From NCBI GenBank assembly GCA_017302015.1, contig JAFLEE010000023.1:1-61461 (forward strand): 61,461 nt of DNA, written 5' to 3'. The stretch's first letter is position 1, and every line of letters starts with the position of its first letter. This document shows positions 1 through 61,461 of this stretch, piece by piece. The notes beneath the pieces were generated by a model. It did not search any database. It worked only from the letters and a program-made list of their open reading frames with translations, and had not been told where the DNA came from. The translations under genes were made by a program, and so were the position numbers. Origin of the DNA: Spirochaetota bacterium (GTDB lineage Bacteria > Spirochaetota > UBA12135 > COTS27 > JAFLEE01).

Positions 1-3000
1 CTCTCCTTCGCCCACGAGTTCAAGACTCTCACCACGGCCGACGCCCTGGAGCGGGAAAAGGGCGCGTGGTACTTCGGCAACGCCGCGGGGCCCGGCCGGC
101 GCTGGGGCAACGGCCTGAACGTGAAGAACGAAGTGCGCGCGCTTAATCAACCCTATACCGGGAAGGCCCAGGTGGGCACCCATTGCTTCCTCCCCGGTTG
201 CAACGGGGTGCGCGCCGGGAAGACCCAAGAAGTGCAAATCCACAACGGCCAACTCGCCGTGACCCTCGAGGTCGGCGGCCATTCGGGGCCCTTCGACATC
301 GAAGTCGTCACCGAGAAGGGCAGCGTCTCCCATCTCTTCGGGCGCTCCGGCCATGTGGAGCGCCAGACCATCGCCCTCACGCGCAATATGAAGAAGCGCT
401 TCATCGCCACCCTGGCCCCCTATGAAAAAACGGCCCAGGTGCGCGGCCGCGACCTCTTCATCGGCCAGGACGGCGAGGATCCCGCGGCGCCCTTCCAATT
501 GGAGTCGCCCGTGGCGGGGCCCAAGGGAGAACTCGCGCTCTCGATCCTGCGCGAAGGGAAGGGACTTCGGGCCGTCCTGTGGAAGCCGCGGGGGGATGGG
601 CGCTTCGAGCGGGAGGAACTCGCGACGGCGGGCGGCGCGATTCGCGCCAGGATCCCCGCTCCCTACGGCCTCCTCGGGGTCGCCGGATTTTTCCAGGGCC
701 AGTACCGTGAAGGCTGGGCCCTCTGCTTTCCCGAATCCCGCCTCGAGGCCACGGTGTCGTGCGCCGATTCCGGGGCGCCGAATCGGCCTATCGCCGTTTC
801 CGTAAAACTCGCCGACCGGGCCCTCGGCCGCGGCGTCGCCGGTTGGGGCATCCTGGAGGTGTTCGATAACCGGGTGCTTTCCAAAAGCCCGAAGGAGGGA
901 CTCGCCTCCGCCCTGGGCGATTCGCTGCGCGGCGCCAGCGCCACGCTCTCCGCCTGGCGCGATCTGACGGGGCTCGACGAAGAGCGCGATGAACTCCGCC
1001 GTGAGGACAAGCCCGCCTCGATGAAATTAGCGCCGAGCGCCGTAAGCCGCGCCATGGGCGGTGCGGCCGCCCTCGATTTCGCGGCGCCATCGCCCAAGCG
1101 GTTCATGCTCCAGGCCACCAAGGCGGGCGCCCCGCAACGCGCCCTCGTGGCCGCGGAGCCGGCCGCCGAGGAAGGCGCCCAGGAGGCGATCCGCGAGGGC
1201 GAGCGGAAGGTCCTCTGGTGCGGCCTCGTGAAGACCGCCCCCGACGGCACGGCGCAAGTCTCCGTCCCCCTGCCTCCCCAGACCGGCCGCTGCACCGTGC
1301 GCTTCGCCGCCGTGGATCGCTACGATTACGCGGAGGACCAGAAGGGGGTAGACGTAACGCGCCGCGATTTCCTCGAACTCTCCCTGCCCGCCTTCCTCAC
1401 TTCGGGGTCTCGCCTCTCGGGCCGGGCCCTGGTCTCCTGCGCCACCCCGGGGGCGGTGCTCACCGCCGCCGGCGACGGTCTGGAACGCCCCTGGACCCGC
1501 CCGGTGGCCCTCGGCGCCCAAGAGATCGAGATCGAACTCAGCGGCGACCGCCCTGGCCGCATCCTCTTCACCCTCTCCGATGGGAGCGGGAAGGTCCTCG
1601 ACAAGCGGGAATGGGAAATCCGAAATCCGGCGTCCTTCCCCATGACGGGTTCGGATCTGCGGCTCTCCACGGGCGCGCCGATCGCGGTCGACCGGGCCTC
1701 GGCCATCGCCGTCTACGCCAACCCCGCCGCCGCCATGGACCAGGTGGCGATGACCCTCCAGACCACGCTCCTTTCCTGGTTCGGCCATAGCGAGGCCCTC
1801 GCGGCCTCGGCGGCCGCCCGCGCCATCGTGCTGCGCGCCATGGACGAGAAACTCATCGGCAGCGGCGGCCTGCGCGATTCCCTTCGCCTCGATCTGGCGA
1901 AGTCGGTGAAGGACTTGGAGGAGGCGTTCTTCGATCCCGCCTCGGGCCTCCTGCGGCCCTACCCCGGCCTCCCGGTCAGCCGGCCGTTCACCGCGCTCTC
2001 CTTGCCCCACCTAAACCGCCTGGCGCGCCACCTGGCCGCCCTCCCCAAATCGGAGTTCGGCGACACGGCCGTCCGGGCGGATCGGATGATCCGATCGTGC
2101 ACGGCGGCCCTGGGGGATGGCGCGGCGGAGTTCCCCGCGCTCGACGGGGAATCCATCCCCGTTGAGATGAACGGCAAGGTCGTCTGGCGCGCCCCCACCG
2201 ATCCCGCCGTGGCGAAATGGTTCGTCCAGAAGGCCCTCCCGGCATTGGACCTGGACGGGGCCCGGGACGCCCGTGGCATGCAGGTGGATTGGATCCGACT
2301 CCAGGATACCTGGCGCTTCCTGCGCAGTTTCGAGCGCGTGGGGGCCGAGGCCTACCTCATCCCCAATGCCCGGGCCCTCTACCTCGCCCGGGATGGGCGC
2401 TTCGCGCCGCTCTTCAACCGCATCGCCCGGGGCCTCCTCCTCACCGGGGAACCCGGGCTCCTCCAGGGGCCGGCCCTCCTCGGCGGGGTCTACGCCTCTA
2501 GCGGCGCCCTCCTCCCCTTCCTGGAACTCCTCCTCGACCTCTCCCGCGACCACCAGATCGCCCCCACGGCGGAGATTCTCATCTCCCGCGGCAAGCGCAA
2601 AGAGCGCGCCGCGCTCAAGGACCGCTGCCTCCTCCTCGGCGGCGAGGGCGTCACCGCCATCGAGGCCCCCGCCTATGCGGTGGTGCGCATCGATGAACGC
2701 CGCGAGGTCGATCTGGAAGCCCGGGTGACGGAGAAGCCCTTCTTCCGGGTGCATCAAGATGCGGGCTCCCTCGCCGTGGGGCAGAAGGCCGCCATGAGCG
2801 TGGAACTCGATGCCTCCTGCGACCCCAATGAATACGTCGCCACCGTCGCCCTGCCGGCCACCCTGTCGCTCATCCAAAGCGACGACCTGCTTTCGGACTA
2901 CAAGGGAGAACTCCTCTACGGCCAGCGGCGCGCCGGTGGGCAGAAGACGCAGCTCCTCACCGTCCCGTTCCGGGGCTCGCGCCTTTTGTCGCTCACGGTC

Positions 3001-3105
3001 GAGGCGACGGCCCGAGGCGAGAGCGAAGGCCTCGTCTTCGTGCGCCACGTCACGGATTTCGCCCGCGCCGCCGCGATGCGCACGCCGATGGCGAGGGTGC
3101 GCTAG
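1..3105 (+). CDS. Alpha-2-macroglobulin-like protein, C-terminal part (5' end outside window)
   Basis: The reading frame is open from base 1, so the start lies upstream; the GTG at 121 is only the first start-like codon inside the window. Bacterial alpha-2-macroglobulins are very large envelope proteins thought to trap proteases. The segment around bases 1200-1330 (RKVLWCGLVKTAPDGT followed by VPLPPQTGRC) matches the A2M domain in which a 'delivers value / accelerated by design' strand pair precedes the thioester domain. A short 'GWGILEVFDNRVLSKSP' stretch resembles the segment before the bait region. The expected thioester motif (CxEQ) is replaced by AAMDQ near bases 1725-1745, so the reactive cysteine is absent. 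The end overlaps the convergent next gene by a few bases. Family assignment is by motif and general shape only; the cofactor-less form is seen directly. Confidence 0.6.
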   Translation, partial: LSFAHEFKTLTTADALEREKGAWYFGNAAGPGRRWGNGLNVKNEVRALNQPYTGKAQVGTHCFLPGCNGVRAGKTQEVQIHNGQLAVTLEVGGHSGPFDIEVVTEKGSVSHLFGRSGHVERQTIALTRNMKKRFIATLAPYEKTAQVRGRDLFIGQDGEDPAAPFQLESPVAGPKGELALSILREGKGLRAVLWKPRGDGRFEREELATAGGAIRARIPAPYGLLGVAGFFQGQYREGWALCFPESRLEATVSCADSGAPNRPIAVSVKLADRALGRGVAGWGILEVFDNRVLSKSPKEGLASALGDSLRGASATLSAWRDLTGLDEERDELRREDKPASMKLAPSAVSRAMGGAAALDFAAPSPKRFMLQATKAGAPQRALVAAEPAAEEGAQEAIREGERKVLWCGLVKTAPDGTAQVSVPLPPQTGRCTVRFAAVDRYDYAEDQKGVDVTRRDFLELSLPAFLTSGSRLSGRALVSCATPGAVLTAAGDGLERPWTRPVALGAQEIEIELSGDRPGRILFTLSDGSGKVLDKREWEIRNPASFPMTGSDLRLSTGAPIAVDRASAIAVYANPAAAMDQVAMTLQTTLLSWFGHSEALAASAAARAIVLRAMDEKLIGSGGLRDSLRLDLAKSVKDLEEAFFDPASGLLRPYPGLPVSRPFTALSLPHLNRLARHLAALPKSEFGDTAVRADRMIRSCTAALGDGAAEFPALDGESIPVEMNGKVVWRAPTDPAVAKWFVQKALPALDLDGARDARGMQVDWIRLQDTWRFLRSFERVGAEAYLIPNARALYLARDGRFAPLFNRIARGLLLTGEPGLLQGPALLGGVYASSGALLPFLELLLDLSRDHQIAPTAEILISRGKRKERAALKDRCLLLGGEGVTAIEAPAYAVVRIDERREVDLEARVTEKPFFRVHQDAGSLAVGQKAAMSVELDASCDPNEYVATVALPATLSLIQSDDLLSDYKGELLYGQRRAGGQKTQLLTVPFRGSRLLSLTVEATARGESEGLVFVRHVTDFARAAAMRTPMARVR

Positions 3106-3596
3106 GCCCCCGGCCGGTGCTCGCCGCTATAGTCGTATCGGATGCGGCGCTTGAGTTCGTGCATCATCTGGCGCTGTTCCTCATGGGACAGCGCCAGGAC
3201 GCGCTCGAGCGCCTTCTCCACGCTCTCCTCGGTCTTGCGCTCCACCGCGCTTAAGTCGACCACCGACAGGAGCGCCATGACGTTCTGGTGGAGGCGCTTC
3301 TTCTCCGCCTCGGAATACGCGATGACCCGCTCGAAGGCCTCGATGATGCGCCGGGCGTCGACCATCTCGTTGCGCACGTACTCGGCCACGGCCTCGTAGG
3401 CGGAGATGACCTTGTCGCGCTCGACCTGCTCGCGCCGCGCGAGTTCGGAGATGCGCTCCTGCATGTTGATGATGGCCTTGGCTTCGATCTTCTCGGTGCG
3501 CCCCATCTCGGTGACGTTCTCGTAGAGCTGCACCGTCGCCTCGAGTTCGGCGATCTTTTGCGTGAGGCGCGCGGCCTCGGCGGCATCCTTCGACAT
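3102..3596 (-). CDS. Predicted cytoplasmic coiled-coil protein, function unknown
   Basis: A 164-residue protein starting MSKDAAEAARL. I chose the ATG at 3596 because AAGGAG lies seven to eight bases upstream; the longer open frame that runs back into the larA-like gene is low-complexity antisense. The sequence is almost entirely charged and helical, with heptad-like repeats (LTQKIAELEATVQLYENV, later ERKTEESVEKALERVLAL). It has no signal peptide or membrane segment, so it is probably cytoplasmic. It follows the LarA-like gene by 17 bases in the same direction, so the two are probably co-transcribed. I do not recognise a family. Confidence 0.75.
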   Translation of the reverse strand: MSKDAAEAARLTQKIAELEATVQLYENVTEMGRTEKIEAKAIINMQERISELARREQVERDKVISAYEAVAEYVRNEMVDARRIIEAFERVIAYSEAEKKRLHQNVMALLSVVDLSAVERKTEESVEKALERVLALSHEEQRQMMHELKRRIRYDYSGEHRPGA

Positions 3597-3613
3597 GGGG
3601 GACTCCTTGGGTT

Positions 3614-4912
3614 TCACGCGATCGCTCCGCAATAGGGGCCCTCGGGAAAGACGGCCAGGCGCCCGCCCGCCGGCAGGAGGCGGCCCACGAGGTCGCCCAG
3701 GGCCCCGGACATCCGGGCGGCCTCCACCGCGTGCCCCGTCACCGGCAGGCCGGCGAGGACTTGCGCCGAAAGGCCGGGGGTGAGGAAATGGAGGTTGGCG
3801 AGGCCCACCCGCTCGAGACTGCGCCCGAGCATCTGGAATTGCCACTGGTCCTTGGTGAAGACGCCCGCACGGGCGATGTCGGAGAGGAAATCTCGCCACC
3901 GGTGCCCGTACTGGCCCAGGGTCCGGGTGAACTCGGACCCGCCGATGCCCTCGGCCACCCCGGCGAAGGCGATGAGGGTTCCCCCGGGCTTCACCGCGGG
4001 CAGACAACTCACCATCCCCTTCACGCATTGGTAGAAGGTGGCGTCGAGGGGATAGCCGCCGCAGGAGGTGACCACCACGTCCGCGCACTGGGCGACCTTC
4101 TTCAGGGTGCAGCCCGCGGCGAAGGCGCAGGCGGCCTCGTGGGCCTCTTCGAGCCCCCCCGAGAACGCGGCGACGACCCGTCGGTGGTCGTTCAAGACCA
4201 CGTTGACGCTGAAATCCACCCCGGCGATCTTGGCGACCGACAGGGCTTCATCGTGGAGCGGATTCCCCGCGAGAACGCCGTTGGTCGCCCTCGGATTGGC
4301 GAGAAAGGGATGTCCGTGGAAATTGCGCACCGTCTCGAGGGAGGCGAGCCCCGGGCAGACCGCCTTGCGCCCCCCGGAGAAGCCGGCCATGAAATGGGGC
4401 TCCACCAGGCCGGTGACGAGTTTGAAACCCGCGCGCAGATACCGGGCGTTTAGGCGCACCCGGGCGCCCGAGACGCTGGGCGTGGGGAGGGACTCGAGTT
4501 CGCCCTCCTCTTCCGCCCGGTGGTCGACGATGCGGAGGGTTCGGGCGAGTTCGGCCCCGAACATCTCCGCGTGCTCGGCGGGGGTGGAGGGCCGATGCAT
4601 GCCCGTGGCGACCAAAAGGGTGATCTCGCTCCGGTCGACCCCGCCCGCCTCCAATTCTCCGACGAGGGCGGGAAGGAAGGCGTAGTAGGGGATGGGACGG
4701 GTGATATCGCTGACGACGATGACCACTTCACCGGCGCGGCGGGCCTTCACCGCCTCGCGCAGAGGAGAGGCCCCCAAGGGATTGGCCAGGGACGCCGCCA
4801 CCAGGGCCTGGGCCTCTGCTTTGGGCTCAGGAAATCGGGAGGCGAAGACGTCCGCCTCATCATAGCCCGAGAGGGTGACGAGATCCCGGCCGCAGCGAAA
4901 GACATGTTCCAT
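3614..4912 (-). CDS. LarA-family nickel-pincer racemase/epimerase
   Basis: A 432-residue member of the lactate racemase (LarA, DUF2088) family. Characterised members use a nickel-pincer nucleotide cofactor to racemise or epimerise 2-hydroxy acids. The residues that hold the cofactor are in place: SDITRP at 68-73, His106 in GMHR, His173, Lys183 in GGRKAVCPG (the lysine that bonds the cofactor in Lactobacillus LarA, where it is Lys184), and His199 in NFHG (nickel ligand, His200 in that enzyme). Length and spacing also fit. No larB, larC or larE cofactor-synthesis gene is in the window, so the cofactor must come from elsewhere. The substrate is unknown; many LarA homologues act on hydroxy acids other than lactate. 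Confidence 0.9.
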   Translation of the reverse strand: MEHVFRCGRDLVTLSGYDEADVFASRFPEPKAEAQALVAASLANPLGASPLREAVKARRAGEVVIVVSDITRPIPYYAFLPALVGELEAGGVDRSEITLLVATGMHRPSTPAEHAEMFGAELARTLRIVDHRAEEEGELESLPTPSVSGARVRLNARYLRAGFKLVTGLVEPHFMAGFSGGRKAVCPGLASLETVRNFHGHPFLANPRATNGVLAGNPLHDEALSVAKIAGVDFSVNVVLNDHRRVVAAFSGGLEEAHEAACAFAAGCTLKKVAQCADVVVTSCGGYPLDATFYQCVKGMVSCLPAVKPGGTLIAFAGVAEGIGGSEFTRTLGQYGHRWRDFLSDIARAGVFTKDQWQFQMLGRSLERVGLANLHFLTPGLSAQVLAGLPVTGHAVEAARMSGALGDLVGRLLPAGGRLAVFPEGPYCGAIA

Positions 4913-5031
4913 GCGCTCTCATTTTAACCAGAATCGGGGAGGAGCGGAATCCCCCTTTTCACTTGAAAAAGTCGGATTTTACCGCACAAATTAAGGCGTC
5001 CCCGCCCCACCCGGCCCCCCGCGGCGGCTTA

Positions 5032-6006
5032 TTAAAGCGAGATGTAGACCCTTTTTCGGTGCAGCCATGCGCCCCACGCATAGAGGATCCCCAGGTAGAT
5101 CGCCCCCTGCACGACCGCGAGCCAAATGGGGCCCGCGGTATGCCACCAGGGCGCCGCGGGAACCAGGAAGGCCCCGAGCAGGAATAATTGGGAGATGTAG
5201 AGGACGAGGGGATTGGTCCCCCATACTCCGAGGAAAGCCAGGGCGCGCTCGCGCCGCCTGGCCACCGCATCCATCCCGGCGAAGACGAGGGCCGCGCTGG
5301 CGGTGACGATGAAGACGAAACTCACGCTCATGCGGTGCTTGCTCACGGGGAAGGGCCCGCAAAGGGCAAGACCGGCGGCGAGCATGGCGAGGGCCAAGAG
5401 GAGGTAGGCTCTCCGATTTTTCCCGTGGAATAGGTCGGAGTATACGGTGGCGAAAAGGAGCACGGAGGTCCAGGAAAGGCTCCCCTGGATCCCCGCGTGG
5501 GAGGACCGGACCACCGTCTCCAACCAGAACGCATCGAGAAGGGCCTGATAGCCGAAGACCAGGGCCAGGGCGACGCCGAGTCTCGCTAGCGTCGGCAAGT
5601 AGAGGGTCGGATAAGTCAGGAGGATGGAAACGCCGATGGCCTGGAGCACGCCCCAGGGAGCGAGGCCGGCCCCGAAGCCGTAGCTATGTTCGCCCACGGT
5701 GAAGAGGGCGCCGATGCCCACCAGGGCCATCGCCCGAGTCGCCACATGCTGGGTGGTCTTGCCCAACCCGTCCCGATTCCGGCGGCGCAGGACGGAGGCC
5801 CCGAACCCGATCCCCACCGCGAACAAAAATGCCGGTGCGATGAAATCGATGATCGTGAGGCCCAGATCGGGGGCGTGCTTGAGGAACGGGGGCACGGCCC
5901 GGATGTGCTCCATGTAATTGGCCAGGAGCATGAGGAGGATGGCCAGGCCGCGGAACTGGTCGAGGGCGACGAGCCGCTCCTTAGGGGTCGAATCGGTTGG
6001 GGTCAC
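5032..6006 (-). CDS. HGSNAT-like membrane acyltransferase (DUF5009/DUF1624 type)
   Basis: A polytopic membrane protein of 324 residues with about ten hydrophobic helices. It starts at a GTG preceded by AAGGAG. The N-terminus has the family signature LDQFRGLAILLMLLAN, and the C-terminal part has the usual GTNPLVLYISQLFLLG segment. Relatives of eukaryotic heparan-alpha-glucosaminide N-acetyltransferase move acetyl groups across a membrane onto sugars. In bacteria they are common near glycan-degradation genes, and their substrate is generally unknown. Here the neighbours (LarA-like gene, Omp85-like barrel) do not define a pathway. The family call is fairly secure; the reaction is inferred. Confidence 0.8.
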   Translation of the reverse strand: MTPTDSTPKERLVALDQFRGLAILLMLLANYMEHIRAVPPFLKHAPDLGLTIIDFIAPAFLFAVGIGFGASVLRRRNRDGLGKTTQHVATRAMALVGIGALFTVGEHSYGFGAGLAPWGVLQAIGVSILLTYPTLYLPTLARLGVALALVFGYQALLDAFWLETVVRSSHAGIQGSLSWTSVLLFATVYSDLFHGKNRRAYLLLALAMLAAGLALCGPFPVSKHRMSVSFVFIVTASAALVFAGMDAVARRRERALAFLGVWGTNPLVLYISQLFLLGAFLVPAAPWWHTAGPIWLAVVQGAIYLGILYAWGAWLHRKRVYISL

Positions 6007-6087
6007 CTGAAACTCCTTATGTTATAGCCGCCTCGCTGCGTGAAGTTATCTTTTTTTTCCACTGGCTTCCTTTTCCACGTGGGGAAG

Positions 6088-7332
6088 TCAGAAGCTGTGG
6101 CCGAGATCGAAATAGATGCCGATGGGGAAACCGGGATCCGCCGCGGCGGCTTCGGGGGCGTAGGCGAAATCCATGCGGATAAGCACGCTCTCGCCCCAGC
6201 GCAGCCGCCAGCCCAGGCCGGTCCCCCAATGCAGGCCCAAGCCTTCCCCATCGAGGTCGCTTCGGCTTTTCCAATCGGCCCAGGCGCGGCCCGCGTCCAG
6301 GAAGGCCGTAAACCCGGTCTCGAAGCGCTGGCCGAAGAGGGTGAAACGGGCCGGCATCACGCGGCATTCGATATTCCCGATGGACCGGATCCGGCCCTGG
6401 ATGCGCCCCTCGGGAACGCCGCGCACCCCGTCGGAACCGCCGAGCATCCACGTCGTTTCGAATCCGGTGGCCCGGGAAAGATCGTGGAGGGGCGGGTTCC
6501 CCAGGAGCAGGTCGGTCAGCTCGCGTAGGGCGAGCACCACGTATTTCTTCCAGATCGGCAGGAAGAGCCGAGCGTGGAGGCTCACGCCGACGAAGCCCCC
6601 TTGCCCGGGTAATCCCGCCCCCGGCACGCCGCGCAGGCCCAAACTCACCTGATGCCCCCGGGACGGCACCAGTTCGCTATCCCGGCAGTCGCGCTCGAAG
6701 CCGAGGAGCAGGACGGGATCGATGCGCGAACTGATGCCGCCCAAGAGGGCTTCCCTTGCGATATCCCGTTCGAGGAGGCTCCCGGGGTAGACCGTGGGCG
6801 CCAGGCGGCGTACCCCCAACCCGAATAGCAGGTTCCAAGTCGGCGCGAGCGCCCACCCGCCGCGGAAATAGGCGGAGAGTTCGCTGCGGAGATACTGGTT
6901 GACGCGGGTCCCGAGGAGCGGGTCAGTGAGGGGAGGCGCGCTGGCGTTCCCGAGGCCGTAATACCCCGCGTTGGCGGCCTGGGAGAACTTGAGTTCCCCG
7001 CCGTAGCGCAGGCGCCCGCCGGGGTGGCGCCCGTCGAAAAAAATGAAGTCTTCGTGGACCGGGAACTCCACCCCGCCGAGGGGCGCTCCCTTCACGCTCA
7101 AAGACCCCTGGATGCGCAAGGTCCAGAGATAGGGGAGCTCGGGCGGGCCGAGGCGGGTGACGATCCCGAGGACGCCGAATTGGAACCCGATATCGGAATT
7201 CCCCCCGAGGACCGGGAAGATCTTCCACTCGTACGGGTCGGGCTTGGCGGGCGGATCCACCGGCGCGGCCTGCGCCAAGCCCATCGCCCCCCACAGGAGC
7301 CCCCACGATGCCAGCCGACTAAGTTTGCCCAT
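6088..7332 (-). CDS. Omp85/BamA-type outer-membrane beta-barrel protein
   Basis: About 414 residues. I chose the ATG at 7332 because it opens a clear signal peptide (MGKLSRLASWGLLWGAMGLAQA); an in-frame ATG at 7398 would bury it and overlap the upstream gene. The mature part is rich in alternating beta strands and ends in an aromatic residue (GHSF), as outer-membrane barrels do. A GGSDGVRGVPEGRIQG segment resembles the conserved VRGY/F loop of the bacterial surface antigen (Omp85) domain. No POTRA domains are visible, so this is a barrel-only member of the family. It follows the thioredoxin-like gene by 14 bases, suggesting an rsmH-containing operon. Confidence 0.75.
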   Translation of the reverse strand: MGKLSRLASWGLLWGAMGLAQAAPVDPPAKPDPYEWKIFPVLGGNSDIGFQFGVLGIVTRLGPPELPYLWTLRIQGSLSVKGAPLGGVEFPVHEDFIFFDGRHPGGRLRYGGELKFSQAANAGYYGLGNASAPPLTDPLLGTRVNQYLRSELSAYFRGGWALAPTWNLLFGLGVRRLAPTVYPGSLLERDIAREALLGGISSRIDPVLLLGFERDCRDSELVPSRGHQVSLGLRGVPGAGLPGQGGFVGVSLHARLFLPIWKKYVVLALRELTDLLLGNPPLHDLSRATGFETTWMLGGSDGVRGVPEGRIQGRIRSIGNIECRVMPARFTLFGQRFETGFTAFLDAGRAWADWKSRSDLDGEGLGLHWGTGLGWRLRWGESVLIRMDFAYAPEAAAADPGFPIGIYFDLGHSF

Positions 7333-7346
7333 GGCGCGATCGCCGG

Positions 7347-7868
7347 CTAGGGAGCCGCCCTCCCGGGCGCCGGCCTCGGCTGACGGACCGATTCCCATAG
7401 TTTCTTAGCCCGCGCCGCGCTCGCCCCGTTCGTCTCCACGCCGACGAGGCGCCCCCCCGGGGCATAGGCCGCGACGAGGGTCGCCCCGGCGGGGAATCCC
7501 AGGGCCGTTCGCACCGAGCCGTCCTCGTCCACCAAGAGGAGCGGCGGGGGATCGTAGCGCTGGCGCATTTCGGCGAGGGCGACGCCCCGGAACCAACTCT
7601 GGGATAAATCTTGTAAAAAGGCATAATAGGGCCCGTCCTCCGGCCAGGCCAATGGGTCGAGGGCCCGATTCCAGGCTTTTTGCGCGTCTCCCTGGGCATA
7701 GGTGGGCGCGGTCACCACGAGCACGAGGCCCCGGGCCCTAAAATCAAGATCGGTATAGACCTTCCCCCGGCAATCGTTCACGGTAAAGGCCGGCAACCCG
7801 GGAGCATCGGGGAAGAGGAAACCGACGAGGGCCGCCAGCAATAGGAGGTGGGGCCGTGCGAAGGGCAT
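7347..7868 (-). CDS. Exported thioredoxin-fold protein without CXXC
   Basis: 173 residues with a hydrophobic N-terminal signal (MPFARPHLLLLAALVGFLF). The body reads like a redoxin domain: FTVNDCRGKVYTDLDF, a strand LVLVVTAPTY where a redox protein would carry its CXXC, a helix, then PPLLLVDEDGSVRTALGF. The CXXC pair is missing, so disulfide chemistry of the usual type is not expected; a binding or chaperone role is possible. Its ATG directly follows the stop of rsmH (TGAATG), which implies translational coupling. Family assignment is tentative. Confidence 0.65.
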   Translation of the reverse strand: MPFARPHLLLLAALVGFLFPDAPGLPAFTVNDCRGKVYTDLDFRARGLVLVVTAPTYAQGDAQKAWNRALDPLAWPEDGPYYAFLQDLSQSWFRGVALAEMRQRYDPPPLLLVDEDGSVRTALGFPAGATLVAAYAPGGRLVGVETNGASAARAKKLWESVRQPRPAPGRAAP

Positions 7869-8810
7869 TCAGGCCCCCGCTCGCCGCACCCAGCGCAATT
7901 TCGCCGACGACGCGCGGGGATTCTCGTGGCGTTCCTGCGGGCCGCAACGCAGCACCTCCGGGGAGATCTCGTCGTAGAGGCCGCCACGCAGGCCCGCTTC
8001 GAAGGACTTCTTCACCCGCCGATCCTCCCCGGAATGGAAGGAGAGGATCGCCGCGCGAGCCCCGGGGTTCAGGCAGAGCGGCAATTGGCGCAGGAACATT
8101 TCGAGGGCGGAGAACTCGTCATTGACCGCGATGCGGAGAGCCTGGAACACCCGGCGCACGGTGAGCTCGCTCTCGGGTCCTGAGAGCCGGGGCGAGGCGG
8201 ACCGAATGGCGAGGGCGAGGGCCTTCGTGGTAGGAAAATCGCCCCCCGCGAGGGCCCGGGCCAAATCACGGCTTCGGGGTTCATCGGCATGGTCGGCGAG
8301 GATCTCCTCAAGCGCCGCGGGCGTGGTGCGCCGCAGGAGGCCCTGGGCCGAGATTCCCCGGGTGGGATTCATGCGCATGTCGAGGGGGCCATCGAGTTTC
8401 ACGGAAAAACCCCGGGCGGGGTCGTCGATCTGCATGGAAGAGACGCCCAGGTCGGCAAGCAGGCAATCGGCGAGGGCCGGCACAGCCGAATCTGACGCCG
8501 CTCCGATGCGAAATGCCGCGAGGTAGCCCGTTAGCCCCGCGAAATTTCCGCTGTGGGCGGTAAATGTCTCCGGGGGATAGCCCGCTTCCCTAAGTCTCCG
8601 CTCGGTCTTCGGCAATTCGTGGGGATCGGCATCGAGTCCCAAGAGATGGCCGCCAGGCTGGATCCTGGCGAGGAGTTCCCGGGCGTGGCCCCCGTAACCG
8701 AGGGTGCAATCGACGACGAAGTCCCCCGGCCGCGGCTTCAGGGCGGCGAGGATCTCCTCCACCATGATCGGCCGATGGGTGCCCGCGGGGGTCTTGCCGG
8801 AGGCGAGCAC
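7869..8810 (-). CDS. rsmH: 16S rRNA (cytosine-1402-N4)-methyltransferase RsmH
   Basis: RsmH (MraW) uses SAM to methylate N4 of C1402 in the ribosomal P site. Hallmarks include the THRPIMVEEIL opening, the SAM motif DCTLGYGGHARELL, DCLLADLGVSSMQIDDPARG and the C-terminal NPRASSAKLRWVRR. The GTG at 8810 is the first ordinary start, but the frame is open upstream to 9011, and bases 8811-8909 encode RRPRYKGKNPRRFEDKYK plus a further stretch ending AETFAKV. I recall this as the conserved N-terminal extension of a subset of RsmH proteins. No ATG, GTG or TTG occurs there; ATT at 8927 and CTG at 8906 are the only candidates. The true protein is therefore probably longer than annotated here. The gene is not in a dcw cell-division cluster, its usual site. 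Confidence 0.93.
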   Translation of the reverse strand: MLASGKTPAGTHRPIMVEEILAALKPRPGDFVVDCTLGYGGHARELLARIQPGGHLLGLDADPHELPKTERRLREAGYPPETFTAHSGNFAGLTGYLAAFRIGAASDSAVPALADCLLADLGVSSMQIDDPARGFSVKLDGPLDMRMNPTRGISAQGLLRRTTPAALEEILADHADEPRSRDLARALAGGDFPTTKALALAIRSASPRLSGPESELTVRRVFQALRIAVNDEFSALEMFLRQLPLCLNPGARAAILSFHSGEDRRVKKSFEAGLRGGLYDEISPEVLRCGPQERHENPRASSAKLRWVRRAGA

Positions 8811-8956
8811 CTTGGCGAAGGTCTCGGCGTAGCGCGCGGGGTCTTTTTCCTTGTACTTATCCTCGAAACGCCGGGGGTTTTTCCCCTTATAGCGCGGCCG
8901 CCTCAGGTGGGGCCCGGGGGGGAGGAATCCTGGCGCGGCGGCGCCTTCGTCGGGGC

Positions 8957-9475
8957 TCAGCTCTTGGCCTTTTCCTTCGACGCGCCCTCGGCGGCCTTCT
9001 CCCGTTGCGCCTTATTGCGCTCTTCGAGACGCCGGCGGATCTCCTTCCATTTCTGCACTTGTTCGGGGTTGAGCATCGCCTTGCAATCGAAGGCGAAGCG
9101 GAAGCGCAGGAGTTCGAGGTTCGCGCTGAGTTTGGCGCGCTTCTGGAGCATTTCCTTCATGAGGCTCATGTCGGGATCGTCCTTGGGCCGCTCGGCGTCG
9201 AGGATCTCGAGGGTGCGCTTCAGGTCTTCCAGGTCCCGGTCGATTTCCTGCTGGGTCTTGTCCGCTAGATCCTTCATGTTCTGGTAAACATCTGGGGAAA
9301 GGAGGAGTTGGCCCTTGTAGAAATCGACCATGCCGCCGAAGGTGGAGGTATCTCCCCGCGGCGCTTCCGCGGCCGGGGCCGCGGCGTTCTTCTCCGTCTT
9401 CTTTCCCTTCTGCTGGGCCATGAGAGGCACAGCGACGAGGGCCAGCAACACCATCCAAACACGCATCCCGTTCAT
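8957..9475 (-). CDS. Exported Spy/CpxP-like helical protein
   Basis: 172 residues starting at the ATG at 9475, which has GGAGG six bases upstream. The N-terminus is a signal peptide (MNGMRVWMVLLALVAVPLMAQ), followed by a Lys/Ala-rich linker and a mostly helical region. LLSPDVYQNMKDLADK and LNPEQVQKWKEIRRRLEER resemble the LTxxQ repeats of Spy/CpxP periplasmic chaperones and related metal-stress proteins, though the match is loose. It lies just upstream of rsmH in the same direction, and the rsmH frame runs into its 3' end. A periplasmic role is likely; a specific function is not. Confidence 0.7.
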   Translation of the reverse strand: MNGMRVWMVLLALVAVPLMAQQKGKKTEKNAAAPAAEAPRGDTSTFGGMVDFYKGQLLLSPDVYQNMKDLADKTQQEIDRDLEDLKRTLEILDAERPKDDPDMSLMKEMLQKRAKLSANLELLRFRFAFDCKAMLNPEQVQKWKEIRRRLEERNKAQREKAAEGASKEKAKS

Positions 9476-9720
9476 GATCGCCTCCAAAAGCCGGGTCCCT
9501 TGGTTTCGGCAATCGCCTGGGAGCCGCGTTCGCGTCCCACCGGACGCCCAACGCCTGCAAGTATACATGAAGAGCGTCCCCGTGAGAACGACTTAAAAAG
9601 AGTGAACCGCCGCAAGACACCCCGGGGTAAGCCGGGGGCCGCCGTACCAAGGCGTGGTTCCCGGCCGGCGGGCGCGGAGAAACCCGGGGCCGTGCCGCGG
9701 ATCGGGCCCCCGGGCGGGGG

Positions 9721-10986
9721 CTATTTCCGCTTGGAGAGGACGCTCGCTTCGTACTCGTCGATGCTTTCCAGGCAGGCCTGCTCGTGGGGGACACCTTTGT
9801 CGAGGCAGAACTTGTCCCAGACGGCGCCGAAGGGGAGCGCTTTATTCGCCTCGACGAGGGCGAGGCGGCGGCCGAAGTTCCCCTTCTTCTCGGCCTCGCG
9901 CAGGGCTTCGATGGGCTCGAGGTGGGAGATCAGGATCGCCTTCATGGCCGACCGGGCGCCGACGGCCCAGGCCGCGATGCGGTTGATGGAGGCGTCGAAA
10001 TAATCGAGGGCGAAGTTCACCCGCGACCAGGCGTCGCAGCGGGTGATCTCCTCGGCGAGGAGGCGGAGTTCATCGCCCAGGAGCACGACGTGGTCGCTGT
10101 CCCAGCGCACGCCGCGGCTGACGTGCAGCAGCAGTTCGTCGGCCCACAGCAGCGTGGAGGAGATCTTGTCGGCCACGGATTCGGTGGGGTGGAAATGGCC
10201 CATGTCGAAGCAGGGCATGACCTTGTTCCTCAGCGCGTAGCCGAGGTAGAACTCGTGGGAGCCCACCACGTAGGATTCGCTGCCGATGCCGAAGAGTTTG
10301 CACTCGACGGCGTCTTTCATGTGCTTGGGGTCGGTTTTCTTGGCGAAGGCAGCGTCCAGGGAATCCTTGAGGCGCTTGCGGGGGGACAGGCGGTCGACGG
10401 GGAGGTCTTTGCTCCCATCGGGGATCCAGAGGTTGACCACGCTCGGGCTGCCGAGTTCCCGGCCCATCGCCTCGCCGATCTCCCGCGCCGCCTGGGCGTG
10501 GCGGATCCAGAACTCGCGGATGGAGGCATCAGGGTGGGAGAGCGTGAGGCCGTCGGCGGCCTTGGGGTGGGAGAAGAAGGAGCCGTTGAAGTCGAGTTTC
10601 ACCTTCTGGGCCTTGGCCCAGTCGATCCAAGGCCGAAAATGCTCCGGCTTCTGCTGGTCGCGGTCGGCCTTGCCGCCGTTGGCGTAGAGGGCGTGGACGT
10701 TCACCCGGTGCTGCCCGGGGATGAGCGAGAGGGCCTTCTCGAGGTCGGCCTTCAATTCGCCCCAATTGCGGGCCTTGCCCGGATGGTTGCCCGTGGTGGC
10801 GATCCCGCCGGAGAGGGGGCCCTCGGATTCGAAGCCGGCCACGTCATCGCCCTGCCAGCAGTGGATGGAGATGGAGCGCTCCGCCATTCGGGCGAGGGCT
10901 TTTTCTGTGTCGACGCCCCAGGCGGCGTAGGTCTTCTTCGCCTGCTCGTAATCGGCCTTGATCTCGTCGGTGCCTCTGGTTTTCAT
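9721..10986 (-). CDS. rhaA: L-rhamnose isomerase
   Basis: A 421-residue TIM-barrel isomerase that converts L-rhamnose to L-rhamnulose. The start at 10986 follows AGGAG at good spacing; the extra 42 residues of the longer frame are antisense-like. Family landmarks: SIHCWQGDDVAGFE near the N-terminus, LDFNGSFFSHP, and metal-site regions VGSHEFYLGYALRN and CFDMGHFHPTE, followed by HVSRGVRWDSDHVV. The gene is transcribed away from the class II aldolase at 11253. No rhamnulokinase is present in the window, so the route after isomerisation is incomplete here. Some enzymes of this family also accept other aldoses. Confidence 0.93.
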   Translation of the reverse strand: MKTRGTDEIKADYEQAKKTYAAWGVDTEKALARMAERSISIHCWQGDDVAGFESEGPLSGGIATTGNHPGKARNWGELKADLEKALSLIPGQHRVNVHALYANGGKADRDQQKPEHFRPWIDWAKAQKVKLDFNGSFFSHPKAADGLTLSHPDASIREFWIRHAQAAREIGEAMGRELGSPSVVNLWIPDGSKDLPVDRLSPRKRLKDSLDAAFAKKTDPKHMKDAVECKLFGIGSESYVVGSHEFYLGYALRNKVMPCFDMGHFHPTESVADKISSTLLWADELLLHVSRGVRWDSDHVVLLGDELRLLAEEITRCDAWSRVNFALDYFDASINRIAAWAVGARSAMKAILISHLEPIEALREAEKKGNFGRRLALVEANKALPFGAVWDKFCLDKGVPHEQACLESIDEYEASVLSKRK

Positions 10987-11117
10987 GGGTGCTCCTGGCG
11001 GCGTTCGGGGAGGCCCGATTTTCGCGCCTGCGACGCCGCCTTCGCGGGCGGCCGTCCACCCTAATGTAGCACAGGACGCCGGGGGGAGTACATTCGCCCC
11101 CCCGACCGACACTGTTC

Positions 11118-11136
11118 AAGGAAATTCCATTTCCTT
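11118..11136. promoter_or_regulatory. Perfect inverted repeat in the rhaA/aldolase divergent region
   Basis: AAGGAAAT-TCC-ATTTCCTT, eight-base arms around a three-base centre, lies between the divergent rhaA and class II aldolase genes. Its position suggests a shared operator for a sugar-responsive regulator that is not in the window. No matching promoter elements could be assigned with confidence. Confidence 0.4.
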
Positions 11137-11252
11137 TGGATAGGGAGCCGGGATCCTTAATTTAGTATAGGAAGCCTTAAAAACATGGATGCGGGGGGCC
11201 GGCCTTTGACGCCCCACCCCGGATCCCATACGATGGAGGCCTAGGAATCAAT

Positions 11253-12416
11253 ATGGAACAGGCCCTGAAGGATCTCATCCTCATCTCCCGCAGCGTCGGT
11301 CGCGATGCCATGCTCGTGCAGGGCGGGGGCGGCAATACCTCGGTCAAGACGCCCGACGGGAAGTCCATGTTCGTGAAGGCCAGCGGCACCTCGCTGAAGG
11401 AAATGGACGCCGAGAAGGGATGGCGCAAGGTCGACCTCGCCTCGGTGCGCCATGCCCTCGCCGACGGGGGCCTCGCCCGCATGCCCGACCAGGCCCGGGA
11501 AGCCGAGATCCTGCGGCGCCTGCTGGATTCCTGCGTCGACGGCCGCAAAGACGGCAGCCGGCCCTCGGTGGAATCCCACGTCCACTCCCTCCTGGGAACC
11601 TGCGTCGTCCACGTCCACGCCATGGGCATCGGCGCCTTCGTCCACTCGAAGAACGGCAAGTCCGCGCTGCTGAAACGCCTCTCGGGGCGCAAATTGCCCC
11701 CCCTGTGGATCCCCTATTGCAATCCCGGGTTCACCCTGGCGGTGAAGGCCCGCGACCTCGCCGTCGCCTACGAGAAGAAATACGGGGCCAAGCCCGAACT
11801 CGTGCTCCAAGGGAAGCACGGCATCTTCGTCGGCGGCCCGACGCCCCAAAAAACCCTGGCCCTCTTGCGCCAGGTGGTGGGCGATTGTCTCAAGGGCATC
11901 CAGTGGAAGGCGCCCCGCCCCGCGCCCAAGCCGGCCGGCCGCCTCGTGCGCGAAGCCCAAGACGCGATCCAGGGCGCGGTCTGGAAGATCCTGGGCCAGG
12001 AAGTGGAGGTGCGCCATGTCTGGCACCCCGTGGTGGCCGACCTCCTCGCCCAGAAGAACGCGAAAGCCCTCGTCGCCCCCGACGCCCTCTCCCCCGACGA
12101 CCTCATCTACACCCACGGGCGCATCGTCTGGATGGAGAAAGCGAGCGCGGCGGTGGTCGAGCGCGAACTCGAGAAGGGCCACGCCCCGGGGAAGAAGCCG
12201 CCCCGGCTCTACCTGGTCAAGGGGCTGGGCCTCTTCGTCGCCACCCTCCCCGCCACGGCGCAGGCGGTCATCGACACGGCCCTCATGGTCTTCTCGGTGC
12301 GCCGCTGGGCGACGAAACTCGGCGGCGTGGTGCCCCTGGCCCCGGCGGAGCGGAATTTCATCCTCAATTGGGAAGTGGAGAATTACCGCGCCAAACTGAT
12401 CGAAAAGAAGAAATAG
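11253..12416 (+). CDS. Class II aldolase/adducin-family protein
   Basis: 387 residues. The N-terminal half has the class II aldolase core: GGGGNTSVKTPDG (phosphate/substrate loop), then ESHVHSLLGTCVVHVHAMG, which supplies the HxH zinc ligands, and later GKHGIFVGG with the third histidine. The domain resembles the aldolase part of bifunctional rhamnulose-1-phosphate aldolase/lactaldehyde dehydrogenase (RhaE) proteins, but no dehydrogenase domain follows. Divergent rhaA makes a role in splitting a 6-deoxyketose phosphate plausible, yet the C-terminal ~150 residues are not typical of a minimal aldolase. Substrate inferred from context. Confidence 0.8.
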   Translation: MEQALKDLILISRSVGRDAMLVQGGGGNTSVKTPDGKSMFVKASGTSLKEMDAEKGWRKVDLASVRHALADGGLARMPDQAREAEILRRLLDSCVDGRKDGSRPSVESHVHSLLGTCVVHVHAMGIGAFVHSKNGKSALLKRLSGRKLPPLWIPYCNPGFTLAVKARDLAVAYEKKYGAKPELVLQGKHGIFVGGPTPQKTLALLRQVVGDCLKGIQWKAPRPAPKPAGRLVREAQDAIQGAVWKILGQEVEVRHVWHPVVADLLAQKNAKALVAPDALSPDDLIYTHGRIVWMEKASAAVVERELEKGHAPGKKPPRLYLVKGLGLFVATLPATAQAVIDTALMVFSVRRWATKLGGVVPLAPAERNFILNWEVENYRAKLIEKKK

Positions 12417-12518
12417 ACCCTCGCGCCACGTCAGTGGGTGCAGGAAGGCGCCCCGAGAGCTTCGGCCTACGCGTCCCCCAGGGCGCGTGCAATTCACGGG
12501 ATAATCCTGCGTCCCAAC

Positions 12519-13298
12519 ATGGAACTTTCCCGCGACCAGATCCACGAGCATAATCTCCTCCTCCTGCCCGCCCATCGCCGACGCTGGGAGGCCCTGCGCC
12601 AGGAACTTTCTTACCGCGGCCATGACCCCGAAGCCCTCATCGAAACCGTGCGCCGGATCGAATGTGTCCTCGCCCCCGGGGACCTGGGCGGCGCCGGGGA
12701 TTTCATGGGCGGAGGCCTGGCCCGGTCCCCGCTGGAGTATCTCCACGACTCGCTCCTCATCCACCGTCTCACGCGCCTGGCCCCCCGCTTGATGCCGCCC
12801 GCGGCGTGGCAGACCTCCGCGTCGTGGGAGGGCCTTATCGCCTTCGCCCTCGAGAATAAGTTGCGCCTTGACGGCCAAGCCCCCCGCTCCTATCCCCAAA
12901 ACCCGGGCGAACTCCCCACCTGGTCCCTCTTCAATGCGTTCGTGGATGATCGGTCCCGCAATGCGGACGCTTCCGGGGCGATTCCATTTTCCCTGCCTCC
13001 GTTCCACGATGACCGGGGCTTCGATCCCCTCGAATCCTGCCTCATCCGCATCGAGAACCTGGCCCTTTGCTTCCTGAAAGCCCGCCTCGTGGAGCCGCTA
13101 CCGGCCGCCTCCTCGACGGCCGTTGACGACCCCGCGGGCCGCCATGAGCGCCTCGGCGACGCCTGGCAGACCGATCTGCGCCCCCTCACCGCCGAGTACC
13201 GCCTGCGCACCGGGGCCGCCCTCCATCCCTTCGCCGCCTTCCGCGCCCTAGGCGTGCGCCCCGCCCTCGCCTCCCAGCGCCCAACCGCCGAGGCCTGA
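12519..13298 (+). CDS. Unknown protein between two aldolase-family genes
   Basis: 259 residues from the ATG at 12519; a GTG at 12438 would add 27 residues, and neither start has a clear ribosome-binding site. The protein is soluble and helix-rich (NLLLLPAHRRRWEALRQEL; ALIETVRRIECVLAP) without signal peptide or membrane segment. I recognise no motif. It sits 103 bases after one aldolase gene and 15 bases before the next, so it is probably co-transcribed with the latter. Codon use looks like its neighbours. Confidence 0.65.
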   Translation: MELSRDQIHEHNLLLLPAHRRRWEALRQELSYRGHDPEALIETVRRIECVLAPGDLGGAGDFMGGGLARSPLEYLHDSLLIHRLTRLAPRLMPPAAWQTSASWEGLIAFALENKLRLDGQAPRSYPQNPGELPTWSLFNAFVDDRSRNADASGAIPFSLPPFHDDRGFDPLESCLIRIENLALCFLKARLVEPLPAASSTAVDDPAGRHERLGDAWQTDLRPLTAEYRLRTGAALHPFAAFRALGVRPALASQRPTAEA

Positions 13299-13312
13299 CA
13301 CCAGGAGCCCCC

Positions 13313-14605
13313 GTGAATTACGCCTATATGCCCCCGAGGCAGCAGATCCTCACCATCATGTCGCGCCTCTATGAGTACGGCATGACCACGACCTCGGGGG
13401 GGAACCTCTCCATCCGGGAACCCAACGGCGATATTTGGATCACCCCCAGCGGGGTGGACAAGGGCGCCCTGCGGGAGAGCGATATGCTCCTCATGCGCGG
13501 GGATACGGTGGTGGAGGGCGTGCACCGTCCCTCGACCGAATACCCGTTCCATCGGGCGATCCTCGGATCTCGCCCCGATTTCGCCGCCGTGCTCCACGCC
13601 CATTCGTCGGCGCTGGTCGCCTTCTCCATCGTGGGCAAGCTCCCCGACACCCGCATCCTGCCCCAGGCGAGCCGCATCTGCGGGAAGGTGGGGTTCGCGC
13701 CCTACGCCATCCCCGGCAGCGCGCTCCTCGGGCAGAACATCGCCGATGCCTTCTCCCGGGGGTTCGATACGGTGATCCTGGAGAACCACGGGGTGGCCAC
13801 GGGGGGCGCCGACCTGCTCCAGGCCTTCCAGCGCTTCGAGACCCTGGAGTTCTGCGCCCGGGCGATCCTCGCCGCGGCGGGGCTGGGGAAAGTACTTCCT
13901 CTCAGCGACGGCGAGATCGGCCTCCTCGACCACCAGCGGCACCTGGAACTCCCCGAATCGGTCCCCGCCCACCGCTCCTTCCGCGAGCGGGAACTCCGCC
14001 GCGCCATGGCCCAGACCATCCACCGCGCCTACGACCAGCGCCTCATGACGAGCACCGAGGGCTCCCTCTCCGCCCGCGTCGACGCCGAATCCTTCCTGAT
14101 CACCCCCTATGGCATCGACCGGAAGTACCTCGAGGTCGACGACCTCGTGCTCATCCAGGGGAAGGCGCGGGAGGCCGGCAAGATCCCTTCCCGGGCCGCC
14201 GCGGTCCACGCCGAGGTCTACCGCCAGCACCCCGGCGTCCACGCCATCATCTCGGCCCAGCCGCCCGGGGTCACCGCGTTCAACATCACGGGCACGCCCC
14301 TCGATACCCGCACGATCCCCGAAAGCTATATCGTGCTGCGCGACCTGCCGCTGCTGCCCTACGGGCTCCCCTTCCAAGACGAGAAGGCCCTGGCGGCGCG
14401 CCTCACCCCCCATTCCCCCGTGCTCATGATCCAGAACGACTCGGTCATGGCCGTCGGCCGAAGCATCACCGAGGCTTTCGATCGCCTGGAGGTGGCCGAG
14501 TTCACCGCCACGAGCCTGCTCCAGGGCCGGGCCATCGGAAAGCTCGCCGAGATCTCCCAGGAGCGCATCCGCGAGATCGAGGAGACCTTCAAACTCCCCA
14601 AATAG
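13313..14605 (+). CDS. Tandem class II aldolase protein with degenerate second domain
   Basis: 430 residues from a GTG preceded by AGGAG. Residues 10-200 are a complete class II aldolase domain: TTSGGNLSIR (26-35), Glu76, the HxH zinc pair His95/His97 in LHAHSSA, and His159 in ENHGVATGG. This fits L-fuculose-phosphate or rhamnulose-phosphate aldolases. Residues 222-410 are a second copy with the same order of elements (TSTEGSLSAR, ITPYGIDRKY). The zinc histidines are lost: HAH is replaced by SAQ (314-316) and ENHG by QNDS (374-377), while Glu301 remains. The second domain is therefore probably non-catalytic, perhaps structural or regulatory. Context with rhaA suggests deoxysugar breakdown. 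Confidence 0.88.
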   Translation: MNYAYMPPRQQILTIMSRLYEYGMTTTSGGNLSIREPNGDIWITPSGVDKGALRESDMLLMRGDTVVEGVHRPSTEYPFHRAILGSRPDFAAVLHAHSSALVAFSIVGKLPDTRILPQASRICGKVGFAPYAIPGSALLGQNIADAFSRGFDTVILENHGVATGGADLLQAFQRFETLEFCARAILAAAGLGKVLPLSDGEIGLLDHQRHLELPESVPAHRSFRERELRRAMAQTIHRAYDQRLMTSTEGSLSARVDAESFLITPYGIDRKYLEVDDLVLIQGKAREAGKIPSRAAAVHAEVYRQHPGVHAIISAQPPGVTAFNITGTPLDTRTIPESYIVLRDLPLLPYGLPFQDEKALAARLTPHSPVLMIQNDSVMAVGRSITEAFDRLEVAEFTATSLLQGRAIGKLAEISQERIREIEETFKLPK

Positions 14606-14610
14606 CCCCA

Positions 14611-14629
14611 TCCCGGGGCGCCCCCGGGA
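14611..14629. terminator. GC-rich hairpin between convergent genes
   Basis: TCCCGGGG-CGC-CCCCGGGA forms an eight-base-pair stem between the tandem aldolase gene and the convergent membrane-protein gene. There is no T-run on either side, so it may be a weak or factor-assisted bidirectional terminator. Confidence 0.35.
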
Positions 14630-14660
14630 GGCGGGGCGACCGCGGGAGACGGGCGCCCCT

Positions 14661-15677
14661 TCAGGATTTTCCGGTGATGTCCTTCACCAGGGCCTTCACA
14701 TGGAAGCCCTCGTGGATGAAGAGCATGATGAGGCCGAGCACCAGGGTGAGCAGGTAATAGATCACGCGGAAGAGGATGAGGGGGGCCAGGAGCGCCCCCG
14801 TCTCGTAATGCTCCCCGATCAGCAGCAGCACCGTGGCCTCGACCACCCCGAGCCCCCCGGGCACATTGGCGGCGAGGCCCAGCACCGAGGCGATGACGTA
14901 GACGCCGGCGAATTGGTAGAACGGGATGGGCGGGTCGCCCTTCGGCAGGAGCACGTACATGCAGGCCGCCGCCGCGACGAGCTCGATGGCGCTGAAGACG
15001 GCCTGGGCGAAGGCGCGTTTGAAACCGGGGAAGGGGATGCGCACCTTCCACAGGCGGATCTCGCTGCGCCGCAGGAGCGCGGCGCTGAAATAGCCCAGGA
15101 GCAGCCCGAGGCAGATCCACCCCAGGGCGCGGGTGGTGTGGATGCCGAAGGGCAGGCGGATATTGGAGGGGATCTCCAATGGATGGAGGAGGAAGAAGAT
15201 CGCCCCGGCGGTGATCACCCCGATGGCGTAGGAGATGGAGGAGAAGGTGACGATGGCGGGGATGGAACCCGGGGGCACCCCGTAGCGCGACATGAAGCGG
15301 AAGCGCATGGACGAACTGGCGAAGAGCGACATGCCCGTGTTATGGCTCATGGAGATGCTCACGAAGGAGGCCAGGGCCACCTTGTGGAAGGGCAGGCGCT
15401 CCCCCGCGTTGATCACCGCCACCATCTCGTAGGCGGCGATGAAGAAGTAGGAGAGGAAGCAGAACACGAGGGACCACACGATGGCGGAACGGGGCAGGTC
15501 GCGCAGGTATTCCAGCCAGACCGCGCCCCGCATGAGTTGGAATTCCTTCCACAGCGACCGGATGCAGATGGCGAAGAGCACCACCATGACGATGATGACG
15601 GCCCGCTGCAGCCAGACATAGAGGCGCGATTTGGGCTTTTCGCCCGGGGCCGGGGGAGGAGTGTCAAGCTCGTTCAT
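14661..15677 (-). CDS. YbhN/UPF0104-type integral membrane protein
   Basis: 338 residues from the ATG at 15677, with about eight hydrophobic helices. The family, related to the membrane domain of lysylphosphatidylglycerol synthase (MprF/AglD type), is marked by SMSHNTGMSLFASSSMRFR in the middle and the conserved VLGLAANVPGGLGVVEA segment near residues 265-290. Relatives flip or transfer lipids or lipid-linked molecules. No soluble aminoacyl-transferase domain is attached, so lysyl-lipid synthesis is unlikely. It stands alone, convergent to the aldolase gene. Confidence 0.82.
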   Translation of the reverse strand: MNELDTPPPAPGEKPKSRLYVWLQRAVIIVMVVLFAICIRSLWKEFQLMRGAVWLEYLRDLPRSAIVWSLVFCFLSYFFIAAYEMVAVINAGERLPFHKVALASFVSISMSHNTGMSLFASSSMRFRFMSRYGVPPGSIPAIVTFSSISYAIGVITAGAIFFLLHPLEIPSNIRLPFGIHTTRALGWICLGLLLGYFSAALLRRSEIRLWKVRIPFPGFKRAFAQAVFSAIELVAAAACMYVLLPKGDPPIPFYQFAGVYVIASVLGLAANVPGGLGVVEATVLLLIGEHYETGALLAPLILFRVIYYLLTLVLGLIMLFIHEGFHVKALVKDITGKS

Positions 15678-15891
15678 GGAAGGCGGGGGGGCGCATGGCC
15701 GCAGGCCTTCAATAGTACCCTGCGGGGGCCCCCTTCTGAAAGCCGCCGCCGCCATCGGGGCCGGGGTTTCTTTGCAACCCGGAGCCTTGATGTCCATTTA
15801 ACCACGCGGGTGCCCCAGGGAAACCCGAAGCGACCCCCTTCGCGCGGGGAGGGGCTCCCATTCCCGGAAGATTCAACCGAGTGAGGAACCC

Positions 15892-16929
15892 ATGGACCCC
15901 TTGAAACCCGTTCGAATCGGCATCATCGGCGCCGGCGCCAATACCCGGGCCAAGCACCTCCCGGGCTTCCGGGCCATCCCGGGGGTGGAACTCGTCGCCG
16001 TGGCCAACCGCTCCCTCGCATCGGCCCACCGGGTCGGCCGCGAGTTCGCCATCCCCCGGGCGGAAAGCCGCCCCGAGCGCATCTGGGAAGCCCATGACAT
16101 CGACGCGGTGCTCATCGGCACCTGGCCCTACCGCCACGCGGCCTACGCCTGCGCCGCCCTCGCCCACGGGAAGCACGTGCTCTCGGAGGCGCGCATGGCC
16201 ATGGACGCGAAGGAAGCCGCGCGCATGCTCGCCGCTTCGCGCGCCCGGAGGAAACTCATCGCCATGGTGGTCCCCTCCCCCTTCACCCTCGCCTACGACC
16301 ACGCCATCGCGGAGTTCGTCGCCAAGCGCCTGGGCCGATTGATCCAGGTCGACCTGACGGTGCATACGGGCCAATTTCCCGACGCGGAGTCTCCCTTCAC
16401 CTGGCGCCACGAGCGCCGCTATAGCGGGAACAACGCCATGACCCTGGGCATCTATTACGAAGCCCTCTCCCGGTGGGTCGGCCCCGCAGAGAGCGTTTCG
16501 GCCATGGCCCGCATCGTGGCTCGCAGGCGCCGGGAGGCGGCCTCGGGCGCGCTGCGCGGGGTCAGCGTGGCCGACCTCATCCAGGTGCAGGGCGTCCTGC
16601 GCCGCCACGGGGCGTTCTACCGCATGAGTTTTTCCGACGCCTCGGGATTCTCGAAGCAAAGCGAATGCACGCTCCACGGGAGCGAAGCGGCCCTGCGCAT
16701 CCCTTTCGATGGGAGCCTGCACTTCGTCGAACGCGGCGACCCCGCGGTGAAGAAACTGGATTACACCCCGGGCCCCGCCTGGCGCGTGGAAGCGGAGTTC
16801 ATCGGGGCCATCCGCGGCGAGGAGCCCGTTCGCCACACCACTTTCCAGGACGGCCTCGATTACATGCGATGGACAGACGCCGTGCACCTCGCCGCCCAAT
16901 CGGGCAAGACGTTGACCCTCTCCCGCTAG
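15892..16929 (+). CDS. Gfo/Idh/MocA-family oxidoreductase without the usual catalytic lysine
   Basis: 345 residues. The N-terminal Rossmann domain is clear (RIGIIGAGANTRAKHLPGF; VELVAVANRS; DAVLIGTWPYRHA). The C-terminal domain has the usual alpha/beta fold order and ends LAAQSGKTLTLSR. In the family a conserved EKP motif follows 'GKHVL', with the lysine in the active site. Here the sequence is GKHVLSEARMAM, so the lysine is replaced. The protein may therefore bind NAD(P) without classical dehydrogenation, or act as a variant (for example a glycosidase-like NAD enzyme). No substrate is suggested by the neighbours. Confidence 0.88.
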   Translation: MDPLKPVRIGIIGAGANTRAKHLPGFRAIPGVELVAVANRSLASAHRVGREFAIPRAESRPERIWEAHDIDAVLIGTWPYRHAAYACAALAHGKHVLSEARMAMDAKEAARMLAASRARRKLIAMVVPSPFTLAYDHAIAEFVAKRLGRLIQVDLTVHTGQFPDAESPFTWRHERRYSGNNAMTLGIYYEALSRWVGPAESVSAMARIVARRRREAASGALRGVSVADLIQVQGVLRRHGAFYRMSFSDASGFSKQSECTLHGSEAALRIPFDGSLHFVERGDPAVKKLDYTPGPAWRVEAEFIGAIRGEEPVRHTTFQDGLDYMRWTDAVHLAAQSGKTLTLSR

Positions 16930-16973
16930 AAGAAAGACGGGACGAGGGGCCCGCTTGGTGTCGGTCGGCCGAT

Positions 16974-17531
16974 CTACGCCGCCTTTTCGATCTTACCGAC
17001 CATCACCCCCTTGATGCGGAGCCGGTCGGTTTCGACCCAGATGGGAGCCATCTGGTCATTGCAGGGTCGAAGTTCTGTTTTCGCCCCGTGGATGAAGACC
17101 CGCTTGAGGGTGGCGTCGCCGTCGACCATGACGACGGCGATCTGCCCCGCGCTGGCCTCGGCGGTGCGGCGGAAGAGGATGAGGTCGCCATCGTCGATGC
17201 CCGCCCCCACCATGGACTCGCCCCGGATCTGGAGGGCGAAAAGATTCTCGTCGCCGTGCATGCTGAAAGCCGCCGCCTCGCCCGCCGGGGAGCGCCCCCG
17301 GCCGGAATGCCCACGGATCTGGCTCCGCTTTACGGTCAGTCGGACCCCCGAACGCTCGCCCGTTTCGGTCAAAACCCCGGCGGGCACGGTGCCCCAGAAG
17401 GGGATATCGATGGCATCCCTGGACGGGGTGACCGGTTCGCGGGTGGACCCGGCGGTCGGGGGCCCGAAAGCCCCGCCGGGCCCCAGGGCATCTAGATTGA
17501 TGGTGTGTTCACGCAGTTCGATTTTGGCCAT
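16974..17531 (-). CDS. S24 (LexA/UmuD-type) autoprotease without recognisable HTH
   Basis: 185 residues; start at 17531 with GGGAGG five bases upstream. The C-terminal half is an S24 peptidase domain: the nucleophile serine lies in IRGESMVGAGIDDGDLILF and the general-base lysine in MVDGDATLKRVFI. A possible Ala-Gly cleavage site sits in IPFWGTVPAGVLTE. LexA normally begins with a ~65-residue winged helix; here the first ~50 residues are Gly/Pro/Thr-rich and show no helix-turn-helix. This makes it more like UmuD, though it is longer and no umuC is adjacent. It may be a SOS-type or phage-type regulator that lost DNA binding. Confidence 0.78.
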   Translation of the reverse strand: MAKIELREHTINLDALGPGGAFGPPTAGSTREPVTPSRDAIDIPFWGTVPAGVLTETGERSGVRLTVKRSQIRGHSGRGRSPAGEAAAFSMHGDENLFALQIRGESMVGAGIDDGDLILFRRTAEASAGQIAVVMVDGDATLKRVFIHGAKTELRPCNDQMAPIWVETDRLRIKGVMVGKIEKAA

Positions 17532-17720
17532 AAAACCTCCCAATAGAACCGGGATTATAGGGCCCATTCAGGACAGAAATTGTCCCGGGGGGCCAAACGC
17601 TCCGGCATAAGCCTTCAATAAACGACGAAGGAAATCCACTAAATGATGCTACGATTATCCAAAACTCTTACCACCGGGGCAGGTGCGCGGGCGACTGCCA
17701 CCGCCTCCAAGGAAGCCGCC

Positions 17721-18188
17721 ATGATCAAACGCATCGTGATCGCACTCTCCATCATCGCCTTAAGCGCCCCGCTCTTCGGCCAGACCGTCGATGACCGGAA
17801 AAAGAAGGCCGAGTCCTTGGTGCGGAAGGCCTCCGCGGCCTGCAAAGAACAGGGGCAAGAGAAGGCGTTCGCCGCCATCAACGACAAGAAGGGCCCCTTC
17901 ACCGAGGGCGAATACTACATCTTCGTCTACGATCTAGACGGCATCTGCCAGGCCCATGGTTTGCAGCCCGAGAAAATCGGCAAGGCCCTCATCGACCTGA
18001 AAGACATCAACGGCTACCCCTACATGATGCATTTCGTGCGCACCGCCAAGGGCGAGAAGGGGGAGGGCTGGGTGGATTACGTCCAGAAGAACCCCACCAC
18101 CGGCAAACCGCAGAAAAAAACCTCCTTCATCCTCCGGGTGCCGGGGAAGAACTTCTTCATGGGTTGCGGCACCTATCTCAACGACTGA
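17721..18188 (+). CDS. Secreted single-Cache sensory domain protein
   Basis: 155 residues from the ATG at 17721 (AAGGA upstream), with a signal peptide MIKRIVIALSIIALSAPLFGQ. The mature protein is a single Cache_2-type domain: EGEYYIFVYDLDGICQAHG, then KDINGYPYMMHFV, GEGWVDYVQKNPTTGKPQKK and FMGCGTYLND. Such domains bind small ligands such as organic acids and normally form part of a receptor. Here the domain is released into the periplasm alone, nine bases before a chemotaxis receptor gene. A binding-protein role feeding the receptor is inferred. Confidence 0.85.
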   Translation: MIKRIVIALSIIALSAPLFGQTVDDRKKKAESLVRKASAACKEQGQEKAFAAINDKKGPFTEGEYYIFVYDLDGICQAHGLQPEKIGKALIDLKDINGYPYMMHFVRTAKGEKGEGWVDYVQKNPTTGKPQKKTSFILRVPGKNFFMGCGTYLND

Positions 18189-18197
18189 AACCCGCCC

Positions 18198-20189
18198 ATG
18201 CGCATGAGCCCCGCGGCACAGGCGGAGACCCCCATGCATGAACCGATCGTTCGCCCCGCCGTGGCCGTAAGCGGCGGGAGCGCCGCCGCCATTCCGCTCC
18301 TCTCCTCGGTGCGGGCGCGCATCCTCCTCATGATCGCGGGGGCCTTCTTCGTGGCGATGCTGGTCGTCGGCGCCATCACGTGGTCGTCCCTCAACCGCAT
18401 GGCCACGGGCATGCTCAAGCGGCAATTCTCCGCCCAACTCGACGTGATCATGGAGCAGCTCCAGAAGAAGAACGCCGACCTGGAACTCACGGGCCTCGCC
18501 GACGATTTCCGCGCGGGGTTCCAGGCCAGCCTGCTGGCGGATTTCCGCTCCCTCTACCTGAAGACCAATGCCCAGGCCGTCTTCCCCTTCATCCTCGATG
18601 CCAAGGGCGTCGTGGTGCTCCACCCCAAACTCCCCAAGGGCGACACCAGCCTCACCGAGCTCCCCTTCATCCGCGCCATGACGGCCCAGGAGAACGGCAC
18701 CCAGGAATACGAGTACGGCGGCGCGAGCAAGTTCATGGAATACCGCCGCTTCGGCCCCTGGAACTGGATCGTGGGCATGACCGCGGAACGCTCGGTCTTC
18801 ACCCGCGAGACGGGGTTCATCCTCGCCTCCCTCGTCGCGGCGCTCCTCCTCGTCACCCTCGGGGCCCTCGCCCTCTGCCTCGTGGTGCTGCGCCGCATCA
18901 TGCGCCCCCTCGGCGTGGTCAACCGGCGCATGCACGAGATCGCCGACGGCGAGGGCGATTTCACCCGGCGCATCCACCTCGCCTCCCGCGACGAGTTCGG
19001 CTCCCTCTCCCAGAGTTTCGACCGCTTCATCGACTCCATCCAGAAGATCCTCCTCTCCACCCGCGATAACCTGCGGGCCACCCGCGCCAGTTCCGAGACC
19101 CTCGCCGAAGACGTCTCCTTCAGCGCCGCGGCGGTGAGTTCCATGACCCGCAGCCTCGACGCCATCGAGAAGAGCGTCGACGAGCAATTCGCGCTGGTGC
19201 AGAAGACCGAGGGCGGCAACCGCCAGGTGCAGGAACGCGCCCTCGCCATGGCCGAGCGCATCCAGGGCCTCCTCGGTCGGACCTCCGAACTCCAGGCCCT
19301 CATCCAGGGCAATTCCGCCAGCGTCAACGAGATGGCCGCCTCCATCGAGGAGATGACGGCCACCATCGGCAGCGTCCACGGCGTGGCCCAGAAGGCCAAC
19401 GAGGCCGCCCAGGGGCTCTCCGCCCTCTCCGAGAAGGGCCAGGCCACCCTCTCGCGCACCAACAGCAATATGGCCCGGGTGCTCTCGGCCGTCGGCCAGA
19501 TCGATTCCTTCGTGGTCGTCATCACGGGGGTCGCCTCCCAAACCAACCTGCTCGCCATGAACGCCGCCATCGAGGCCGCCCATGCCGGCGAGCACGGCAA
19601 GGGTTTCGCCGTGGTGGCGGAGGAGATCCGCAAACTCTCCGACATGGCCAACGAGCAGGCCATCGACGCGCGCCGGAGCCTGAAAGACATGGAAGACCAG
19701 ATCAAACGCACCGCGCAGGACCTCGGCGAGACGGTGGCGGGCTTCACGACGGTCTCCTCCGAATCCAAGAAGATCCTCGCCGTGGTGCACCAGGTCGAGC
19801 AGGCCACCGAGGAGCAGACCACCGGCGCCCGGGAGATGCTCTCGGCCATGGCGTCGATCACCGAGGCCACCACCTCGATCAAGGCCTCCTACGACGAGGT
19901 CGACGGCGCCCTCAAGGGCATGGGCGCCGATTTCCGGGCCTTCGATTCCATCACCAAGGAGACCGAGGCCTCCATCGCCCAACTCACCAAGATCTCCGGC
20001 GAGATCCGCGGCAGCCTCGAAACCATCGCCCGGGGCGCCGGCGAGATCGACAAGGCCACCCACGATATCCTCTCCCTCACCCGGGCGACCGTCGAATCCG
20101 TGGGCACGCTCGAGGCCGAGGTGACCCGGCATAAACTCGAGGATTCCGGAGAAGGCGCCGGGCGGGCGCTCACGCCGGTCTCCGGTTGA
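18198..20189 (+). CDS. Methyl-accepting chemotaxis protein
   Basis: 663 residues. Layout: cytoplasmic tail, TM1 at about 43-62, a periplasmic Cache-like domain ([32 protein letters not shown]) to about 205, TM2 at about 207-228, HAMP at about 229-282, then a long helical signalling domain. The signalling hairpin is diagnostic: [18 protein letters not shown] followed by [15 protein letters not shown]. It should report ligand binding to CheW/CheA and act on the flagellar motor. It is probably co-transcribed with the upstream secreted Cache protein. No che genes are in the window. Confidence 0.95.
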
Positions 20190-20465
20190 TCGTGTTCGTT
20201 CGACCCATCGGGGGAATTCCAGTCCCTTTTCGAAAAAACCGCCTTCGGCGCTCAAAGGCACTTTGAAAAACAGCGCAAGATGCTGGCGCTAAGAGATCAT
20301 GCTATTTTCAATTTAAAATGATTCTAATTTGTCAAATTCCACAATTTCGCATTTCGTTTGTCAAAATCACGGCGAGTTTACGTAGAAAAAAATACTTTTT
20401 TGTCATCTTTATACAACACGGATTCGTCTATGGTAGAATCCCGTCATCTTAATTTAGGAGTCTTC

Positions 20466-20732
20466 ATGAAGAAGATCGCATTGTCGATTCTGATCGCCGG
20501 TTTTGCGGCGTCCTGTACCTCCATCCACCCGGTCGCCGGCGCGACGGGCAAAGTCGGCGCGAAAGTGGGCGAAGCGAAATGCACGAGCGTTCTCTATATG
20601 CCCGCCGTCGGCGAAGCCGGTGTCGCCAACGCGGCCCGCGCCGCCGGGATCAGCACCGTGGGCACGGTCGACGTGAAGGTCACCTGGTGGGTCTTCGGCA
20701 TCACCTACACCACCATCGTCACCGGCGAGTAA
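20466..20732 (+). CDS. TRL-like family lipoprotein
   Basis: 88 residues. I chose the ATG at 20466 because AGGAG stands seven bases upstream. The signal MKKIALSILIAGFAASC carries a lipobox with Cys17. The mature part has the features of TRL-like proteins: GKVGEAKCTSVL near the start of the domain, AARAAGISTVGTVDVK, and an aromatic GITYTTIVTGE end. These proteins occur in Leptospira and some proteobacteria; their function is unknown. The upstream ~270 bases are AT-rich, in contrast to the surroundings, and probably hold the promoter. Confidence 0.85.
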   Translation: MKKIALSILIAGFAASCTSIHPVAGATGKVGAKVGEAKCTSVLYMPAVGEAGVANAARAAGISTVGTVDVKVTWWVFGITYTTIVTGE

Positions 20733-20747
20733 GAGCCGATTTCGTCC

Positions 20748-20774
20748 GGACCGGCGGGGTTTGCCCGCCGGTCC
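20748..20774 (+). terminator. Strong hairpin after the TRL-like gene
   Basis: GGACCGGCGGG-GTTTG-CCCGCCGGTCC is an 11-base-pair perfect stem 16 bases after the TRL-like stop codon. There is no clear T-run, so it may stabilise the message or terminate only partly before the next lipoprotein gene. Confidence 0.5.
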
Positions 20775-20793
20775 ACCCTTAAGTCAAGGTCCC

Positions 20794-21309
20794 ATGGCAA
20801 TCCCCCCCCTCGTTCGCCGCCTTCTCCTGCTCGGCCTCTTGGCCTGCCTCCCGCAATGCTCGGGCATGCAAAGCATCTACATCTTCACCGTGGGCAAAGA
20901 CACGAGCCAGTATTTCGTCCGGCCTTCCGAACTCGTCCGCCCGCCCTTGCGCGCCAGCGTCGATTTCACCGTCCGCGAGATCTCCGGAAAGATAGCCCAA
21001 GTCGCGTTCAATTTTTCCTTTCGGGGCCAGAACCTCCCGATGGTCGACGAGGCCGCATTCGAATCGCCCGGCGCCCTCCCCATTCCCGCCACGGGGATGA
21101 AACGCGTCTACTTCGACGCAGAATCCCGGGAGGTCCGCTACAACGCATTTCTCGAGCCCGCCCATTTCCTGCGGCTCATCGGGGCCTCCAACCAAGTGCT
21201 GACCGTGACCGCCCGCGGCTCGAAAACCACCTACCAAGCGACGCCCCTCTTCCGAGAGCGGATGCGGCGCGCCCGCGACCAGTTTGCCAATGCGATCCCG
21301 GCGCCGTGA
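20794..21309 (+). CDS. Predicted lipoprotein, function unknown
   Basis: 171 residues from the ATG at 20794 (AAGG upstream). A hydrophobic signal ends in GLLAC, giving a lipobox cysteine at residue 18. The mature protein is predicted beta-rich (ASVDFTVREISGKIAQVAFNF; VLTVTARGSKTTYQATPLF). I recognise no domain. It follows the TRL-like gene after a hairpin and overlaps the next lipoprotein gene by 20 bases, so the two are probably translated from one message. Confidence 0.7.
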   Translation: MAIPPLVRRLLLLGLLACLPQCSGMQSIYIFTVGKDTSQYFVRPSELVRPPLRASVDFTVREISGKIAQVAFNFSFRGQNLPMVDEAAFESPGALPIPATGMKRVYFDAESREVRYNAFLEPAHFLRLIGASNQVLTVTARGSKTTYQATPLFRERMRRARDQFANAIPAP

Positions 21310-21871
21310 CCCCCAGCGCCGGGCGATGGCCTGCGCGTGGATCTTCCTTCTCGCGGCCTCCTGTTCGCGCACGCAAGCCTCCGCGCCGCTGCCGCCCCAG
21401 ACCGCCCAATTCGGCGCCTACCACGTGAGCCTCTCCCGTTCGTGGTGGAGCAACCAATCCGAGTCGGCGGGCCCGGGGATCCGGGCGCAGAACGACGCCG
21501 TTTCCCAGAAGGTCCCGTTCCGGCTGGAGTTCGCCGCGGCCTACTCGGGTCGCCTCCAGGAGTTTCTGCTGGTTTCCCGCCTCCGCATGAAGGACGATCG
21601 GGGTATCGATGCCGGAACGATCACCAATTATCTCGAAGGCATCCTGCGCAAGCCCCGCCCCGAAGCCCCGCCGCCCCTGGCGTTCCTGCCACGCCCCGAG
21701 GGGGCCACTTGGATCATCCGGTTCTCCTCCGGATCCAACGAGGTCTATAAACTCATCGCTTGGCATGTGGACGAGCCGGACGCGCTCATGCTCGACATGG
21801 TTTCCCCGCGTGCCAGCCACCAGGAAGCGTCCTTGGCCGAGTACAGCGCCGTGCTCGAGCAGCGGTTCTAA
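21290..21871 (+). CDS. Predicted lipoprotein, function unknown
   Basis: 193 residues if it starts at the ATG at 21290; an alternative ATG at 21326 would remove an arginine-rich n-region. Neither has a good ribosome-binding site, which suggests coupling to the overlapping upstream gene. The signal MACAWIFLLAASC gives a lipobox cysteine at residue 25. The mature part is beta-rich with conserved-looking aromatic stretches (AQFGAYHVSLSRSWWSN; WIIRFSSGSNEVYKLIAW). No family recognised. Confidence 0.65.
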   Translation: MRSRRRDPQRRAMACAWIFLLAASCSRTQASAPLPPQTAQFGAYHVSLSRSWWSNQSESAGPGIRAQNDAVSQKVPFRLEFAAAYSGRLQEFLLVSRLRMKDDRGIDAGTITNYLEGILRKPRPEAPPPLAFLPRPEGATWIIRFSSGSNEVYKLIAWHVDEPDALMLDMVSPRASHQEASLAEYSAVLEQRF

Positions 21872-21952
21872 GCCCCGCGCCACACGTCGACCCGCCGCCT
21901 TGGAACTCGCTCCGCTAGGAGCCTCGAGACGGCCCCAGAGGCCGACTTGTTC

Positions 21953-23236
21953 TTAGCGGTGCGCCCGGGGCGAATGCCCCCCGGGACCCTTATGCCCGCC
22001 GCCGCCGTGGGGCCGCCCCCGCCCGCCGCCACCGCCGCGGGGGCCGTAATTCCGCCCCTGGGGCGCGAATCGCCGGTCGCGCACGGGCGGAAGCGCTTCT
22101 TCTTTCCCGGTCGGGGCATCGTGGACGCCGAAGCCCTCCACCGTTTCGCGGCGGAGTTTCTTCCCGAGGATGCGCTCGATGGCGCGGATGAGGGGCTCTT
22201 CATCGGGGGCGACGAGGGTCCACGCGGTGCCGGAGACGCCGGCGCGGCCGGTGCGCCCGATGCGGTGGATATAGTCCTCGGGGGCCACGGGCACGTCGAA
22301 GTTCACCACATGGCCGAGGGCCTCCACGTCGATGCCGCGGGAGGCGAGGTCGGTGGCCACGAGCACGCGGTACTTGCCCGACTTGAAGCCCTTGAGGGCC
22401 TCGGTGCGTTGGGCCTGGCTGCGGTTGCCGTGGATGCGCTGCGCGTTGACCCCGCGCTTCATGAGGAGTTCGGCGAGGCGGTTGGCGCGCTGCTTGGTGC
22501 GCGTGAAGACGATGGCCTGCTTCATCTCGGGGCGGCCCAGGAGTTGGATGAGGAGTTCGGCCTTGCGGTTGCCGTGCACGCTCATGAGGCCCTGGTCGAC
22601 CATGGCCGGGGGCGCCTGGCGCTCGGTCTGGATGACCTCGGGGTTCCGTAGGAGCGACGTGGCGAGGGCCTTGACCTCGGGGGGGAGCGTGGCGCTGAAG
22701 AAGAGCGTCTGGCGCTTGGCCGGGATCTTGGCGAGGATGCGCTTGATGTCGGGGAGGAAGCCCATATCGAGCATGCGGTCGGCCTCGTCGAGGACGAGGA
22801 AATCGAGGTCCTTCAGGTGCACGCCGTGGTTCATGTGGTCGAGCAGCCGCCCGGGGGTGGCGGCGATGACGTGCACGCCGCGGCGCAGGGCGGCGAGTTG
22901 GGGCCCCATGCCGACGCCCCCGTAGATCGGCGCCACCGAGAGCGCGGTGCCGGGGGTGAGTTCGAGGAAATCGTCGGCGATCTGCTGGGCGAGTTCGCGG
23001 GTGGGCGCGAGAATGAGGCAGCGCGTGCCGTTCTTCGGCTGGAGGAGCATGCGGTGGAGGATGGGCAGGAGGAACGCAGCGGTCTTGCCGCTGCCGGTCT
23101 CGGCCCCGGCCAGGAGATCGCGCCCCTCGACGGCGGCGGGGATCGAGGCGGCCTGGATGGCGGTGGGCTTGGTGAAGCCCAGGGCGTGGACATTCTTGAC
23201 GAGTTCGGGGTGGAGCCCGAGTTTATTGAAGGGCAT
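21953..23236 (-). CDS. rhlE: DEAD-box RNA helicase, RhlE-like
   Basis: 427 residues, start at 23236 after AAGGA. All core motifs are present: Q-motif region (FNKLGLHPELVKNV...PTAIQ), motif I AGAETGSGKT, PTRELAQQ, ATPGRLLDH, motif II DEAD in LVLDEADRMLDMGF, SAT in LFFSATLPPE, VATDLASRGIDVE and HRIGRTGRAG. The C-terminal ~50 residues are Gly/Arg/His-rich (GGGGGRGRPHGGGGHKG), a typical RNA-binding tail. It should unwind or remodel RNA, for example in ribosome assembly or cold response. It stands alone, convergent to the lipoprotein genes. Confidence 0.93.
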   Translation of the reverse strand: MPFNKLGLHPELVKNVHALGFTKPTAIQAASIPAAVEGRDLLAGAETGSGKTAAFLLPILHRMLLQPKNGTRCLILAPTRELAQQIADDFLELTPGTALSVAPIYGGVGMGPQLAALRRGVHVIAATPGRLLDHMNHGVHLKDLDFLVLDEADRMLDMGFLPDIKRILAKIPAKRQTLFFSATLPPEVKALATSLLRNPEVIQTERQAPPAMVDQGLMSVHGNRKAELLIQLLGRPEMKQAIVFTRTKQRANRLAELLMKRGVNAQRIHGNRSQAQRTEALKGFKSGKYRVLVATDLASRGIDVEALGHVVNFDVPVAPEDYIHRIGRTGRAGVSGTAWTLVAPDEEPLIRAIERILGKKLRRETVEGFGVHDAPTGKEEALPPVRDRRFAPQGRNYGPRGGGGGRGRPHGGGGHKGPGGHSPRAHR

Positions 23237-23397
23237 GGGAAATCCTTGTGCGGGACCCCGATGGGGACCCATCGGGGGGGGATGCGTTTAAGAGACCCTC
23301 GGGAACGGCCGCCGACCCCCCTTGGGGGATCCTCGCGCGCGTCATTCGGGTTCGGTCCCCTATTGTCGCACGGGAACGGGTTTCCTGCGAGGATCCT

Positions 23398-26094
23398 TCA
23401 CCGCGGGGGGAGGAGTTCCATCGTACCCGCGAGGAAGGCGAGGTCGCCGTCCCACCGCCCATCGGCATCGATTTCGACCTCGATGGCGTGGAGCCCCGCG
23501 GAGATCGGGCGCCCAAGGGCGGGCAGGTCTTCCCAACCGGAAGCGGCTTTGCGCCCCTTCCCGATGCTCTCCCCGTCGAGGCGCATCGACCAGGCGATGC
23601 CGGAGAGATTCTTCTCCCGCGCCAGGCAGAGCACGGGCTTCCAGGAGAGCGTCCCCGCGCGCGGGGCCCTGAAACAGAGCAGCGCGCGGCAGAGGCCGAA
23701 GTTCACGGGGACCATCCATACCCCCTCTTCGCGTCGGCCCTGGAACTCGCAAGGTGGGTGATCCGCCAAATCCTCCTTCTCGACCGCGCTGGCGGGCGGG
23801 TCGATCAGGCCGCTTTTTCCCATGACAGCGTGGGAGGAGAAGAGGAGTTCCTTGGGGGATTTGGGGCCGCTGAGCACGGGGAAGGTCGATCTGGGATCTG
23901 CGGCGCAAATCCAATCGGCGGGGGCGATCGGCTGCGGGCCGCGCGGTATGGGTCTCCCCTCCCCGCCGTCCATGAAGAGCGTGCCGTCCCCGATGCCCTC
24001 CAGGACGCACGGGGTTCCCTTCGCCCCGCCGAGGAACACTGCGACGCTCTGGCCGCGCATATAATACGAGCGGATGGATCGCCCGTGCATCGAGGAAAGA
24101 TGGGCGCAGAGGTTTGCCGGGCTCGACCTACCGTCTGCGAGGTACCAGCACGAGGGGTCCAACCCGATGGCCCCGGCCGTATCCCATGCCGGCCAATCGG
24201 GGATAGCTCCCCGGGGGAGGGCCCTCTTCGTCTTCCCCCGGATGAGGGCGTAGACGAGTTTCGCCGTAGGGGCGTTTTCGCCCGCGACCGACCGGGGGCC
24301 GCTTCCGTTCCCTTCGGTGAACTCGAGGTTCCCATCGCCATCCAACGCATACCGCGCGTCGGCGCCCTTCCCGACCAATTCCAAGGCCACGGCATCGGTC
24401 CGCTTCGCGGCGAAGCGCATTTCGCCCGAGACCCGCTGCCAGACCCGGGCTTCCTCGAAGGCCAGCCGCATGCCGAGGCGCTTCAGGGCGTTGCTTCCGT
24501 CGAAGCGCAGCGAGGGAAGCACGCCCCAACGCACGAAGGCCGGCTTGAGGTCCTGCCAATAGAAGGCGCTCGTGGGGTTGACGATATCGAGGAAGGCGAT
24601 CTTTCGGGAATAGGGGTAGAAGAGATAACTGGAGATCGGATGGGCCCGGGCCAGGAGGGGGAAGGCCACCTGCTTGGCGGGCTCGTAGATGGCCTGCCAG
24701 ACGTGGGTCTGGTGGAACCGGTCGAAGGGCAGGAGCAGGTCGGCCATGCCCTCGGCGGCGAGTTCCGCCCCCGGGGCGGCGCGACGCACCGCCTCGTGGA
24801 GTTCGCGGATGCCGTCGATGCCAGATTTTCCGCCGCGGAAGGCGCCGTCGACGTTCCAGGTCGCCGAGGTCTGCTCGAGGGAGACCACATCCACCCCGAG
24901 TTCGCGCACCAGGGCGGCGATCGTCTCCCCGTGGGCCTTTTGGAGCGCCGGGGCGAGGCCGCTCGCCATGAAATGGGGCACGCGGTCCCCCGCGTAGAAC
25001 ATCGGCTGGCCCGTCTTCTCGTCGTTAAACAGCCAGGGTTCGCATTCGGCGAAGATCCGGGAGGCCTTGGTGATGGCGGCGTAACTCGAGAGGTAGGAAA
25101 AATTGACAAAGCCGAGGCGATGGGCGGCCTCGTTCATCCCGCGGAAGCCCTCCATCGGGGTGGGCAGGTCGGGCTTGCGGCCGTAACTCTCGTCGTCGTA
25201 CCAAGTCACCGTCCAGAGGAGGGTCTTCTTGGCCTCAAGTTCCCGGGAGAGGATTTCGGCCAGGCGCGCGTTGATCGCCGCCTGCTTCCCGTCGCGCAGG
25301 GAGGGAAGCACCACGAGGGCCTGGACCGCCGACGACTTGAAGGTCTCCAAGGGCGGGAGGCCGCCGAGATAACGGGCCCGCATCCATTTCTGGAAGGGTT
25401 CCAGGGCCCGTTGATAGCCGCCGTCGAAGGACCGCAGATACCAGGTCGGCGCCTCGATGGAACTTCGGCCTGTGAACGGGGCGAAGTTTTCGGCTTCGAG
25501 GGAGACCATGAGTTCTCCGCCATTGGTCGCCAGGATCACGGATTGGTATCGGCTGGCCGGATCCTCGCTCCAGACCGCGAAACTGCCCCGTTCACCCTCG
25601 CCCACGATCACCGGGGCCTCCCATCGCCGCGGCCAGGAGAACCGCTCTTCCCGGGGGACATCCTGGGCCCGAAGCGCCAAACCGTTTCGCCCGCCCGGCA
25701 CCAGGATTTCCACCCCGCGCTTCACCTTGAACTTGAACCCGATGGCGCGCAGGTCCTTCCCCTCGCCGCGGAGGGTAAGGGCGAGGTCATCGCCGCGCTT
25801 CCCAAGGGACAACTCGATGAAGCCCCCCGGGGTGCGCCAACGCCACCCCGCCGGGGTCTCGGACCTCTCGGTGGGAAAGAGAAGATCGCCCCGGGCATTC
25901 ACCATCCAGACGGGCTGGGCGACGCCCGCGCCCAAGAATCGTTCCCCGCCACCGGGGGCATCCAATTGGACGAGGCCGAGTTCCGTGAGGCGCACCCCGT
26001 CTCCCGCGGGAACGGGCCAAGCGAGGGAGGAAAAAAAGAGCGCCAAGGCGGCGCCGCGCATCGTCAGAGCGCGAAAATCTCGGGGCTGAACCAT
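23398..26094 (-). CDS. Large secreted glycoside-hydrolase-like protein (possibly DUF6259)
   Basis: 898 residues with a signal near residues 12-30 (MRGAALALFFSSLAWPVPAGD). An N-terminal beta-sandwich-like part leads to a TIM-barrel-like core: TLLWTVTWYDDESYG, GVDVVSLEQTSATWNVDG, LAAEGMADLLLPFDRFH, AHPISSYLFYPYS. The C-terminal ~150 residues look like a beta-sandwich. The general plan resembles the DUF6259 proteins found in Verrucomicrobia-like genomes, which are taken for glycoside hydrolases of unknown substrate; I cannot confirm the family. It lies 14 bases after the GH20-like gene in the same direction, so both probably share the palindrome-controlled promoter at 29770-29798. Confidence 0.65.
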   Translation of the reverse strand: MVQPRDFRALTMRGAALALFFSSLAWPVPAGDGVRLTELGLVQLDAPGGGERFLGAGVAQPVWMVNARGDLLFPTERSETPAGWRWRTPGGFIELSLGKRGDDLALTLRGEGKDLRAIGFKFKVKRGVEILVPGGRNGLALRAQDVPREERFSWPRRWEAPVIVGEGERGSFAVWSEDPASRYQSVILATNGGELMVSLEAENFAPFTGRSSIEAPTWYLRSFDGGYQRALEPFQKWMRARYLGGLPPLETFKSSAVQALVVLPSLRDGKQAAINARLAEILSRELEAKKTLLWTVTWYDDESYGRKPDLPTPMEGFRGMNEAAHRLGFVNFSYLSSYAAITKASRIFAECEPWLFNDEKTGQPMFYAGDRVPHFMASGLAPALQKAHGETIAALVRELGVDVVSLEQTSATWNVDGAFRGGKSGIDGIRELHEAVRRAAPGAELAAEGMADLLLPFDRFHQTHVWQAIYEPAKQVAFPLLARAHPISSYLFYPYSRKIAFLDIVNPTSAFYWQDLKPAFVRWGVLPSLRFDGSNALKRLGMRLAFEEARVWQRVSGEMRFAAKRTDAVALELVGKGADARYALDGDGNLEFTEGNGSGPRSVAGENAPTAKLVYALIRGKTKRALPRGAIPDWPAWDTAGAIGLDPSCWYLADGRSSPANLCAHLSSMHGRSIRSYYMRGQSVAVFLGGAKGTPCVLEGIGDGTLFMDGGEGRPIPRGPQPIAPADWICAADPRSTFPVLSGPKSPKELLFSSHAVMGKSGLIDPPASAVEKEDLADHPPCEFQGRREEGVWMVPVNFGLCRALLCFRAPRAGTLSWKPVLCLAREKNLSGIAWSMRLDGESIGKGRKAASGWEDLPALGRPISAGLHAIEVEIDADGRWDGDLAFLAGTMELLPPR

Positions 26095-26108
26095 GGCCCC
26101 ATTTTAAC

Positions 26109-29100
26109 CTACGGGGACTCGACGGTAACCCCGAAGAGCGCCAAGTTGAGATCCTTCCGGTTGCCCCCTTTCACCTCGATCGCCCGGATGGTGCGCTCCG
26201 GGTGCGGGTTCACCCAGGTATAGGTGGGCGCATTGACGAACGCCCGGTTTCCCAGGGTACCGAAGAGTCCGATCTCCATTTCCCGACCGAGGGCCGGGTC
26301 GTTGAAATCGCCGATCTGCACCCGGTATCGAAGCGGGAGCGCCATCGCCGAGCCATCCTCGTAGACGATGCGGTACTTCCCCGCCGTCGCCCCTTCGTAG
26401 CGCCGGGCGATCGCCATCATCGACATGTCCTCCGCGATGGGTTGGCGACCCACCGCATGGAGGAAGGTGAGGCGCTTCGCCCTCCGGCCCACGGGGAGGA
26501 TTTTCGCCGCCGCGGCCGGGGCCGTACCCTCGGCGACCACTTCCACATCGTCATACCAGGCGCTGGCCGCGGCCCCCTCCACGGAAAAATTGACGCGCAT
26601 TCGGGTTTGTTTCTCGGAGCATTCGAAGGGGAACGACGCGGTCTGCCAAGTCTCGCCCTGCAGCGCGGGGAGCGCCACCGAAAGGTCATTCCAAACCACG
26701 CCACGGGGCCCGACTTCGCCGAGATGGATGAAGACCTTCGTCTGGCCGTGGGCCGTCCGCGCCCTGAATTTCAGGCGGTGCATTTTCCCCGCCACCGCCT
26801 TGATATCCTGGTAAACGCGGATCGGGCTCGCCCCGTCGCGTCGGGACACCTTGAGGGCCCCGCCCTCCACCTCCACCGTGGCATTGCCCGTTCGCGCGCC
26901 CTCCACCGTCCAGGCGTCGAGGGAATCGAACTCGCCCCCGACGACCTCGGGGGCCTCGTTTCCCGCTTGCAGCACGGCAGCCACGCTGCCATCCTTCTGG
27001 AAGGGCTTCGGCGCCACGCCCCGATGATTGGTGAACGGGGCGAGCAGGAAGTCCAGGCGCACCCCCTCGCGGAAGGCCAGGGCCCGCGCGGTCTCCGCCT
27101 CCCCGGCGAGAAGGCCCGCCGGCGCGGCGAGGCTTTCGGGTTTTTCGGCGCCCCGGTCCGCGGGATCTTGGAGCGCGATCGTCTTGAAGAGCGCATCGGG
27201 GACGAACGGGATGCGGGCCGGGTCGGGGTCATCCGCGGACCACATCTGGTACCCCGAGAGCGCGAGCCCCCGCATGAGTTCCGGGGGGATCTTCCCCGCA
27301 TCGGTGTCGATCCACGCGGTCATGCACGCGCCCTGGGCCCCGAAGCGCACCACCGACTCCACCATATGGGTGAGATTGGGGGGAAAATACCACGGGGCGC
27401 CCACCACCTCGAACCCGGCGTCGCGGAAGAGTTTGAGGGAGGGGTATTCCTTCATCCGATCCCATTGGCCCTCATAGCGCCAATCGAAGATGACCACGTC
27501 CTTGGGGAGGCGCGCCAGGAGGGCCGGCCCGGACTGGTCGAGGAAGGTCCCGTTGAAGGAGGGGTCGAGCATGTCCCCCCAGCAAAAGAGCCGCACCCCC
27601 CGCTTGCGCAGGAAATCGGCGTTCTGGGTCAGCTGCTCCACCACGGCGTCCGAGGGCTTCTTCCCGGCGGCGCGGGCGGCGTCGCTGATTAGGTCTCCGA
27701 AGGCCTTTTCATCGAAGCCGATATGGAACGAGGCGGGCTTCAGCGCGTCGATGATCTCGCCCTGGAGGGAGAAGACCAATGCCCGCGTCTCCGGTTGGAA
27801 GACGTCGAGATTCGCGAACCCCTTGCGCGTGCCCATCGGAATGGACGATTTCACCGCATGGGACCCGTACCCCGGCTTTCGGGTGATGAATTGGGACCGT
27901 TCCCACGAGGCGAAATAGGGCACGGGTTCCACGCCGCGGGCGCGGGCGTAGGCGAAGAGATCCTTCCAGGCTTGGAGTGGGATGGCCGGATTCCCGAGGT
28001 CGGGGTGGCTCTGGAACGGGAAGGGGCACAGGTTCCCCGGCGTCCAAGCGCCGTCCATGGTGAGCAGCACGAAGTTCATCCTGAGCAGGAACGCCAGGTC
28101 GATCTCCTCGCGGAGCGACGCGATGCGATCGCCGCGGTAGGGCATCCACCCGCGGCGCGCCATGCGGGGCGCGTCGACGAGGGTGAAGGCCCCCGCGTTC
28201 CATCCCGGCAGAGTGCGGGCGCGTTTCCCCATGAGGGCCAGGGTCGCCACCCCGCGGAGGAGGCCCGTTTGCTCCTTGGCGAGGATCCGAGCGCCGGCTC
28301 CGTCCCAGGTCAACCGAAATGCCTCGCTGTTTCCATCCAAGTGTGCACGCTCCGCGGCGGTCAACGAGACGCCCGAGAAGGGCTCGGGGGTGCGTTCCAA
28401 GACCACCGTGAGTGGCGAGCCCGGGCCGCCGGAGAGGAAGCCGCAGAGTTGATCCCTCAGGCCGGCCTCCAATGCAGCGCCGCGCTCCACCACGCGGCAG
28501 GAAACGGGGAAGGCGAGTCGCCCCCCCTGGTCGATCCATTTCACGGGCTTGCCCGCGAGGAGCAGGTCGGGCGTGCCCAGGCGCTGGGTGAACGGCTGGC
28601 TCGCGCGCGCGCCGTCGCCCGCGGCGGTTTCGGACGCCCCGCCAAAATGGAACGCCACGGGGAAAAACTCCGCGGGCGCATGGAAGCTCTTGCCGGAAAG
28701 CCCGGCCCAATTCGCGTAGGGCTCGTCTCCCGCATTGCGGTGCCTGGCGAAATTGACGAAGAGCGTGAGATCGCCCACCGGGGGCCTCTCCAGCACTTCG
28801 TCTAATGGGATGCGCATCTCGGCCGTCCAGGCTTTCTGGCCCCGTTCCGCTTTCGCCTGATATCCGCTTAATTCCCGCTCGACACCCCCGGGGAACCAGA
28901 CGGATCTCTCCCGGGTGTAATGGCGCTTGATCCCGGCATGGAAGCCCAGGCTATTCACCGCGAATTGGCAGACCGCCACCTGGTCGATGGAGAGGAACGC
29001 CTCGAGGTCGTCATCGGCCGTGACCCAGAGCTGGTTTTCCCGAACCCGCGCCACGATCCGGTCCGGCTCGGGTTCTTCGGCGCGCCAGCCCACCCAGAGC

Positions 29101-29750
29101 GCCCCGCCGCTGACGGCGAGGAATACCTCGGTGGACAGACGGGCCTTCTGTTGGGGCGCCCCGAGGATCCGGAACTCGCCCAAGCGCACGGCCTGGGCCC
29201 AAAAACTTTCATCGAGGCGGCCGTCGAGGACCGGCGCCCCCTTCGCCAAGGGCACCCGGGTACCCTTGCGCGTGACGATCTCCTCCAGGAAAAGCCTTTG
29301 GAGATCCAGGGAGGCGGGCGCGCCTTCCAGCACGAAACTCACGCGAATGGCCACGCAATCCGGGGGGGTCACGAAGGTCGCCGCGCAGTCTTTGCCCAAG
29401 GTGCCCGAAAGGCCATCGATCCTCGCCACGTTCTTTTCATCCCAAGCGCCCGTCGTCGATTTGAAGAAGACCGTCCCCCGGGTCGTTCCCGCCCCGGAAA
29501 GCGCCGCGAAACAGGTGAAGCGGTATTTCGTGTCCGGCCGGACCTCCACATCGCGCGAGCACCTGAGGTAATAGCCGGCCTTGGCGCGGCGAAGCGTCAA
29601 CACCCCCCCGTTCGCTTCAAATTGGCTATCAGACTTGTCCTTGGAATCCTGGACCCATCCTTGGGTTCCGAGATCGATCTTGGCCTGGGGGTAGCACGGG
29701 GATACGGCGAGAAGAAGGAAGGAAAAAAGCGGTAAGGCCAGTTTGGACAT
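26109..29750 (-). CDS. Multidomain GH20-like beta-hexosaminidase-type protein
   Basis: 1213 residues from the ATG at 29750 (GGGGGA upstream), signal peptide MSKLALPLFSFLLLAVSPCYPQ. Order: beta-sandwich, a CBM9-like module (PVLDGRLDESFWAQAVRLGEF; WTAEMRIPLDE), a GH20 domain-2-like region, then a TIM barrel with FHIGFDEKAF near residue 678. That is the place of the H-x-G-G-D-E motif of GH20, whose Asp/Glu pair drives substrate-assisted hydrolysis of N-acetylhexosaminides. One Gly is changed to Phe, so substrate and activity may differ. Beta-sandwich modules follow to the end. It is transcribed away from the GntR-type regulator and is probably its main target. Confidence 0.75.
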   Translation of the reverse strand: MSKLALPLFSFLLLAVSPCYPQAKIDLGTQGWVQDSKDKSDSQFEANGGVLTLRRAKAGYYLRCSRDVEVRPDTKYRFTCFAALSGAGTTRGTVFFKSTTGAWDEKNVARIDGLSGTLGKDCAATFVTPPDCVAIRVSFVLEGAPASLDLQRLFLEEIVTRKGTRVPLAKGAPVLDGRLDESFWAQAVRLGEFRILGAPQQKARLSTEVFLAVSGGALWVGWRAEEPEPDRIVARVRENQLWVTADDDLEAFLSIDQVAVCQFAVNSLGFHAGIKRHYTRERSVWFPGGVERELSGYQAKAERGQKAWTAEMRIPLDEVLERPPVGDLTLFVNFARHRNAGDEPYANWAGLSGKSFHAPAEFFPVAFHFGGASETAAGDGARASQPFTQRLGTPDLLLAGKPVKWIDQGGRLAFPVSCRVVERGAALEAGLRDQLCGFLSGGPGSPLTVVLERTPEPFSGVSLTAAERAHLDGNSEAFRLTWDGAGARILAKEQTGLLRGVATLALMGKRARTLPGWNAGAFTLVDAPRMARRGWMPYRGDRIASLREEIDLAFLLRMNFVLLTMDGAWTPGNLCPFPFQSHPDLGNPAIPLQAWKDLFAYARARGVEPVPYFASWERSQFITRKPGYGSHAVKSSIPMGTRKGFANLDVFQPETRALVFSLQGEIIDALKPASFHIGFDEKAFGDLISDAARAAGKKPSDAVVEQLTQNADFLRKRGVRLFCWGDMLDPSFNGTFLDQSGPALLARLPKDVVIFDWRYEGQWDRMKEYPSLKLFRDAGFEVVGAPWYFPPNLTHMVESVVRFGAQGACMTAWIDTDAGKIPPELMRGLALSGYQMWSADDPDPARIPFVPDALFKTIALQDPADRGAEKPESLAAPAGLLAGEAETARALAFREGVRLDFLLAPFTNHRGVAPKPFQKDGSVAAVLQAGNEAPEVVGGEFDSLDAWTVEGARTGNATVEVEGGALKVSRRDGASPIRVYQDIKAVAGKMHRLKFRARTAHGQTKVFIHLGEVGPRGVVWNDLSVALPALQGETWQTASFPFECSEKQTRMRVNFSVEGAAASAWYDDVEVVAEGTAPAAAAKILPVGRRAKRLTFLHAVGRQPIAEDMSMMAIARRYEGATAGKYRIVYEDGSAMALPLRYRVQIGDFNDPALGREMEIGLFGTLGNRAFVNAPTYTWVNPHPERTIRAIEVKGGNRKDLNLALFGVTVESP

Positions 29751-29769
29751 GGGTCCCCCTTTCCAATCG

Positions 29770-29798
29770 AGTATAAACGCACGATGGGCCCTTGTCAA
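29770..29798 (-). promoter_or_regulatory. Promoter of the GH20-like operon
   Basis: On the minus strand TTGACA (29798-29793), a 17-base spacer and TATACT (29775-29770) make a near-consensus sigma-70 promoter. The -35 hexamer lies inside the left arm of the 38-bp palindrome, so a bound regulator would block RNA polymerase. Confidence 0.75.
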
Positions 29799-29823
29799 TA
29801 TATTGATATATTGACAAGGGCCC
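29786..29823. promoter_or_regulatory. 38-bp perfect palindrome, predicted GntR-type operator
   Basis: Two 18-base arms (GGGCCCTTGTCAATATAT and its complement) are separated by TG. The element sits between the GH20-like gene and its divergent GntR-family regulator. Each arm contains the -35 box (TTGACA) of the promoter reading outward, so one bound dimer or tetramer could shut both promoters. Confidence 0.8.
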
Positions 29824-29839
29824 ACTGATCGATTAACCT
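29811..29839 (+). promoter_or_regulatory. Predicted promoter of the GntR-type regulator
   Basis: TTGACA (29811-29816), 17 bases, then TAACCT (29834-29839). The -35 box is in the right arm of the palindrome; the -10 is a poor match. Autoregulation is inferred. Confidence 0.5.
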
Positions 29840-29856
29840 AATAAATGAGGCCAACG

Positions 29857-30843
29857 ATGCCCAGCATCCCCCGCTACCAGAGAATTCACGATGAGTGGGC
29901 CCGGAAAATTCGCTCGGGCCGCGTCAAAACCGGCGACCGCCTGCCCACGGAAGACGAACTCGCCGCGCGTTACGGCGTGAGCAAGATCACCGTCATCCGG
30001 GCCCTCAAGGATCTCGTGCACGACGGGTTAGTGGAACGCCGTCAGGGCCGGGGAAGCTTCGCCCGGGCGCCCCTACCCCTCGAACCCGCCGTAGGCCTGG
30101 CTTTCTCCAGCGTCCTCGAACTCGGCCACCCCCATGTCTTGGAACTCATGGCCGGCGCCGAAGCCGCGGCCCGGCGCGCCGGGGTCGCCCTGCACCTCCT
30201 CCCCGTTCTGGGGCGCAGCCTCGTCTCCGACGGGAGCGTCCTGCGAAGGCTCCTCGACGAGCGCCTGCTTTGCGGCCTCCTCCTCGCGAGCCCCGCCGAC
30301 CCGGTGGAATTGGAGTCCCTGATGGACCGCGGCGTGCCCTGCGTCTCGGTGGGGGTCGAGTACCGCGACTTCTCGATCCCCACGGTCGCGGTGGATTACC
30401 TCGATGCGTTCCAAGATCTCCTGGGGCCCTTGATCGCCGATGGGTTCACGCGCATCGGCCTTCTCACCGGCCCCCTGGAAAAGCCGGATGTGTACACGGC
30501 GGGGGCGAAGTGCGCCCGGGCATGGACAAGCGCCTTAACGGCGGCCGGTCTGCCGGTGGATCCCTCGCTGCACATTCCCGGCGACCAGAGCGTTTCCCAC
30601 GGCGAGACGGCCCTTGAACGGCTACTGGAACGCGGCGTCGAGGCCGTCCTCGTCCTCGGCGACCCGACCCTGCGCGGCGTCCTCCAAAAAATGCGCGAGC
30701 GGGGCTTGGATCCGAACCGGGGCCCACTCATCCGCGCCCTCACCGATACGGCCCAGGCGCTCCCCTTCCTCGCCCGGGCCCTGCCGTTCGCCAAGGCCGC
30801 CGAGGCCGCGGTGGAAAAGATCCTCTCGGCCAGGGTCTCCTGA
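29857..30843 (+). CDS. GntR-HTH / LacI-type sensor transcriptional regulator
   Basis: 328 residues. I prefer the ATG at 29857 (GAGG six bases upstream) over the one at 29845. Residues 1-70 are a GntR winged helix: PRYQRIHDEWARKIRSG, GDRLPTEDELAARYGVSKIT, VIRALKDLVHDGLVERRQG. The rest (VGLAFSSVLELGHPHVLELM; CVSVGVEYRDFSIPTVAVDYL; RIGLLTGPLEKPDVY) is a periplasmic-binding-protein-like sugar sensor as in LacI and AraR. AraR-type proteins leave DNA when a sugar binds. Its position beside the 38-bp palindrome makes it the likely repressor of the GH20-like operon and of itself. Confidence 0.9.
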   Translation: MPSIPRYQRIHDEWARKIRSGRVKTGDRLPTEDELAARYGVSKITVIRALKDLVHDGLVERRQGRGSFARAPLPLEPAVGLAFSSVLELGHPHVLELMAGAEAAARRAGVALHLLPVLGRSLVSDGSVLRRLLDERLLCGLLLASPADPVELESLMDRGVPCVSVGVEYRDFSIPTVAVDYLDAFQDLLGPLIADGFTRIGLLTGPLEKPDVYTAGAKCARAWTSALTAAGLPVDPSLHIPGDQSVSHGETALERLLERGVEAVLVLGDPTLRGVLQKMRERGLDPNRGPLIRALTDTAQALPFLARALPFAKAAEAAVEKILSARVS

Positions 30844-30853
30844 GCGGCCCGTC

Positions 30854-32632
30854 TTAGATCTTCATCTGCATGTTGTAGAGCTTGTGGTAGCGCCCCTTCA
30901 GGCGTAGCAGCTGGGCGTGGTGCCCCCGCTCGACGATCTGCCCGTTCTCCATGACCAGGATCTGGTCGGCGTGCATGATCGTCGACAGGCGGTGGGCGAT
31001 GACGAAGGTGGTGCGCCCCTTCATGAGGGCGGCGAGCCCGTTTTGGATATAACGCTCGCTCTCGGAATCGAGGCTCGAAGTCGCCTCGTCGAGGATGAGG
31101 ATGCGGGGGTCGGCCAGCACCGCCCGGGCGATGGCGACGCGCTGGCGCTGGCCGCCGGAGAGTTTGACCCCCCGTTCACCGATGAGGGTGTCGAAGCCCT
31201 TCTCGAAGCCGTCGACGAACTCGGTGACGTGGGCGGTCTTCGCCGCGGCGCGCATACGGGCCTCGGTGGCGTCGGGCCGGCCGAAGAGGATATTCTCGCG
31301 GATCGTGCCGTCGAAAAGGAACGTCTCTTGGAGCACCACCGCCATGCGGCTGCGCCAGGAATCGAGGCGCACCGCGCTCAGGTCGGTGCCGTCGACGAGG
31401 ATGCGCCCGGAACCGGGCTTATTGAAGGCGGCCACGAGGGAGACCAGGGTGCTCTTCCCCGCTCCGCTGGAACCCACCAGGGCGGTGACGGTACCGGGCC
31501 GGGCTTCGAGATCGATGCCGCGCAGCACGGGCTTCCCGGGGGCGTAGGAGAATGAGACGTCCTCGAATACCACATGGCCGCGCACGACGGCGGGCGCGAG
31601 GACGCGATCGGGATCGTCATCTTCGGGGACCTGGGCCAAGACCTCTTGCATGCGGTCGAGGCCGGCGAACGCTTCGGTCATCTGGGTGCCGATGGCCGCC
31701 ATCTGCACCACCGGCACCGTCACGAGACCGAGGTAGAGCGTGTAGGCCACCAGATCCCCCACGGTCATCTCGCCGGCGAAGATGTGCTTCGCCCCGAGGA
31801 CCATCATCACCACCCCGATGGCGCCGATGAGGAAGGTGGCGACCATGGCGACGAGGCTATTGAGGGTGAGGGTGGAGCGCACGTTGTCGAAGACGCGCTG
31901 CACCCCTGAGGCGAAACTCTTGGATTCGTCGGCTTCCCGGTGGAAGCCCTTCACCACCCGGATGCCCCCCACGCTCTCCGACAGCCGGCCCGTCACCTCG
32001 CCCGTGATGGCGCTGCGCTGGCGGAAGATGGGGCGGATCTTGCGGAAGGCCGCCACGGCCACCAAGGCGAAGATGGCCAGGCCTCCGAAGGCCACCAGGG
32101 TCATCTGCCAATTGATCCGGAAGAGGAGGAAGAGGGCCACCCCGGCGGTGAGGAAGCCCCCCAGGAGTTGGACGAAGCCCGTGCCCACCAGGTTGCGCAC
32201 GCCCTCCACGTCGTTCATGATGCGCGAGACCACGGTGCCGGTCTTGGTGGCGTCGTACCAGGCCACCGGCAAGCGCACGATGTGCTTCTGGAGTTTCAGC
32301 CGGAGGTCGCTGATGAGGCGCTGGCCCTCGATGGAGAGGAGCTGGGTCAGGGCGTAGGAGGTCACCGCCTGGAGGAGCACGGCGACCAGCACCCCCCCGG
32401 CGAGGAGGTAGAGCAGGCGCAGGTCGTGCTTGCCGATGACGTCGTCGAAGAGGTACTTCGTCGAGCCCGGCAGGGCGAGGCCGGCGGCCCGGTTGATGAG
32501 GATGAGGAGGAGGCCGAGGGCGAGCATCCACCGCCGCGGCCAGACGAGTTCGCGCAGCGCGAGTTTGATGCTGGCGCCGCTGATGCGCTTCTTGGGGGCT
32601 TTCTCCCCGGGGGCCTTGGTTTTCTTTGCCAT
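30854..32632 (-). CDS. ABC exporter, fused permease-ATPase (MsbA-like)
   Basis: 592 residues. Residues 30-320 form a six-helix exporter domain; residues 345-592 are the ATPase with Walker A (GSSGAGKST), Q-loop (VVLQETFLFDGTIREN), signature (VKLSGGQRQR), Walker B (RILILDEATSSLD) and the H-loop (VIAHRLSTI). Half-transporters of this type work as homodimers and export lipids, peptides or drugs. The Lys-rich N-terminus is cytoplasmic. No upstream ribosome-binding site is evident. It lies 91 bases after the beta-propeller gene in the same direction. The substrate is unknown. Confidence 0.92.
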   Translation of the reverse strand: MAKKTKAPGEKAPKKRISGASIKLALRELVWPRRWMLALGLLLILINRAAGLALPGSTKYLFDDVIGKHDLRLLYLLAGGVLVAVLLQAVTSYALTQLLSIEGQRLISDLRLKLQKHIVRLPVAWYDATKTGTVVSRIMNDVEGVRNLVGTGFVQLLGGFLTAGVALFLLFRINWQMTLVAFGGLAIFALVAVAAFRKIRPIFRQRSAITGEVTGRLSESVGGIRVVKGFHREADESKSFASGVQRVFDNVRSTLTLNSLVAMVATFLIGAIGVVMMVLGAKHIFAGEMTVGDLVAYTLYLGLVTVPVVQMAAIGTQMTEAFAGLDRMQEVLAQVPEDDDPDRVLAPAVVRGHVVFEDVSFSYAPGKPVLRGIDLEARPGTVTALVGSSGAGKSTLVSLVAAFNKPGSGRILVDGTDLSAVRLDSWRSRMAVVLQETFLFDGTIRENILFGRPDATEARMRAAAKTAHVTEFVDGFEKGFDTLIGERGVKLSGGQRQRVAIARAVLADPRILILDEATSSLDSESERYIQNGLAALMKGRTTFVIAHRLSTIMHADQILVMENGQIVERGHHAQLLRLKGRYHKLYNMQMKI

Positions 32633-32722
32633 GGGTATTGGGGGGAACTTAAGCCCACGCCCCCCGCTCCGTCAACCGGGGGCCCGGCCTTGAGTTCTCC
32701 CCCGATCCATCGCCGTCGGGGA

Positions 32723-33967
32723 CTATTTTTTCGCCACGTCGAGGCAGCGCAGGCTATTCTGGTCTCGCAGGTACAATCGCCCGTCGGCGAGGGCCGGGGG
32801 GCACCAGGCCATCTTCGTGTCCATGATCTTGGCGGAGGAGATTTCTCTGTAGCTTTCCGGGGAAAGTTCCACGAGCACGAGGTCGCGCCGCTCGTCGTCG
32901 ATGGCCCATAGCCGCCCGCCCGCCGCCACGCCCCCGCCCAGGCCGAAGACGGGGTTGGATCCGGTGCCCCATTTCTTCTCCCCGGCGAGGGAGAGGCAGA
33001 TGAGCCCGTCCTTCTTCTCGTTGCTATTGCTGAACAGGTAGAGGAAATCGCCCAGGAGGATGGGGATGTGGATCTGGGCCCCCGCGGTCTCGTAATCGGC
33101 CTTCCAGAGGAGTTTCACCTCGAACCCGGAGCCCGCGCGCCGGACCTGGATGAGGGCGGAGCCCGCGCGGTAGCCCCCGGTGATGAAGATCTTCCCGTCG
33201 GGAAGGGGGAGCGGCGCGGTGATGGGGATGCCGCATTTCCATCCCCCGAAGGTCCAGAGCTCCTCTCCCTTCTCGGCGGAGAAGGCCACGACCTCCCCGC
33301 CGCCGCCCGCGCTCACGGCGACCACCATTTCCGTGCCGTCGATCTTCGCCAGGGTCGGCGACACGTAGCCGACGCCGCCTTTCAGGGGGCGGGATTCCCA
33401 CACCGGCCGGCCGGTCTTCTTCTCGTAGGCCCCCACCCCGACCCGATCCGACTGGACGGCGATGATGACGGAATCCCGGTAGAGCAGCGGGCATTGGGAG
33501 AAGCCCCAGGTGGGAAGTTTCATGGCGAACTCGCCCATGAGGTCCTTCTGCCAGGCGAGTTTTCGGCCCTTGAGGTGGAAGGCGGAAAAATGCCCGTAGA
33601 CGCCCATGGCGAAGGCGAACTCGCCGTCCACCGTGGGGGAGCCGCGGGAGCCGGGATAACTCACCTTCTCCCCCGAAGCGGGATAGGCGGCCTTCCATTC
33701 CTCCCGCCCGTCTTCCGCGCGGAAGCAGCGCAGGGCGTCTTCGTCATTGTTGGGCCGGTCGAGGAGATAGACCCTGCCATCATACACGGCCACCCCGGCG
33801 AAGCCCGCCCCGACGTCGACCCGCCAGAGTTCGGCGGGGCCGGAATCCCCGAAGGATTCCAGGAGGCCCGTCTCGGGGGACACGCCACGGCGCTCGGGGC
33901 CCGCGTGTTGGGGCCAATTGCCGGCAAAGAGCGAGGCGATCAAAAGGAGAGCGGCGGGGAGGCGCAT
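32723..33967 (-). CDS. Exported PQQ-like beta-propeller protein
   Basis: 414 residues from the ATG at 33967, with AGGAG eight bases upstream; signal MRLPAALLLIASLFAG. The mature protein shows repeated PQQ-type blades: AVYDGRVYLLDRPNNDEDALRCFRAEDG, AFSAEKGEELWTFGG and LPDGKIFITGGYRAGSALI. Blades of this type serve as scaffolds or quinoprotein domains; the residues needed for PQQ binding cannot be verified. Similar secreted propellers are common in planctomycetes. It diverges from the AraC-type gene at 34121, which may regulate it. Confidence 0.8.
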   Translation of the reverse strand: MRLPAALLLIASLFAGNWPQHAGPERRGVSPETGLLESFGDSGPAELWRVDVGAGFAGVAVYDGRVYLLDRPNNDEDALRCFRAEDGREEWKAAYPASGEKVSYPGSRGSPTVDGEFAFAMGVYGHFSAFHLKGRKLAWQKDLMGEFAMKLPTWGFSQCPLLYRDSVIIAVQSDRVGVGAYEKKTGRPVWESRPLKGGVGYVSPTLAKIDGTEMVVAVSAGGGGEVVAFSAEKGEELWTFGGWKCGIPITAPLPLPDGKIFITGGYRAGSALIQVRRAGSGFEVKLLWKADYETAGAQIHIPILLGDFLYLFSNSNEKKDGLICLSLAGEKKWGTGSNPVFGLGGGVAAGGRLWAIDDERRDLVLVELSPESYREISSAKIMDTKMAWCPPALADGRLYLRDQNSLRCLDVAKK

Positions 33968-34120
33968 GGCGGGACTCCTGGGGAAACGGCCCTGATTCCC
34001 CCGATTTTCCACGGTCCGCCGGGCGCCGTCAAGGCGGCCACCGGGCCGGCCATAGAGGGGATTCGTTTCCCCCCGGTCGGGCGATTCCCCCTCCCCTCCC
34101 ATCTCGGGATACAATCCACC

Positions 34121-35029
34121 ATGGCTAGAAATCCGGTGCGGCTGCGTCAAGAGTTCTACCTCGACCCCGAGTTCGGGTTCAATTGCTTCCAGCAATGGCA
34201 AAGCGATATGCTCTGGCACGACCACGATTTCTACGAGGTCGCGGTCATCCTCTCCGGCCAATGCTTCCATAAGACCCTCACCGAGAAGCGCCGCCTGCGC
34301 CGGGGAGACCTCGTCTTCATGAACGTCGAGGAGCCCCACGCCTACCAGATGGAACAGCCGGTGGAACTGGTGAACCTGCTGGTGGGCCGGAAATTCCTGG
34401 GGCCCCTGGCCCCCATGCTTCCCGGCGAATCCTTCCTGGGCGCCACGGCCCTGGGGGCCTTCCTCGCCGGGAAATCCCGGGGTTTCGCCGTCGTCACCCC
34501 CTCCCCGAAACTCTGGATCCCCATCCGCAAAACCGTGGAGAGCCTCGTCCAATCCTACCCCCACCGCCACTCGGGGACCCTCCCCCTCGTCTATATCCGC
34601 TTCGCGGAACTGCTCTACCTGACCTCCAAGGCCATGGAAACCCGGGCGAGCCAGGAGCCCATGCGGGACGAGTCCGAAGAGCGCATCACCGCGGCCATCG
34701 AGTTCATGAACCGCGAGTACACCCGCCCGATCGAACTCGCCGAATTGGCCCAACGGGGGGGCTACCATCCCGCCTATTTCTCCTCCCTGTTCAAGAAGCA
34801 CACCGGCTATTCCCCCATGGAATACCTCATCGATCTCCGCGTCCAGAAGGCGAGTTTCCTGCTGAAATACGGGGAAGAACCCGTGACTGAGGTTGCCCGG
34901 CTGACCGGGTTTTCCCAAGTCTCCCTGTTCTACCGAATTTTTAAACGCGTGACCGGCATGTCGCCCAAGGCCTTTCGGGTCATCCGTGGGGAAGAAGTGC
35001 GAAAAAACAAGCCTGTTTTAAAGAATTAA
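34121..35029 (+). CDS. AraC-family transcriptional regulator
   Basis: 302 residues. The N-terminal ~130 residues form a cupin sensor (MLWHDHDFYEVAVILSGQC; LRRGDLVFMNVEEPHAYQ). Residues ~190-290 hold two helix-turn-helix motifs: IELAELAQRGGYHPAYFSSLFKK and VTEVARLTGFSQVSLFYRIFK, ending with GMSPKAFRVIRG. Proteins of this build usually activate sugar-use genes on ligand binding. It is divergent from the propeller gene with 153 bases between the starts. No strong ribosome-binding site is visible. It is followed by an unusually AT-rich stretch. Confidence 0.92.
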   Translation: MARNPVRLRQEFYLDPEFGFNCFQQWQSDMLWHDHDFYEVAVILSGQCFHKTLTEKRRLRRGDLVFMNVEEPHAYQMEQPVELVNLLVGRKFLGPLAPMLPGESFLGATALGAFLAGKSRGFAVVTPSPKLWIPIRKTVESLVQSYPHRHSGTLPLVYIRFAELLYLTSKAMETRASQEPMRDESEERITAAIEFMNREYTRPIELAELAQRGGYHPAYFSSLFKKHTGYSPMEYLIDLRVQKASFLLKYGEEPVTEVARLTGFSQVSLFYRIFKRVTGMSPKAFRVIRGEEVRKNKPVLKN

Positions 35030-35200
35030 TGAAAAATAAGCAACAAACACTACCTCAATCCAGATTAATCACCTAATACTGACTATTTCTTAAGTAAATT
35101 TTTTATTTCGTCCTTTTATTGACAATATTCGTACCTCATTATTTAATGGCGTCAATATTTGCGGCTCAAATAATTAACGAGCCAAAGAAAGGAGACTTTT

Positions 35201-35482
35201 GTGTACTATTCAGACATGGAATTATTCAACCGTAAACTTCCTCCCTTCATCAAGCGGTATCGTCTAAAGCGAAAATTGACGCAAAGCGGGTTGTCCGCTG
35301 TAGCAAAAATTGACTACAAACATATCCAAGTTCTCGAAAGTTTCCGGTTTTCCAAAGATCCGAGAATTTCCACCATCCGTAAACTTTCCAGGGCCCTCAA
35401 TGTCCCGACCCACGACCTCATCGAACGCTGCTTTTCCGAAGAAGATCCGTCCGACGAAAACGAGCTGCCGAAGGTGGTCTGA
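35201..35482 (+). CDS. Small Cro/C1-type HTH protein in an AT-rich island
   Basis: 93 residues from a GTG with GGAG six to seven bases upstream; an ATG at 35216 is an alternative. Residues 14-75 are an XRE-type helix-turn-helix (FIKRYRLKRKLTQSGLSAVAKI; STIRKLSRALNVPTHDLIERC), and the tail is acidic. The gene and the ~170 bases before it are clearly richer in A and T than the flanking genes, with non-preferred codons such as AAA, TTT and ATT. This suggests recent acquisition. No toxin partner or phage gene is next to it. Confidence 0.8.
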   Translation: MYYSDMELFNRKLPPFIKRYRLKRKLTQSGLSAVAKIDYKHIQVLESFRFSKDPRISTIRKLSRALNVPTHDLIERCFSEEDPSDENELPKVV

Positions 35483-35589
35483 ACTCCCGACATGCCACGC
35501 CGACCGGGGGGTGAGCGCCCTGGGTCGCGCGTGTGGCGTGAACCCGGGCTCCCATTGACCCGCCCCTCCCGGGGGGATAGAATCCCCCC

Positions 35590-36363
35590 GTGAAAACCCT
35601 CGAAAAAGAATTAGAAACCGCGGTTCGGCTGGCCAAGCAGGCCGGAGAGCTCCAATTGTCCCGCCTCGCGGGGCTCAAACGGGTCGAAATCAAGGCGGAC
35701 CGGTCCCCGGTCTCCGAGGTCGACGAGGCCTGCGAGAAGATTCTCCGTGGGGGGCTCGAGGCCGCCTTCCCCGATGACGGCTTCCTCGGGGAGGAGACGG
35801 GGGAACGCGTCGGCCGTTCCGGCCGCACCTGGATCGTCGATCCCATCGACGGCACCCGCCCCTACCTCCACGGCATCCCGACCTTCAGCGTGCTGGTCTC
35901 CCTGGAGGACGGGGGCGACCCGGTGCTCGGCCTCATCCTCCTCCCCGCCATGGACGAACTCCATACGGCGACCAAGGGCGGGGGCGCGTTTCGGAACGGC
36001 GCCCCCGTGCGCGTCTCCAAAACCGGTAGCCTGGCCGATGCCATGGGCGCCCAATTCGGCTATTTCCACCAGCCCAACTCCCCGGAGGGCCTGGCCATCA
36101 AGGCCCTCGGATCCCGGGCCGATTACCTCTACGGCTTCATGGACGCCTGGTCCTACGGCGCCATCGCCTCGGGCCGCCTCGATTTCTCGGTGAACCTCCT
36201 CGACAAGCCCTGGGACTGCTCCGCCGCCGCCTGCCTCATCCGCGAAGCCGGCGGCCGCTTCTCCGACCTAAGCGGCCGCGAAACCACCCGCAGCGGCAAT
36301 ATGCTCTTCTCCAACGGCGCCCTCCACGATGAACTCCTGTCGTTCTTCGCGCCCACAAAATAA
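35590..36363 (+). CDS. Inositol-monophosphatase-family phosphatase
   Basis: 257 residues from a GTG start. Metal and phosphate motifs are present: the first metal Glu in GEETGER, the core DPIDGTRPYLHGIPTFSVLV and the C-terminal WDCSAAACLIREAGG. Mg-dependent enzymes of this family hydrolyse inositol phosphates, histidinol phosphate (HisN type), fructose-1,6-bisphosphate or PAP; the sequence alone does not decide. The large repeat array begins at its stop codon: the TAA itself overlaps the tail consensus of the repeat. Confidence 0.9.
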   Translation: MKTLEKELETAVRLAKQAGELQLSRLAGLKRVEIKADRSPVSEVDEACEKILRGGLEAAFPDDGFLGEETGERVGRSGRTWIVDPIDGTRPYLHGIPTFSVLVSLEDGGDPVLGLILLPAMDELHTATKGGGAFRNGAPVRVSKTGSLADAMGAQFGYFHQPNSPEGLAIKALGSRADYLYGFMDAWSYGAIASGRLDFSVNLLDKPWDCSAAACLIREAGGRFSDLSGRETTRSGNMLFSNGALHDELLSFFAPTK

Positions 36364-37557
36364 ACGCCCCGCCCCTTCTTCCCCCCAGTTCAAATGCGGA
36401 CGCGTTTGACTTGGTGCGAGACGCAGGCGGCATCCTACCCCGGTAGCAGGTAGGGGACCTCGCAGGGGCGCATCAGCGCCAAGATACTAAATGCAATCGT
36501 GCCTTACCTATTGCGCTTCCGGCCCGCCGGTGGACTTCCTCCAAGAGGTCCAAGGAACCCGCCCCCCATCAATCCCATAACCGAAAAATCGCTCCAGTAA
36601 TTTCATCCGCCCCATCTCTTCGTCCCACCCCCCAGTTCAAATGCGTACGCGTTTGACTTGGTGCAAGACGGTGGCGGCATCCAACCCCGGTAGCAGGTAG
36701 GGGACCCCTCAGGGGCGCATCGGCGCCAAGATACTAAATGCAATCGTGCCTTACCTATGGCGCTTCCGGCCCCCCGGTGGAATTCCTCCAAGAGGTCCAA
36801 GGAATCCGCCCCCCATCAATCCCATAACCGAAAAATCGCCCCAGTAATTTCATCCGCCCCATCTCTGCGTCCCACCCCCCAGTTCAAATGCGAACGCGTT
36901 TGACTTGGTGCGAGACGCAGGCGGCATCCTACCCCGGTAGCAGGTAGGGGACCCCGCAGGGGCGCATCAGCGCCACCATACAAAGCGCAATCGTGCCTTA
37001 CCTATGACGCTTCCGGCACCCCGGTGGGTCTCCTTCATGGGGACCAGGGAACCCGCCCCCAGTCTTGACCCATATCCGACAGAACGCTCCAGTAATATTA
37101 AACGCCCCGTCCTTTCCTCCCCCGGTTCAAATGCGGACGCGTTTGACAGGTCCTCGGCGTTGGCAGCGAAGTGCCCTGACCGCAGGGAGGGAACCCCGTA
37201 GGGGCGCATCAGCGCCACGATACCAATAGTAACCGAGCCTCACCGCTGGCGCTGCCAGCGCCCCGGAGGGGCTCCTCCTTGGGGTCTTGGGAAATCGGCT
37301 CCCATCATGTCCCAAAACCAACAGAAGGCCCCAGCAATTTAAACCGCCCCGCCCCTTCCTCCCCCCTATTCAAATGCGGACGCGTTTGACAGGTCCTCGG
37401 CGTTGGAAGCGGCCTGCCCTGACCGCAGGGAGGAAACCCCGTAGGGGCGCATCAGCGCCACGATACCAATAGTAACCGAGCCTCACCGCTGGCGCTGCCG
37501 GCGCCCCGGAGGGGTTTCCTCCCTGCGGTCCGGCAATCCCGCCCCACGTCGAGACCT
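36364..37557. repeat. Array of five ~245-bp structured tandem repeats
   Basis: A partial repeat tail (36364-36387) leads into units starting at 36388, 36635, 36882, 37125 and 37368 (periods 247, 247, 243, 243); the last is truncated just before the FecR gene. Each unit opens with an inverted repeat (TCAAATGCG-n2-CGCGTTTGA), then has GTAGGGG-type short stems, a GGCGC-ATCA-GCGCC hairpin and a downstream GC hairpin. Units 1-3 form one subtype, units 4-5 another; they differ in blocks. No conserved reading frame runs through the units. The region lies between convergent 3' ends. Confidence 0.9.
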
Positions 37558-37563
37558 GGTTTG

Positions 37564-39822
37564 CTAAAAGATTTTCATGGCCACATTCGCGCTAAAGAAC
37601 GACTGCTCCGTCAGCACGCCCTGGGCATTGTACTGGTAGGTCATCTGGAAGCGGTTGAGCACGTGCACCGGCGTGCCGCCCAATTGGAGGTCGAGGTCGT
37701 ACCCCCAGGTCATGTCGGGGGAAGGCTGCCAGAAGAGCAGGGGATTGGAGATATTGCGCTTGACGAAGTACCCCTCGAAATTATTGAGGATCTTGGACAC
37801 CGCGGGGACCTTCTTGAGGATCTCCTTATTGAAGACCAGCTTGGCCTGGAACGTTCCCATGCCGAAGGTGCCCGTGGATTCGGCGAAGAGCGCCTCGTAG
37901 GACGCGCTGCCGTAGAAGAGGACGAGGTAGAGTTCGGCCCACCCGTAGACGCCCGAATAGGTCGAGCCGGTCATGACGCTATCATTGGCCAGGTAGCCGA
38001 CGCCGGTGGCGTCGGGGCGCGAGCGCACCGTGTCGTAATTGCGGTTGAAATAGCCCGAATTGAAGAGCCCCGTCTGCCGGCGGAACTCGCCCTTGAGGGA
38101 GAAGATGCGCGTGCCGTCGGCGAGGCCGATGCTGCCGTAGAGGCCCGGGGCGCTGAAGCCCCAGCCCGTGGCGGCGACCTCGTCGACCCCGGCCTGGGCG
38201 GGATCGATGTTCATGGCCATCTGGCCGTAGACCTGGAAGGCGTTTTTGATGAGGGGGACCTTGAAATCGGCGCCCCACATGCCGAAGAAGTCCCGTTTGG
38301 CGATGAAGCGGTTGATGACCTCGTTGGGGGTCTCGAGGTCGAGGGCGTTGTTCACGCCCATGTTCGAGAGGACCCCGTTGAGGGTGACCCGGTTATCGCG
38401 GCTGGTGATCGTGGGGAAGACCTTGTAGGCGTTCCCGGCGGAGGTCGTCCGCAGGCCGGCGTACTGGTTGAAATCCCCGGCGAAGGCGCCGCCGATCTGC
38501 AGGCCCTTGAGGATGGCGGATTGGGAGCCGCCGAAGGGGTTGACGAAGAGCCGCCCGCCCATGATCATGCCCTGGTTGGCCAGGTCGGCGAAATTATTGA
38601 TCATATATTCGAAGCCCAGGCGGAATCCCTTCCCGACGCCGAGGGCGAAATCGAGGCCCAGGGCCTTTTCGGCGGGGTAACGCAGGCCGTTATTGTAGCC
38701 GTCCATGATGTAGCCCATGCCCAGCGTCACGCTCTCGAGTTGGCCCACGCGGAAGAAGACCGGATCCGAACCGCCGGTGACGGCGAGTTTCTCGCTCCAT
38801 TGGATATAGGTGATCTTGCGCAGGATGGTATCGAGGGCCGCCTGGGTGCTGCTGAAATCCCAGCCGCGATTGGAGGGCTTGCCCGTGCCGTCGAGGAAGA
38901 CTTCGAGATCGAGGCCCATGCGGAATTTGCCGAGGCGGAGTTCCGGGGAGAGGGCGATGCGCGTCATGGTCTGGCCGTCGAGCACCACGGGCCCGAAATC
39001 GAAGCCCATGCCGAAAGGCTTCCCGGCGGGGGCGGCGGCCGGCTCGCTTTTCGGGGCGTCTTTGGCGGGAGCCGATTGGGAGGGAGGCGTCGAACTCGCG
39101 GGGGCGCCAGCCGCCTTGGAAGCGGGCTCCGGCGCGGGTTTCGTTTCCTTGGGGGCGGGGGTCGGTTCGGGCGCCGGAGCCGGTGCCGGCGAAGCCTGGG
39201 CGGCGGGCTGCCCGAGTTGGGCGAAGCCCCCGGGCACGCCGTCTTCCATGGTCTTGATATCGGCGGGCGTGGACGGCCGGGGCGGGGTCGAAAAGCCCTC
39301 TTGGCCGATGGCGGCGAATTGCCCGGCGCCCACCATCTGGGGCGGCGTGCGGTCATTGCCGAGGGCCACGGTGCCCTCGGTCACCACGAGTTGGTCGGCG
39401 CCTTGGGAAACGCCCAGGCCGAAGGCGGTGCCCCGCACCCCGGCGACCGAGGTCGGCGTGATGAACTGGTAATCGCGCTTCTTCTCGATCTTGCTGAACT
39501 TGGCGAGGATCTTGCCGTAGTCGATATTGAACTTGCCGCTGTCGAGGCCTTCGCCGTAGGTGACCGTGCTCAGGCGGAAGCGCGTGCTGGGCCCGACGGT
39601 GATGATGGAGCCGTCGGGGAATTTGATCTCGGCGGATGCGCCCTCGCCGGTTTGGATCTGGGAATCGGCCGGGAGGATCTGGCCGGCCGAAACGGCGCCG
39701 CCGGGTTCGCCGCGCTTCTGGAAGGCCACGGCGCCCTTGACCTTATTGACGCGGATGCCTTCTTGGGGGAAAGCGGGGAGGACGAGCATCGCCGCGAGGG
39801 CGAGCATGGAGAGATGTTTCAT
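37564..39822 (-). CDS. FecR-domain / outer-membrane beta-barrel fusion protein
   Basis: 752 residues from the ATG at 39822, with AGGAG upstream; the longer open frame adds nothing like a signal. Residues 1-20 are a signal peptide. Residues ~24-165 are a FecR domain: GEGASAEIKFPDGSIITVGP and TPTSVAGVRGTAFGLGV (the typical VRGT motif). Residues ~205-268 are a Pro/Ala-rich linker. The rest is long, aromatic, glycine-rich and beta-like, ending in NVAMKIF, as expected for an outer-membrane barrel. FecR domains in spirochaetes and related phyla are often periplasmic; the fusion to a barrel suggests a surface or transport role. There is no partner sigma factor nearby. Confidence 0.85.
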   Translation of the reverse strand: MKHLSMLALAAMLVLPAFPQEGIRVNKVKGAVAFQKRGEPGGAVSAGQILPADSQIQTGEGASAEIKFPDGSIITVGPSTRFRLSTVTYGEGLDSGKFNIDYGKILAKFSKIEKKRDYQFITPTSVAGVRGTAFGLGVSQGADQLVVTEGTVALGNDRTPPQMVGAGQFAAIGQEGFSTPPRPSTPADIKTMEDGVPGGFAQLGQPAAQASPAPAPAPEPTPAPKETKPAPEPASKAAGAPASSTPPSQSAPAKDAPKSEPAAAPAGKPFGMGFDFGPVVLDGQTMTRIALSPELRLGKFRMGLDLEVFLDGTGKPSNRGWDFSSTQAALDTILRKITYIQWSEKLAVTGGSDPVFFRVGQLESVTLGMGYIMDGYNNGLRYPAEKALGLDFALGVGKGFRLGFEYMINNFADLANQGMIMGGRLFVNPFGGSQSAILKGLQIGGAFAGDFNQYAGLRTTSAGNAYKVFPTITSRDNRVTLNGVLSNMGVNNALDLETPNEVINRFIAKRDFFGMWGADFKVPLIKNAFQVYGQMAMNIDPAQAGVDEVAATGWGFSAPGLYGSIGLADGTRIFSLKGEFRRQTGLFNSGYFNRNYDTVRSRPDATGVGYLANDSVMTGSTYSGVYGWAELYLVLFYGSASYEALFAESTGTFGMGTFQAKLVFNKEILKKVPAVSKILNNFEGYFVKRNISNPLLFWQPSPDMTWGYDLDLQLGGTPVHVLNRFQMTYQYNAQGVLTEQSFFSANVAMKIF

Positions 39823-39868
39823 GGAGGCTCCTTTCGAAACGCCTGAATCCGGCCTCGTGCCGCGGCTT

Positions 39869-39887
39869 GGGAGCCATCCTGGCTCCC
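39869..39887. repeat. Solitary hairpin related to the 52-bp repeat core
   Basis: GGGAGCCA-TCC-TGGCTCCC is a perfect eight-base-pair stem. Its centre CCATCCTGG and the flanking CTTG and CCGGC match the core of the 52-bp repeats at 52961-53220, but the outer stem differs on both sides in a way that keeps pairing. Confidence 0.6.
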
Positions 39888-40372
39888 CGGCACCGATCCC
39901 TTCCCCAGGGCTGCCGCCAAAAATACGGGTCTTTTCCCGATTCCTGGATGCGGCGCCTTGTGGGTTATGAAAATCGGCGTTCGTCCCAATTCTTCCATAC
40001 ATGGAGGCAGGCAGGAAGGGGAAAAACTTTCCCCCTGCACCCCCCAATCCCGACAAATTCTAGCGATTTTCTGGGAATCCCAATGGTTTTGGCAACCTTT
40101 GGAATCCAAAAGCTACGGAAATAAAACGCGCATAAAATCGCGACTTTCTATTGAAGTCGACTCTTTACTATAAAAAGATCAGCTCGACACGACTTCCGAA
40201 GGGTGAATCCGGAAGAGTTCCAAAAGAGCGACCCGGGCAAGGAAGTCGACGTTTCCTGAAAAATCGGCCGGTCGCCATTGCCGAAGATCCGGAGAGAGCA
40301 GAAACAGTGTGTCGTCATCCACGGGAACGAAAATGGCAGGCCTCGGTGATTAATTCTTATTCCGATCCTCAT

Positions 40373-40386
40373 CCCCCCCCCCCCCC
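40373..40386. repeat. Homopolymer run of 14 C
   Basis: Fourteen consecutive C residues directly precede the diverged repeat copy. Tracts like this are length-unstable by slippage. It is not inside or close upstream of a gene on the plus strand, so phase variation is not evident. Confidence 0.9.
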
Positions 40387-40600
40387 GTCAAAAGGCGAAG
40401 CCTTTTACCTGGCCGTCGACGGTGGTAGCCTTCTCCGAAGCGGCAGGTGGGAGTCCCTGGAGGAGCGCCTCAGCGCCACCAGAAAAACCGCACACGAGGC
40501 CATCAGCGGGCGCTGCGGCGCGACGGAAGGGATTCCCACCTGCCGCGGGGAAGGGCATTCCCCGGCGAGGTCAGGGTTTCTAAATACCCCTGTTCCAGCC
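40383..40600 (+). repeat. Diverged sixth copy of the ~245-bp repeat
   Basis: It follows the order of array units 4-5: head hairpin AAAAGGC-GAA-GCCTTTT (40390-40406) in place of the TCAAATGCG/CGCGTTTGA stem, then a CTGGCCGTCGACGG segment, GGAGCGCCTCAGCGCCACC in place of the GGCGCATCAGCGCC hairpin, then CAGCGGGCGCTGCGGCGC and a final GGGATTCCC. Alignment is by eye. Confidence 0.6.
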
Positions 40601-40610
40601 CGACGGGCTC

Positions 40611-41528
40611 CTAAGACGCCTTTTCTCCCATCCCCTTGGAGAACCACGGAATCAAACGGGAGGTGCGCTTCTGGTATTCCCCGTAGGCCGGATATTTCTT
40701 TTTAGAAAGTTTTTCCGTGAGCCCCGTGGATCCCTGGAAGAGCAGGGTGAGCATCACCGCGCCGAGGATCCCCACATTTAGGAACCAGGCCCCGGTGACG
40801 GAGACGCTGAAAAGGTACACGGCCCACCAGATCCCCATTTCCCCGAAGAAGTTCGGGTGGCGGGAGAAGCGGAAGAGGCCGCTGGCGAGGAAGCCGCGCT
40901 CGAGGTCGCCGCTTCCACGCTCTCCGCGGCGCTTGCGCTCCTGGAAGGCCCATTGCTGCTGGTCGGCCACCGTCTCGATGGCGAGGAAGGCGAGGAACAG
41001 GAGGATGGCCAGGGCATCGAGCCACTGGAAGGACCGGCCCCGGTGCTCCCAGAGGACGAACGCGGGCAGGGTGAAGAGCACGAACATGCCGGCCTGGTAG
41101 GCGCAGATGAACAGCAAGTTGAAGGCTTGCCAGAGGACCGGGTTGGGGATGACGCTGCGCATATAGGCCCAGCGGTAATCTTCGGTCTTCCCGTAGCCGC
41201 CCTTGCGGGCGAAATTGAAGGTCAGGCGCGCGCCCCAGAGGGTGACGAGGCCGGCGACGAGCAGCGAGCGCCATTCGAAGTCTGCCCGCGCGGCGTAGTA
41301 CCAGACGAAGCCCACCGGCAGCGTGCTCCAGAGGCGGTCGATCCACGAATAATCCCCGCTGACCCAGCCCGCGACGAAACTCGCCAGGGCGAACCCGGTC
41401 GCCATCCAGATGCAAACCATCAGCGGGTCGCCGCTTTGGAAAAGATCCACGGGATGCCCCGAAGAGGCGACGGCGAAGACCCCGAAGGTCGTGGCGAGTG
41501 CGGCGAGGCAGAAAACGGCAAACTTCAT
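40611..41528 (-). CDS. DUF1295 / steroid-5-alpha-reductase-like membrane protein
   Basis: 305 residues from the ATG at 41528 (AGGAG upstream) with about seven hydrophobic helices. The conserved region DYSWIDRLWSTLPVGFVWYY at the start, LTFNFARKGGYGKTEDYRW in the middle and the C-terminal FRFSRHPNFFGEMGIWWAVY are typical of the family. The last motif resembles the NAD(P)H and methyl-group binding part of ICMT/5-alpha-reductase enzymes. Biochemical function in bacteria is mostly unknown. It lies 142 bases after the UvrD-type helicase in the same direction. Confidence 0.85.
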   Translation of the reverse strand: MKFAVFCLAALATTFGVFAVASSGHPVDLFQSGDPLMVCIWMATGFALASFVAGWVSGDYSWIDRLWSTLPVGFVWYYAARADFEWRSLLVAGLVTLWGARLTFNFARKGGYGKTEDYRWAYMRSVIPNPVLWQAFNLLFICAYQAGMFVLFTLPAFVLWEHRGRSFQWLDALAILLFLAFLAIETVADQQQWAFQERKRRGERGSGDLERGFLASGLFRFSRHPNFFGEMGIWWAVYLFSVSVTGAWFLNVGILGAVMLTLLFQGSTGLTEKLSKKKYPAYGEYQKRTSRLIPWFSKGMGEKAS

Positions 41529-41670
41529 AGAAGAAACTCCTGTTGGCTTTGTGGTCAGAATGACGGAAGGGATGGATGGATGGTTCGACTGGAATCGAGG
41601 CGGTCGCGGTTCGCGATTAGCCCGCTCGGCCGCCTGGCAGCCGAATCGCAGATCGGATCGACGGGCCCGG

Positions 41671-43683
41671 TCATGGATCCTCCTCGAGGTTCCAGATTTC
41701 CGTGCAATCCTCCACCTCCCGGATCTCGCGCAAGAAACGGGAAGGGCCGTGGCCGGCCTGGAAATCGGGATTACCCCAGAAGCGGGCCGGGGGGTCGAGA
41801 TGGGGGGCGAGCAGGTAGAGATTGCGCTCGGCCCGGGTGGCGGCGACGTAGAAGAGGCGCCGTTCTTCGTCGATCTGCTTATCGCTGCCGAGGGATTGGG
41901 CGGAGGGAAGATACCCCTCGACCAGGGAGAGGACGAACACGGTCTGCCATTCCAGGCCCTTGGCGGAATGGATGGTGGAGAGGGTGAGGAACTCGTCTTC
42001 CTTGTCGCCGCCGTCCTCTTCCACGAGGTCTTCGCCGGGGGGATCCAAGGTCATGTCGGCCAGGAAATCGCCGAGCTTCTCGTAGCGCTCCGAGACCACC
42101 GCCAAAGATTGCAGGTCGTCGCGGCGCTTCCGCCAATCGTCGTAGTGCTCCTTGAGGATCGGCTCGGCGTACTTGAGGGCGGCCTCCATGGCCTCGCTGG
42201 CGCTGCGGTGTTCGCCCCCGGCCTTCTCGGTGAAATCGGCCAGGGCGCGCAGGTCGCCGGCGTACTTCTTCTTCGCCAGCGAGGCGTCGCGCAGGGCGGC
42301 GGCCCCCTGGCGCTTCTCCACGATGGCCTCGACCAGGCGGTTGGCGGCGGCCGGCCCGACCCCCTGGATGAGCAGGAGCACCCGGTTCCAGGAGATGGCG
42401 TCGAAGGGGTTCACCACGATGCGCAGGTGGGCGAAGACGTCCTTCACGTGGGAGGTCTCGATGAACTTGAAGCCGCCGAATTTCCGGAAGGGGATGCGGG
42501 CCCGGGTGAGGGCCAATTCGAGGTCGTTGGAATGGAACCCGGTGCGGAAGAGCACCGCCATGCGCTCGAGGGGCACCCCCTCTTCGCGCAGTTCCAGGAC
42601 CCTTTGGCAGACGAAGGCCGATTGGTGCATCTCGGAGGCCGGCGAAAGCAGCACGGGCTTCTGGGCGTGCTCGATGGAGGAGAAGAGCTTCTTCTCGTAC
42701 TTCTCGGGGGCGCTCTCGATGATGCGGTTGGTGAAATCGAGGATGGGGCGGGAGGAGCGGTAATTCTCCTCCACCTTCACTACCCGGGCCCCGGGGAAGG
42801 CGTCGCTGAAATCCATCATATTGCGGATCTCGGCGCCGCGGAACGAATAGATCGACTGGAAATCGTCGCCCACGGCCAGGATATTGCCGTGGGGCCTGGC
42901 CAAGGCGCGCAGGATATCCATCTGGAGGCGGTTGGTGTCCTGCATCTCGTCGACCATGAGGTAGCGGTGGCCCCGGCCGATGAAATCGGCGGTCTTCTCG
43001 TCGCGGGTCACCAGGTCGCGCAGGCGCAAGAGCAGGTCGTCGTAATCGAGGAGCCCCCGGGCCTTCTTGTATTCCGCCACCGCCTCGGCGACCTTTTGGA
43101 TCTCCTCCTCGAGTTCGAGGTACTGGGGGTACTCTTCGTCGAGGACTTTCCGGTAGGGGAGGCCCGTGTTGACGCTTCGGCTGAAGATGGCCGCGAGGGT
43201 GCCCTTCTTCGGGAAGCGCTTCTCGGCCTCGCCGAAGCCCAATTTATTGCGCACGAATTGGATGGCGTCTTCCAGGTCGCCCCGGTCGAGGATGGTGAAA
43301 TTGGGCCCGATGCCCAGCACGTTCCCGTAGCGGCGCAGCATGCGGTTGGCGTACCCGTGGAAGGTGCCCCCCTGCACCCGCTGGCAGCGGTCATCCAGGA
43401 GCCCCGCCGCCCGGCGCATCATCTCCTGGGCCGCCTTGCGGGAAAAGGTGAGGAGGAGGATCTCTTCGGGGGGGACGCCGTTCTCGATGAGCCAGGCCAC
43501 CCGGTAGGTGAGCACCCGGGTTTTGCCCGTTCCGGCCCCCGCGATGACGAGGGTGGCCCCCTCCCCCGCCTGCACCGCTTCCAATTGCTGGGGGTTGAGT
43601 TCCGCCGCGTAGTCGATGGCGAAGTGCCGGGCCGCCGCCGCGGGCGCATGGAGTTTATAGGTCTTTTTACCGGACTCGGGCAT
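41671..43683 (-). CDS. UvrD/Rep-type superfamily 1 DNA helicase
   Basis: About 670 residues if started at the ATG at 43683; an ATG at 43719 is possible and neither has a good ribosome-binding site. Motifs: Q-motif LNPQQLEAV, Walker A AGAGTGKTRVL, motif Ia TFSRKAAQEM, Walker B DEMQDTN, motif III GDDFQSIYSFRGAE, motif IV ENYRSSRPIL, motif V TIHSAKGLEWQTV, motif VI VAATRAERNLYLL. It is a 3'-5' helicase for repair or restart of replication. The C-terminal region seen in PcrA/UvrD (Tudor-like) is not evident, so a Rep-like paralogue is also possible. A bidirectional-looking terminator lies ~50 bases upstream. Confidence 0.93.
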   Translation of the reverse strand: MPESGKKTYKLHAPAAAARHFAIDYAAELNPQQLEAVQAGEGATLVIAGAGTGKTRVLTYRVAWLIENGVPPEEILLLTFSRKAAQEMMRRAAGLLDDRCQRVQGGTFHGYANRMLRRYGNVLGIGPNFTILDRGDLEDAIQFVRNKLGFGEAEKRFPKKGTLAAIFSRSVNTGLPYRKVLDEEYPQYLELEEEIQKVAEAVAEYKKARGLLDYDDLLLRLRDLVTRDEKTADFIGRGHRYLMVDEMQDTNRLQMDILRALARPHGNILAVGDDFQSIYSFRGAEIRNMMDFSDAFPGARVVKVEENYRSSRPILDFTNRIIESAPEKYEKKLFSSIEHAQKPVLLSPASEMHQSAFVCQRVLELREEGVPLERMAVLFRTGFHSNDLELALTRARIPFRKFGGFKFIETSHVKDVFAHLRIVVNPFDAISWNRVLLLIQGVGPAAANRLVEAIVEKRQGAAALRDASLAKKKYAGDLRALADFTEKAGGEHRSASEAMEAALKYAEPILKEHYDDWRKRRDDLQSLAVVSERYEKLGDFLADMTLDPPGEDLVEEDGGDKEDEFLTLSTIHSAKGLEWQTVFVLSLVEGYLPSAQSLGSDKQIDEERRLFYVAATRAERNLYLLAPHLDPPARFWGNPDFQAGHGPSRFLREIREVEDCTEIWNLEEDP

Positions 43684-43733
43684 GGGGGGTATGATACCGG
43701 GGGGCGCGGCGTGGGTCAATCGGGCTAATCAAC

Positions 43734-43761
43734 AAAAAACCCGCCTTTCGGCGGGTTTTTT
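43734..43761 (-). terminator. Intrinsic terminator after tRNA-Ala
   Basis: AAAAAACCCGCC-TTTC-GGCGGGTTTTTT is a perfect stem with T-runs in both directions. On the minus strand it ends the tRNA-Ala transcript 46 bases downstream of the tRNA. Confidence 0.9.
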
Positions 43762-43807
43762 GTTTCACGGAAGGCCTATTCCCAAGGAGGACGGGAACCC
43801 GGCCGAT

Positions 43808-43880
43808 TGGAGATGATCAGGATCGAACTGACGACCTCCACAATGCCATTGTGGCGCTCTCCCAATTGAGCTACATCCCC
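43808..43880 (-). tRNA. tRNA-Ala (anticodon GGC)
   Basis: On the minus strand the 73-base sequence folds into a full cloverleaf. The acceptor stem GGGGATG pairs with CATCTCC (one G-T pair). The D-arm contains GTAGCTCAATTGGGAGAGC, the anticodon stem CCACA/TGTGG closes a seven-base loop ATGGCAT with anticodon GGC, and the T-arm has GTTCGATCC. The discriminator is A and the 3' CCA is not encoded. Confidence 0.95.
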
Positions 43881-43955
43881 GTGATAACGACAATTATAGC
43901 ATATGAGGGGGGGTTCTGGCAAAGGGCAAGAGGGGCTAGTGATGGGGTGCTGTTT

Positions 43956-44948
43956 TCAGAGGGTCAGGGTGTGGGGCAGGATGATGCTCTTTTTCGGAGA
44001 GGAATGACCCCTTTGGGATTTGAGCATTGCGACGGCTTCTCGACCCAAAGCGGCCCAGGGAATCGCTGTTCCTCGAAGAGGAACGTTCTGGAGACTGGCG
44101 GCGCGGCAATCGAATGCGCAGACCCGGTCGAGTCGCGAGGAATCCCATCCCGTCGCCAGCAGGAAACGCGGGAGCAGAAATTCATGGGAAAGAACGACGG
44201 CATCCACAGAATCAGGATCACCCCGGAGCCACTGGAGACTCCGGTCGAATTGACTCCGTTCAGCCCCGGGCGAGGCTGCGGTGAGTGTGGCAGCTTCTCC
44301 CGCAAGCACTTGGCGGTTTTTTTCCATGGCCTCTAGAAGGCCCTGACGGCGGTCTCCGGCGGAAAAATGGATCGCCTTGGACCCGAGACCGACGAAGAAA
44401 ATTCGCCGTTTTCCTAATTGAAAAAGGCGGTCGGCCAATGCGGCCCCGGCCCCAATTTCATCGGGGTGGACGCCCCCCCTGTCCACCTTGTGATTGAACC
44501 AGACCGCCGGCACCTGGAAGCGGTTGAGGGCTTTCTCCAGGGCTTCCACAGCCACCTTCTGGAAACTCTGGATGTTGAGGATCATCCCGTCGTAATACTG
44601 CTCTTTCACGAACCGCAAATCACCCATGTGTCCCTCGCTGGGTTCATCTGCCTGTTCGACCACCAGGCGCCAGCCCTCATCGGAAACCGCATCCATGAGA
44701 CCGCCAAGAAAAACAGAGACCGACGTCAGTGCACCGGCGCGCCGGCCATTCACAAGGAGGATCACTCCGGTATGGCCCTTGCGCATAGCGCGCGAAACGG
44801 TATTGGGCCGGTACTTCAATTTATAGGCGGTCGCTTCGACCTTGCGAATGGTGGATTCGGGGAAACGAGCGCGATCGCCGCGCAGGATGCTTGCGACGGT
44901 CGTCAGGGAAAGGCCCGATTCCCGGGCGAGATCTTTGAGTGTTGCCAA
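43956..44948 (-). CDS. LacI-family transcriptional regulator of the xylan-type locus
   Basis: About 330 residues starting at a TTG (44948), chosen because the protein then begins LATLKDLARESGLSLTTVASILRGD, the normal LacI N-terminus. The helix-turn-helix is followed by the hinge (KYRPNTVSRAMRKGHTGVILLV) and a sugar-sensor domain (FVKEQYYDGMILNIQS; RLFQLGKRRIFFVGLGSKAIHFSAGDRRQGLLEAM). It is 415 bases downstream of the GH10 gene. Two identical LacI-type operators (cores TGCAACGTTACA) lie at +1 of the GH10 and beta-helix promoters, so I infer that this protein represses both. No such site was found at its own start. Confidence 0.9.
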   Translation of the reverse strand: MATLKDLARESGLSLTTVASILRGDRARFPESTIRKVEATAYKLKYRPNTVSRAMRKGHTGVILLVNGRRAGALTSVSVFLGGLMDAVSDEGWRLVVEQADEPSEGHMGDLRFVKEQYYDGMILNIQSFQKVAVEALEKALNRFQVPAVWFNHKVDRGGVHPDEIGAGAALADRLFQLGKRRIFFVGLGSKAIHFSAGDRRQGLLEAMEKNRQVLAGEAATLTAASPGAERSQFDRSLQWLRGDPDSVDAVVLSHEFLLPRFLLATGWDSSRLDRVCAFDCRAASLQNVPLRGTAIPWAALGREAVAMLKSQRGHSSPKKSIILPHTLTL

Positions 44949-45363
44949 GACGACATGAAACCATGAGAAGCGGCGCAAGGAAAGGTGACCGCAATGCGCC
45001 TAAACCCGGATGAGCTCGCCGTGCCCATACCTCTAAAAGGCTTCTCAAAAGGCGATGATCGAAGCGCGCCCGGTCGCGCTGAGGGTCCATGGGGCTCGCT
45101 CAAGCACTCCTAAGGGCGCCCAGAACGAATAGACCCCGCGAACCCGGCGTATGAGGCCTATGAAATGGCGATTCGAGGGCGCCAAGGGGAAGGCGCAGGC
45201 CAAAAAAATTGCCGTCGAAACGGCCAGAAGGCGGGGGGACTCATGTTGGATCCTCACTTTCGGACCTCCTCGGGGAATCTCCGCCCCGTTGGGATCTCCG
45301 GTTCGGGAGGGGAGTTTCCGGCGTACCCGTGGAGCACTTTCGCCCCCCGCAGTTGAACAACGC
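44949..45363. other. Intergenic region, no feature recognised
   Basis: 415 bases between the GH10 stop and the LacI start, without a convincing gene. Open frames here are short and arginine/serine-rich, as expected of shadow frames in GC-rich DNA. The LacI promoter should be here, but I see no clear hexamers. Confidence 0.6.
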
Positions 45364-48300
45364 CTAAGGAACAAGGAACAGCATGATCGTTTGGATGATC
45401 GCCCCACCCGCCGGGTCGCGCAGGATGGCGAGAACGGGACCAGCAGAAACCATGCGCCCATCGGTCATCGTGAAATCCCAGGTCATCTCGGTGGCGCCGG
45501 GCGCGATTCGTTTTTCGCTGAGTCGTTCCCCGTGGATCTTCTGGAAACTCAAAGTCAAGGCGCGCTTGGCATCGGATCGAATCGGTAGGACCGCGAGGCC
45601 ATCCCCCGAGATCGAATAATAGCGTTTGAGTGCAACGGTGGGCGGATCGCCTAGAAGGGTGTAATCCATGATTCGAAGGAGGCGCACCGCGCCCGAGCCG
45701 TCATCCACTCCGACATAGAGTTGGGTCGTCTCCGTGATAATCCGACTCTGCGCATCATATAGGCCTTTCCATGCCTCCGTCCCGAAGCGAAAGACGAGGC
45801 CGCCCGAGACTAAGGATCGGGCCCGGGCATATTGGGGCCCGGGTGTGGGGGCGACCTGGACCGCCAGGGTTCCGCGGAAATTCGTCGATGGGGTCGTCTG
45901 AAAGGAGGGATCTACCGTGATGACCGCTGCGGGGGCGGCGGGGGCCCCACCCGGCGACACCTCATATGTAAGTGCCACCGACCCGAGTTGCAGGATGTAA
46001 TTGGCCCCGCTGGCCTGATCGTACTCGATCTTGAAGAAGCGGGAGCCGGGGGGAAATGCTCCTGAGTGGGCACGGCGATCCCAGTTCGGCCGGGTCGACT
46101 CCACAATGCATACGTCGGTCAACGGATTCCAGGAGACCCCGTCGGGGGAGGCGTAGAAACGGAAAACCACTGCAGAAGCGGCGTTGCGAAGGGCGAATCC
46201 CACGGCTTCGAAGGTCCGCCAATCGCCCGAAGGGGAGACGTAAGCGACCCAGTTCGTGGTGGGGTAGACGCGCTTCAGTCGGTGGGGGTCGCCATAGAAG
46301 GAATTGGAATCGCTGGTATCGATGATGAAGGGCCCCTCGCCGGCCGAAGCGATCAGGTTCATATTGGAAAGGTCGTCGCGAAGGTGGGCGATGCGTGTCA
46401 GGGAGGGATAGGCGTTGGATCTGTGGTTGCCCGCGGCGTCGACGGCATACGTCGCAAAACTCGTGCTGTGTCGGATGAGTAGGTTCGTCCCGGAAGGGGG
46501 GATCGGCGCCCAGATCGCTCCCCCATCGAGGGTGAAGAACCCCTGGGGTTCATTCACCGACAATCCGAGCGTGACGTCGACATCGACCAGATTGGAGGCG
46601 GGCCATCCCGTCACCGTCACCACCGGGGCGACCTGATCGCGAAGAGATGGGTCGAAGTTTGTGTCGCTTGTGATGTATATCTGGTCGAATGCCGCTCCGA
46701 TTTCCCGCCGTGCGACCCTCAGTTCGTGGGCTCCCGCGGCGAGGTTCAGGGGACCGGTGGCCGTGAGTTTTCTCCAGTGCCAATCGCCGATCCCCAGTGA
46801 CGCGTTCGATTCGGGCGCCTGATCCACGGCGAAGTAGAGACTGTCGTTGGTGTACGTTTCCGCCTTGACCCTCGCCCAGATCGCGTAGGCGCCGCCGAGG
46901 GGAAGGGTGAATGGATAGGTGGCCACGCCATTCGTCGGGGGCGTGTATGCATGGGAATCGGCATCCACGTAGAGGTAGGCACCGGAGATCGCATAGGGGC
47001 TGTTCGAAAGCATGAGAGGCGCGGTAAACGATGCCGCCTGCTCGGCCTCGACCCACAGGGTGAAATCGGGGGTCAGGGTGAACGTCTGGGTATTCGTCGC
47101 CGAGCGGTTGCCCAGGTCGTCCGACGCGAAATAGGAGAGGAAGGTGGTGTTGGAAACATCGATTCGAACACCGGGACCGGCGGGGGCTTGTCCCCATGTG
47201 GCTCCTTGGTTGGTGGTCCAGTGCAGGGTGCCGTCGCCGGCTCCGAGGAGCATGGAGAGGGGTGCATGGGCGGTCGGGGACCCCTGGATGCTGTTGGTGG
47301 GAATCGGGGCCTCGCGGTCGAAGAGATAGGTGTTCGTGCCGGTGGCGCTTCGGTTCCCGGCCGTGTCGAGGCCATAAGTCAACAGGGTCGTGGATTGGGT
47401 GAGGATCAGGGCGACGGGACTCGACCGGGGCACGGGCGAATAGGCCTGCCCGAGGACCGCGTACCACCCGTGGTCTTCATCCGTCGAAATCCTCACGATC
47501 AGGTTGGTGGCCGTGAGCGCGGAGGCGGGCGATACGGTGACTTGCGGCGCGCGCTGGTCAACGACCACGGGAGTGAGGGAGAAGGAATCGATGTTCCCGG
47601 GGCCCTGTTCCCAACGCAAACGCAGGATGTGGCGGCCCATGCCCAGGCTCACCGCCTGGGCATGGCGCACGGTGGCGAAGGTGGAATAGCCTCCCGTGGA
47701 GGCGAGACTCAGGAGCGCCAGATGCTTGGAATCGGCCTCCAAGGCGATTTTCGCGGTGGAGCCGGCCGTCACCGCGGCGGTCAGGTCGAACCAGAACGGC
47801 CCGTCCTGGGTGACGTCCACGGTGTACTCGAGCCAGCGCCCCGTGGCGGGGTAGCCCACATATCGGCCGCCTCCCCCATTCTGCACCTCGATGGCGGTGT
47901 CGGCGCGGTAGGTCGCGCCGGCATAGGCATTCGGTCCGTGATTGTCGTGGAAGGACGCATAGGCGCTTCCCGCATCGAAGTCCTCCGCTTGGATCACGCC
48001 GGGGAGCGGATGCCCCTGCCCCGGGCGCGGGGCTCCCGCCAGGTAGTTCGTCTGTCCCCGCGTGGGGGACCACTCGGAGACGATTTCCTGCACGGCGCGC
48101 TTGGGCGCGTAGCGGTAGTCGAAGAAGTGGGCGAATCGATTGCTGCCCATCTCGCCGCCGTTGAGCCACGAATGGCGATCAGTGACGCCCCAGCAGAGGA
48201 AACTGGTGCTCTGGGCGGTGTCGGCGACGAGTTTGGCCATCTCCCGGTAATTGTAGGCCTGGTTCGACAGGCCGCTGGCGTTGCTCATGGGGATGCTCAG

Positions 48301-49179
48301 ATCGATCTCGGTGATGTTGGCCAGGTAACCATGGGCGATGAACTCGGCCATGTTCGCCGCGACCGCCGCGGTGGTATCCGCCCCCCAGCCAGCGCCCCAA
48401 TGCATCTGCATACCGACGCCATCGACCTGGATTCCCCTCGCGCGAATCCCATTGAGCAGACTGAGGATGGCGCGGGACTTGGCGTTCGTGGTTTCGTTAT
48501 CGTAGTCGTTGTAGAAGAGTTTCACGTCGGTGGGCACCCCGGGATGGTCGGCGTGAATACGGGCAAGCGCCGTCTGAGCGCACTGGAAGGCCCAAGCGAT
48601 GTAATCGTCACCGATCTTGTCGCGCCACAGGGTGGAACGCAAGCCGGGAAAGGCGGGGTCGGTGTCGTCGGCCACGGCCTCGTTGACAATATCCCATTCG
48701 ATCACCATGCCCGGGAAATTGGTGAGTGTGTAGCGCATGAGGCCCTCGATGTGGTTGGAGAGGGCCGCTCGAGACGGCTCGCCCGGCGTCAGGTTGGAGA
48801 CCCAGGCGGGCAACCCGCGGTGCCAGACCATGCAGGTGGCGCGGATTTTAAGGTCGTTTTGGAGGGCCACGCGGAACATGGTGTTCATGGACTCGAATCT
48901 CCATGCGTTCACGCCGGGGTGAACATCTTTGATCTTCATACAACGCTCCGGCACGAGTAGGTTGAAGTTCGTCACAATTGTATTGGAATAATAATCGCGG
49001 TCGATTTTCAGGCCGTTCCAGCCAGTGACCGCGTTGGTCCAGTACTGAAAATTATCATCCCAAGCCACACCGATCCTCTTCCCCCGGGTCTCTGCCGACT
49101 GGCGAAGGGTTTGGGCTTCGAGCGGCACCATCATCAGAATGCCGGAAATCAGGGCAAGGGAGAGGAAACGTTTACGCAT
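45364..49179 (-). CDS. Secreted multimodular GH10 endo-beta-1,4-xylanase
   Basis: 1271 residues from the ATG at 49179 (GAGG seven bases upstream), signal MRKRFLSLALISGILMMVPLEAQ. Residues ~25-370 are a GH10 TIM barrel: acid/base Glu167 in EWDIVNEAVAD, nucleophile Glu291 in ITEIDLSIP, and WGVTDRHSW near the end of the barrel. Residues ~390-530 look like a CBM6 module (IQAEDFDAGSAYASF; GRWLEYTVDV). Further beta-sandwich and Ig-like repeats follow (VTVSPASALTATNLIV; YAVDAAGNHRS), with a second carbohydrate-binding-like module around 700-830. It should cut xylan outside the cell. It has its own promoter and LacI operator, and sits downstream of an esterase gene. Confidence 0.93.
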   Translation of the reverse strand: MRKRFLSLALISGILMMVPLEAQTLRQSAETRGKRIGVAWDDNFQYWTNAVTGWNGLKIDRDYYSNTIVTNFNLLVPERCMKIKDVHPGVNAWRFESMNTMFRVALQNDLKIRATCMVWHRGLPAWVSNLTPGEPSRAALSNHIEGLMRYTLTNFPGMVIEWDIVNEAVADDTDPAFPGLRSTLWRDKIGDDYIAWAFQCAQTALARIHADHPGVPTDVKLFYNDYDNETTNAKSRAILSLLNGIRARGIQVDGVGMQMHWGAGWGADTTAAVAANMAEFIAHGYLANITEIDLSIPMSNASGLSNQAYNYREMAKLVADTAQSTSFLCWGVTDRHSWLNGGEMGSNRFAHFFDYRYAPKRAVQEIVSEWSPTRGQTNYLAGAPRPGQGHPLPGVIQAEDFDAGSAYASFHDNHGPNAYAGATYRADTAIEVQNGGGGRYVGYPATGRWLEYTVDVTQDGPFWFDLTAAVTAGSTAKIALEADSKHLALLSLASTGGYSTFATVRHAQAVSLGMGRHILRLRWEQGPGNIDSFSLTPVVVDQRAPQVTVSPASALTATNLIVRISTDEDHGWYAVLGQAYSPVPRSSPVALILTQSTTLLTYGLDTAGNRSATGTNTYLFDREAPIPTNSIQGSPTAHAPLSMLLGAGDGTLHWTTNQGATWGQAPAGPGVRIDVSNTTFLSYFASDDLGNRSATNTQTFTLTPDFTLWVEAEQAASFTAPLMLSNSPYAISGAYLYVDADSHAYTPPTNGVATYPFTLPLGGAYAIWARVKAETYTNDSLYFAVDQAPESNASLGIGDWHWRKLTATGPLNLAAGAHELRVARREIGAAFDQIYITSDTNFDPSLRDQVAPVVTVTGWPASNLVDVDVTLGLSVNEPQGFFTLDGGAIWAPIPPSGTNLLIRHSTSFATYAVDAAGNHRSNAYPSLTRIAHLRDDLSNMNLIASAGEGPFIIDTSDSNSFYGDPHRLKRVYPTTNWVAYVSPSGDWRTFEAVGFALRNAASAVVFRFYASPDGVSWNPLTDVCIVESTRPNWDRRAHSGAFPPGSRFFKIEYDQASGANYILQLGSVALTYEVSPGGAPAAPAAVITVDPSFQTTPSTNFRGTLAVQVAPTPGPQYARARSLVSGGLVFRFGTEAWKGLYDAQSRIITETTQLYVGVDDGSGAVRLLRIMDYTLLGDPPTVALKRYYSISGDGLAVLPIRSDAKRALTLSFQKIHGERLSEKRIAPGATEMTWDFTMTDGRMVSAGPVLAILRDPAGGAIIQTIMLFLVP

Positions 49180-49190
49180 TTGTATACCTC

Positions 49191-49206
49191 GGTGTAACGT
49201 TGCACT
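49191..49206. promoter_or_regulatory. LacI-type operator at the GH10 promoter
   Basis: Read on the minus strand, AGTGCAACGTTACACC, an imperfect palindrome centred on AACGTT. It begins three bases after the -10 box, at about +1. Fifteen of sixteen bases match the operator at 52709-52724. Confidence 0.8.
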
Positions 49207-49209
49207 TAA

Positions 49210-49238
49210 AGTCTAGGCAATGGGCGTCCTCTTGTCAA
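49210..49238 (-). promoter_or_regulatory. Promoter of the GH10 gene
   Basis: On the minus strand TTGACA (49238-49233), a 17-base spacer and TAGACT (49215-49210). The -35 box is two bases from the stop codon of the upstream esterase, so it is an internal promoter of the locus. Confidence 0.75.
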
Positions 49239-49240
49239 GA

Positions 49241-50188
49241 TCAAGGGTTGGAGGAGGCGGGCCGGGACATGAGGGCCCGCCATCGGGCGGCGAGCGAGGC
49301 ATTCGGGAGCCAACTGGTGCGTCCCATGCCCGCCGCCTGATTCGTTTCGCCGGGGGCACGCGCTTCCATCGCGCCGGCGCCACCCGGGTCGTCGAGGGAA
49401 CCGAGTCGGGTGGGAATGGGGCGAAGAACCATGCCCGGCGCCTCGGGGAGCCTCATCGGGATGAGGGTATCCATCCAGGCGATCGCGAACGCCTCCACCG
49501 GGCCTCCGTCCACATGTCCCCTTCCCCAGTCCACCGCGAGGCACCAAGGGGCCCCGGCATTGCGGTTACGGTCGAAGACTCCTTGGATGATTTCAATGCG
49601 GGAGAAATCCAACTCCCCGTAACTCAGCAGTCCGGGCACCTGATCGACCGCGCCCGGCTGCGGTTCCAGGCCCGTCTGGATGGACTTACCCTTGTGATGG
49701 CAGAAGGTGATGGTTCGCTCGGGGTAGCGGCGCGCCAGGAAGGCCGCGATGGCCCCGCCCGCGGAGAACCCCCAGGTGCACCAGGGCGCGTTCGCGATTT
49801 CCGCGATCCCCGTGGCGGCCGACAAGGCCTCCACGCCTCGGCTCACCGCGAGGCAAGGGTCGCTTTCGTCGGGTTGCCCGCTGGTGAAATGGAGGCCGAC
49901 CAGGGCGAAACGATGCGCGTCCGCCAGGGAGCGCCAGGCGGGTGATTTCGCGAAGTGGAGGTAATTTCCCCCTCGGCCATGGCAGCCGACGATGAGGCCC
50001 CGCACCGGCTGGCTTGCGGCGCTGCGATAAAACGAGAGGCGCAGCGGTTTCGACCCGGGCACGGGGACCTCCGCTAGGTGGGCAGACTCCACCGCGGGCG
50101 TGCCCGCCAGGGAGAGGCACAAGGGCATGCCATAAAAAAAGTGTCGCTTCGCCAGCGAGATCCGCTTCGCCCATCCAATCTCGCGCAT
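49241..50188 (-). CDS. Secreted alpha/beta-hydrolase, putative carbohydrate esterase
   Basis: 315 residues from the ATG at 50188 (AGGAG upstream). The N-terminus (MREIGWAKRISLAKRHFFYGMPLCLSLAG) looks like a long or Tat-less signal; export is likely but not certain. The fold markers are LIVGCHGRGGNYLHF (oxyanion region) and the nucleophile elbow WGFSAGGAIAAFLARRYP, with Ser near residue 141. Late His in WGRGHVDGG may complete the triad. This fits CE1-like or PHB-depolymerase-like esterases that remove acetyl or feruloyl groups from xylan. It lies 34 bases after the beta-helix gene, in one operon. Confidence 0.75.
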   Translation of the reverse strand: MREIGWAKRISLAKRHFFYGMPLCLSLAGTPAVESAHLAEVPVPGSKPLRLSFYRSAASQPVRGLIVGCHGRGGNYLHFAKSPAWRSLADAHRFALVGLHFTSGQPDESDPCLAVSRGVEALSAATGIAEIANAPWCTWGFSAGGAIAAFLARRYPERTITFCHHKGKSIQTGLEPQPGAVDQVPGLLSYGELDFSRIEIIQGVFDRNRNAGAPWCLAVDWGRGHVDGGPVEAFAIAWMDTLIPMRLPEAPGMVLRPIPTRLGSLDDPGGAGAMEARAPGETNQAAGMGRTSWLPNASLAARWRALMSRPASSNP

Positions 50189-50222
50189 CGATGGCTCCTG
50201 AGAAAAAGGAAAGTTCGTATCA

Positions 50223-52688
50223 TCAGAAATTATTCTTCTCTTCCTGGAAATCGTCCCGGGTGAACTCGAATCCCGGCGGATCAAGACGGCGGGTGAGGCT
50301 CAAAAAAGCCTCGCCATCGCGAATCAGCGCTTCGGGCACTTTCATGGCCAGGTAGCGGGATGCGTACGGGGCGTAAGGGCTGTCACCCCTGAAGCGGAAA
50401 TCGAGGGCCCCGGGGTTTACGAAGCCCGGATCTTGAAATCGGGAGCCGGTCTCTTTGCGCAATCGGCCCCAGGTCTCAAGGTCTTTCAGGCCGCCATCGA
50501 CCTGGGCGCTGACGACTTTGATGACCTTTGGATCGGGGCCGAACCAGGTATTCTGGCTCCCAATGAAATACCCGGCGAGGGCTTCGGCGTCCCCTTCGCG
50601 GCTTCCGGTCTTGGGCCACACGCTTTCCGAAAGCGCGGTGCTGGCGGAGGAGGCGGCCACGAGGATGCTGTTCATGACGGAGACGGCGCCGGGCCGGTCC
50701 ACCGACATATTCTTTGCCGCGCGTTTATACATGGGGATCTTCATGCCGGCGCTGTGGGTGCCGTAGACGATCGTCTCGGCCACGTGCACGTTTTTCGTGC
50801 TCTCGGCTTGCAGGCACGAATTGCGGCTGGCGGCCAGCAGGCTCCGCCGGATGAATACCGGCCCTTCGCTGATCTCGGAGAAGACCCCGCGGATGCTGCC
50901 CAACGAAAGGTGGTCCTCGATCAGGACGCCCTGGTTCCCGATGTCGAACCAGAGGCCGCGCCCGGTGTTCCAGGCGAGGGTATTGCTGCGCCAGATCATG
51001 TCGACGGTGCCGGCGAACTTCGCCCCGGCGACCCACCAGCCCACGGTGCCGCCCATGAAGGCCCGCCACGCGTTGAAGGCCACGGTATTGCCGGTAAAGA
51101 GGCTCTGGACCAACTTGTTCCCGCTGATGCCGCAGGTGCCGTTATAGCGGAAGCGCCCGTCTTTCACCGTGAGGTTCTCCGCGGAATAGACCCGCAGGCC
51201 CATGGCGTTGTTCCATTCGAAATCGCATCGTTCGATGAGCACCTGCTTCATGGGGGCGTAAAGGGCCACGGCGGCCTCGTTGGGGTCGCTTTGGGAACTC
51301 AAGACCCCCGCATAATGCCGGAAGACGAGGTTTCGAAGGACCAGATGATTCTTTTCGCGGATGTCGAAGGCGAAAGGGCGGACGGCCGCTTCGAGGGTAT
51401 GCCCGGAAAGGGATTTCAGTCCATCCGGCCGGAAGTAGATGCGCTTGGGCGCTTCCTGTTCCGTCACGCCGAAACAATGCGGGGCGAGGGCGCCCGGGCC
51501 CAGCGTGCGGCGGAATTCGTAGGCGGGCCTCCCGCTGGTGCCGGAGGGCAACTGAACCTCCCATTCTTCCAGCATCCTCGGCGTCACCAGCTCCCCGTCG
51601 AGGAAAAGCATCTCGCGGCGGTGGCCGATGGCCTTTCTCGGCGACATGTTCCCGAACGCGGTGCCATAGAGCCCCAGGGCATGGGGCCACTCCCGCTCCC
51701 AGACCCCCGGGTGCCCGGCGCTGGCTTTCCATTCGTCCGGCGCGTAGAGATCGGCGCCCGAAAGAACCGCCGCACCCGCCTCCGTCCCTTCGATGATGAA
51801 GAGCGTTTCCTGGGCCAACCCGCCGATGAGCGAACCGCGGACCACGAGCGACCCTTCGCGATAGACGCCGGGCATGATGCGCAGGCGCACGCCGAGGCCT
51901 TCTTTCAAGGGCCCCGCGCTCGCCGAAAGCCCATCGGAGACGGTGCGAAAGGGTTTGCCCGCGCTGCCATCGCCGCCGCCCGCCGCGCGGGCGTCGACCC
52001 ACAGGGTGACCTTCACGGCGCTCTCATCGATCTTCGCCCCCGTCACACGGCCCTCCAATGCAATGAGTTGCTGTTGCACTTCGGGTAAAAATGAAGGTCC
52101 CAGCGCCATGGCGCCGCTTGGCGATGCCGCCGCGCTGGGCGTTTCGGCGACCGCGAGAAGGGCCCCTGATGCGTCCATCGGCTCCACGCGGATATCGTCG
52201 AGATCCATCTCGCCGGTGGCGAAAAAGAGCCCGGGTTCGATTTTAAGGACGGTGGCCTTCTCGGGGATGTTGAGGATCTCCTTCCATTCCGTCCAGCCTT
52301 GGTCACCGCTTTGCACCGGCTTGGGCGGATAAGGGGGGATGAGTTTTTTCGCCCCATCCTCGAAGCGGAGCATCACCGTGGCGGCATGCCAGGCTTCGCG
52401 CCCCGCACGAACTTCTTTGGTTCGCAGGCGAAGGCTCAGGCGGATTTTCTTCCACTCGGGTTTGAGTTCGAGTGAGGTGCCGATGTTCACGATTTTAGAT
52501 GCATCCCCGTTGTGGAAGCGCACGTACGCGCCCCCGTCCTCGCGAACGAGTCGGGTGTTCTCGCGGTCACGCACCCACCACGCGGCGGGAAGTTCCTGTG
52601 CCCGGTCAAACGCCCCGGCGGGGAAAATACCCTGGCCCGCGGCAAGACTTGGAAGAAAGAGAACGATGAATGAGATTGCAGGTTTCAT
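50223..52688 (-). CDS. Secreted right-handed beta-helix protein, putative glycan-active enzyme
   Basis: 821 residues from the ATG at 52688, with GGAG upstream; signal MKPAISFIVLFLPSLAAGQG. Residues ~25-170 resemble a carbohydrate-binding beta-sandwich (LKPEWKKIRLSLRLRTKEV; GEMDLDDIRVEPM). From ~230 the protein has the pectate-lyase-like beta-helix pattern (LWVDARAAGGGDGSAGKPFRT; NLVFRHYAGVLS; CDFEWNNAMGLRVYSAENL; SNTLAWNTGRGLWFDIGNQ). The catalytic type (lyase or hydrolase) cannot be decided. It is the first gene of an operon with the esterase, driven by a consensus promoter and LacI operator. Confidence 0.8.
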   Translation of the reverse strand: MKPAISFIVLFLPSLAAGQGIFPAGAFDRAQELPAAWWVRDRENTRLVREDGGAYVRFHNGDASKIVNIGTSLELKPEWKKIRLSLRLRTKEVRAGREAWHAATVMLRFEDGAKKLIPPYPPKPVQSGDQGWTEWKEILNIPEKATVLKIEPGLFFATGEMDLDDIRVEPMDASGALLAVAETPSAAASPSGAMALGPSFLPEVQQQLIALEGRVTGAKIDESAVKVTLWVDARAAGGGDGSAGKPFRTVSDGLSASAGPLKEGLGVRLRIMPGVYREGSLVVRGSLIGGLAQETLFIIEGTEAGAAVLSGADLYAPDEWKASAGHPGVWEREWPHALGLYGTAFGNMSPRKAIGHRREMLFLDGELVTPRMLEEWEVQLPSGTSGRPAYEFRRTLGPGALAPHCFGVTEQEAPKRIYFRPDGLKSLSGHTLEAAVRPFAFDIREKNHLVLRNLVFRHYAGVLSSQSDPNEAAVALYAPMKQVLIERCDFEWNNAMGLRVYSAENLTVKDGRFRYNGTCGISGNKLVQSLFTGNTVAFNAWRAFMGGTVGWWVAGAKFAGTVDMIWRSNTLAWNTGRGLWFDIGNQGVLIEDHLSLGSIRGVFSEISEGPVFIRRSLLAASRNSCLQAESTKNVHVAETIVYGTHSAGMKIPMYKRAAKNMSVDRPGAVSVMNSILVAASSASTALSESVWPKTGSREGDAEALAGYFIGSQNTWFGPDPKVIKVVSAQVDGGLKDLETWGRLRKETGSRFQDPGFVNPGALDFRFRGDSPYAPYASRYLAMKVPEALIRDGEAFLSLTRRLDPPGFEFTRDDFQEEKNNF

Positions 52689-52708
52689 ACCGACTCCAGG
52701 AACCGCTA

Positions 52709-52724
52709 GGTGCAACGTTACACC
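52709..52724. promoter_or_regulatory. LacI-type operator at the beta-helix promoter
   Basis: GGTGCAACGTTACACC, palindromic except for one base pair, directly next to the -10 box on the transcript side. It matches the GH10 operator but in the opposite orientation relative to the gene, as expected for a dimer-bound palindrome. Confidence 0.8.
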
Positions 52725-52753
52725 ATTATAGATCGATGGTTTCGTCTTGTCAA
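52725..52753 (-). promoter_or_regulatory. Consensus promoter of the beta-helix/esterase operon
   Basis: On the minus strand TTGACA (52753-52748), 17 bases, TATAAT (52730-52725): a perfect sigma-70 consensus. Such strong promoters are typical of operons held off by a repressor, here at the adjoining operator. Confidence 0.85.
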
Positions 52754-52960
52754 ATTCGCGCATGGCATCAACAGAATTCCGGACGAAAGGCCCCCATTGC
52801 ATCATCTAAAAATCAGGAGGAACGGTCGGCACTTTTGGGAGCCAATCGTTGAAACCTAATAAATGGGGTTGGCTACGGGTAAAATTGCTAGCGATGCAAG
52901 ACGAGGGGCTTAATAACCTGGTCTAGGCATTTGGAATCACCCTGTATCCTCCCCTTCGGT

Positions 52961-53220
52961 CGGCTCCCGCATATCCTGCGCTTCGCCGATCTTGCGCCAT
53001 CCGGGCGCCGGACGGCTCCCGCCCATCCTGCGCTTCGCCGATCTTGCGCCATCCGGGCGCCGGACGGCTCCCGCCCATCCTGCGCTTCGCCGGTCTTGTG
53101 CCATCCTGGCACAGGCCGGCTCCCGCCCATCCTGCGCTTCGCCGGTCTTGTGCCATCCTGGCACAGGCCGGCTCCCGCCCATCCTGCGCTTCGCCGGTCT
53201 TGTGCCATCCTGGCACAGGC
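52961..53220. repeat. Array of five 52-bp direct repeats with an internal hairpin
   Basis: Units start at 52961, 53013, 53065, 53117 and 53169, each exactly 52 bases. Bases common to all include CTGCGCTTCGCCG and the CATCC hairpin loop. Units 1-2 carry GCGCC-ATCCG-GGCGC; units 3-5 carry TGTGCCA-TCC-TGGCACA, so a C-G pair has become T-A with pairing preserved. There are no spacers between units, so this is not CRISPR. Because 52 is not a multiple of three, all frames give repeated but meaningless peptides. Confidence 0.93.
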
Positions 53221-53265
53221 CCGAATGCCCAACAGAAAAACAAGAAGAGTTCGGTATTAATTTTC

Positions 53266-53296
53266 CCCCTCCATCCGCTTCCGGCGGAGGGAGGGG
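53266..53296 (-). terminator. Hairpin downstream of the BASS-like gene
   Basis: CCCCTCCATCCGC and GCGGAGGGAGGGG pair over 13 positions with one mismatch around TTCCG. It lies just after the stop of the three-gene operon on the minus strand; no T-run follows, so termination strength is uncertain. Confidence 0.4.
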
Positions 53297-53312
53297 CCAG
53301 GGGAGGGTCTTC

Positions 53313-54314
53313 TTACGTCCGATCCCCGCCGCCTGCCGTATCCCCAGGTCCGTTGCCCTCCTCCCTCATAATCCGTTTAATGATGGGTTTGGCGACGAGG
53401 AAGGTCAGGTTCCAGGGAATGAACGAGAGGGCGATGATCACCACCACCAGGGGGGCGGTCTGGCGGAAGAATTCCTGGGCCACCACGAGGGTGAGGGTCA
53501 CGTTGATCCAGGTGGTGGCGAGCGAGACGGTGAGGCGGTCGGCGCGGTCCTTCTTGAACGAAAGGAACCAGGAGACGATGAAGGCCACCACCATGAGGCC
53601 CGTGATGAGCACCAGCACGAGGGCGACCTTTCCAGTCTCGTTCATGAGCACGGGGCGCACGCCGGCCATCCCCCCGATGGTGAGGAGCGAGAGGAAGGCG
53701 ATGGAAAAACTGGGCGCGTAGGGCGAGACCTTCGCCGTGAAGCCGGGGAGCACCCGGCGCGCGAAGAGGCTCGCCACGAAGGGCACGAAGACCATGAGGG
53801 TGAGGCGCTCGGCCATGTGGAGGTAATCGATGCGCACGGTCTCGCCGCGGAGGGCCCAGACGAGGAACGGGAGGGTGAACGGCACCAGGAGCGAAGTGAG
53901 GATGAGATTGAGGAGCGTGCGCTCGAAGCGGCCCTTGAAGACCAGGGCGAGGGTGGGCGCCACCGCCGCGGTGGGGGAAGCGAAATAGAGGAGCACCGCC
54001 AGGGGGATCTCGGGGGGGAGGCCGAAGGCCCGGGTGATCCCCATCCCGAAATAGAAGATCCCCACGGGGAAAAGGAGGAGGGTGTAGGCGGCCAAGTAGA
54101 GTTGGTAGGGCCAGGACCGCACCTCGTCGAGGAGTACCCCGAAATCGATGCGCAGGAAATTGAAGAAGAGCACCACCATCAGGATATAGAGGAGGAGCGG
54201 ATTGAGGAAGGCCGCGATGGCGGGCACCCCGAGGCCCACGACGAGCATCGTGAGCATCACCACCGGGAATTGATGGTGGAGGAAATTGGCGACCGCGAGG
54301 AGGGGGCGCATCAC
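53313..54314 (-). CDS. BASS-like (bile acid:sodium symporter superfamily) membrane permease
   Basis: 333 residues, GTG start overlapping the upstream stop by four bases (an ATG follows at 54311). About ten hydrophobic helices; LFFNFLRIDFGVLLDEV near residues 49-65 and YFASPTAAVAPTLALVFKGRFERTLL around 110-135 fit the discontinuous core helices of the BASS fold. These permeases usually move organic anions with sodium. The C-terminal tail is cytoplasmic and Gly/Asp-rich. It is the third gene of a coupled operon with an OmpA-domain protein and an unknown protein. The substrate is unknown. Confidence 0.72.
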   Translation of the reverse strand: MMRPLLAVANFLHHQFPVVMLTMLVVGLGVPAIAAFLNPLLLYILMVVLFFNFLRIDFGVLLDEVRSWPYQLYLAAYTLLLFPVGIFYFGMGITRAFGLPPEIPLAVLLYFASPTAAVAPTLALVFKGRFERTLLNLILTSLLVPFTLPFLVWALRGETVRIDYLHMAERLTLMVFVPFVASLFARRVLPGFTAKVSPYAPSFSIAFLSLLTIGGMAGVRPVLMNETGKVALVLVLITGLMVVAFIVSWFLSFKKDRADRLTVSLATTWINVTLTLVVAQEFFRQTAPLVVVIIALSFIPWNLTFLVAKPIIKRIMREEGNGPGDTAGGGDRT

Positions 54315-56062
54315 GAGCCGGGCTGGCGAAGGGTGATCTCGACGCGCCGGTTCTTGCGGCGGCCCTCTTCGCTGCGATTGTCGCCCACGGGGCGCGAGGC
54401 GCCGAAGCCCTGGGCGAAGAGGCGCGGCAGCGTGCCTCCCTTCGCCAGGTACTCAGTCACGGACTTGGCGCGGTCGAGGGAAAGCCGCTCGTTGTACCCC
54501 GCCGCCCCGGTGCTGTCGGCGTGGCCGGAGACCCGGATATCGTAGCCCGGGTAGCGGGCCAGCACGGGCCGCAGGGAATCGAGGACCCGCAGGGATTCGG
54601 GGGCCAAGACCGCGGAATTATGGGCGAAGAGGATATCGCCCAGGCGCACGGTCACCCCTTCGGCGTCGATGAAGGCCTCGGCCTCCCGGGTCTTGGAGAT
54701 GGCGGCCTGGAAATCGCGGCGAACGGCGTCTTGCTCCTTGCGCGCCATGGAGCGGGCGACGGTATAGGTGCTCGTGAAGGCCATGCCGAAGGCGATCTTC
54801 TTGCCGTCGGCCATGAACCAGAGTTCGTCATGGCGCTCCTCGTAGCGCACCGGGAGGCCCTCGCGGGCGTTCCACCACAGGGTGCCCCGGTTGCTCAGGT
54901 GGAGCGCGGCGATGGCCTCGCGCCCCGGCACGACCTGGCGGGCGCCGTAGACCACCCGGATGACGGCGAGTTCTTCCTTGCCGGCGCCCGCATTGGAGAG
55001 CCAGGTGTACTCGGCCTGGGCCTGGATACGGAAGGGCGGCTTCACATCGTAGTACCAGATTTCGCAGGGCATCGACCAGGAATCGCCCAGGCGCACGGGC
55101 GTCGCCGGGAAACTGGGGATCGACCGCACGCTCGGCTGGGGCGCGCCGGGGGGGATGTCCATCTGCCCGCGGTCGTCCATGCGGAAGGCGCTCTTATATT
55201 CCTGGTCGAGGGTCGGGGCCGCGGTCCCCTCGGCGACCTGGATCACCCGGAAAACGCCCGCGAGGCCGGCCCATCGATCGTTTCGGTTGGTGACGGAAAG
55301 GGAGACGAGATTTCGCTCCGAACGCCGCTCCAGGCCGCCGGCTTGTCCGATCTCGACGGTACCCAGTTTCTCGATCTGGATCGTGAGTCCCTTCTCGAGG
55401 GCGAAATGGAAGTCCACCGCCGGGGTCGTCTGGGCGGGGGAGAGCCCGTTCCTCTGGGCGATCATCACCCCGGCGCCGATGCCGACCACGAGCACGCCCG
55501 TGGAGGCCAGCAGCGCGACGGGGTGGCGGGCGAAGCCCTGGCGGATGAGGAGCACCGCGGCGGAGAGGGCGACCACGGCCCTGGGGAAGAGCCCGAAGAG
55601 CCGCCGCGCCTTGTTCCGCTTGCGCTCCCGGATGCGCTTCTCCATCTCATCCCAACTGGGGGGCTTGTCCTCTTCGGAGGGGGGGACGGGCGCCGCCTCG
55701 CGCACCCCGACGGCGAGGAACAGGCTTTCCATCGAAGCGGAATGGCGCAGCAGGTAGCGCCCCATGGCCCGCCGGGTGGGCGCGGGGATCGCGAGGAGGC
55801 TCGGGTCGCCGCTGGCCGCGAGTTCGATGGCGGCGGCGGGGGTCACGGGGGACGCTGGGGGCCAGCCGGCCTCCTTCTCCCATTCCTTGAACATGAGGGC
55901 GGAGAGGGCCTGGGTGGAGCCGATGGAGACGAGGAAGTACTTCTCGAGCACCGCGAAGAAGGCCTTCCAGGTTTTGGCGGCCCCGGGGGTCTTCTCCCCG
56001 TCGAAAAGGCCGCGTTCCCAGATTTCGCCCAACCAGGCGAGGGTTTTCTCGAGGGGATTCAC
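54311..56062 (-). CDS. Membrane protein with C-terminal OmpA peptidoglycan-binding domain
   Basis: 583 residues, GTG start overlapping the upstream stop (GTGA). The N-terminal ~155 residues are soluble and helical (WKAFFAVLEKYFLVSIGSTQALSAL) and end in a basic stretch, so they are probably cytoplasmic. Two hydrophobic segments follow at about 158-175 and 181-203. The remainder (~380 residues) should be periplasmic, ending in an OmpA domain at ~465-580: ILFAHNSAVLAPESLRVLD, IRVSGHADSTGAAGYNERLS, RAKSVTEYLAKGG, EGRRKNRRVEI. It therefore links the inner membrane to peptidoglycan, in contrast to outer-membrane OmpA. The middle part has no recognised domain. Confidence 0.85.
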   Translation of the reverse strand: MNPLEKTLAWLGEIWERGLFDGEKTPGAAKTWKAFFAVLEKYFLVSIGSTQALSALMFKEWEKEAGWPPASPVTPAAAIELAASGDPSLLAIPAPTRRAMGRYLLRHSASMESLFLAVGVREAAPVPPSEEDKPPSWDEMEKRIRERKRNKARRLFGLFPRAVVALSAAVLLIRQGFARHPVALLASTGVLVVGIGAGVMIAQRNGLSPAQTTPAVDFHFALEKGLTIQIEKLGTVEIGQAGGLERRSERNLVSLSVTNRNDRWAGLAGVFRVIQVAEGTAAPTLDQEYKSAFRMDDRGQMDIPPGAPQPSVRSIPSFPATPVRLGDSWSMPCEIWYYDVKPPFRIQAQAEYTWLSNAGAGKEELAVIRVVYGARQVVPGREAIAALHLSNRGTLWWNAREGLPVRYEERHDELWFMADGKKIAFGMAFTSTYTVARSMARKEQDAVRRDFQAAISKTREAEAFIDAEGVTVRLGDILFAHNSAVLAPESLRVLDSLRPVLARYPGYDIRVSGHADSTGAAGYNERLSLDRAKSVTEYLAKGGTLPRLFAQGFGASRPVGDNRSEEGRRKNRRVEITLRQPGS

Positions 56063-57018
56063 GCGGGTTCTCCCCCGCGCTCGCCGCGGGAAAGCCAGGA
56101 GGCCGCGATGCGGCGCAGCAGTTCGTTGCGCCGGCGCTTGGCGTCGCCCAGGCCCTCTTCCATCCCGGCCCAGGAGGTTCCGGCGAGGAGGGCGGGCAGG
56201 ATGCGGGTGGCGAGGTGGTGCTCGGCCTTGCGGATGAGGGCGACGGTGAGGCGCGTCCCCTTCCCCAGGGTCTTGAGGCGGGAAGCCAGGGTGCCCTCGC
56301 GGGCCAGGTAGAGGAAGAAATCGCGCAGGGCGCTCTCGTCCATGCCGCGCACCTCGCGCAGGCCGCGCTCCAGGCCCTCGGCGAGGTCGATGAGGCCCAG
56401 GGCCTCGTTGTCGGCGCCGGCGAGTCCCCCGTGGACCTCTTCGAGGGCGTCGAGGGAGAGGGAATCGTCGGGGCGCATGGTCTTGAAGAGTTCGCGGATG
56501 CGCTCGTGGTAGAGCGAGAGGATGCCGAGGAAAATCTGGTCGCCGTCTTCGTAGGAATCAGTGAGGGGGTAATGGCAGAAGGAGCCCCACTGGTCGACCA
56601 TGGGGTGGTAATCGCGCTGCTCGCGCTCGGTGCGCTCGAGGAAATACAGCTGCACGTCGGTCCACAGGTCTTCCGCGCCCTCGCGCCGGGCGCGGGGGAA
56701 GCGCGCCTTGTGCGTGTACCATTGGCGCAGCAGGGAGCGGTAGAGGGAGGGGCCGCAGGCCTCGTAGAAGGCGCGGGCGGACCAGACGGGAAAGAGGCGG
56801 GAACCCAGGCCGGCCTTCAGCCAGGGCGTGCGGGCGTCGAAGAGTTCGAGGGAGGAATGGCTGACGGAATCGGTTTCGCCGCGGTAGGCGGCGTCGAGGC
56901 GGTAGACCCCGGGAATCGGCGCATGTCGCCGGTAAGCGGGGTTTCCCTGCCCGTCAAGGGGATGGGCGTCGGCGCTCGTGCTTGGGGCGCCGATCGCGAC
57001 GGACGGCCAGTGGGACAT
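56059..57018 (-). CDS. Unknown protein, first gene of OmpA/BASS operon
   Basis: 319 residues from the ATG at 57018 (GGAG six bases upstream). It is soluble, charged and mainly helical, with no signal peptide (LRQWYTHKARFPRARREGAEDLW; FLERTEREQRDYHPMVDQWG; LDALEEVHGGLAG). I recognise no family. Its last bases overlap the start of the OmpA-domain gene, so it is made in step with it and probably interacts with that protein's cytoplasmic N-terminal domain. It follows flaB in the same direction after two GC-rich hairpins. Confidence 0.75.
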   Translation of the reverse strand: MSHWPSVAIGAPSTSADAHPLDGQGNPAYRRHAPIPGVYRLDAAYRGETDSVSHSSLELFDARTPWLKAGLGSRLFPVWSARAFYEACGPSLYRSLLRQWYTHKARFPRARREGAEDLWTDVQLYFLERTEREQRDYHPMVDQWGSFCHYPLTDSYEDGDQIFLGILSLYHERIRELFKTMRPDDSLSLDALEEVHGGLAGADNEALGLIDLAEGLERGLREVRGMDESALRDFFLYLAREGTLASRLKTLGKGTRLTVALIRKAEHHLATRILPALLAGTSWAGMEEGLGDAKRRRNELLRRIAASWLSRGERGGEPA

Positions 57019-57095
57019 GCGATGCTCCGGCTCCTTCCATGGACGGCAGCTCCTTCGAACGATGGGGGATTTTAAAATCAAACCCGCTCCGTGGG

Positions 57096-57127
57096 AAAAG
57101 GCGCCGGGGCGGCGAAAGCGCCCCGGC
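57096..57127 (-). terminator. Possible terminator downstream of flaB
   Basis: GCCGGGGCG-GCGAAAG-CGCCCCGGC is a nine-base-pair stem (57103-57127). On the minus strand GCC and four T follow it. It is one of two hairpins between flaB and the next operon. Confidence 0.55.
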
Positions 57128-57156
57128 AGCCCCCAGGAGAGAGCGGACACGACGGT

Positions 57157-57185
57157 CCCGAGGCGGGGCGGGGCCCCGCCTCGGG
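57157..57185 (-). terminator. Very stable GC hairpin after flaB
   Basis: CCCGAGGCGGGG-CGGGG-CCCCGCCTCGGG is a perfect 12-base-pair stem nine bases after the flaB stop. It lacks a T-run and may protect the abundant flagellin message from 3' decay as well as slow polymerase. Confidence 0.6.
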
Positions 57186-57193
57186 CGCAGGGA

Positions 57194-58048
57194 TCAACCG
57201 AGGAGTTTCAGCACGCCCTGGTTCTTCATGTTCGCCTGGGCGAGCATGCTCACGCTGGCCTGCTGGAGGATCTGGTCGCGCACGAGGTTGGACATCTCGG
57301 TGGCCATATTGGCGTCGCGGATGCGGCTCTCGCTGGCCTGCAGGTTCTCGCTGCCGACCGTCACCGAGCGGATGACCGTGGAGAGGCGGTTCTGGTAGGC
57401 GCCGAGGTCGGCGCGCTGCTTGTTGACCTTGGTGAGGGCCTTGTCGAGGACGCCCAGGGCGGCGTTGCTGCCCTGCGGGGTCGAGATGGTGAGCTTGGCG
57501 GTCTCGCTGCCCTTGAGGCCGAGCCCGGCGGTGTTCATCGTGCCGATGTAGGCCTGGATGCGCTGGTCCATATTGGCGCCCACGTGGAACCACATGCTGG
57601 CCGTCGGCTTGCCGCCGGCGCCGTTGGCGAAGCGGCCGGTGAGCATCTTGAGGCCGTTGAACTCGGCGTGGCTGGCGATGCGGTCGACTTCGGCGATGAG
57701 CTGGCTGACTTCCACCTGGATCTGCATGCGATCCTCGGAGGTGTAGATGCCGTTGGCGCTCTGGATGGCCAGTTCGCGCACGCGCTGGAGGATATTGGTG
57801 GTCTCCTGCAGGTAGCCCTCGGCCGTCTGGATGAAGGAGATGCCGTCTTGGGCGTTCTGCTCCGCGCGGTTTAGGCCGCGGATCTGGGCCCGCATCTTCT
57901 CGCTGACGGCGAGGCCGGAGGCGTCGTCGCCGGCCCGCGTGATGCGCATGCCGGAAGACAGCTTGCGCATGGTCGAATCGATTTCATCGGTGCGCTGGCT
58001 CACCTGGCGGTTCGCGTTGGCGCTGACGATGTTGTGGTTGATGATCAT
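57194..58048 (-). CDS. flaB: Spirochaete FlaB-type flagellin (periplasmic filament core)
   Basis: 284 residues. I chose the ATG at 58048 because AGGAGG stands at correct spacing and the product then begins [15 protein letters not shown], as FlaB proteins do; a GTG six bases earlier is also open. The N-terminal flagellin domain ([40 protein letters not shown]) and C-terminal domain ([37 protein letters not shown]) pack into the D0/D1 core. The central segment [20 protein letters not shown] is the FlaB signature. It forms the core of endoflagella located between the membranes. The strong hairpin downstream and AT-rich leader suit an abundant message. Confidence 0.97.
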
Positions 58049-58535
58049 GTTCACCCTCCTGGTTTGGTGTCTGCCTTGTATAGAGGTGGGGAGGGGGCGT
58101 TTTCGATTTTTTTATCGATTTTTAAAAATAAATTAAAGTTTTTGGGGGATGGGGAAGCCCTCCCGAGTCGTCACGACTCCTAATCTGATCTTTTTTATAT
58201 ATCAGATGATGAATATCGAGCCGAAAACTTAAATTTGGCCTTTATCGACAGAGTCGGTGCCCATAAAAGGGGGCGATGAGCGACCTCGTTGGACATCGCC
58301 AAAATCCGAGGAGGCGCTAGGGGCGACGGTTTTCGGGTTCAGGAGATCCCCATGGACGAGGGATTGCACCCAATACCCGCATTTTGAAGCCGGCTCAGGT
58401 GGACCTCGCACCCAGTTCCGCGCGGATTGGATGGTCTTCCGCGCCCATGCCAAGGGGCACGGGCGCTATCCGACTATGATCCAGACCCGAAGCGATTCAC
58501 TGGGCCCAGGAGCCGGCTCTCCTGCGAAGTCGAAA
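58049..58535. other. flaB leader and intergenic region
   Basis: No gene is seen. Bases 58100-58240 are AT-rich, unlike the surroundings, and probably hold the flaB promoter, but no clear sigma-28 (TAAA-n15-GCCGATAA) or sigma-70 pair can be assigned. Two inverted repeats lie in it (58165-58179 and 58183-58207). Confidence 0.6.
58165..58207. promoter_or_regulatory. Two adjacent inverted repeats upstream of flaB
   Basis: GAGTCGT-C-ACGACTC (58165-58179) is a perfect seven-base palindrome; four bases on, ATCTGAT and ATCAGAT (58183-58207) flank an AT core. They lie ~120-160 bases upstream of the flaB start and may be regulator sites. No regulator is known for them. Confidence 0.4.
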
Positions 58536-60851
58536 TTACTCCCGCAGGGCATTGCCCCAGGAACGGACGCCGCGGGCGGTCTCGAGGTCGTAGTGCACCC
58601 CGGGCCTCGGGGAAAAGGCCGATTTCACCCAGGTATTCCCGGTGAGGATGAAATTGGATCCATAGGAGAACCCGAAGGCGCCCCGGTAGGGGGGCGTGTC
58701 CCCGAAATCGCTCGGGTTCTCGATGCGGTTCCCGCGAACGGTGAGTCCCGAGACGGAGCAGGCGTAGGCGACGGCCCCCGGGCAATCGATGAAGGCATTG
58801 CCCTCGATGAGGATGTCCTGGAGGATCGGGTAGGAGGTCTTCTCGGTGGACGGGTCGTTCTTGAGGTAGGTGCTCATGTAGATCGCCGGGCGGAGTTCAT
58901 TCTCGTAACGGCCCGCGGGATTGACGTGGCGGAACGTGTTCCCGCGGATGACCACGTTGGAGGCGCCATAGCCCTCGCACCACGAATTGAGGGTGAAGCC
59001 GGTCTCTATTTTAAACGGCCCGGTCTCTTCGAGGATATTCGACTCGAAGGTGACGTCGTGGCCGGTGAGGATGAAGCGCTGCATGGGGGCGCCGTGGAAG
59101 GTCGAGCCGCGCACGATGATCTGGCCCGAATCGTAGCGCCGATTGAAGAGGACGAAATTGCGGTTCAGGGCGCCGGGGACCGGGGCGTCCAGTTCCATCT
59201 CGAAGGTGCCGCGCTTCTGGGGGATGCGGCGCACGGCCAGGGCGCGGGCGGCGTAGCCGGAGGGGGAGAAATCGGGGTTCCTGAGTTCCAGCAGGTCGCC
59301 CGGGGCGCATTCGGGGAAACTCGCCGTATTGATGGCGGTGATCTGCCGCTCCCCGGTCTTCAGGGCGAAGGCCGAGGTGTCGTGGATATTGATGAAATCG
59401 TCGTTCCCGCCGCTGAAATCGCAGCCCTCCATCCGGAAGAATCCCGAGGAGTTCCCGACGTGGAGATGGTCGGCGGTGCTCGACACCGGGCGGAAGACCC
59501 CCGGCGGGGGCCCGAGGCGCGAGCGCAGGAGTTGCCAATGGTGCTGCTGCCCGTGCCCCAGGAAGCCGAAGCCCGGGCAGGAATAGAGTTGGATCCCCTC
59601 CAGGGTGAGGTGGGCGTTGTCGCGCATGGAGAAGCCCGCCATATCGTAGTAGTAGTGCATCATGGCGTAGAGTTGGCCGACCTGGAATTTCCCCGAAGAG
59701 AGGGAAAGCCGCATCGTGTTGGGGGTGAGCCATTCGCTCTTCGCCCCGCCGCGGCCCTTGAAGACCTCCAGGAGTTGGCGCACATTGCTTTTATAATCGA
59801 AGAGCCGGGTCTTGGGGTCGAGGAGTTTCAGGGAGACGACCCGGGCGTCGGGGGACGGGAACGCCTCGTAGTCGATGAACTTCAGCACCACGAATTTCCC
59901 GTTCGGATCCAAGGCCTCGACGCGCACCAGGCTGGCGAGGGGGTTCTTCGCCCAATCCCAGTCCACCACGAGGTCCGTCAGCCGCACGCGCTCGCATTTT
60001 TTGACCTCGATGAGGGCGCCCTTCTTCTTATAGAAGAGGAGCGTCGAGCCCCGCCCGTCCAACTCGAAATCCTTGAGGCCCTCGAAGAGGATCGGGACAT
60101 CGGACGTGAAGCGGTAGACGCCCTTGGGCACCGCCAAGCGCGAGGCGCCCCGGGAGGCGCATTTGGCCAGGGCCTCCTGGAAGGCCGCCGTATTGTCCGG
60201 GAGCTCGGGGCTCGCCCCGAAATCCGCCACCGAGGCCGTGAAGGCCCCGCCCAAGCGGGGGAGTTCGACCGTGAACGCCGCGGCCCCCGTGGGGAGCCTC
60301 GCCGGGATCTCGGACTTCGGCCCATCCACGCCCAGGAACGCCAAAGGGGGGCGTTCTTCGATGCGCACTTCGCCCACGTGGGCGGTGAGTTTTTTCCGGG
60401 TATGGATTTGGACGGAATAATTCGTCGCCCCCGGGGGGATCGTGAATCGGAGCTCCACGGTCACTTCCCCCTCGAACGGGTAGACGGCTCGTTGGCCGAG
60501 GTCGGCGTTCCCGTGCCCCGCCGAGTACGGGCGGATGAGCAGGTAGAGGTAGGCGTCATCCTCGGCGTCCTTCGCCTGGCAGCGCACGCGCACCGAATAA
60601 CTTTTCCCGGGCTCGAACAACCCCGGCCGCGTCTGGGCCCCGATATTCCACTCCGTCGCGCTTTGGCGGGTATCGACCTGCAAGCCGGGCGTCGCCTCTT
60701 CGCCCAAGGCGGCGAAACGCTCCTCGAGGCTCCAACCCTGCGCCCCCGTGGGGCCCTTAAAATCGAAAACCCGCCCTGAGCCCGCGGCGAAGCCGGCTGG
60801 CATTAGGAGGGCCAGGAGGAGCCAAGTTTGTTTCGATCTCACTAATGCCAT
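58536..60851 (-). CDS. Secreted beta-helix protein, GH110/pectate-lyase-like
   Basis: 771 residues from the ATG at 60851 (AGGA upstream), signal MALVRSKQTWLLLALLMPAGFAAG. Residues ~25-165 look like a beta-sandwich binding module. From ~200 a right-handed beta-helix starts with the usual DFGASPELPDNTAAFQEALA and VPKGVYRFTSDVPILFEG. Around residues 470-490, DHLHVGNSSGFFRMEGCDF and GGNDDFINIHD resemble the active-site region of GH110 alpha-galactosidases, where the Asp pair is catalytic. The match is to motif layout only. Its own promoter and LacI-like operator are just upstream. Confidence 0.78.
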   Translation of the reverse strand: MALVRSKQTWLLLALLMPAGFAAGSGRVFDFKGPTGAQGWSLEERFAALGEEATPGLQVDTRQSATEWNIGAQTRPGLFEPGKSYSVRVRCQAKDAEDDAYLYLLIRPYSAGHGNADLGQRAVYPFEGEVTVELRFTIPPGATNYSVQIHTRKKLTAHVGEVRIEERPPLAFLGVDGPKSEIPARLPTGAAAFTVELPRLGGAFTASVADFGASPELPDNTAAFQEALAKCASRGASRLAVPKGVYRFTSDVPILFEGLKDFELDGRGSTLLFYKKKGALIEVKKCERVRLTDLVVDWDWAKNPLASLVRVEALDPNGKFVVLKFIDYEAFPSPDARVVSLKLLDPKTRLFDYKSNVRQLLEVFKGRGGAKSEWLTPNTMRLSLSSGKFQVGQLYAMMHYYYDMAGFSMRDNAHLTLEGIQLYSCPGFGFLGHGQQHHWQLLRSRLGPPPGVFRPVSSTADHLHVGNSSGFFRMEGCDFSGGNDDFINIHDTSAFALKTGERQITAINTASFPECAPGDLLELRNPDFSPSGYAARALAVRRIPQKRGTFEMELDAPVPGALNRNFVLFNRRYDSGQIIVRGSTFHGAPMQRFILTGHDVTFESNILEETGPFKIETGFTLNSWCEGYGASNVVIRGNTFRHVNPAGRYENELRPAIYMSTYLKNDPSTEKTSYPILQDILIEGNAFIDCPGAVAYACSVSGLTVRGNRIENPSDFGDTPPYRGAFGFSYGSNFILTGNTWVKSAFSPRPGVHYDLETARGVRSWGNALRE

Positions 60852-60874
60852 TTGTGTTCCTGATATTTCAGCAG

Positions 60875-60888
60875 TGCCATCGTTGGCA
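60875..60888. promoter_or_regulatory. LacI-like operator at the GH110-like gene
   Basis: TGCCATCGTTGGCA, an imperfect palindrome (TGCCA...TGGCA) placed just downstream of the -10 box. The half-sites differ from the GH10-locus operator, so a different LacI-family repressor is expected; none is adjacent. Confidence 0.55.
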
Positions 60889-60896
60889 GTTTTGAA

Positions 60897-60925
60897 ATGT
60901 TAGTTTACCTGCAATCCCTTGTCAA
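60897..60925 (-). promoter_or_regulatory. Promoter of the GH110-like gene
   Basis: On the minus strand TTGACA (60925-60920), 17 bases, TAACAT (60902-60897). It has the same layout as the other glycan promoters here: consensus -35, 17-base spacer, operator near +1. Confidence 0.65.
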
Positions 60926-61086
60926 GAGGACCGCGGAATACAACCGCTTTTCGAGGAAGGCCATACGGGGACGGGGTTCGCTTCGGCGGATCCGCCACGA
61001 ATGGATCGGATGGGCCTGGAAAGTGGAATGACGCACCACCATGAAACGCCGCCGAGGGATCCCTGACTCCCCGGCGCCCTCCCACA

Positions 61087-61461
61087 TCACCGCTTGATTC
61101 CTGCGGAGCGCAAGGGGGCGAGGAGCCCTGCGATGGAATCGAAACTCGTCCCCCGTCCCCCCTCCCCTTTCCCGTGGAGGGTCCATTGGAGCTTGCCGCC
61201 GGTGTGGTCGACCTCGATGCGCAGCCGAGCGTCGCCCGCTTCCAGGGGTTCGAACCCCGACCGGGTGAGGGCCCGGCGCGTCCATTCCAGGGCGCCGCGA
61301 AGGCGGGCATCCTGGGTCCCCCGGCCCTGGAGGAGGATAGGGACCCCGAGTTCGCGGCGGCGCACGAAGACCCCCCGCTCGGGGTCGAAGCGCGTGTCGC
61401 GCCCGCCGAAGACCCGGTCGAGCACGCCCCCGAGGGCGAGGTCTTCGGGGGCCCCGGTCTC
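61087..61461 (-). CDS. Partial protein of unknown function (5' end outside window)
   Basis: The frame is open to the window edge, so this is the C-terminal ~124 residues of a longer protein; the GTG at 61425 need not be the start. The visible part (GVLDRVFGGRDTRFDPERGV; LGVPILLQGRGTQDARLRGALEWTRRAL; LRIEVDHTGGKLQWTLHGKG) looks soluble and mixed alpha/beta. No family recognised. It is in the same direction as the GH110-like gene, which has its own promoter in between. Confidence 0.6.
   Translation of the reverse strand, partial: ETGAPEDLALGGVLDRVFGGRDTRFDPERGVFVRRRELGVPILLQGRGTQDARLRGALEWTRRALTRSGFEPLEAGDARLRIEVDHTGGKLQWTLHGKGEGGRGTSFDSIAGLLAPLRSAGIKR

Follow-up and report, generated by a model that had tools for sequence, protein, structure and literature searches.

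A structured, dispersed intergenic repeat at gene 3′ ends in a Spirochaetota genome

The window analyzed here is the whole of contig JAFLEE010000023.1 (C82; 61,461 nucleotides) from the genome assembly of a Spirochaetota bacterium (GCA_017302015.1; 5.43 Mb, 165 contigs, 93% complete). Repeat finding and TRF delineate five head-to-tail units at 36381-37566, which belong to two subtypes (units 1-3 and units 4-5) and begin directly behind the TAA stop codon (36361-36363) of an inositol-monophosphatase gene, as described in the initial annotation. The periods of 247 or 243 bases given there apply to most of the array, the start-to-start spacings being 247, 247, 242, and 243, with one value (242) departing from that description. 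A separate copy with the same order of parts, previously placed at 40383-40600, indeed exists but spans 40387-40613. The features of the locus are listed below (CM, covariance model; H1, head hairpin; H3, tail hairpin).

36381..36627, + strand: tandem unit 1, with a pyrimidine tract and H1 at 36391-36408; CM match 36389-36607
36628..36874, + strand: tandem unit 2; CM match 36636-36854; right arm decayed
36875..37111, + strand: tandem unit 3; CM match 36883-37110; right arm decayed
37111..37357, + strand: tandem unit 4, second subtype, partly intact; CM match 37126-37357
37354..37566, + strand: tandem unit 5, intact; H1 37371-37388, closing stem approximately 37390-37558
37564..37566, − strand: TAG stop codon of the gene head-on to unit 5, directly behind the GGTTTG of that unit
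37564-39822, − strand: gene for a FecR-domain protein, filling the stretch between the array and the separate copy
40263..40359, + strand: upstream module, common to several copies of the subfamily of the separate copy
40387..40613, + strand: separate copy (subfamily D); CM match of 247 bits; parts ordered as in the tandem units
40611..40613, − strand: TAG stop codon of the DUF1295 gene, the final three bases of the separate copy
40611-41528, − strand: DUF1295 gene, the docked neighbor, head-on to the separate copy

Unit 2 is 94% identical to unit 1, in which the left arm resembles those of the other copies and the right arm has decayed. Compared with shuffled sequences, unit 1 does not fold strongly (z = −1.1), in contrast to unit 5 (−10.0) and the separate copy (−5.2). 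The arms of the long hairpin lie at 37409-37450 and 37501-37542 in unit 5; the separate copy consists of H1 (40390-40406), the closing stem and long hairpin (approximately 40408-40575), and H3 (40597-40609). In the arrays on C82, C117, C119, and C140, the last unit alone is intact, but as a general rule this pattern had to be rejected given that the array on C57 breaks it. The units differ from one another by substitutions and related copies are present on other contigs, so the array is not an assembly artefact of one unit, the explanation against which the initial annotation had cautioned.

A covariance model built from 22 copies (R1) detects 40 units in the element orientation at 31 loci of the genome, a count that excludes opposite-strand readings of the same hairpins and two weak matches at contig ends; a refined model (R2) yielded no clear additional copies in this genome. 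Unit 5 and the separate copy, used as queries in DNA searches, also retrieve dispersed relatives there. The copies include 14 full members of subfamily D, which share 79-92% identity, the relatives of the tandem units (subfamily T), and several more diverged subfamilies that occur singly or in tandem. The search among relatives proposed in the initial annotation gave no further copies, one half of what had been named there as refuting its reading, whereas this genome alone supplies 40 units. The separate copy has no match in 40 relatives at the DNA level, and the covariance model has none in three other genomes of the same class or, under strict filters, in any of 392 other genomes sampled across the phylum (these three included), a sample that contained no genome from the same family or genus and in which, given the filters, weak or diverged relatives could be missed. 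A comparison of 4227 Rfam families with the window gave nothing above the gathering score except a tRNA, and viral contigs contain no match to the element. A pattern scan of 84,980 species genomes returned 18 scattered matches in unrelated taxa, which are taken to be due to chance. Two contigs of the genome end in a near-identical shorter variant (C10:14289-14459 and C100:135775-135945). It resembles the element in the type of its head hairpin (TTCAAATGCGAAGCGTTTGAC) and in ending with GGTTTGC, differs from it in the long hairpin, and stands behind an ordinary terminator-like hairpin.

The element is approximately 230 nt long and comprises, from 5′ to 3′, a pyrimidine tract, a head hairpin, a closing stem, a bubble, a long imperfect hairpin, and the motif GGTTT(G/C), which in many copies is followed by a tail with a third hairpin. 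In many subfamilies, the long hairpin contains a recurrent 3x3 purine-rich internal loop of the GNA/GRA-like type, and the apical loop is often CCGCA-like. The fold is maintained by compensatory change across the subfamilies. The compensated replacement in the head stem that had been noticed between the two sites in the window (CAAATGC/GCGTTTG to AAAAGGC/GCCTTTT) is confirmed, and many such replacements exist across the genome, where this stem also appears as GAAATGC/GCGTTTC, AAAAAGC/GCTTTTT, TAAAATGC/GCATTTTA, and in other versions. In a 30-sequence alignment, which was fitted to the covariance model, double-sided changes occur at 32 of the 45 base pairs, compared with 15.4 in shuffles (none of 500 as high) and with only 10-17 pairs when the partners are slid by 1-3 columns; 97.3% of the cells pair, against 40-48% after sliding. 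A plain MAFFT alignment agrees, giving double-sided changes at 22 of the 45 pairs. In the 14 D copies, private mutations number 24 in 104 paired columns and 74 in 121 unpaired ones (p ~1e-5); since these mutations avoid the pairs, resident copies, and not only those that spread, are under constraint if the private changes arose after landing. A codon-position test over the copies gave no coding signal, and read-through of the TAG codon into the element was rejected, the frame being open in only part of the copies and the codon positions unbiased. The element is a real structured family selected for its fold and not for protein; the earlier proposal of selection on a folded nucleic acid is upheld by the double changes, the paucity of private mutations in stems, and the lack of a codon signal.

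The data favor the + strand of the window, the one that points to the end of the neighbor gene, as the folding strand. At the level of subfamilies, the ratio of G-U to A-C events on this strand is 23:5 (p = 0.0009), although the pairs were chosen on the + strand and part of the asymmetry could come from that choice; when the structure is fitted to the − strand, A-C events still outnumber G-U events. Within subfamily D, the asymmetry is absent (5:7). The RNAalifold consensus energy is −85.7 kcal/mol for the + strand vs −68.1 kcal/mol for the − strand. The + strand runs toward the end of the docked gene and is antisense to that gene.

At most loci, the right end of the element directly adjoins the 3′ terminus of a transcription unit oriented head-on. 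The right edge lies at the stop codon of the head-on gene at 24 of the 31 loci; of the remaining seven, one lies 12 nt from a stop codon, one is beside a tRNA-Arg gene (approximately 10 nt from its 3′ end), and five are not docked. The placement of an apparently mobile repeat at gene 3′ ends, originally proposed for the copies in the window, is seen genome-wide. At 14 loci (11 D and 3 T), the element ends in the three bases that form the TAG stop codon of the head-on gene; TAG terminates 12 of the 38 genes in the window. In the other subfamilies, the stop codon (TAG, TAA, or TGA) is adjacent to either the GGTTT motif or the third hairpin, or is no more than approximately 20 nt away from it. 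The docked genes are unrelated and ordinary (an HflX-like GTPase, AraC and LacI regulators, RNB-domain and DUF2961 proteins, and others). Where complete copies are docked, they dock by their right end with constant polarity, and the left neighbors occur in either orientation; the left end is not sharply defined, and two left-truncated copies (C81:22821 and C96:19793) begin at the stop codon of the left gene. Insertion into a TA target, as in IS630-like MITEs, would explain docking at TAG and TAA but fails for TGA. No U-tract terminator was recognized at the copies, so termination would have to rest on the hairpin alone.

Some copies carry an upstream module, which reaches approximately 210 bp where complete. 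A recurrent open frame ending in VIHGNE..G* is present near many copies, but a coding origin was rejected; because the frame is broken in several copies and searches with the module match only beside element copies, the module is considered part of the element. In L039 and other D copies, the module includes a unit of approximately 68 bp located 5′ of the head hairpin, which is doubled in L039. Beyond the element and this module, the flanks have nothing consistent in common. Dispersal to unrelated genes, together with a subfamily of close copies, indicates that the element has been copied. No terminal inverted repeat was seen; the right end is often CTA, docking at TGA also occurs, and the left end is unsharp. 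Among candidate enzymes, the Y1 (RAYT) transposase (PF01797) has no match in this genome (93% complete), with positive results in six control genomes; the Y2 transposase has no match in a search without a positive control; and the reverse transcriptase (PF00078) has none, with three controls positive.

The element is best read as REP- or ERIC-like in behavior but differently built. REPs are defined as palindromes of 20-40 bp that carry at one end an unpaired tag, GTAG or CGTC; they are located close to 3′ ends, and in many cases are thought to act as RNA (PMC3733652). Where a REP lies no farther than 15 nt from a stop codon, ribosomes stall (as stated in PMC12306157). Like REPs, BIMEs, and REPINs, the present elements are dispersed intergenic palindromes that prefer gene 3′ ends, occur both as singletons and in clusters, and are represented by several types per genome. 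The REP label that had been suggested as one option nevertheless fails on size (approximately 230 nt and a three-part fold vs 20-40 bp), on the tag (neither GTAG nor CGTC), and on the transposase (no RAYT gene found); in addition, the right edge is flush with the stop codon, with constant polarity. When the gene strand is read, TAGG followed by a hairpin stands at the right end in subfamilies D and T only, with TAA or TGA at this place in the others. The second group for comparison, ERIC/IRU, Correia-NEMIS, CIR, and other MITE-like repeats, consists of non-coding intergenic sequences, 100-200 bp long, that give rise to transcripts with long stem-loops and some of which affect the neighboring mRNA; ERIC elements in particular undergo co-transcription and seem to influence the stability of mRNA (PMC2229807). 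The element shares their non-coding, dispersed, and intergenic character and the long stem-loop but, unlike them, displays covariation between strongly diverged subfamilies, stop-codon docking, and tandem arrays; terminal inverted repeats with TA ends were not seen in these copies, whose left end is not sharp.

On balance, the element is probably a lineage-specific mobile structured intergenic repeat of approximately 230 nt, non-coding, whose role at gene 3′ ends would be that of a boundary at the level of RNA; both this role and mobility by an enzyme are inferred. The folding strand would be transcribed toward the docked gene, and the folded RNA would form a boundary that halts convergent as well as antisense transcription and protects 3′ ends. 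The element would spread by copying into new gene 3′ ends via some enzyme and multiply locally by tandem duplication. Points that speak against this reading are the lack of a recognizable U-tract at the copies, the five undocked loci and the one at a distance of 12 nt, the unsharp left end, and the limits of the strand asymmetry, including its absence within subfamily D. A farther-reaching version, which appears unlikely, would place the element in a novel class of structured, mobile nucleic acids able to recognize the 3′ ends of transcription units (stop codons, the tRNA end), to insert flush with them, and then to stay selected as a transcript boundary, the mover being a structure-reading enzyme that is neither a RAYT nor a reverse transcriptase. 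Bacterial intergenic repeats are mostly short palindromes, and proof of a selected fold is scarce for them; here, a single genome combines deep covariation, constrained resident copies, and precise docking on gene ends, so that a transcript-boundary service to the host becomes directly testable. If docking stems from insertion, this would be a mobile element that prefers the 3′ ends of transcripts.

It is also possible, if doubtful, that the fold serves mobility alone, as single-stranded DNA copied by an HUH transposase or a similar enzyme, with docking reflecting target preference and no benefit to the host. The ends of REPs and of IS200/IS605 elements favor one strand, as the present element does, and such a mechanism would fit the retention of the fold in many subfamilies while the letters change, as well as the group of 14 close copies; however, neither the transposase searches (Y1 with its controls, Y2 without) nor the controlled reverse transcriptase search revealed a candidate, and mobility alone need not explain why stems of resident copies are poor in private mutations. 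That the copies are ordinary host terminators related by duplication or gene conversion, with no mobile element involved, is quite improbable: strong hairpins without U-tracts do follow several other stop codons in the window, and docking extends to a tRNA gene, but the flanking genes are unrelated, the flanks are alike only in the element and upstream module, the head hairpin and the internal loops show more specificity than termination calls for, and tandem arrays exist.

The integron offers yet another parallel. attC sites share with the element a position behind a stop codon, folding of the strand opposite to the gene in question, and conservation of shape rather than letters; in addition, the genome encodes a true integron integrase (TIGR02249, 358 bits vs a cut-off of 265). 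This integrase (C77:6508-7440) adjoins a cassette array (C77:883-6139) with at least five long attC-like repeats around AT-rich cassettes. Nevertheless, an origin of the element as an attC-like site of an integron-type system, with each docked gene and element forming a former cassette, seems very improbable, considering that the stem base lacks the paired core boxes RYYYAAC/GTTRRRY, the attC-like repeats of the resident integron are not matched by the element model, the flanking genes are ordinary host genes, and the tandem units lack a cassette gene.

Several other sequence features were noted in passing. A perfect run of 20 CTTC units is located near one copy (L030:2283-2362). At 52961-53221, the window contains a 52-bp tandem repeat in five copies, parts of which form hairpins; it is unrelated to the element. 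Across the window, CTAG occurs 22 times vs 197 predicted from base composition, that is, approximately nine times more rarely.
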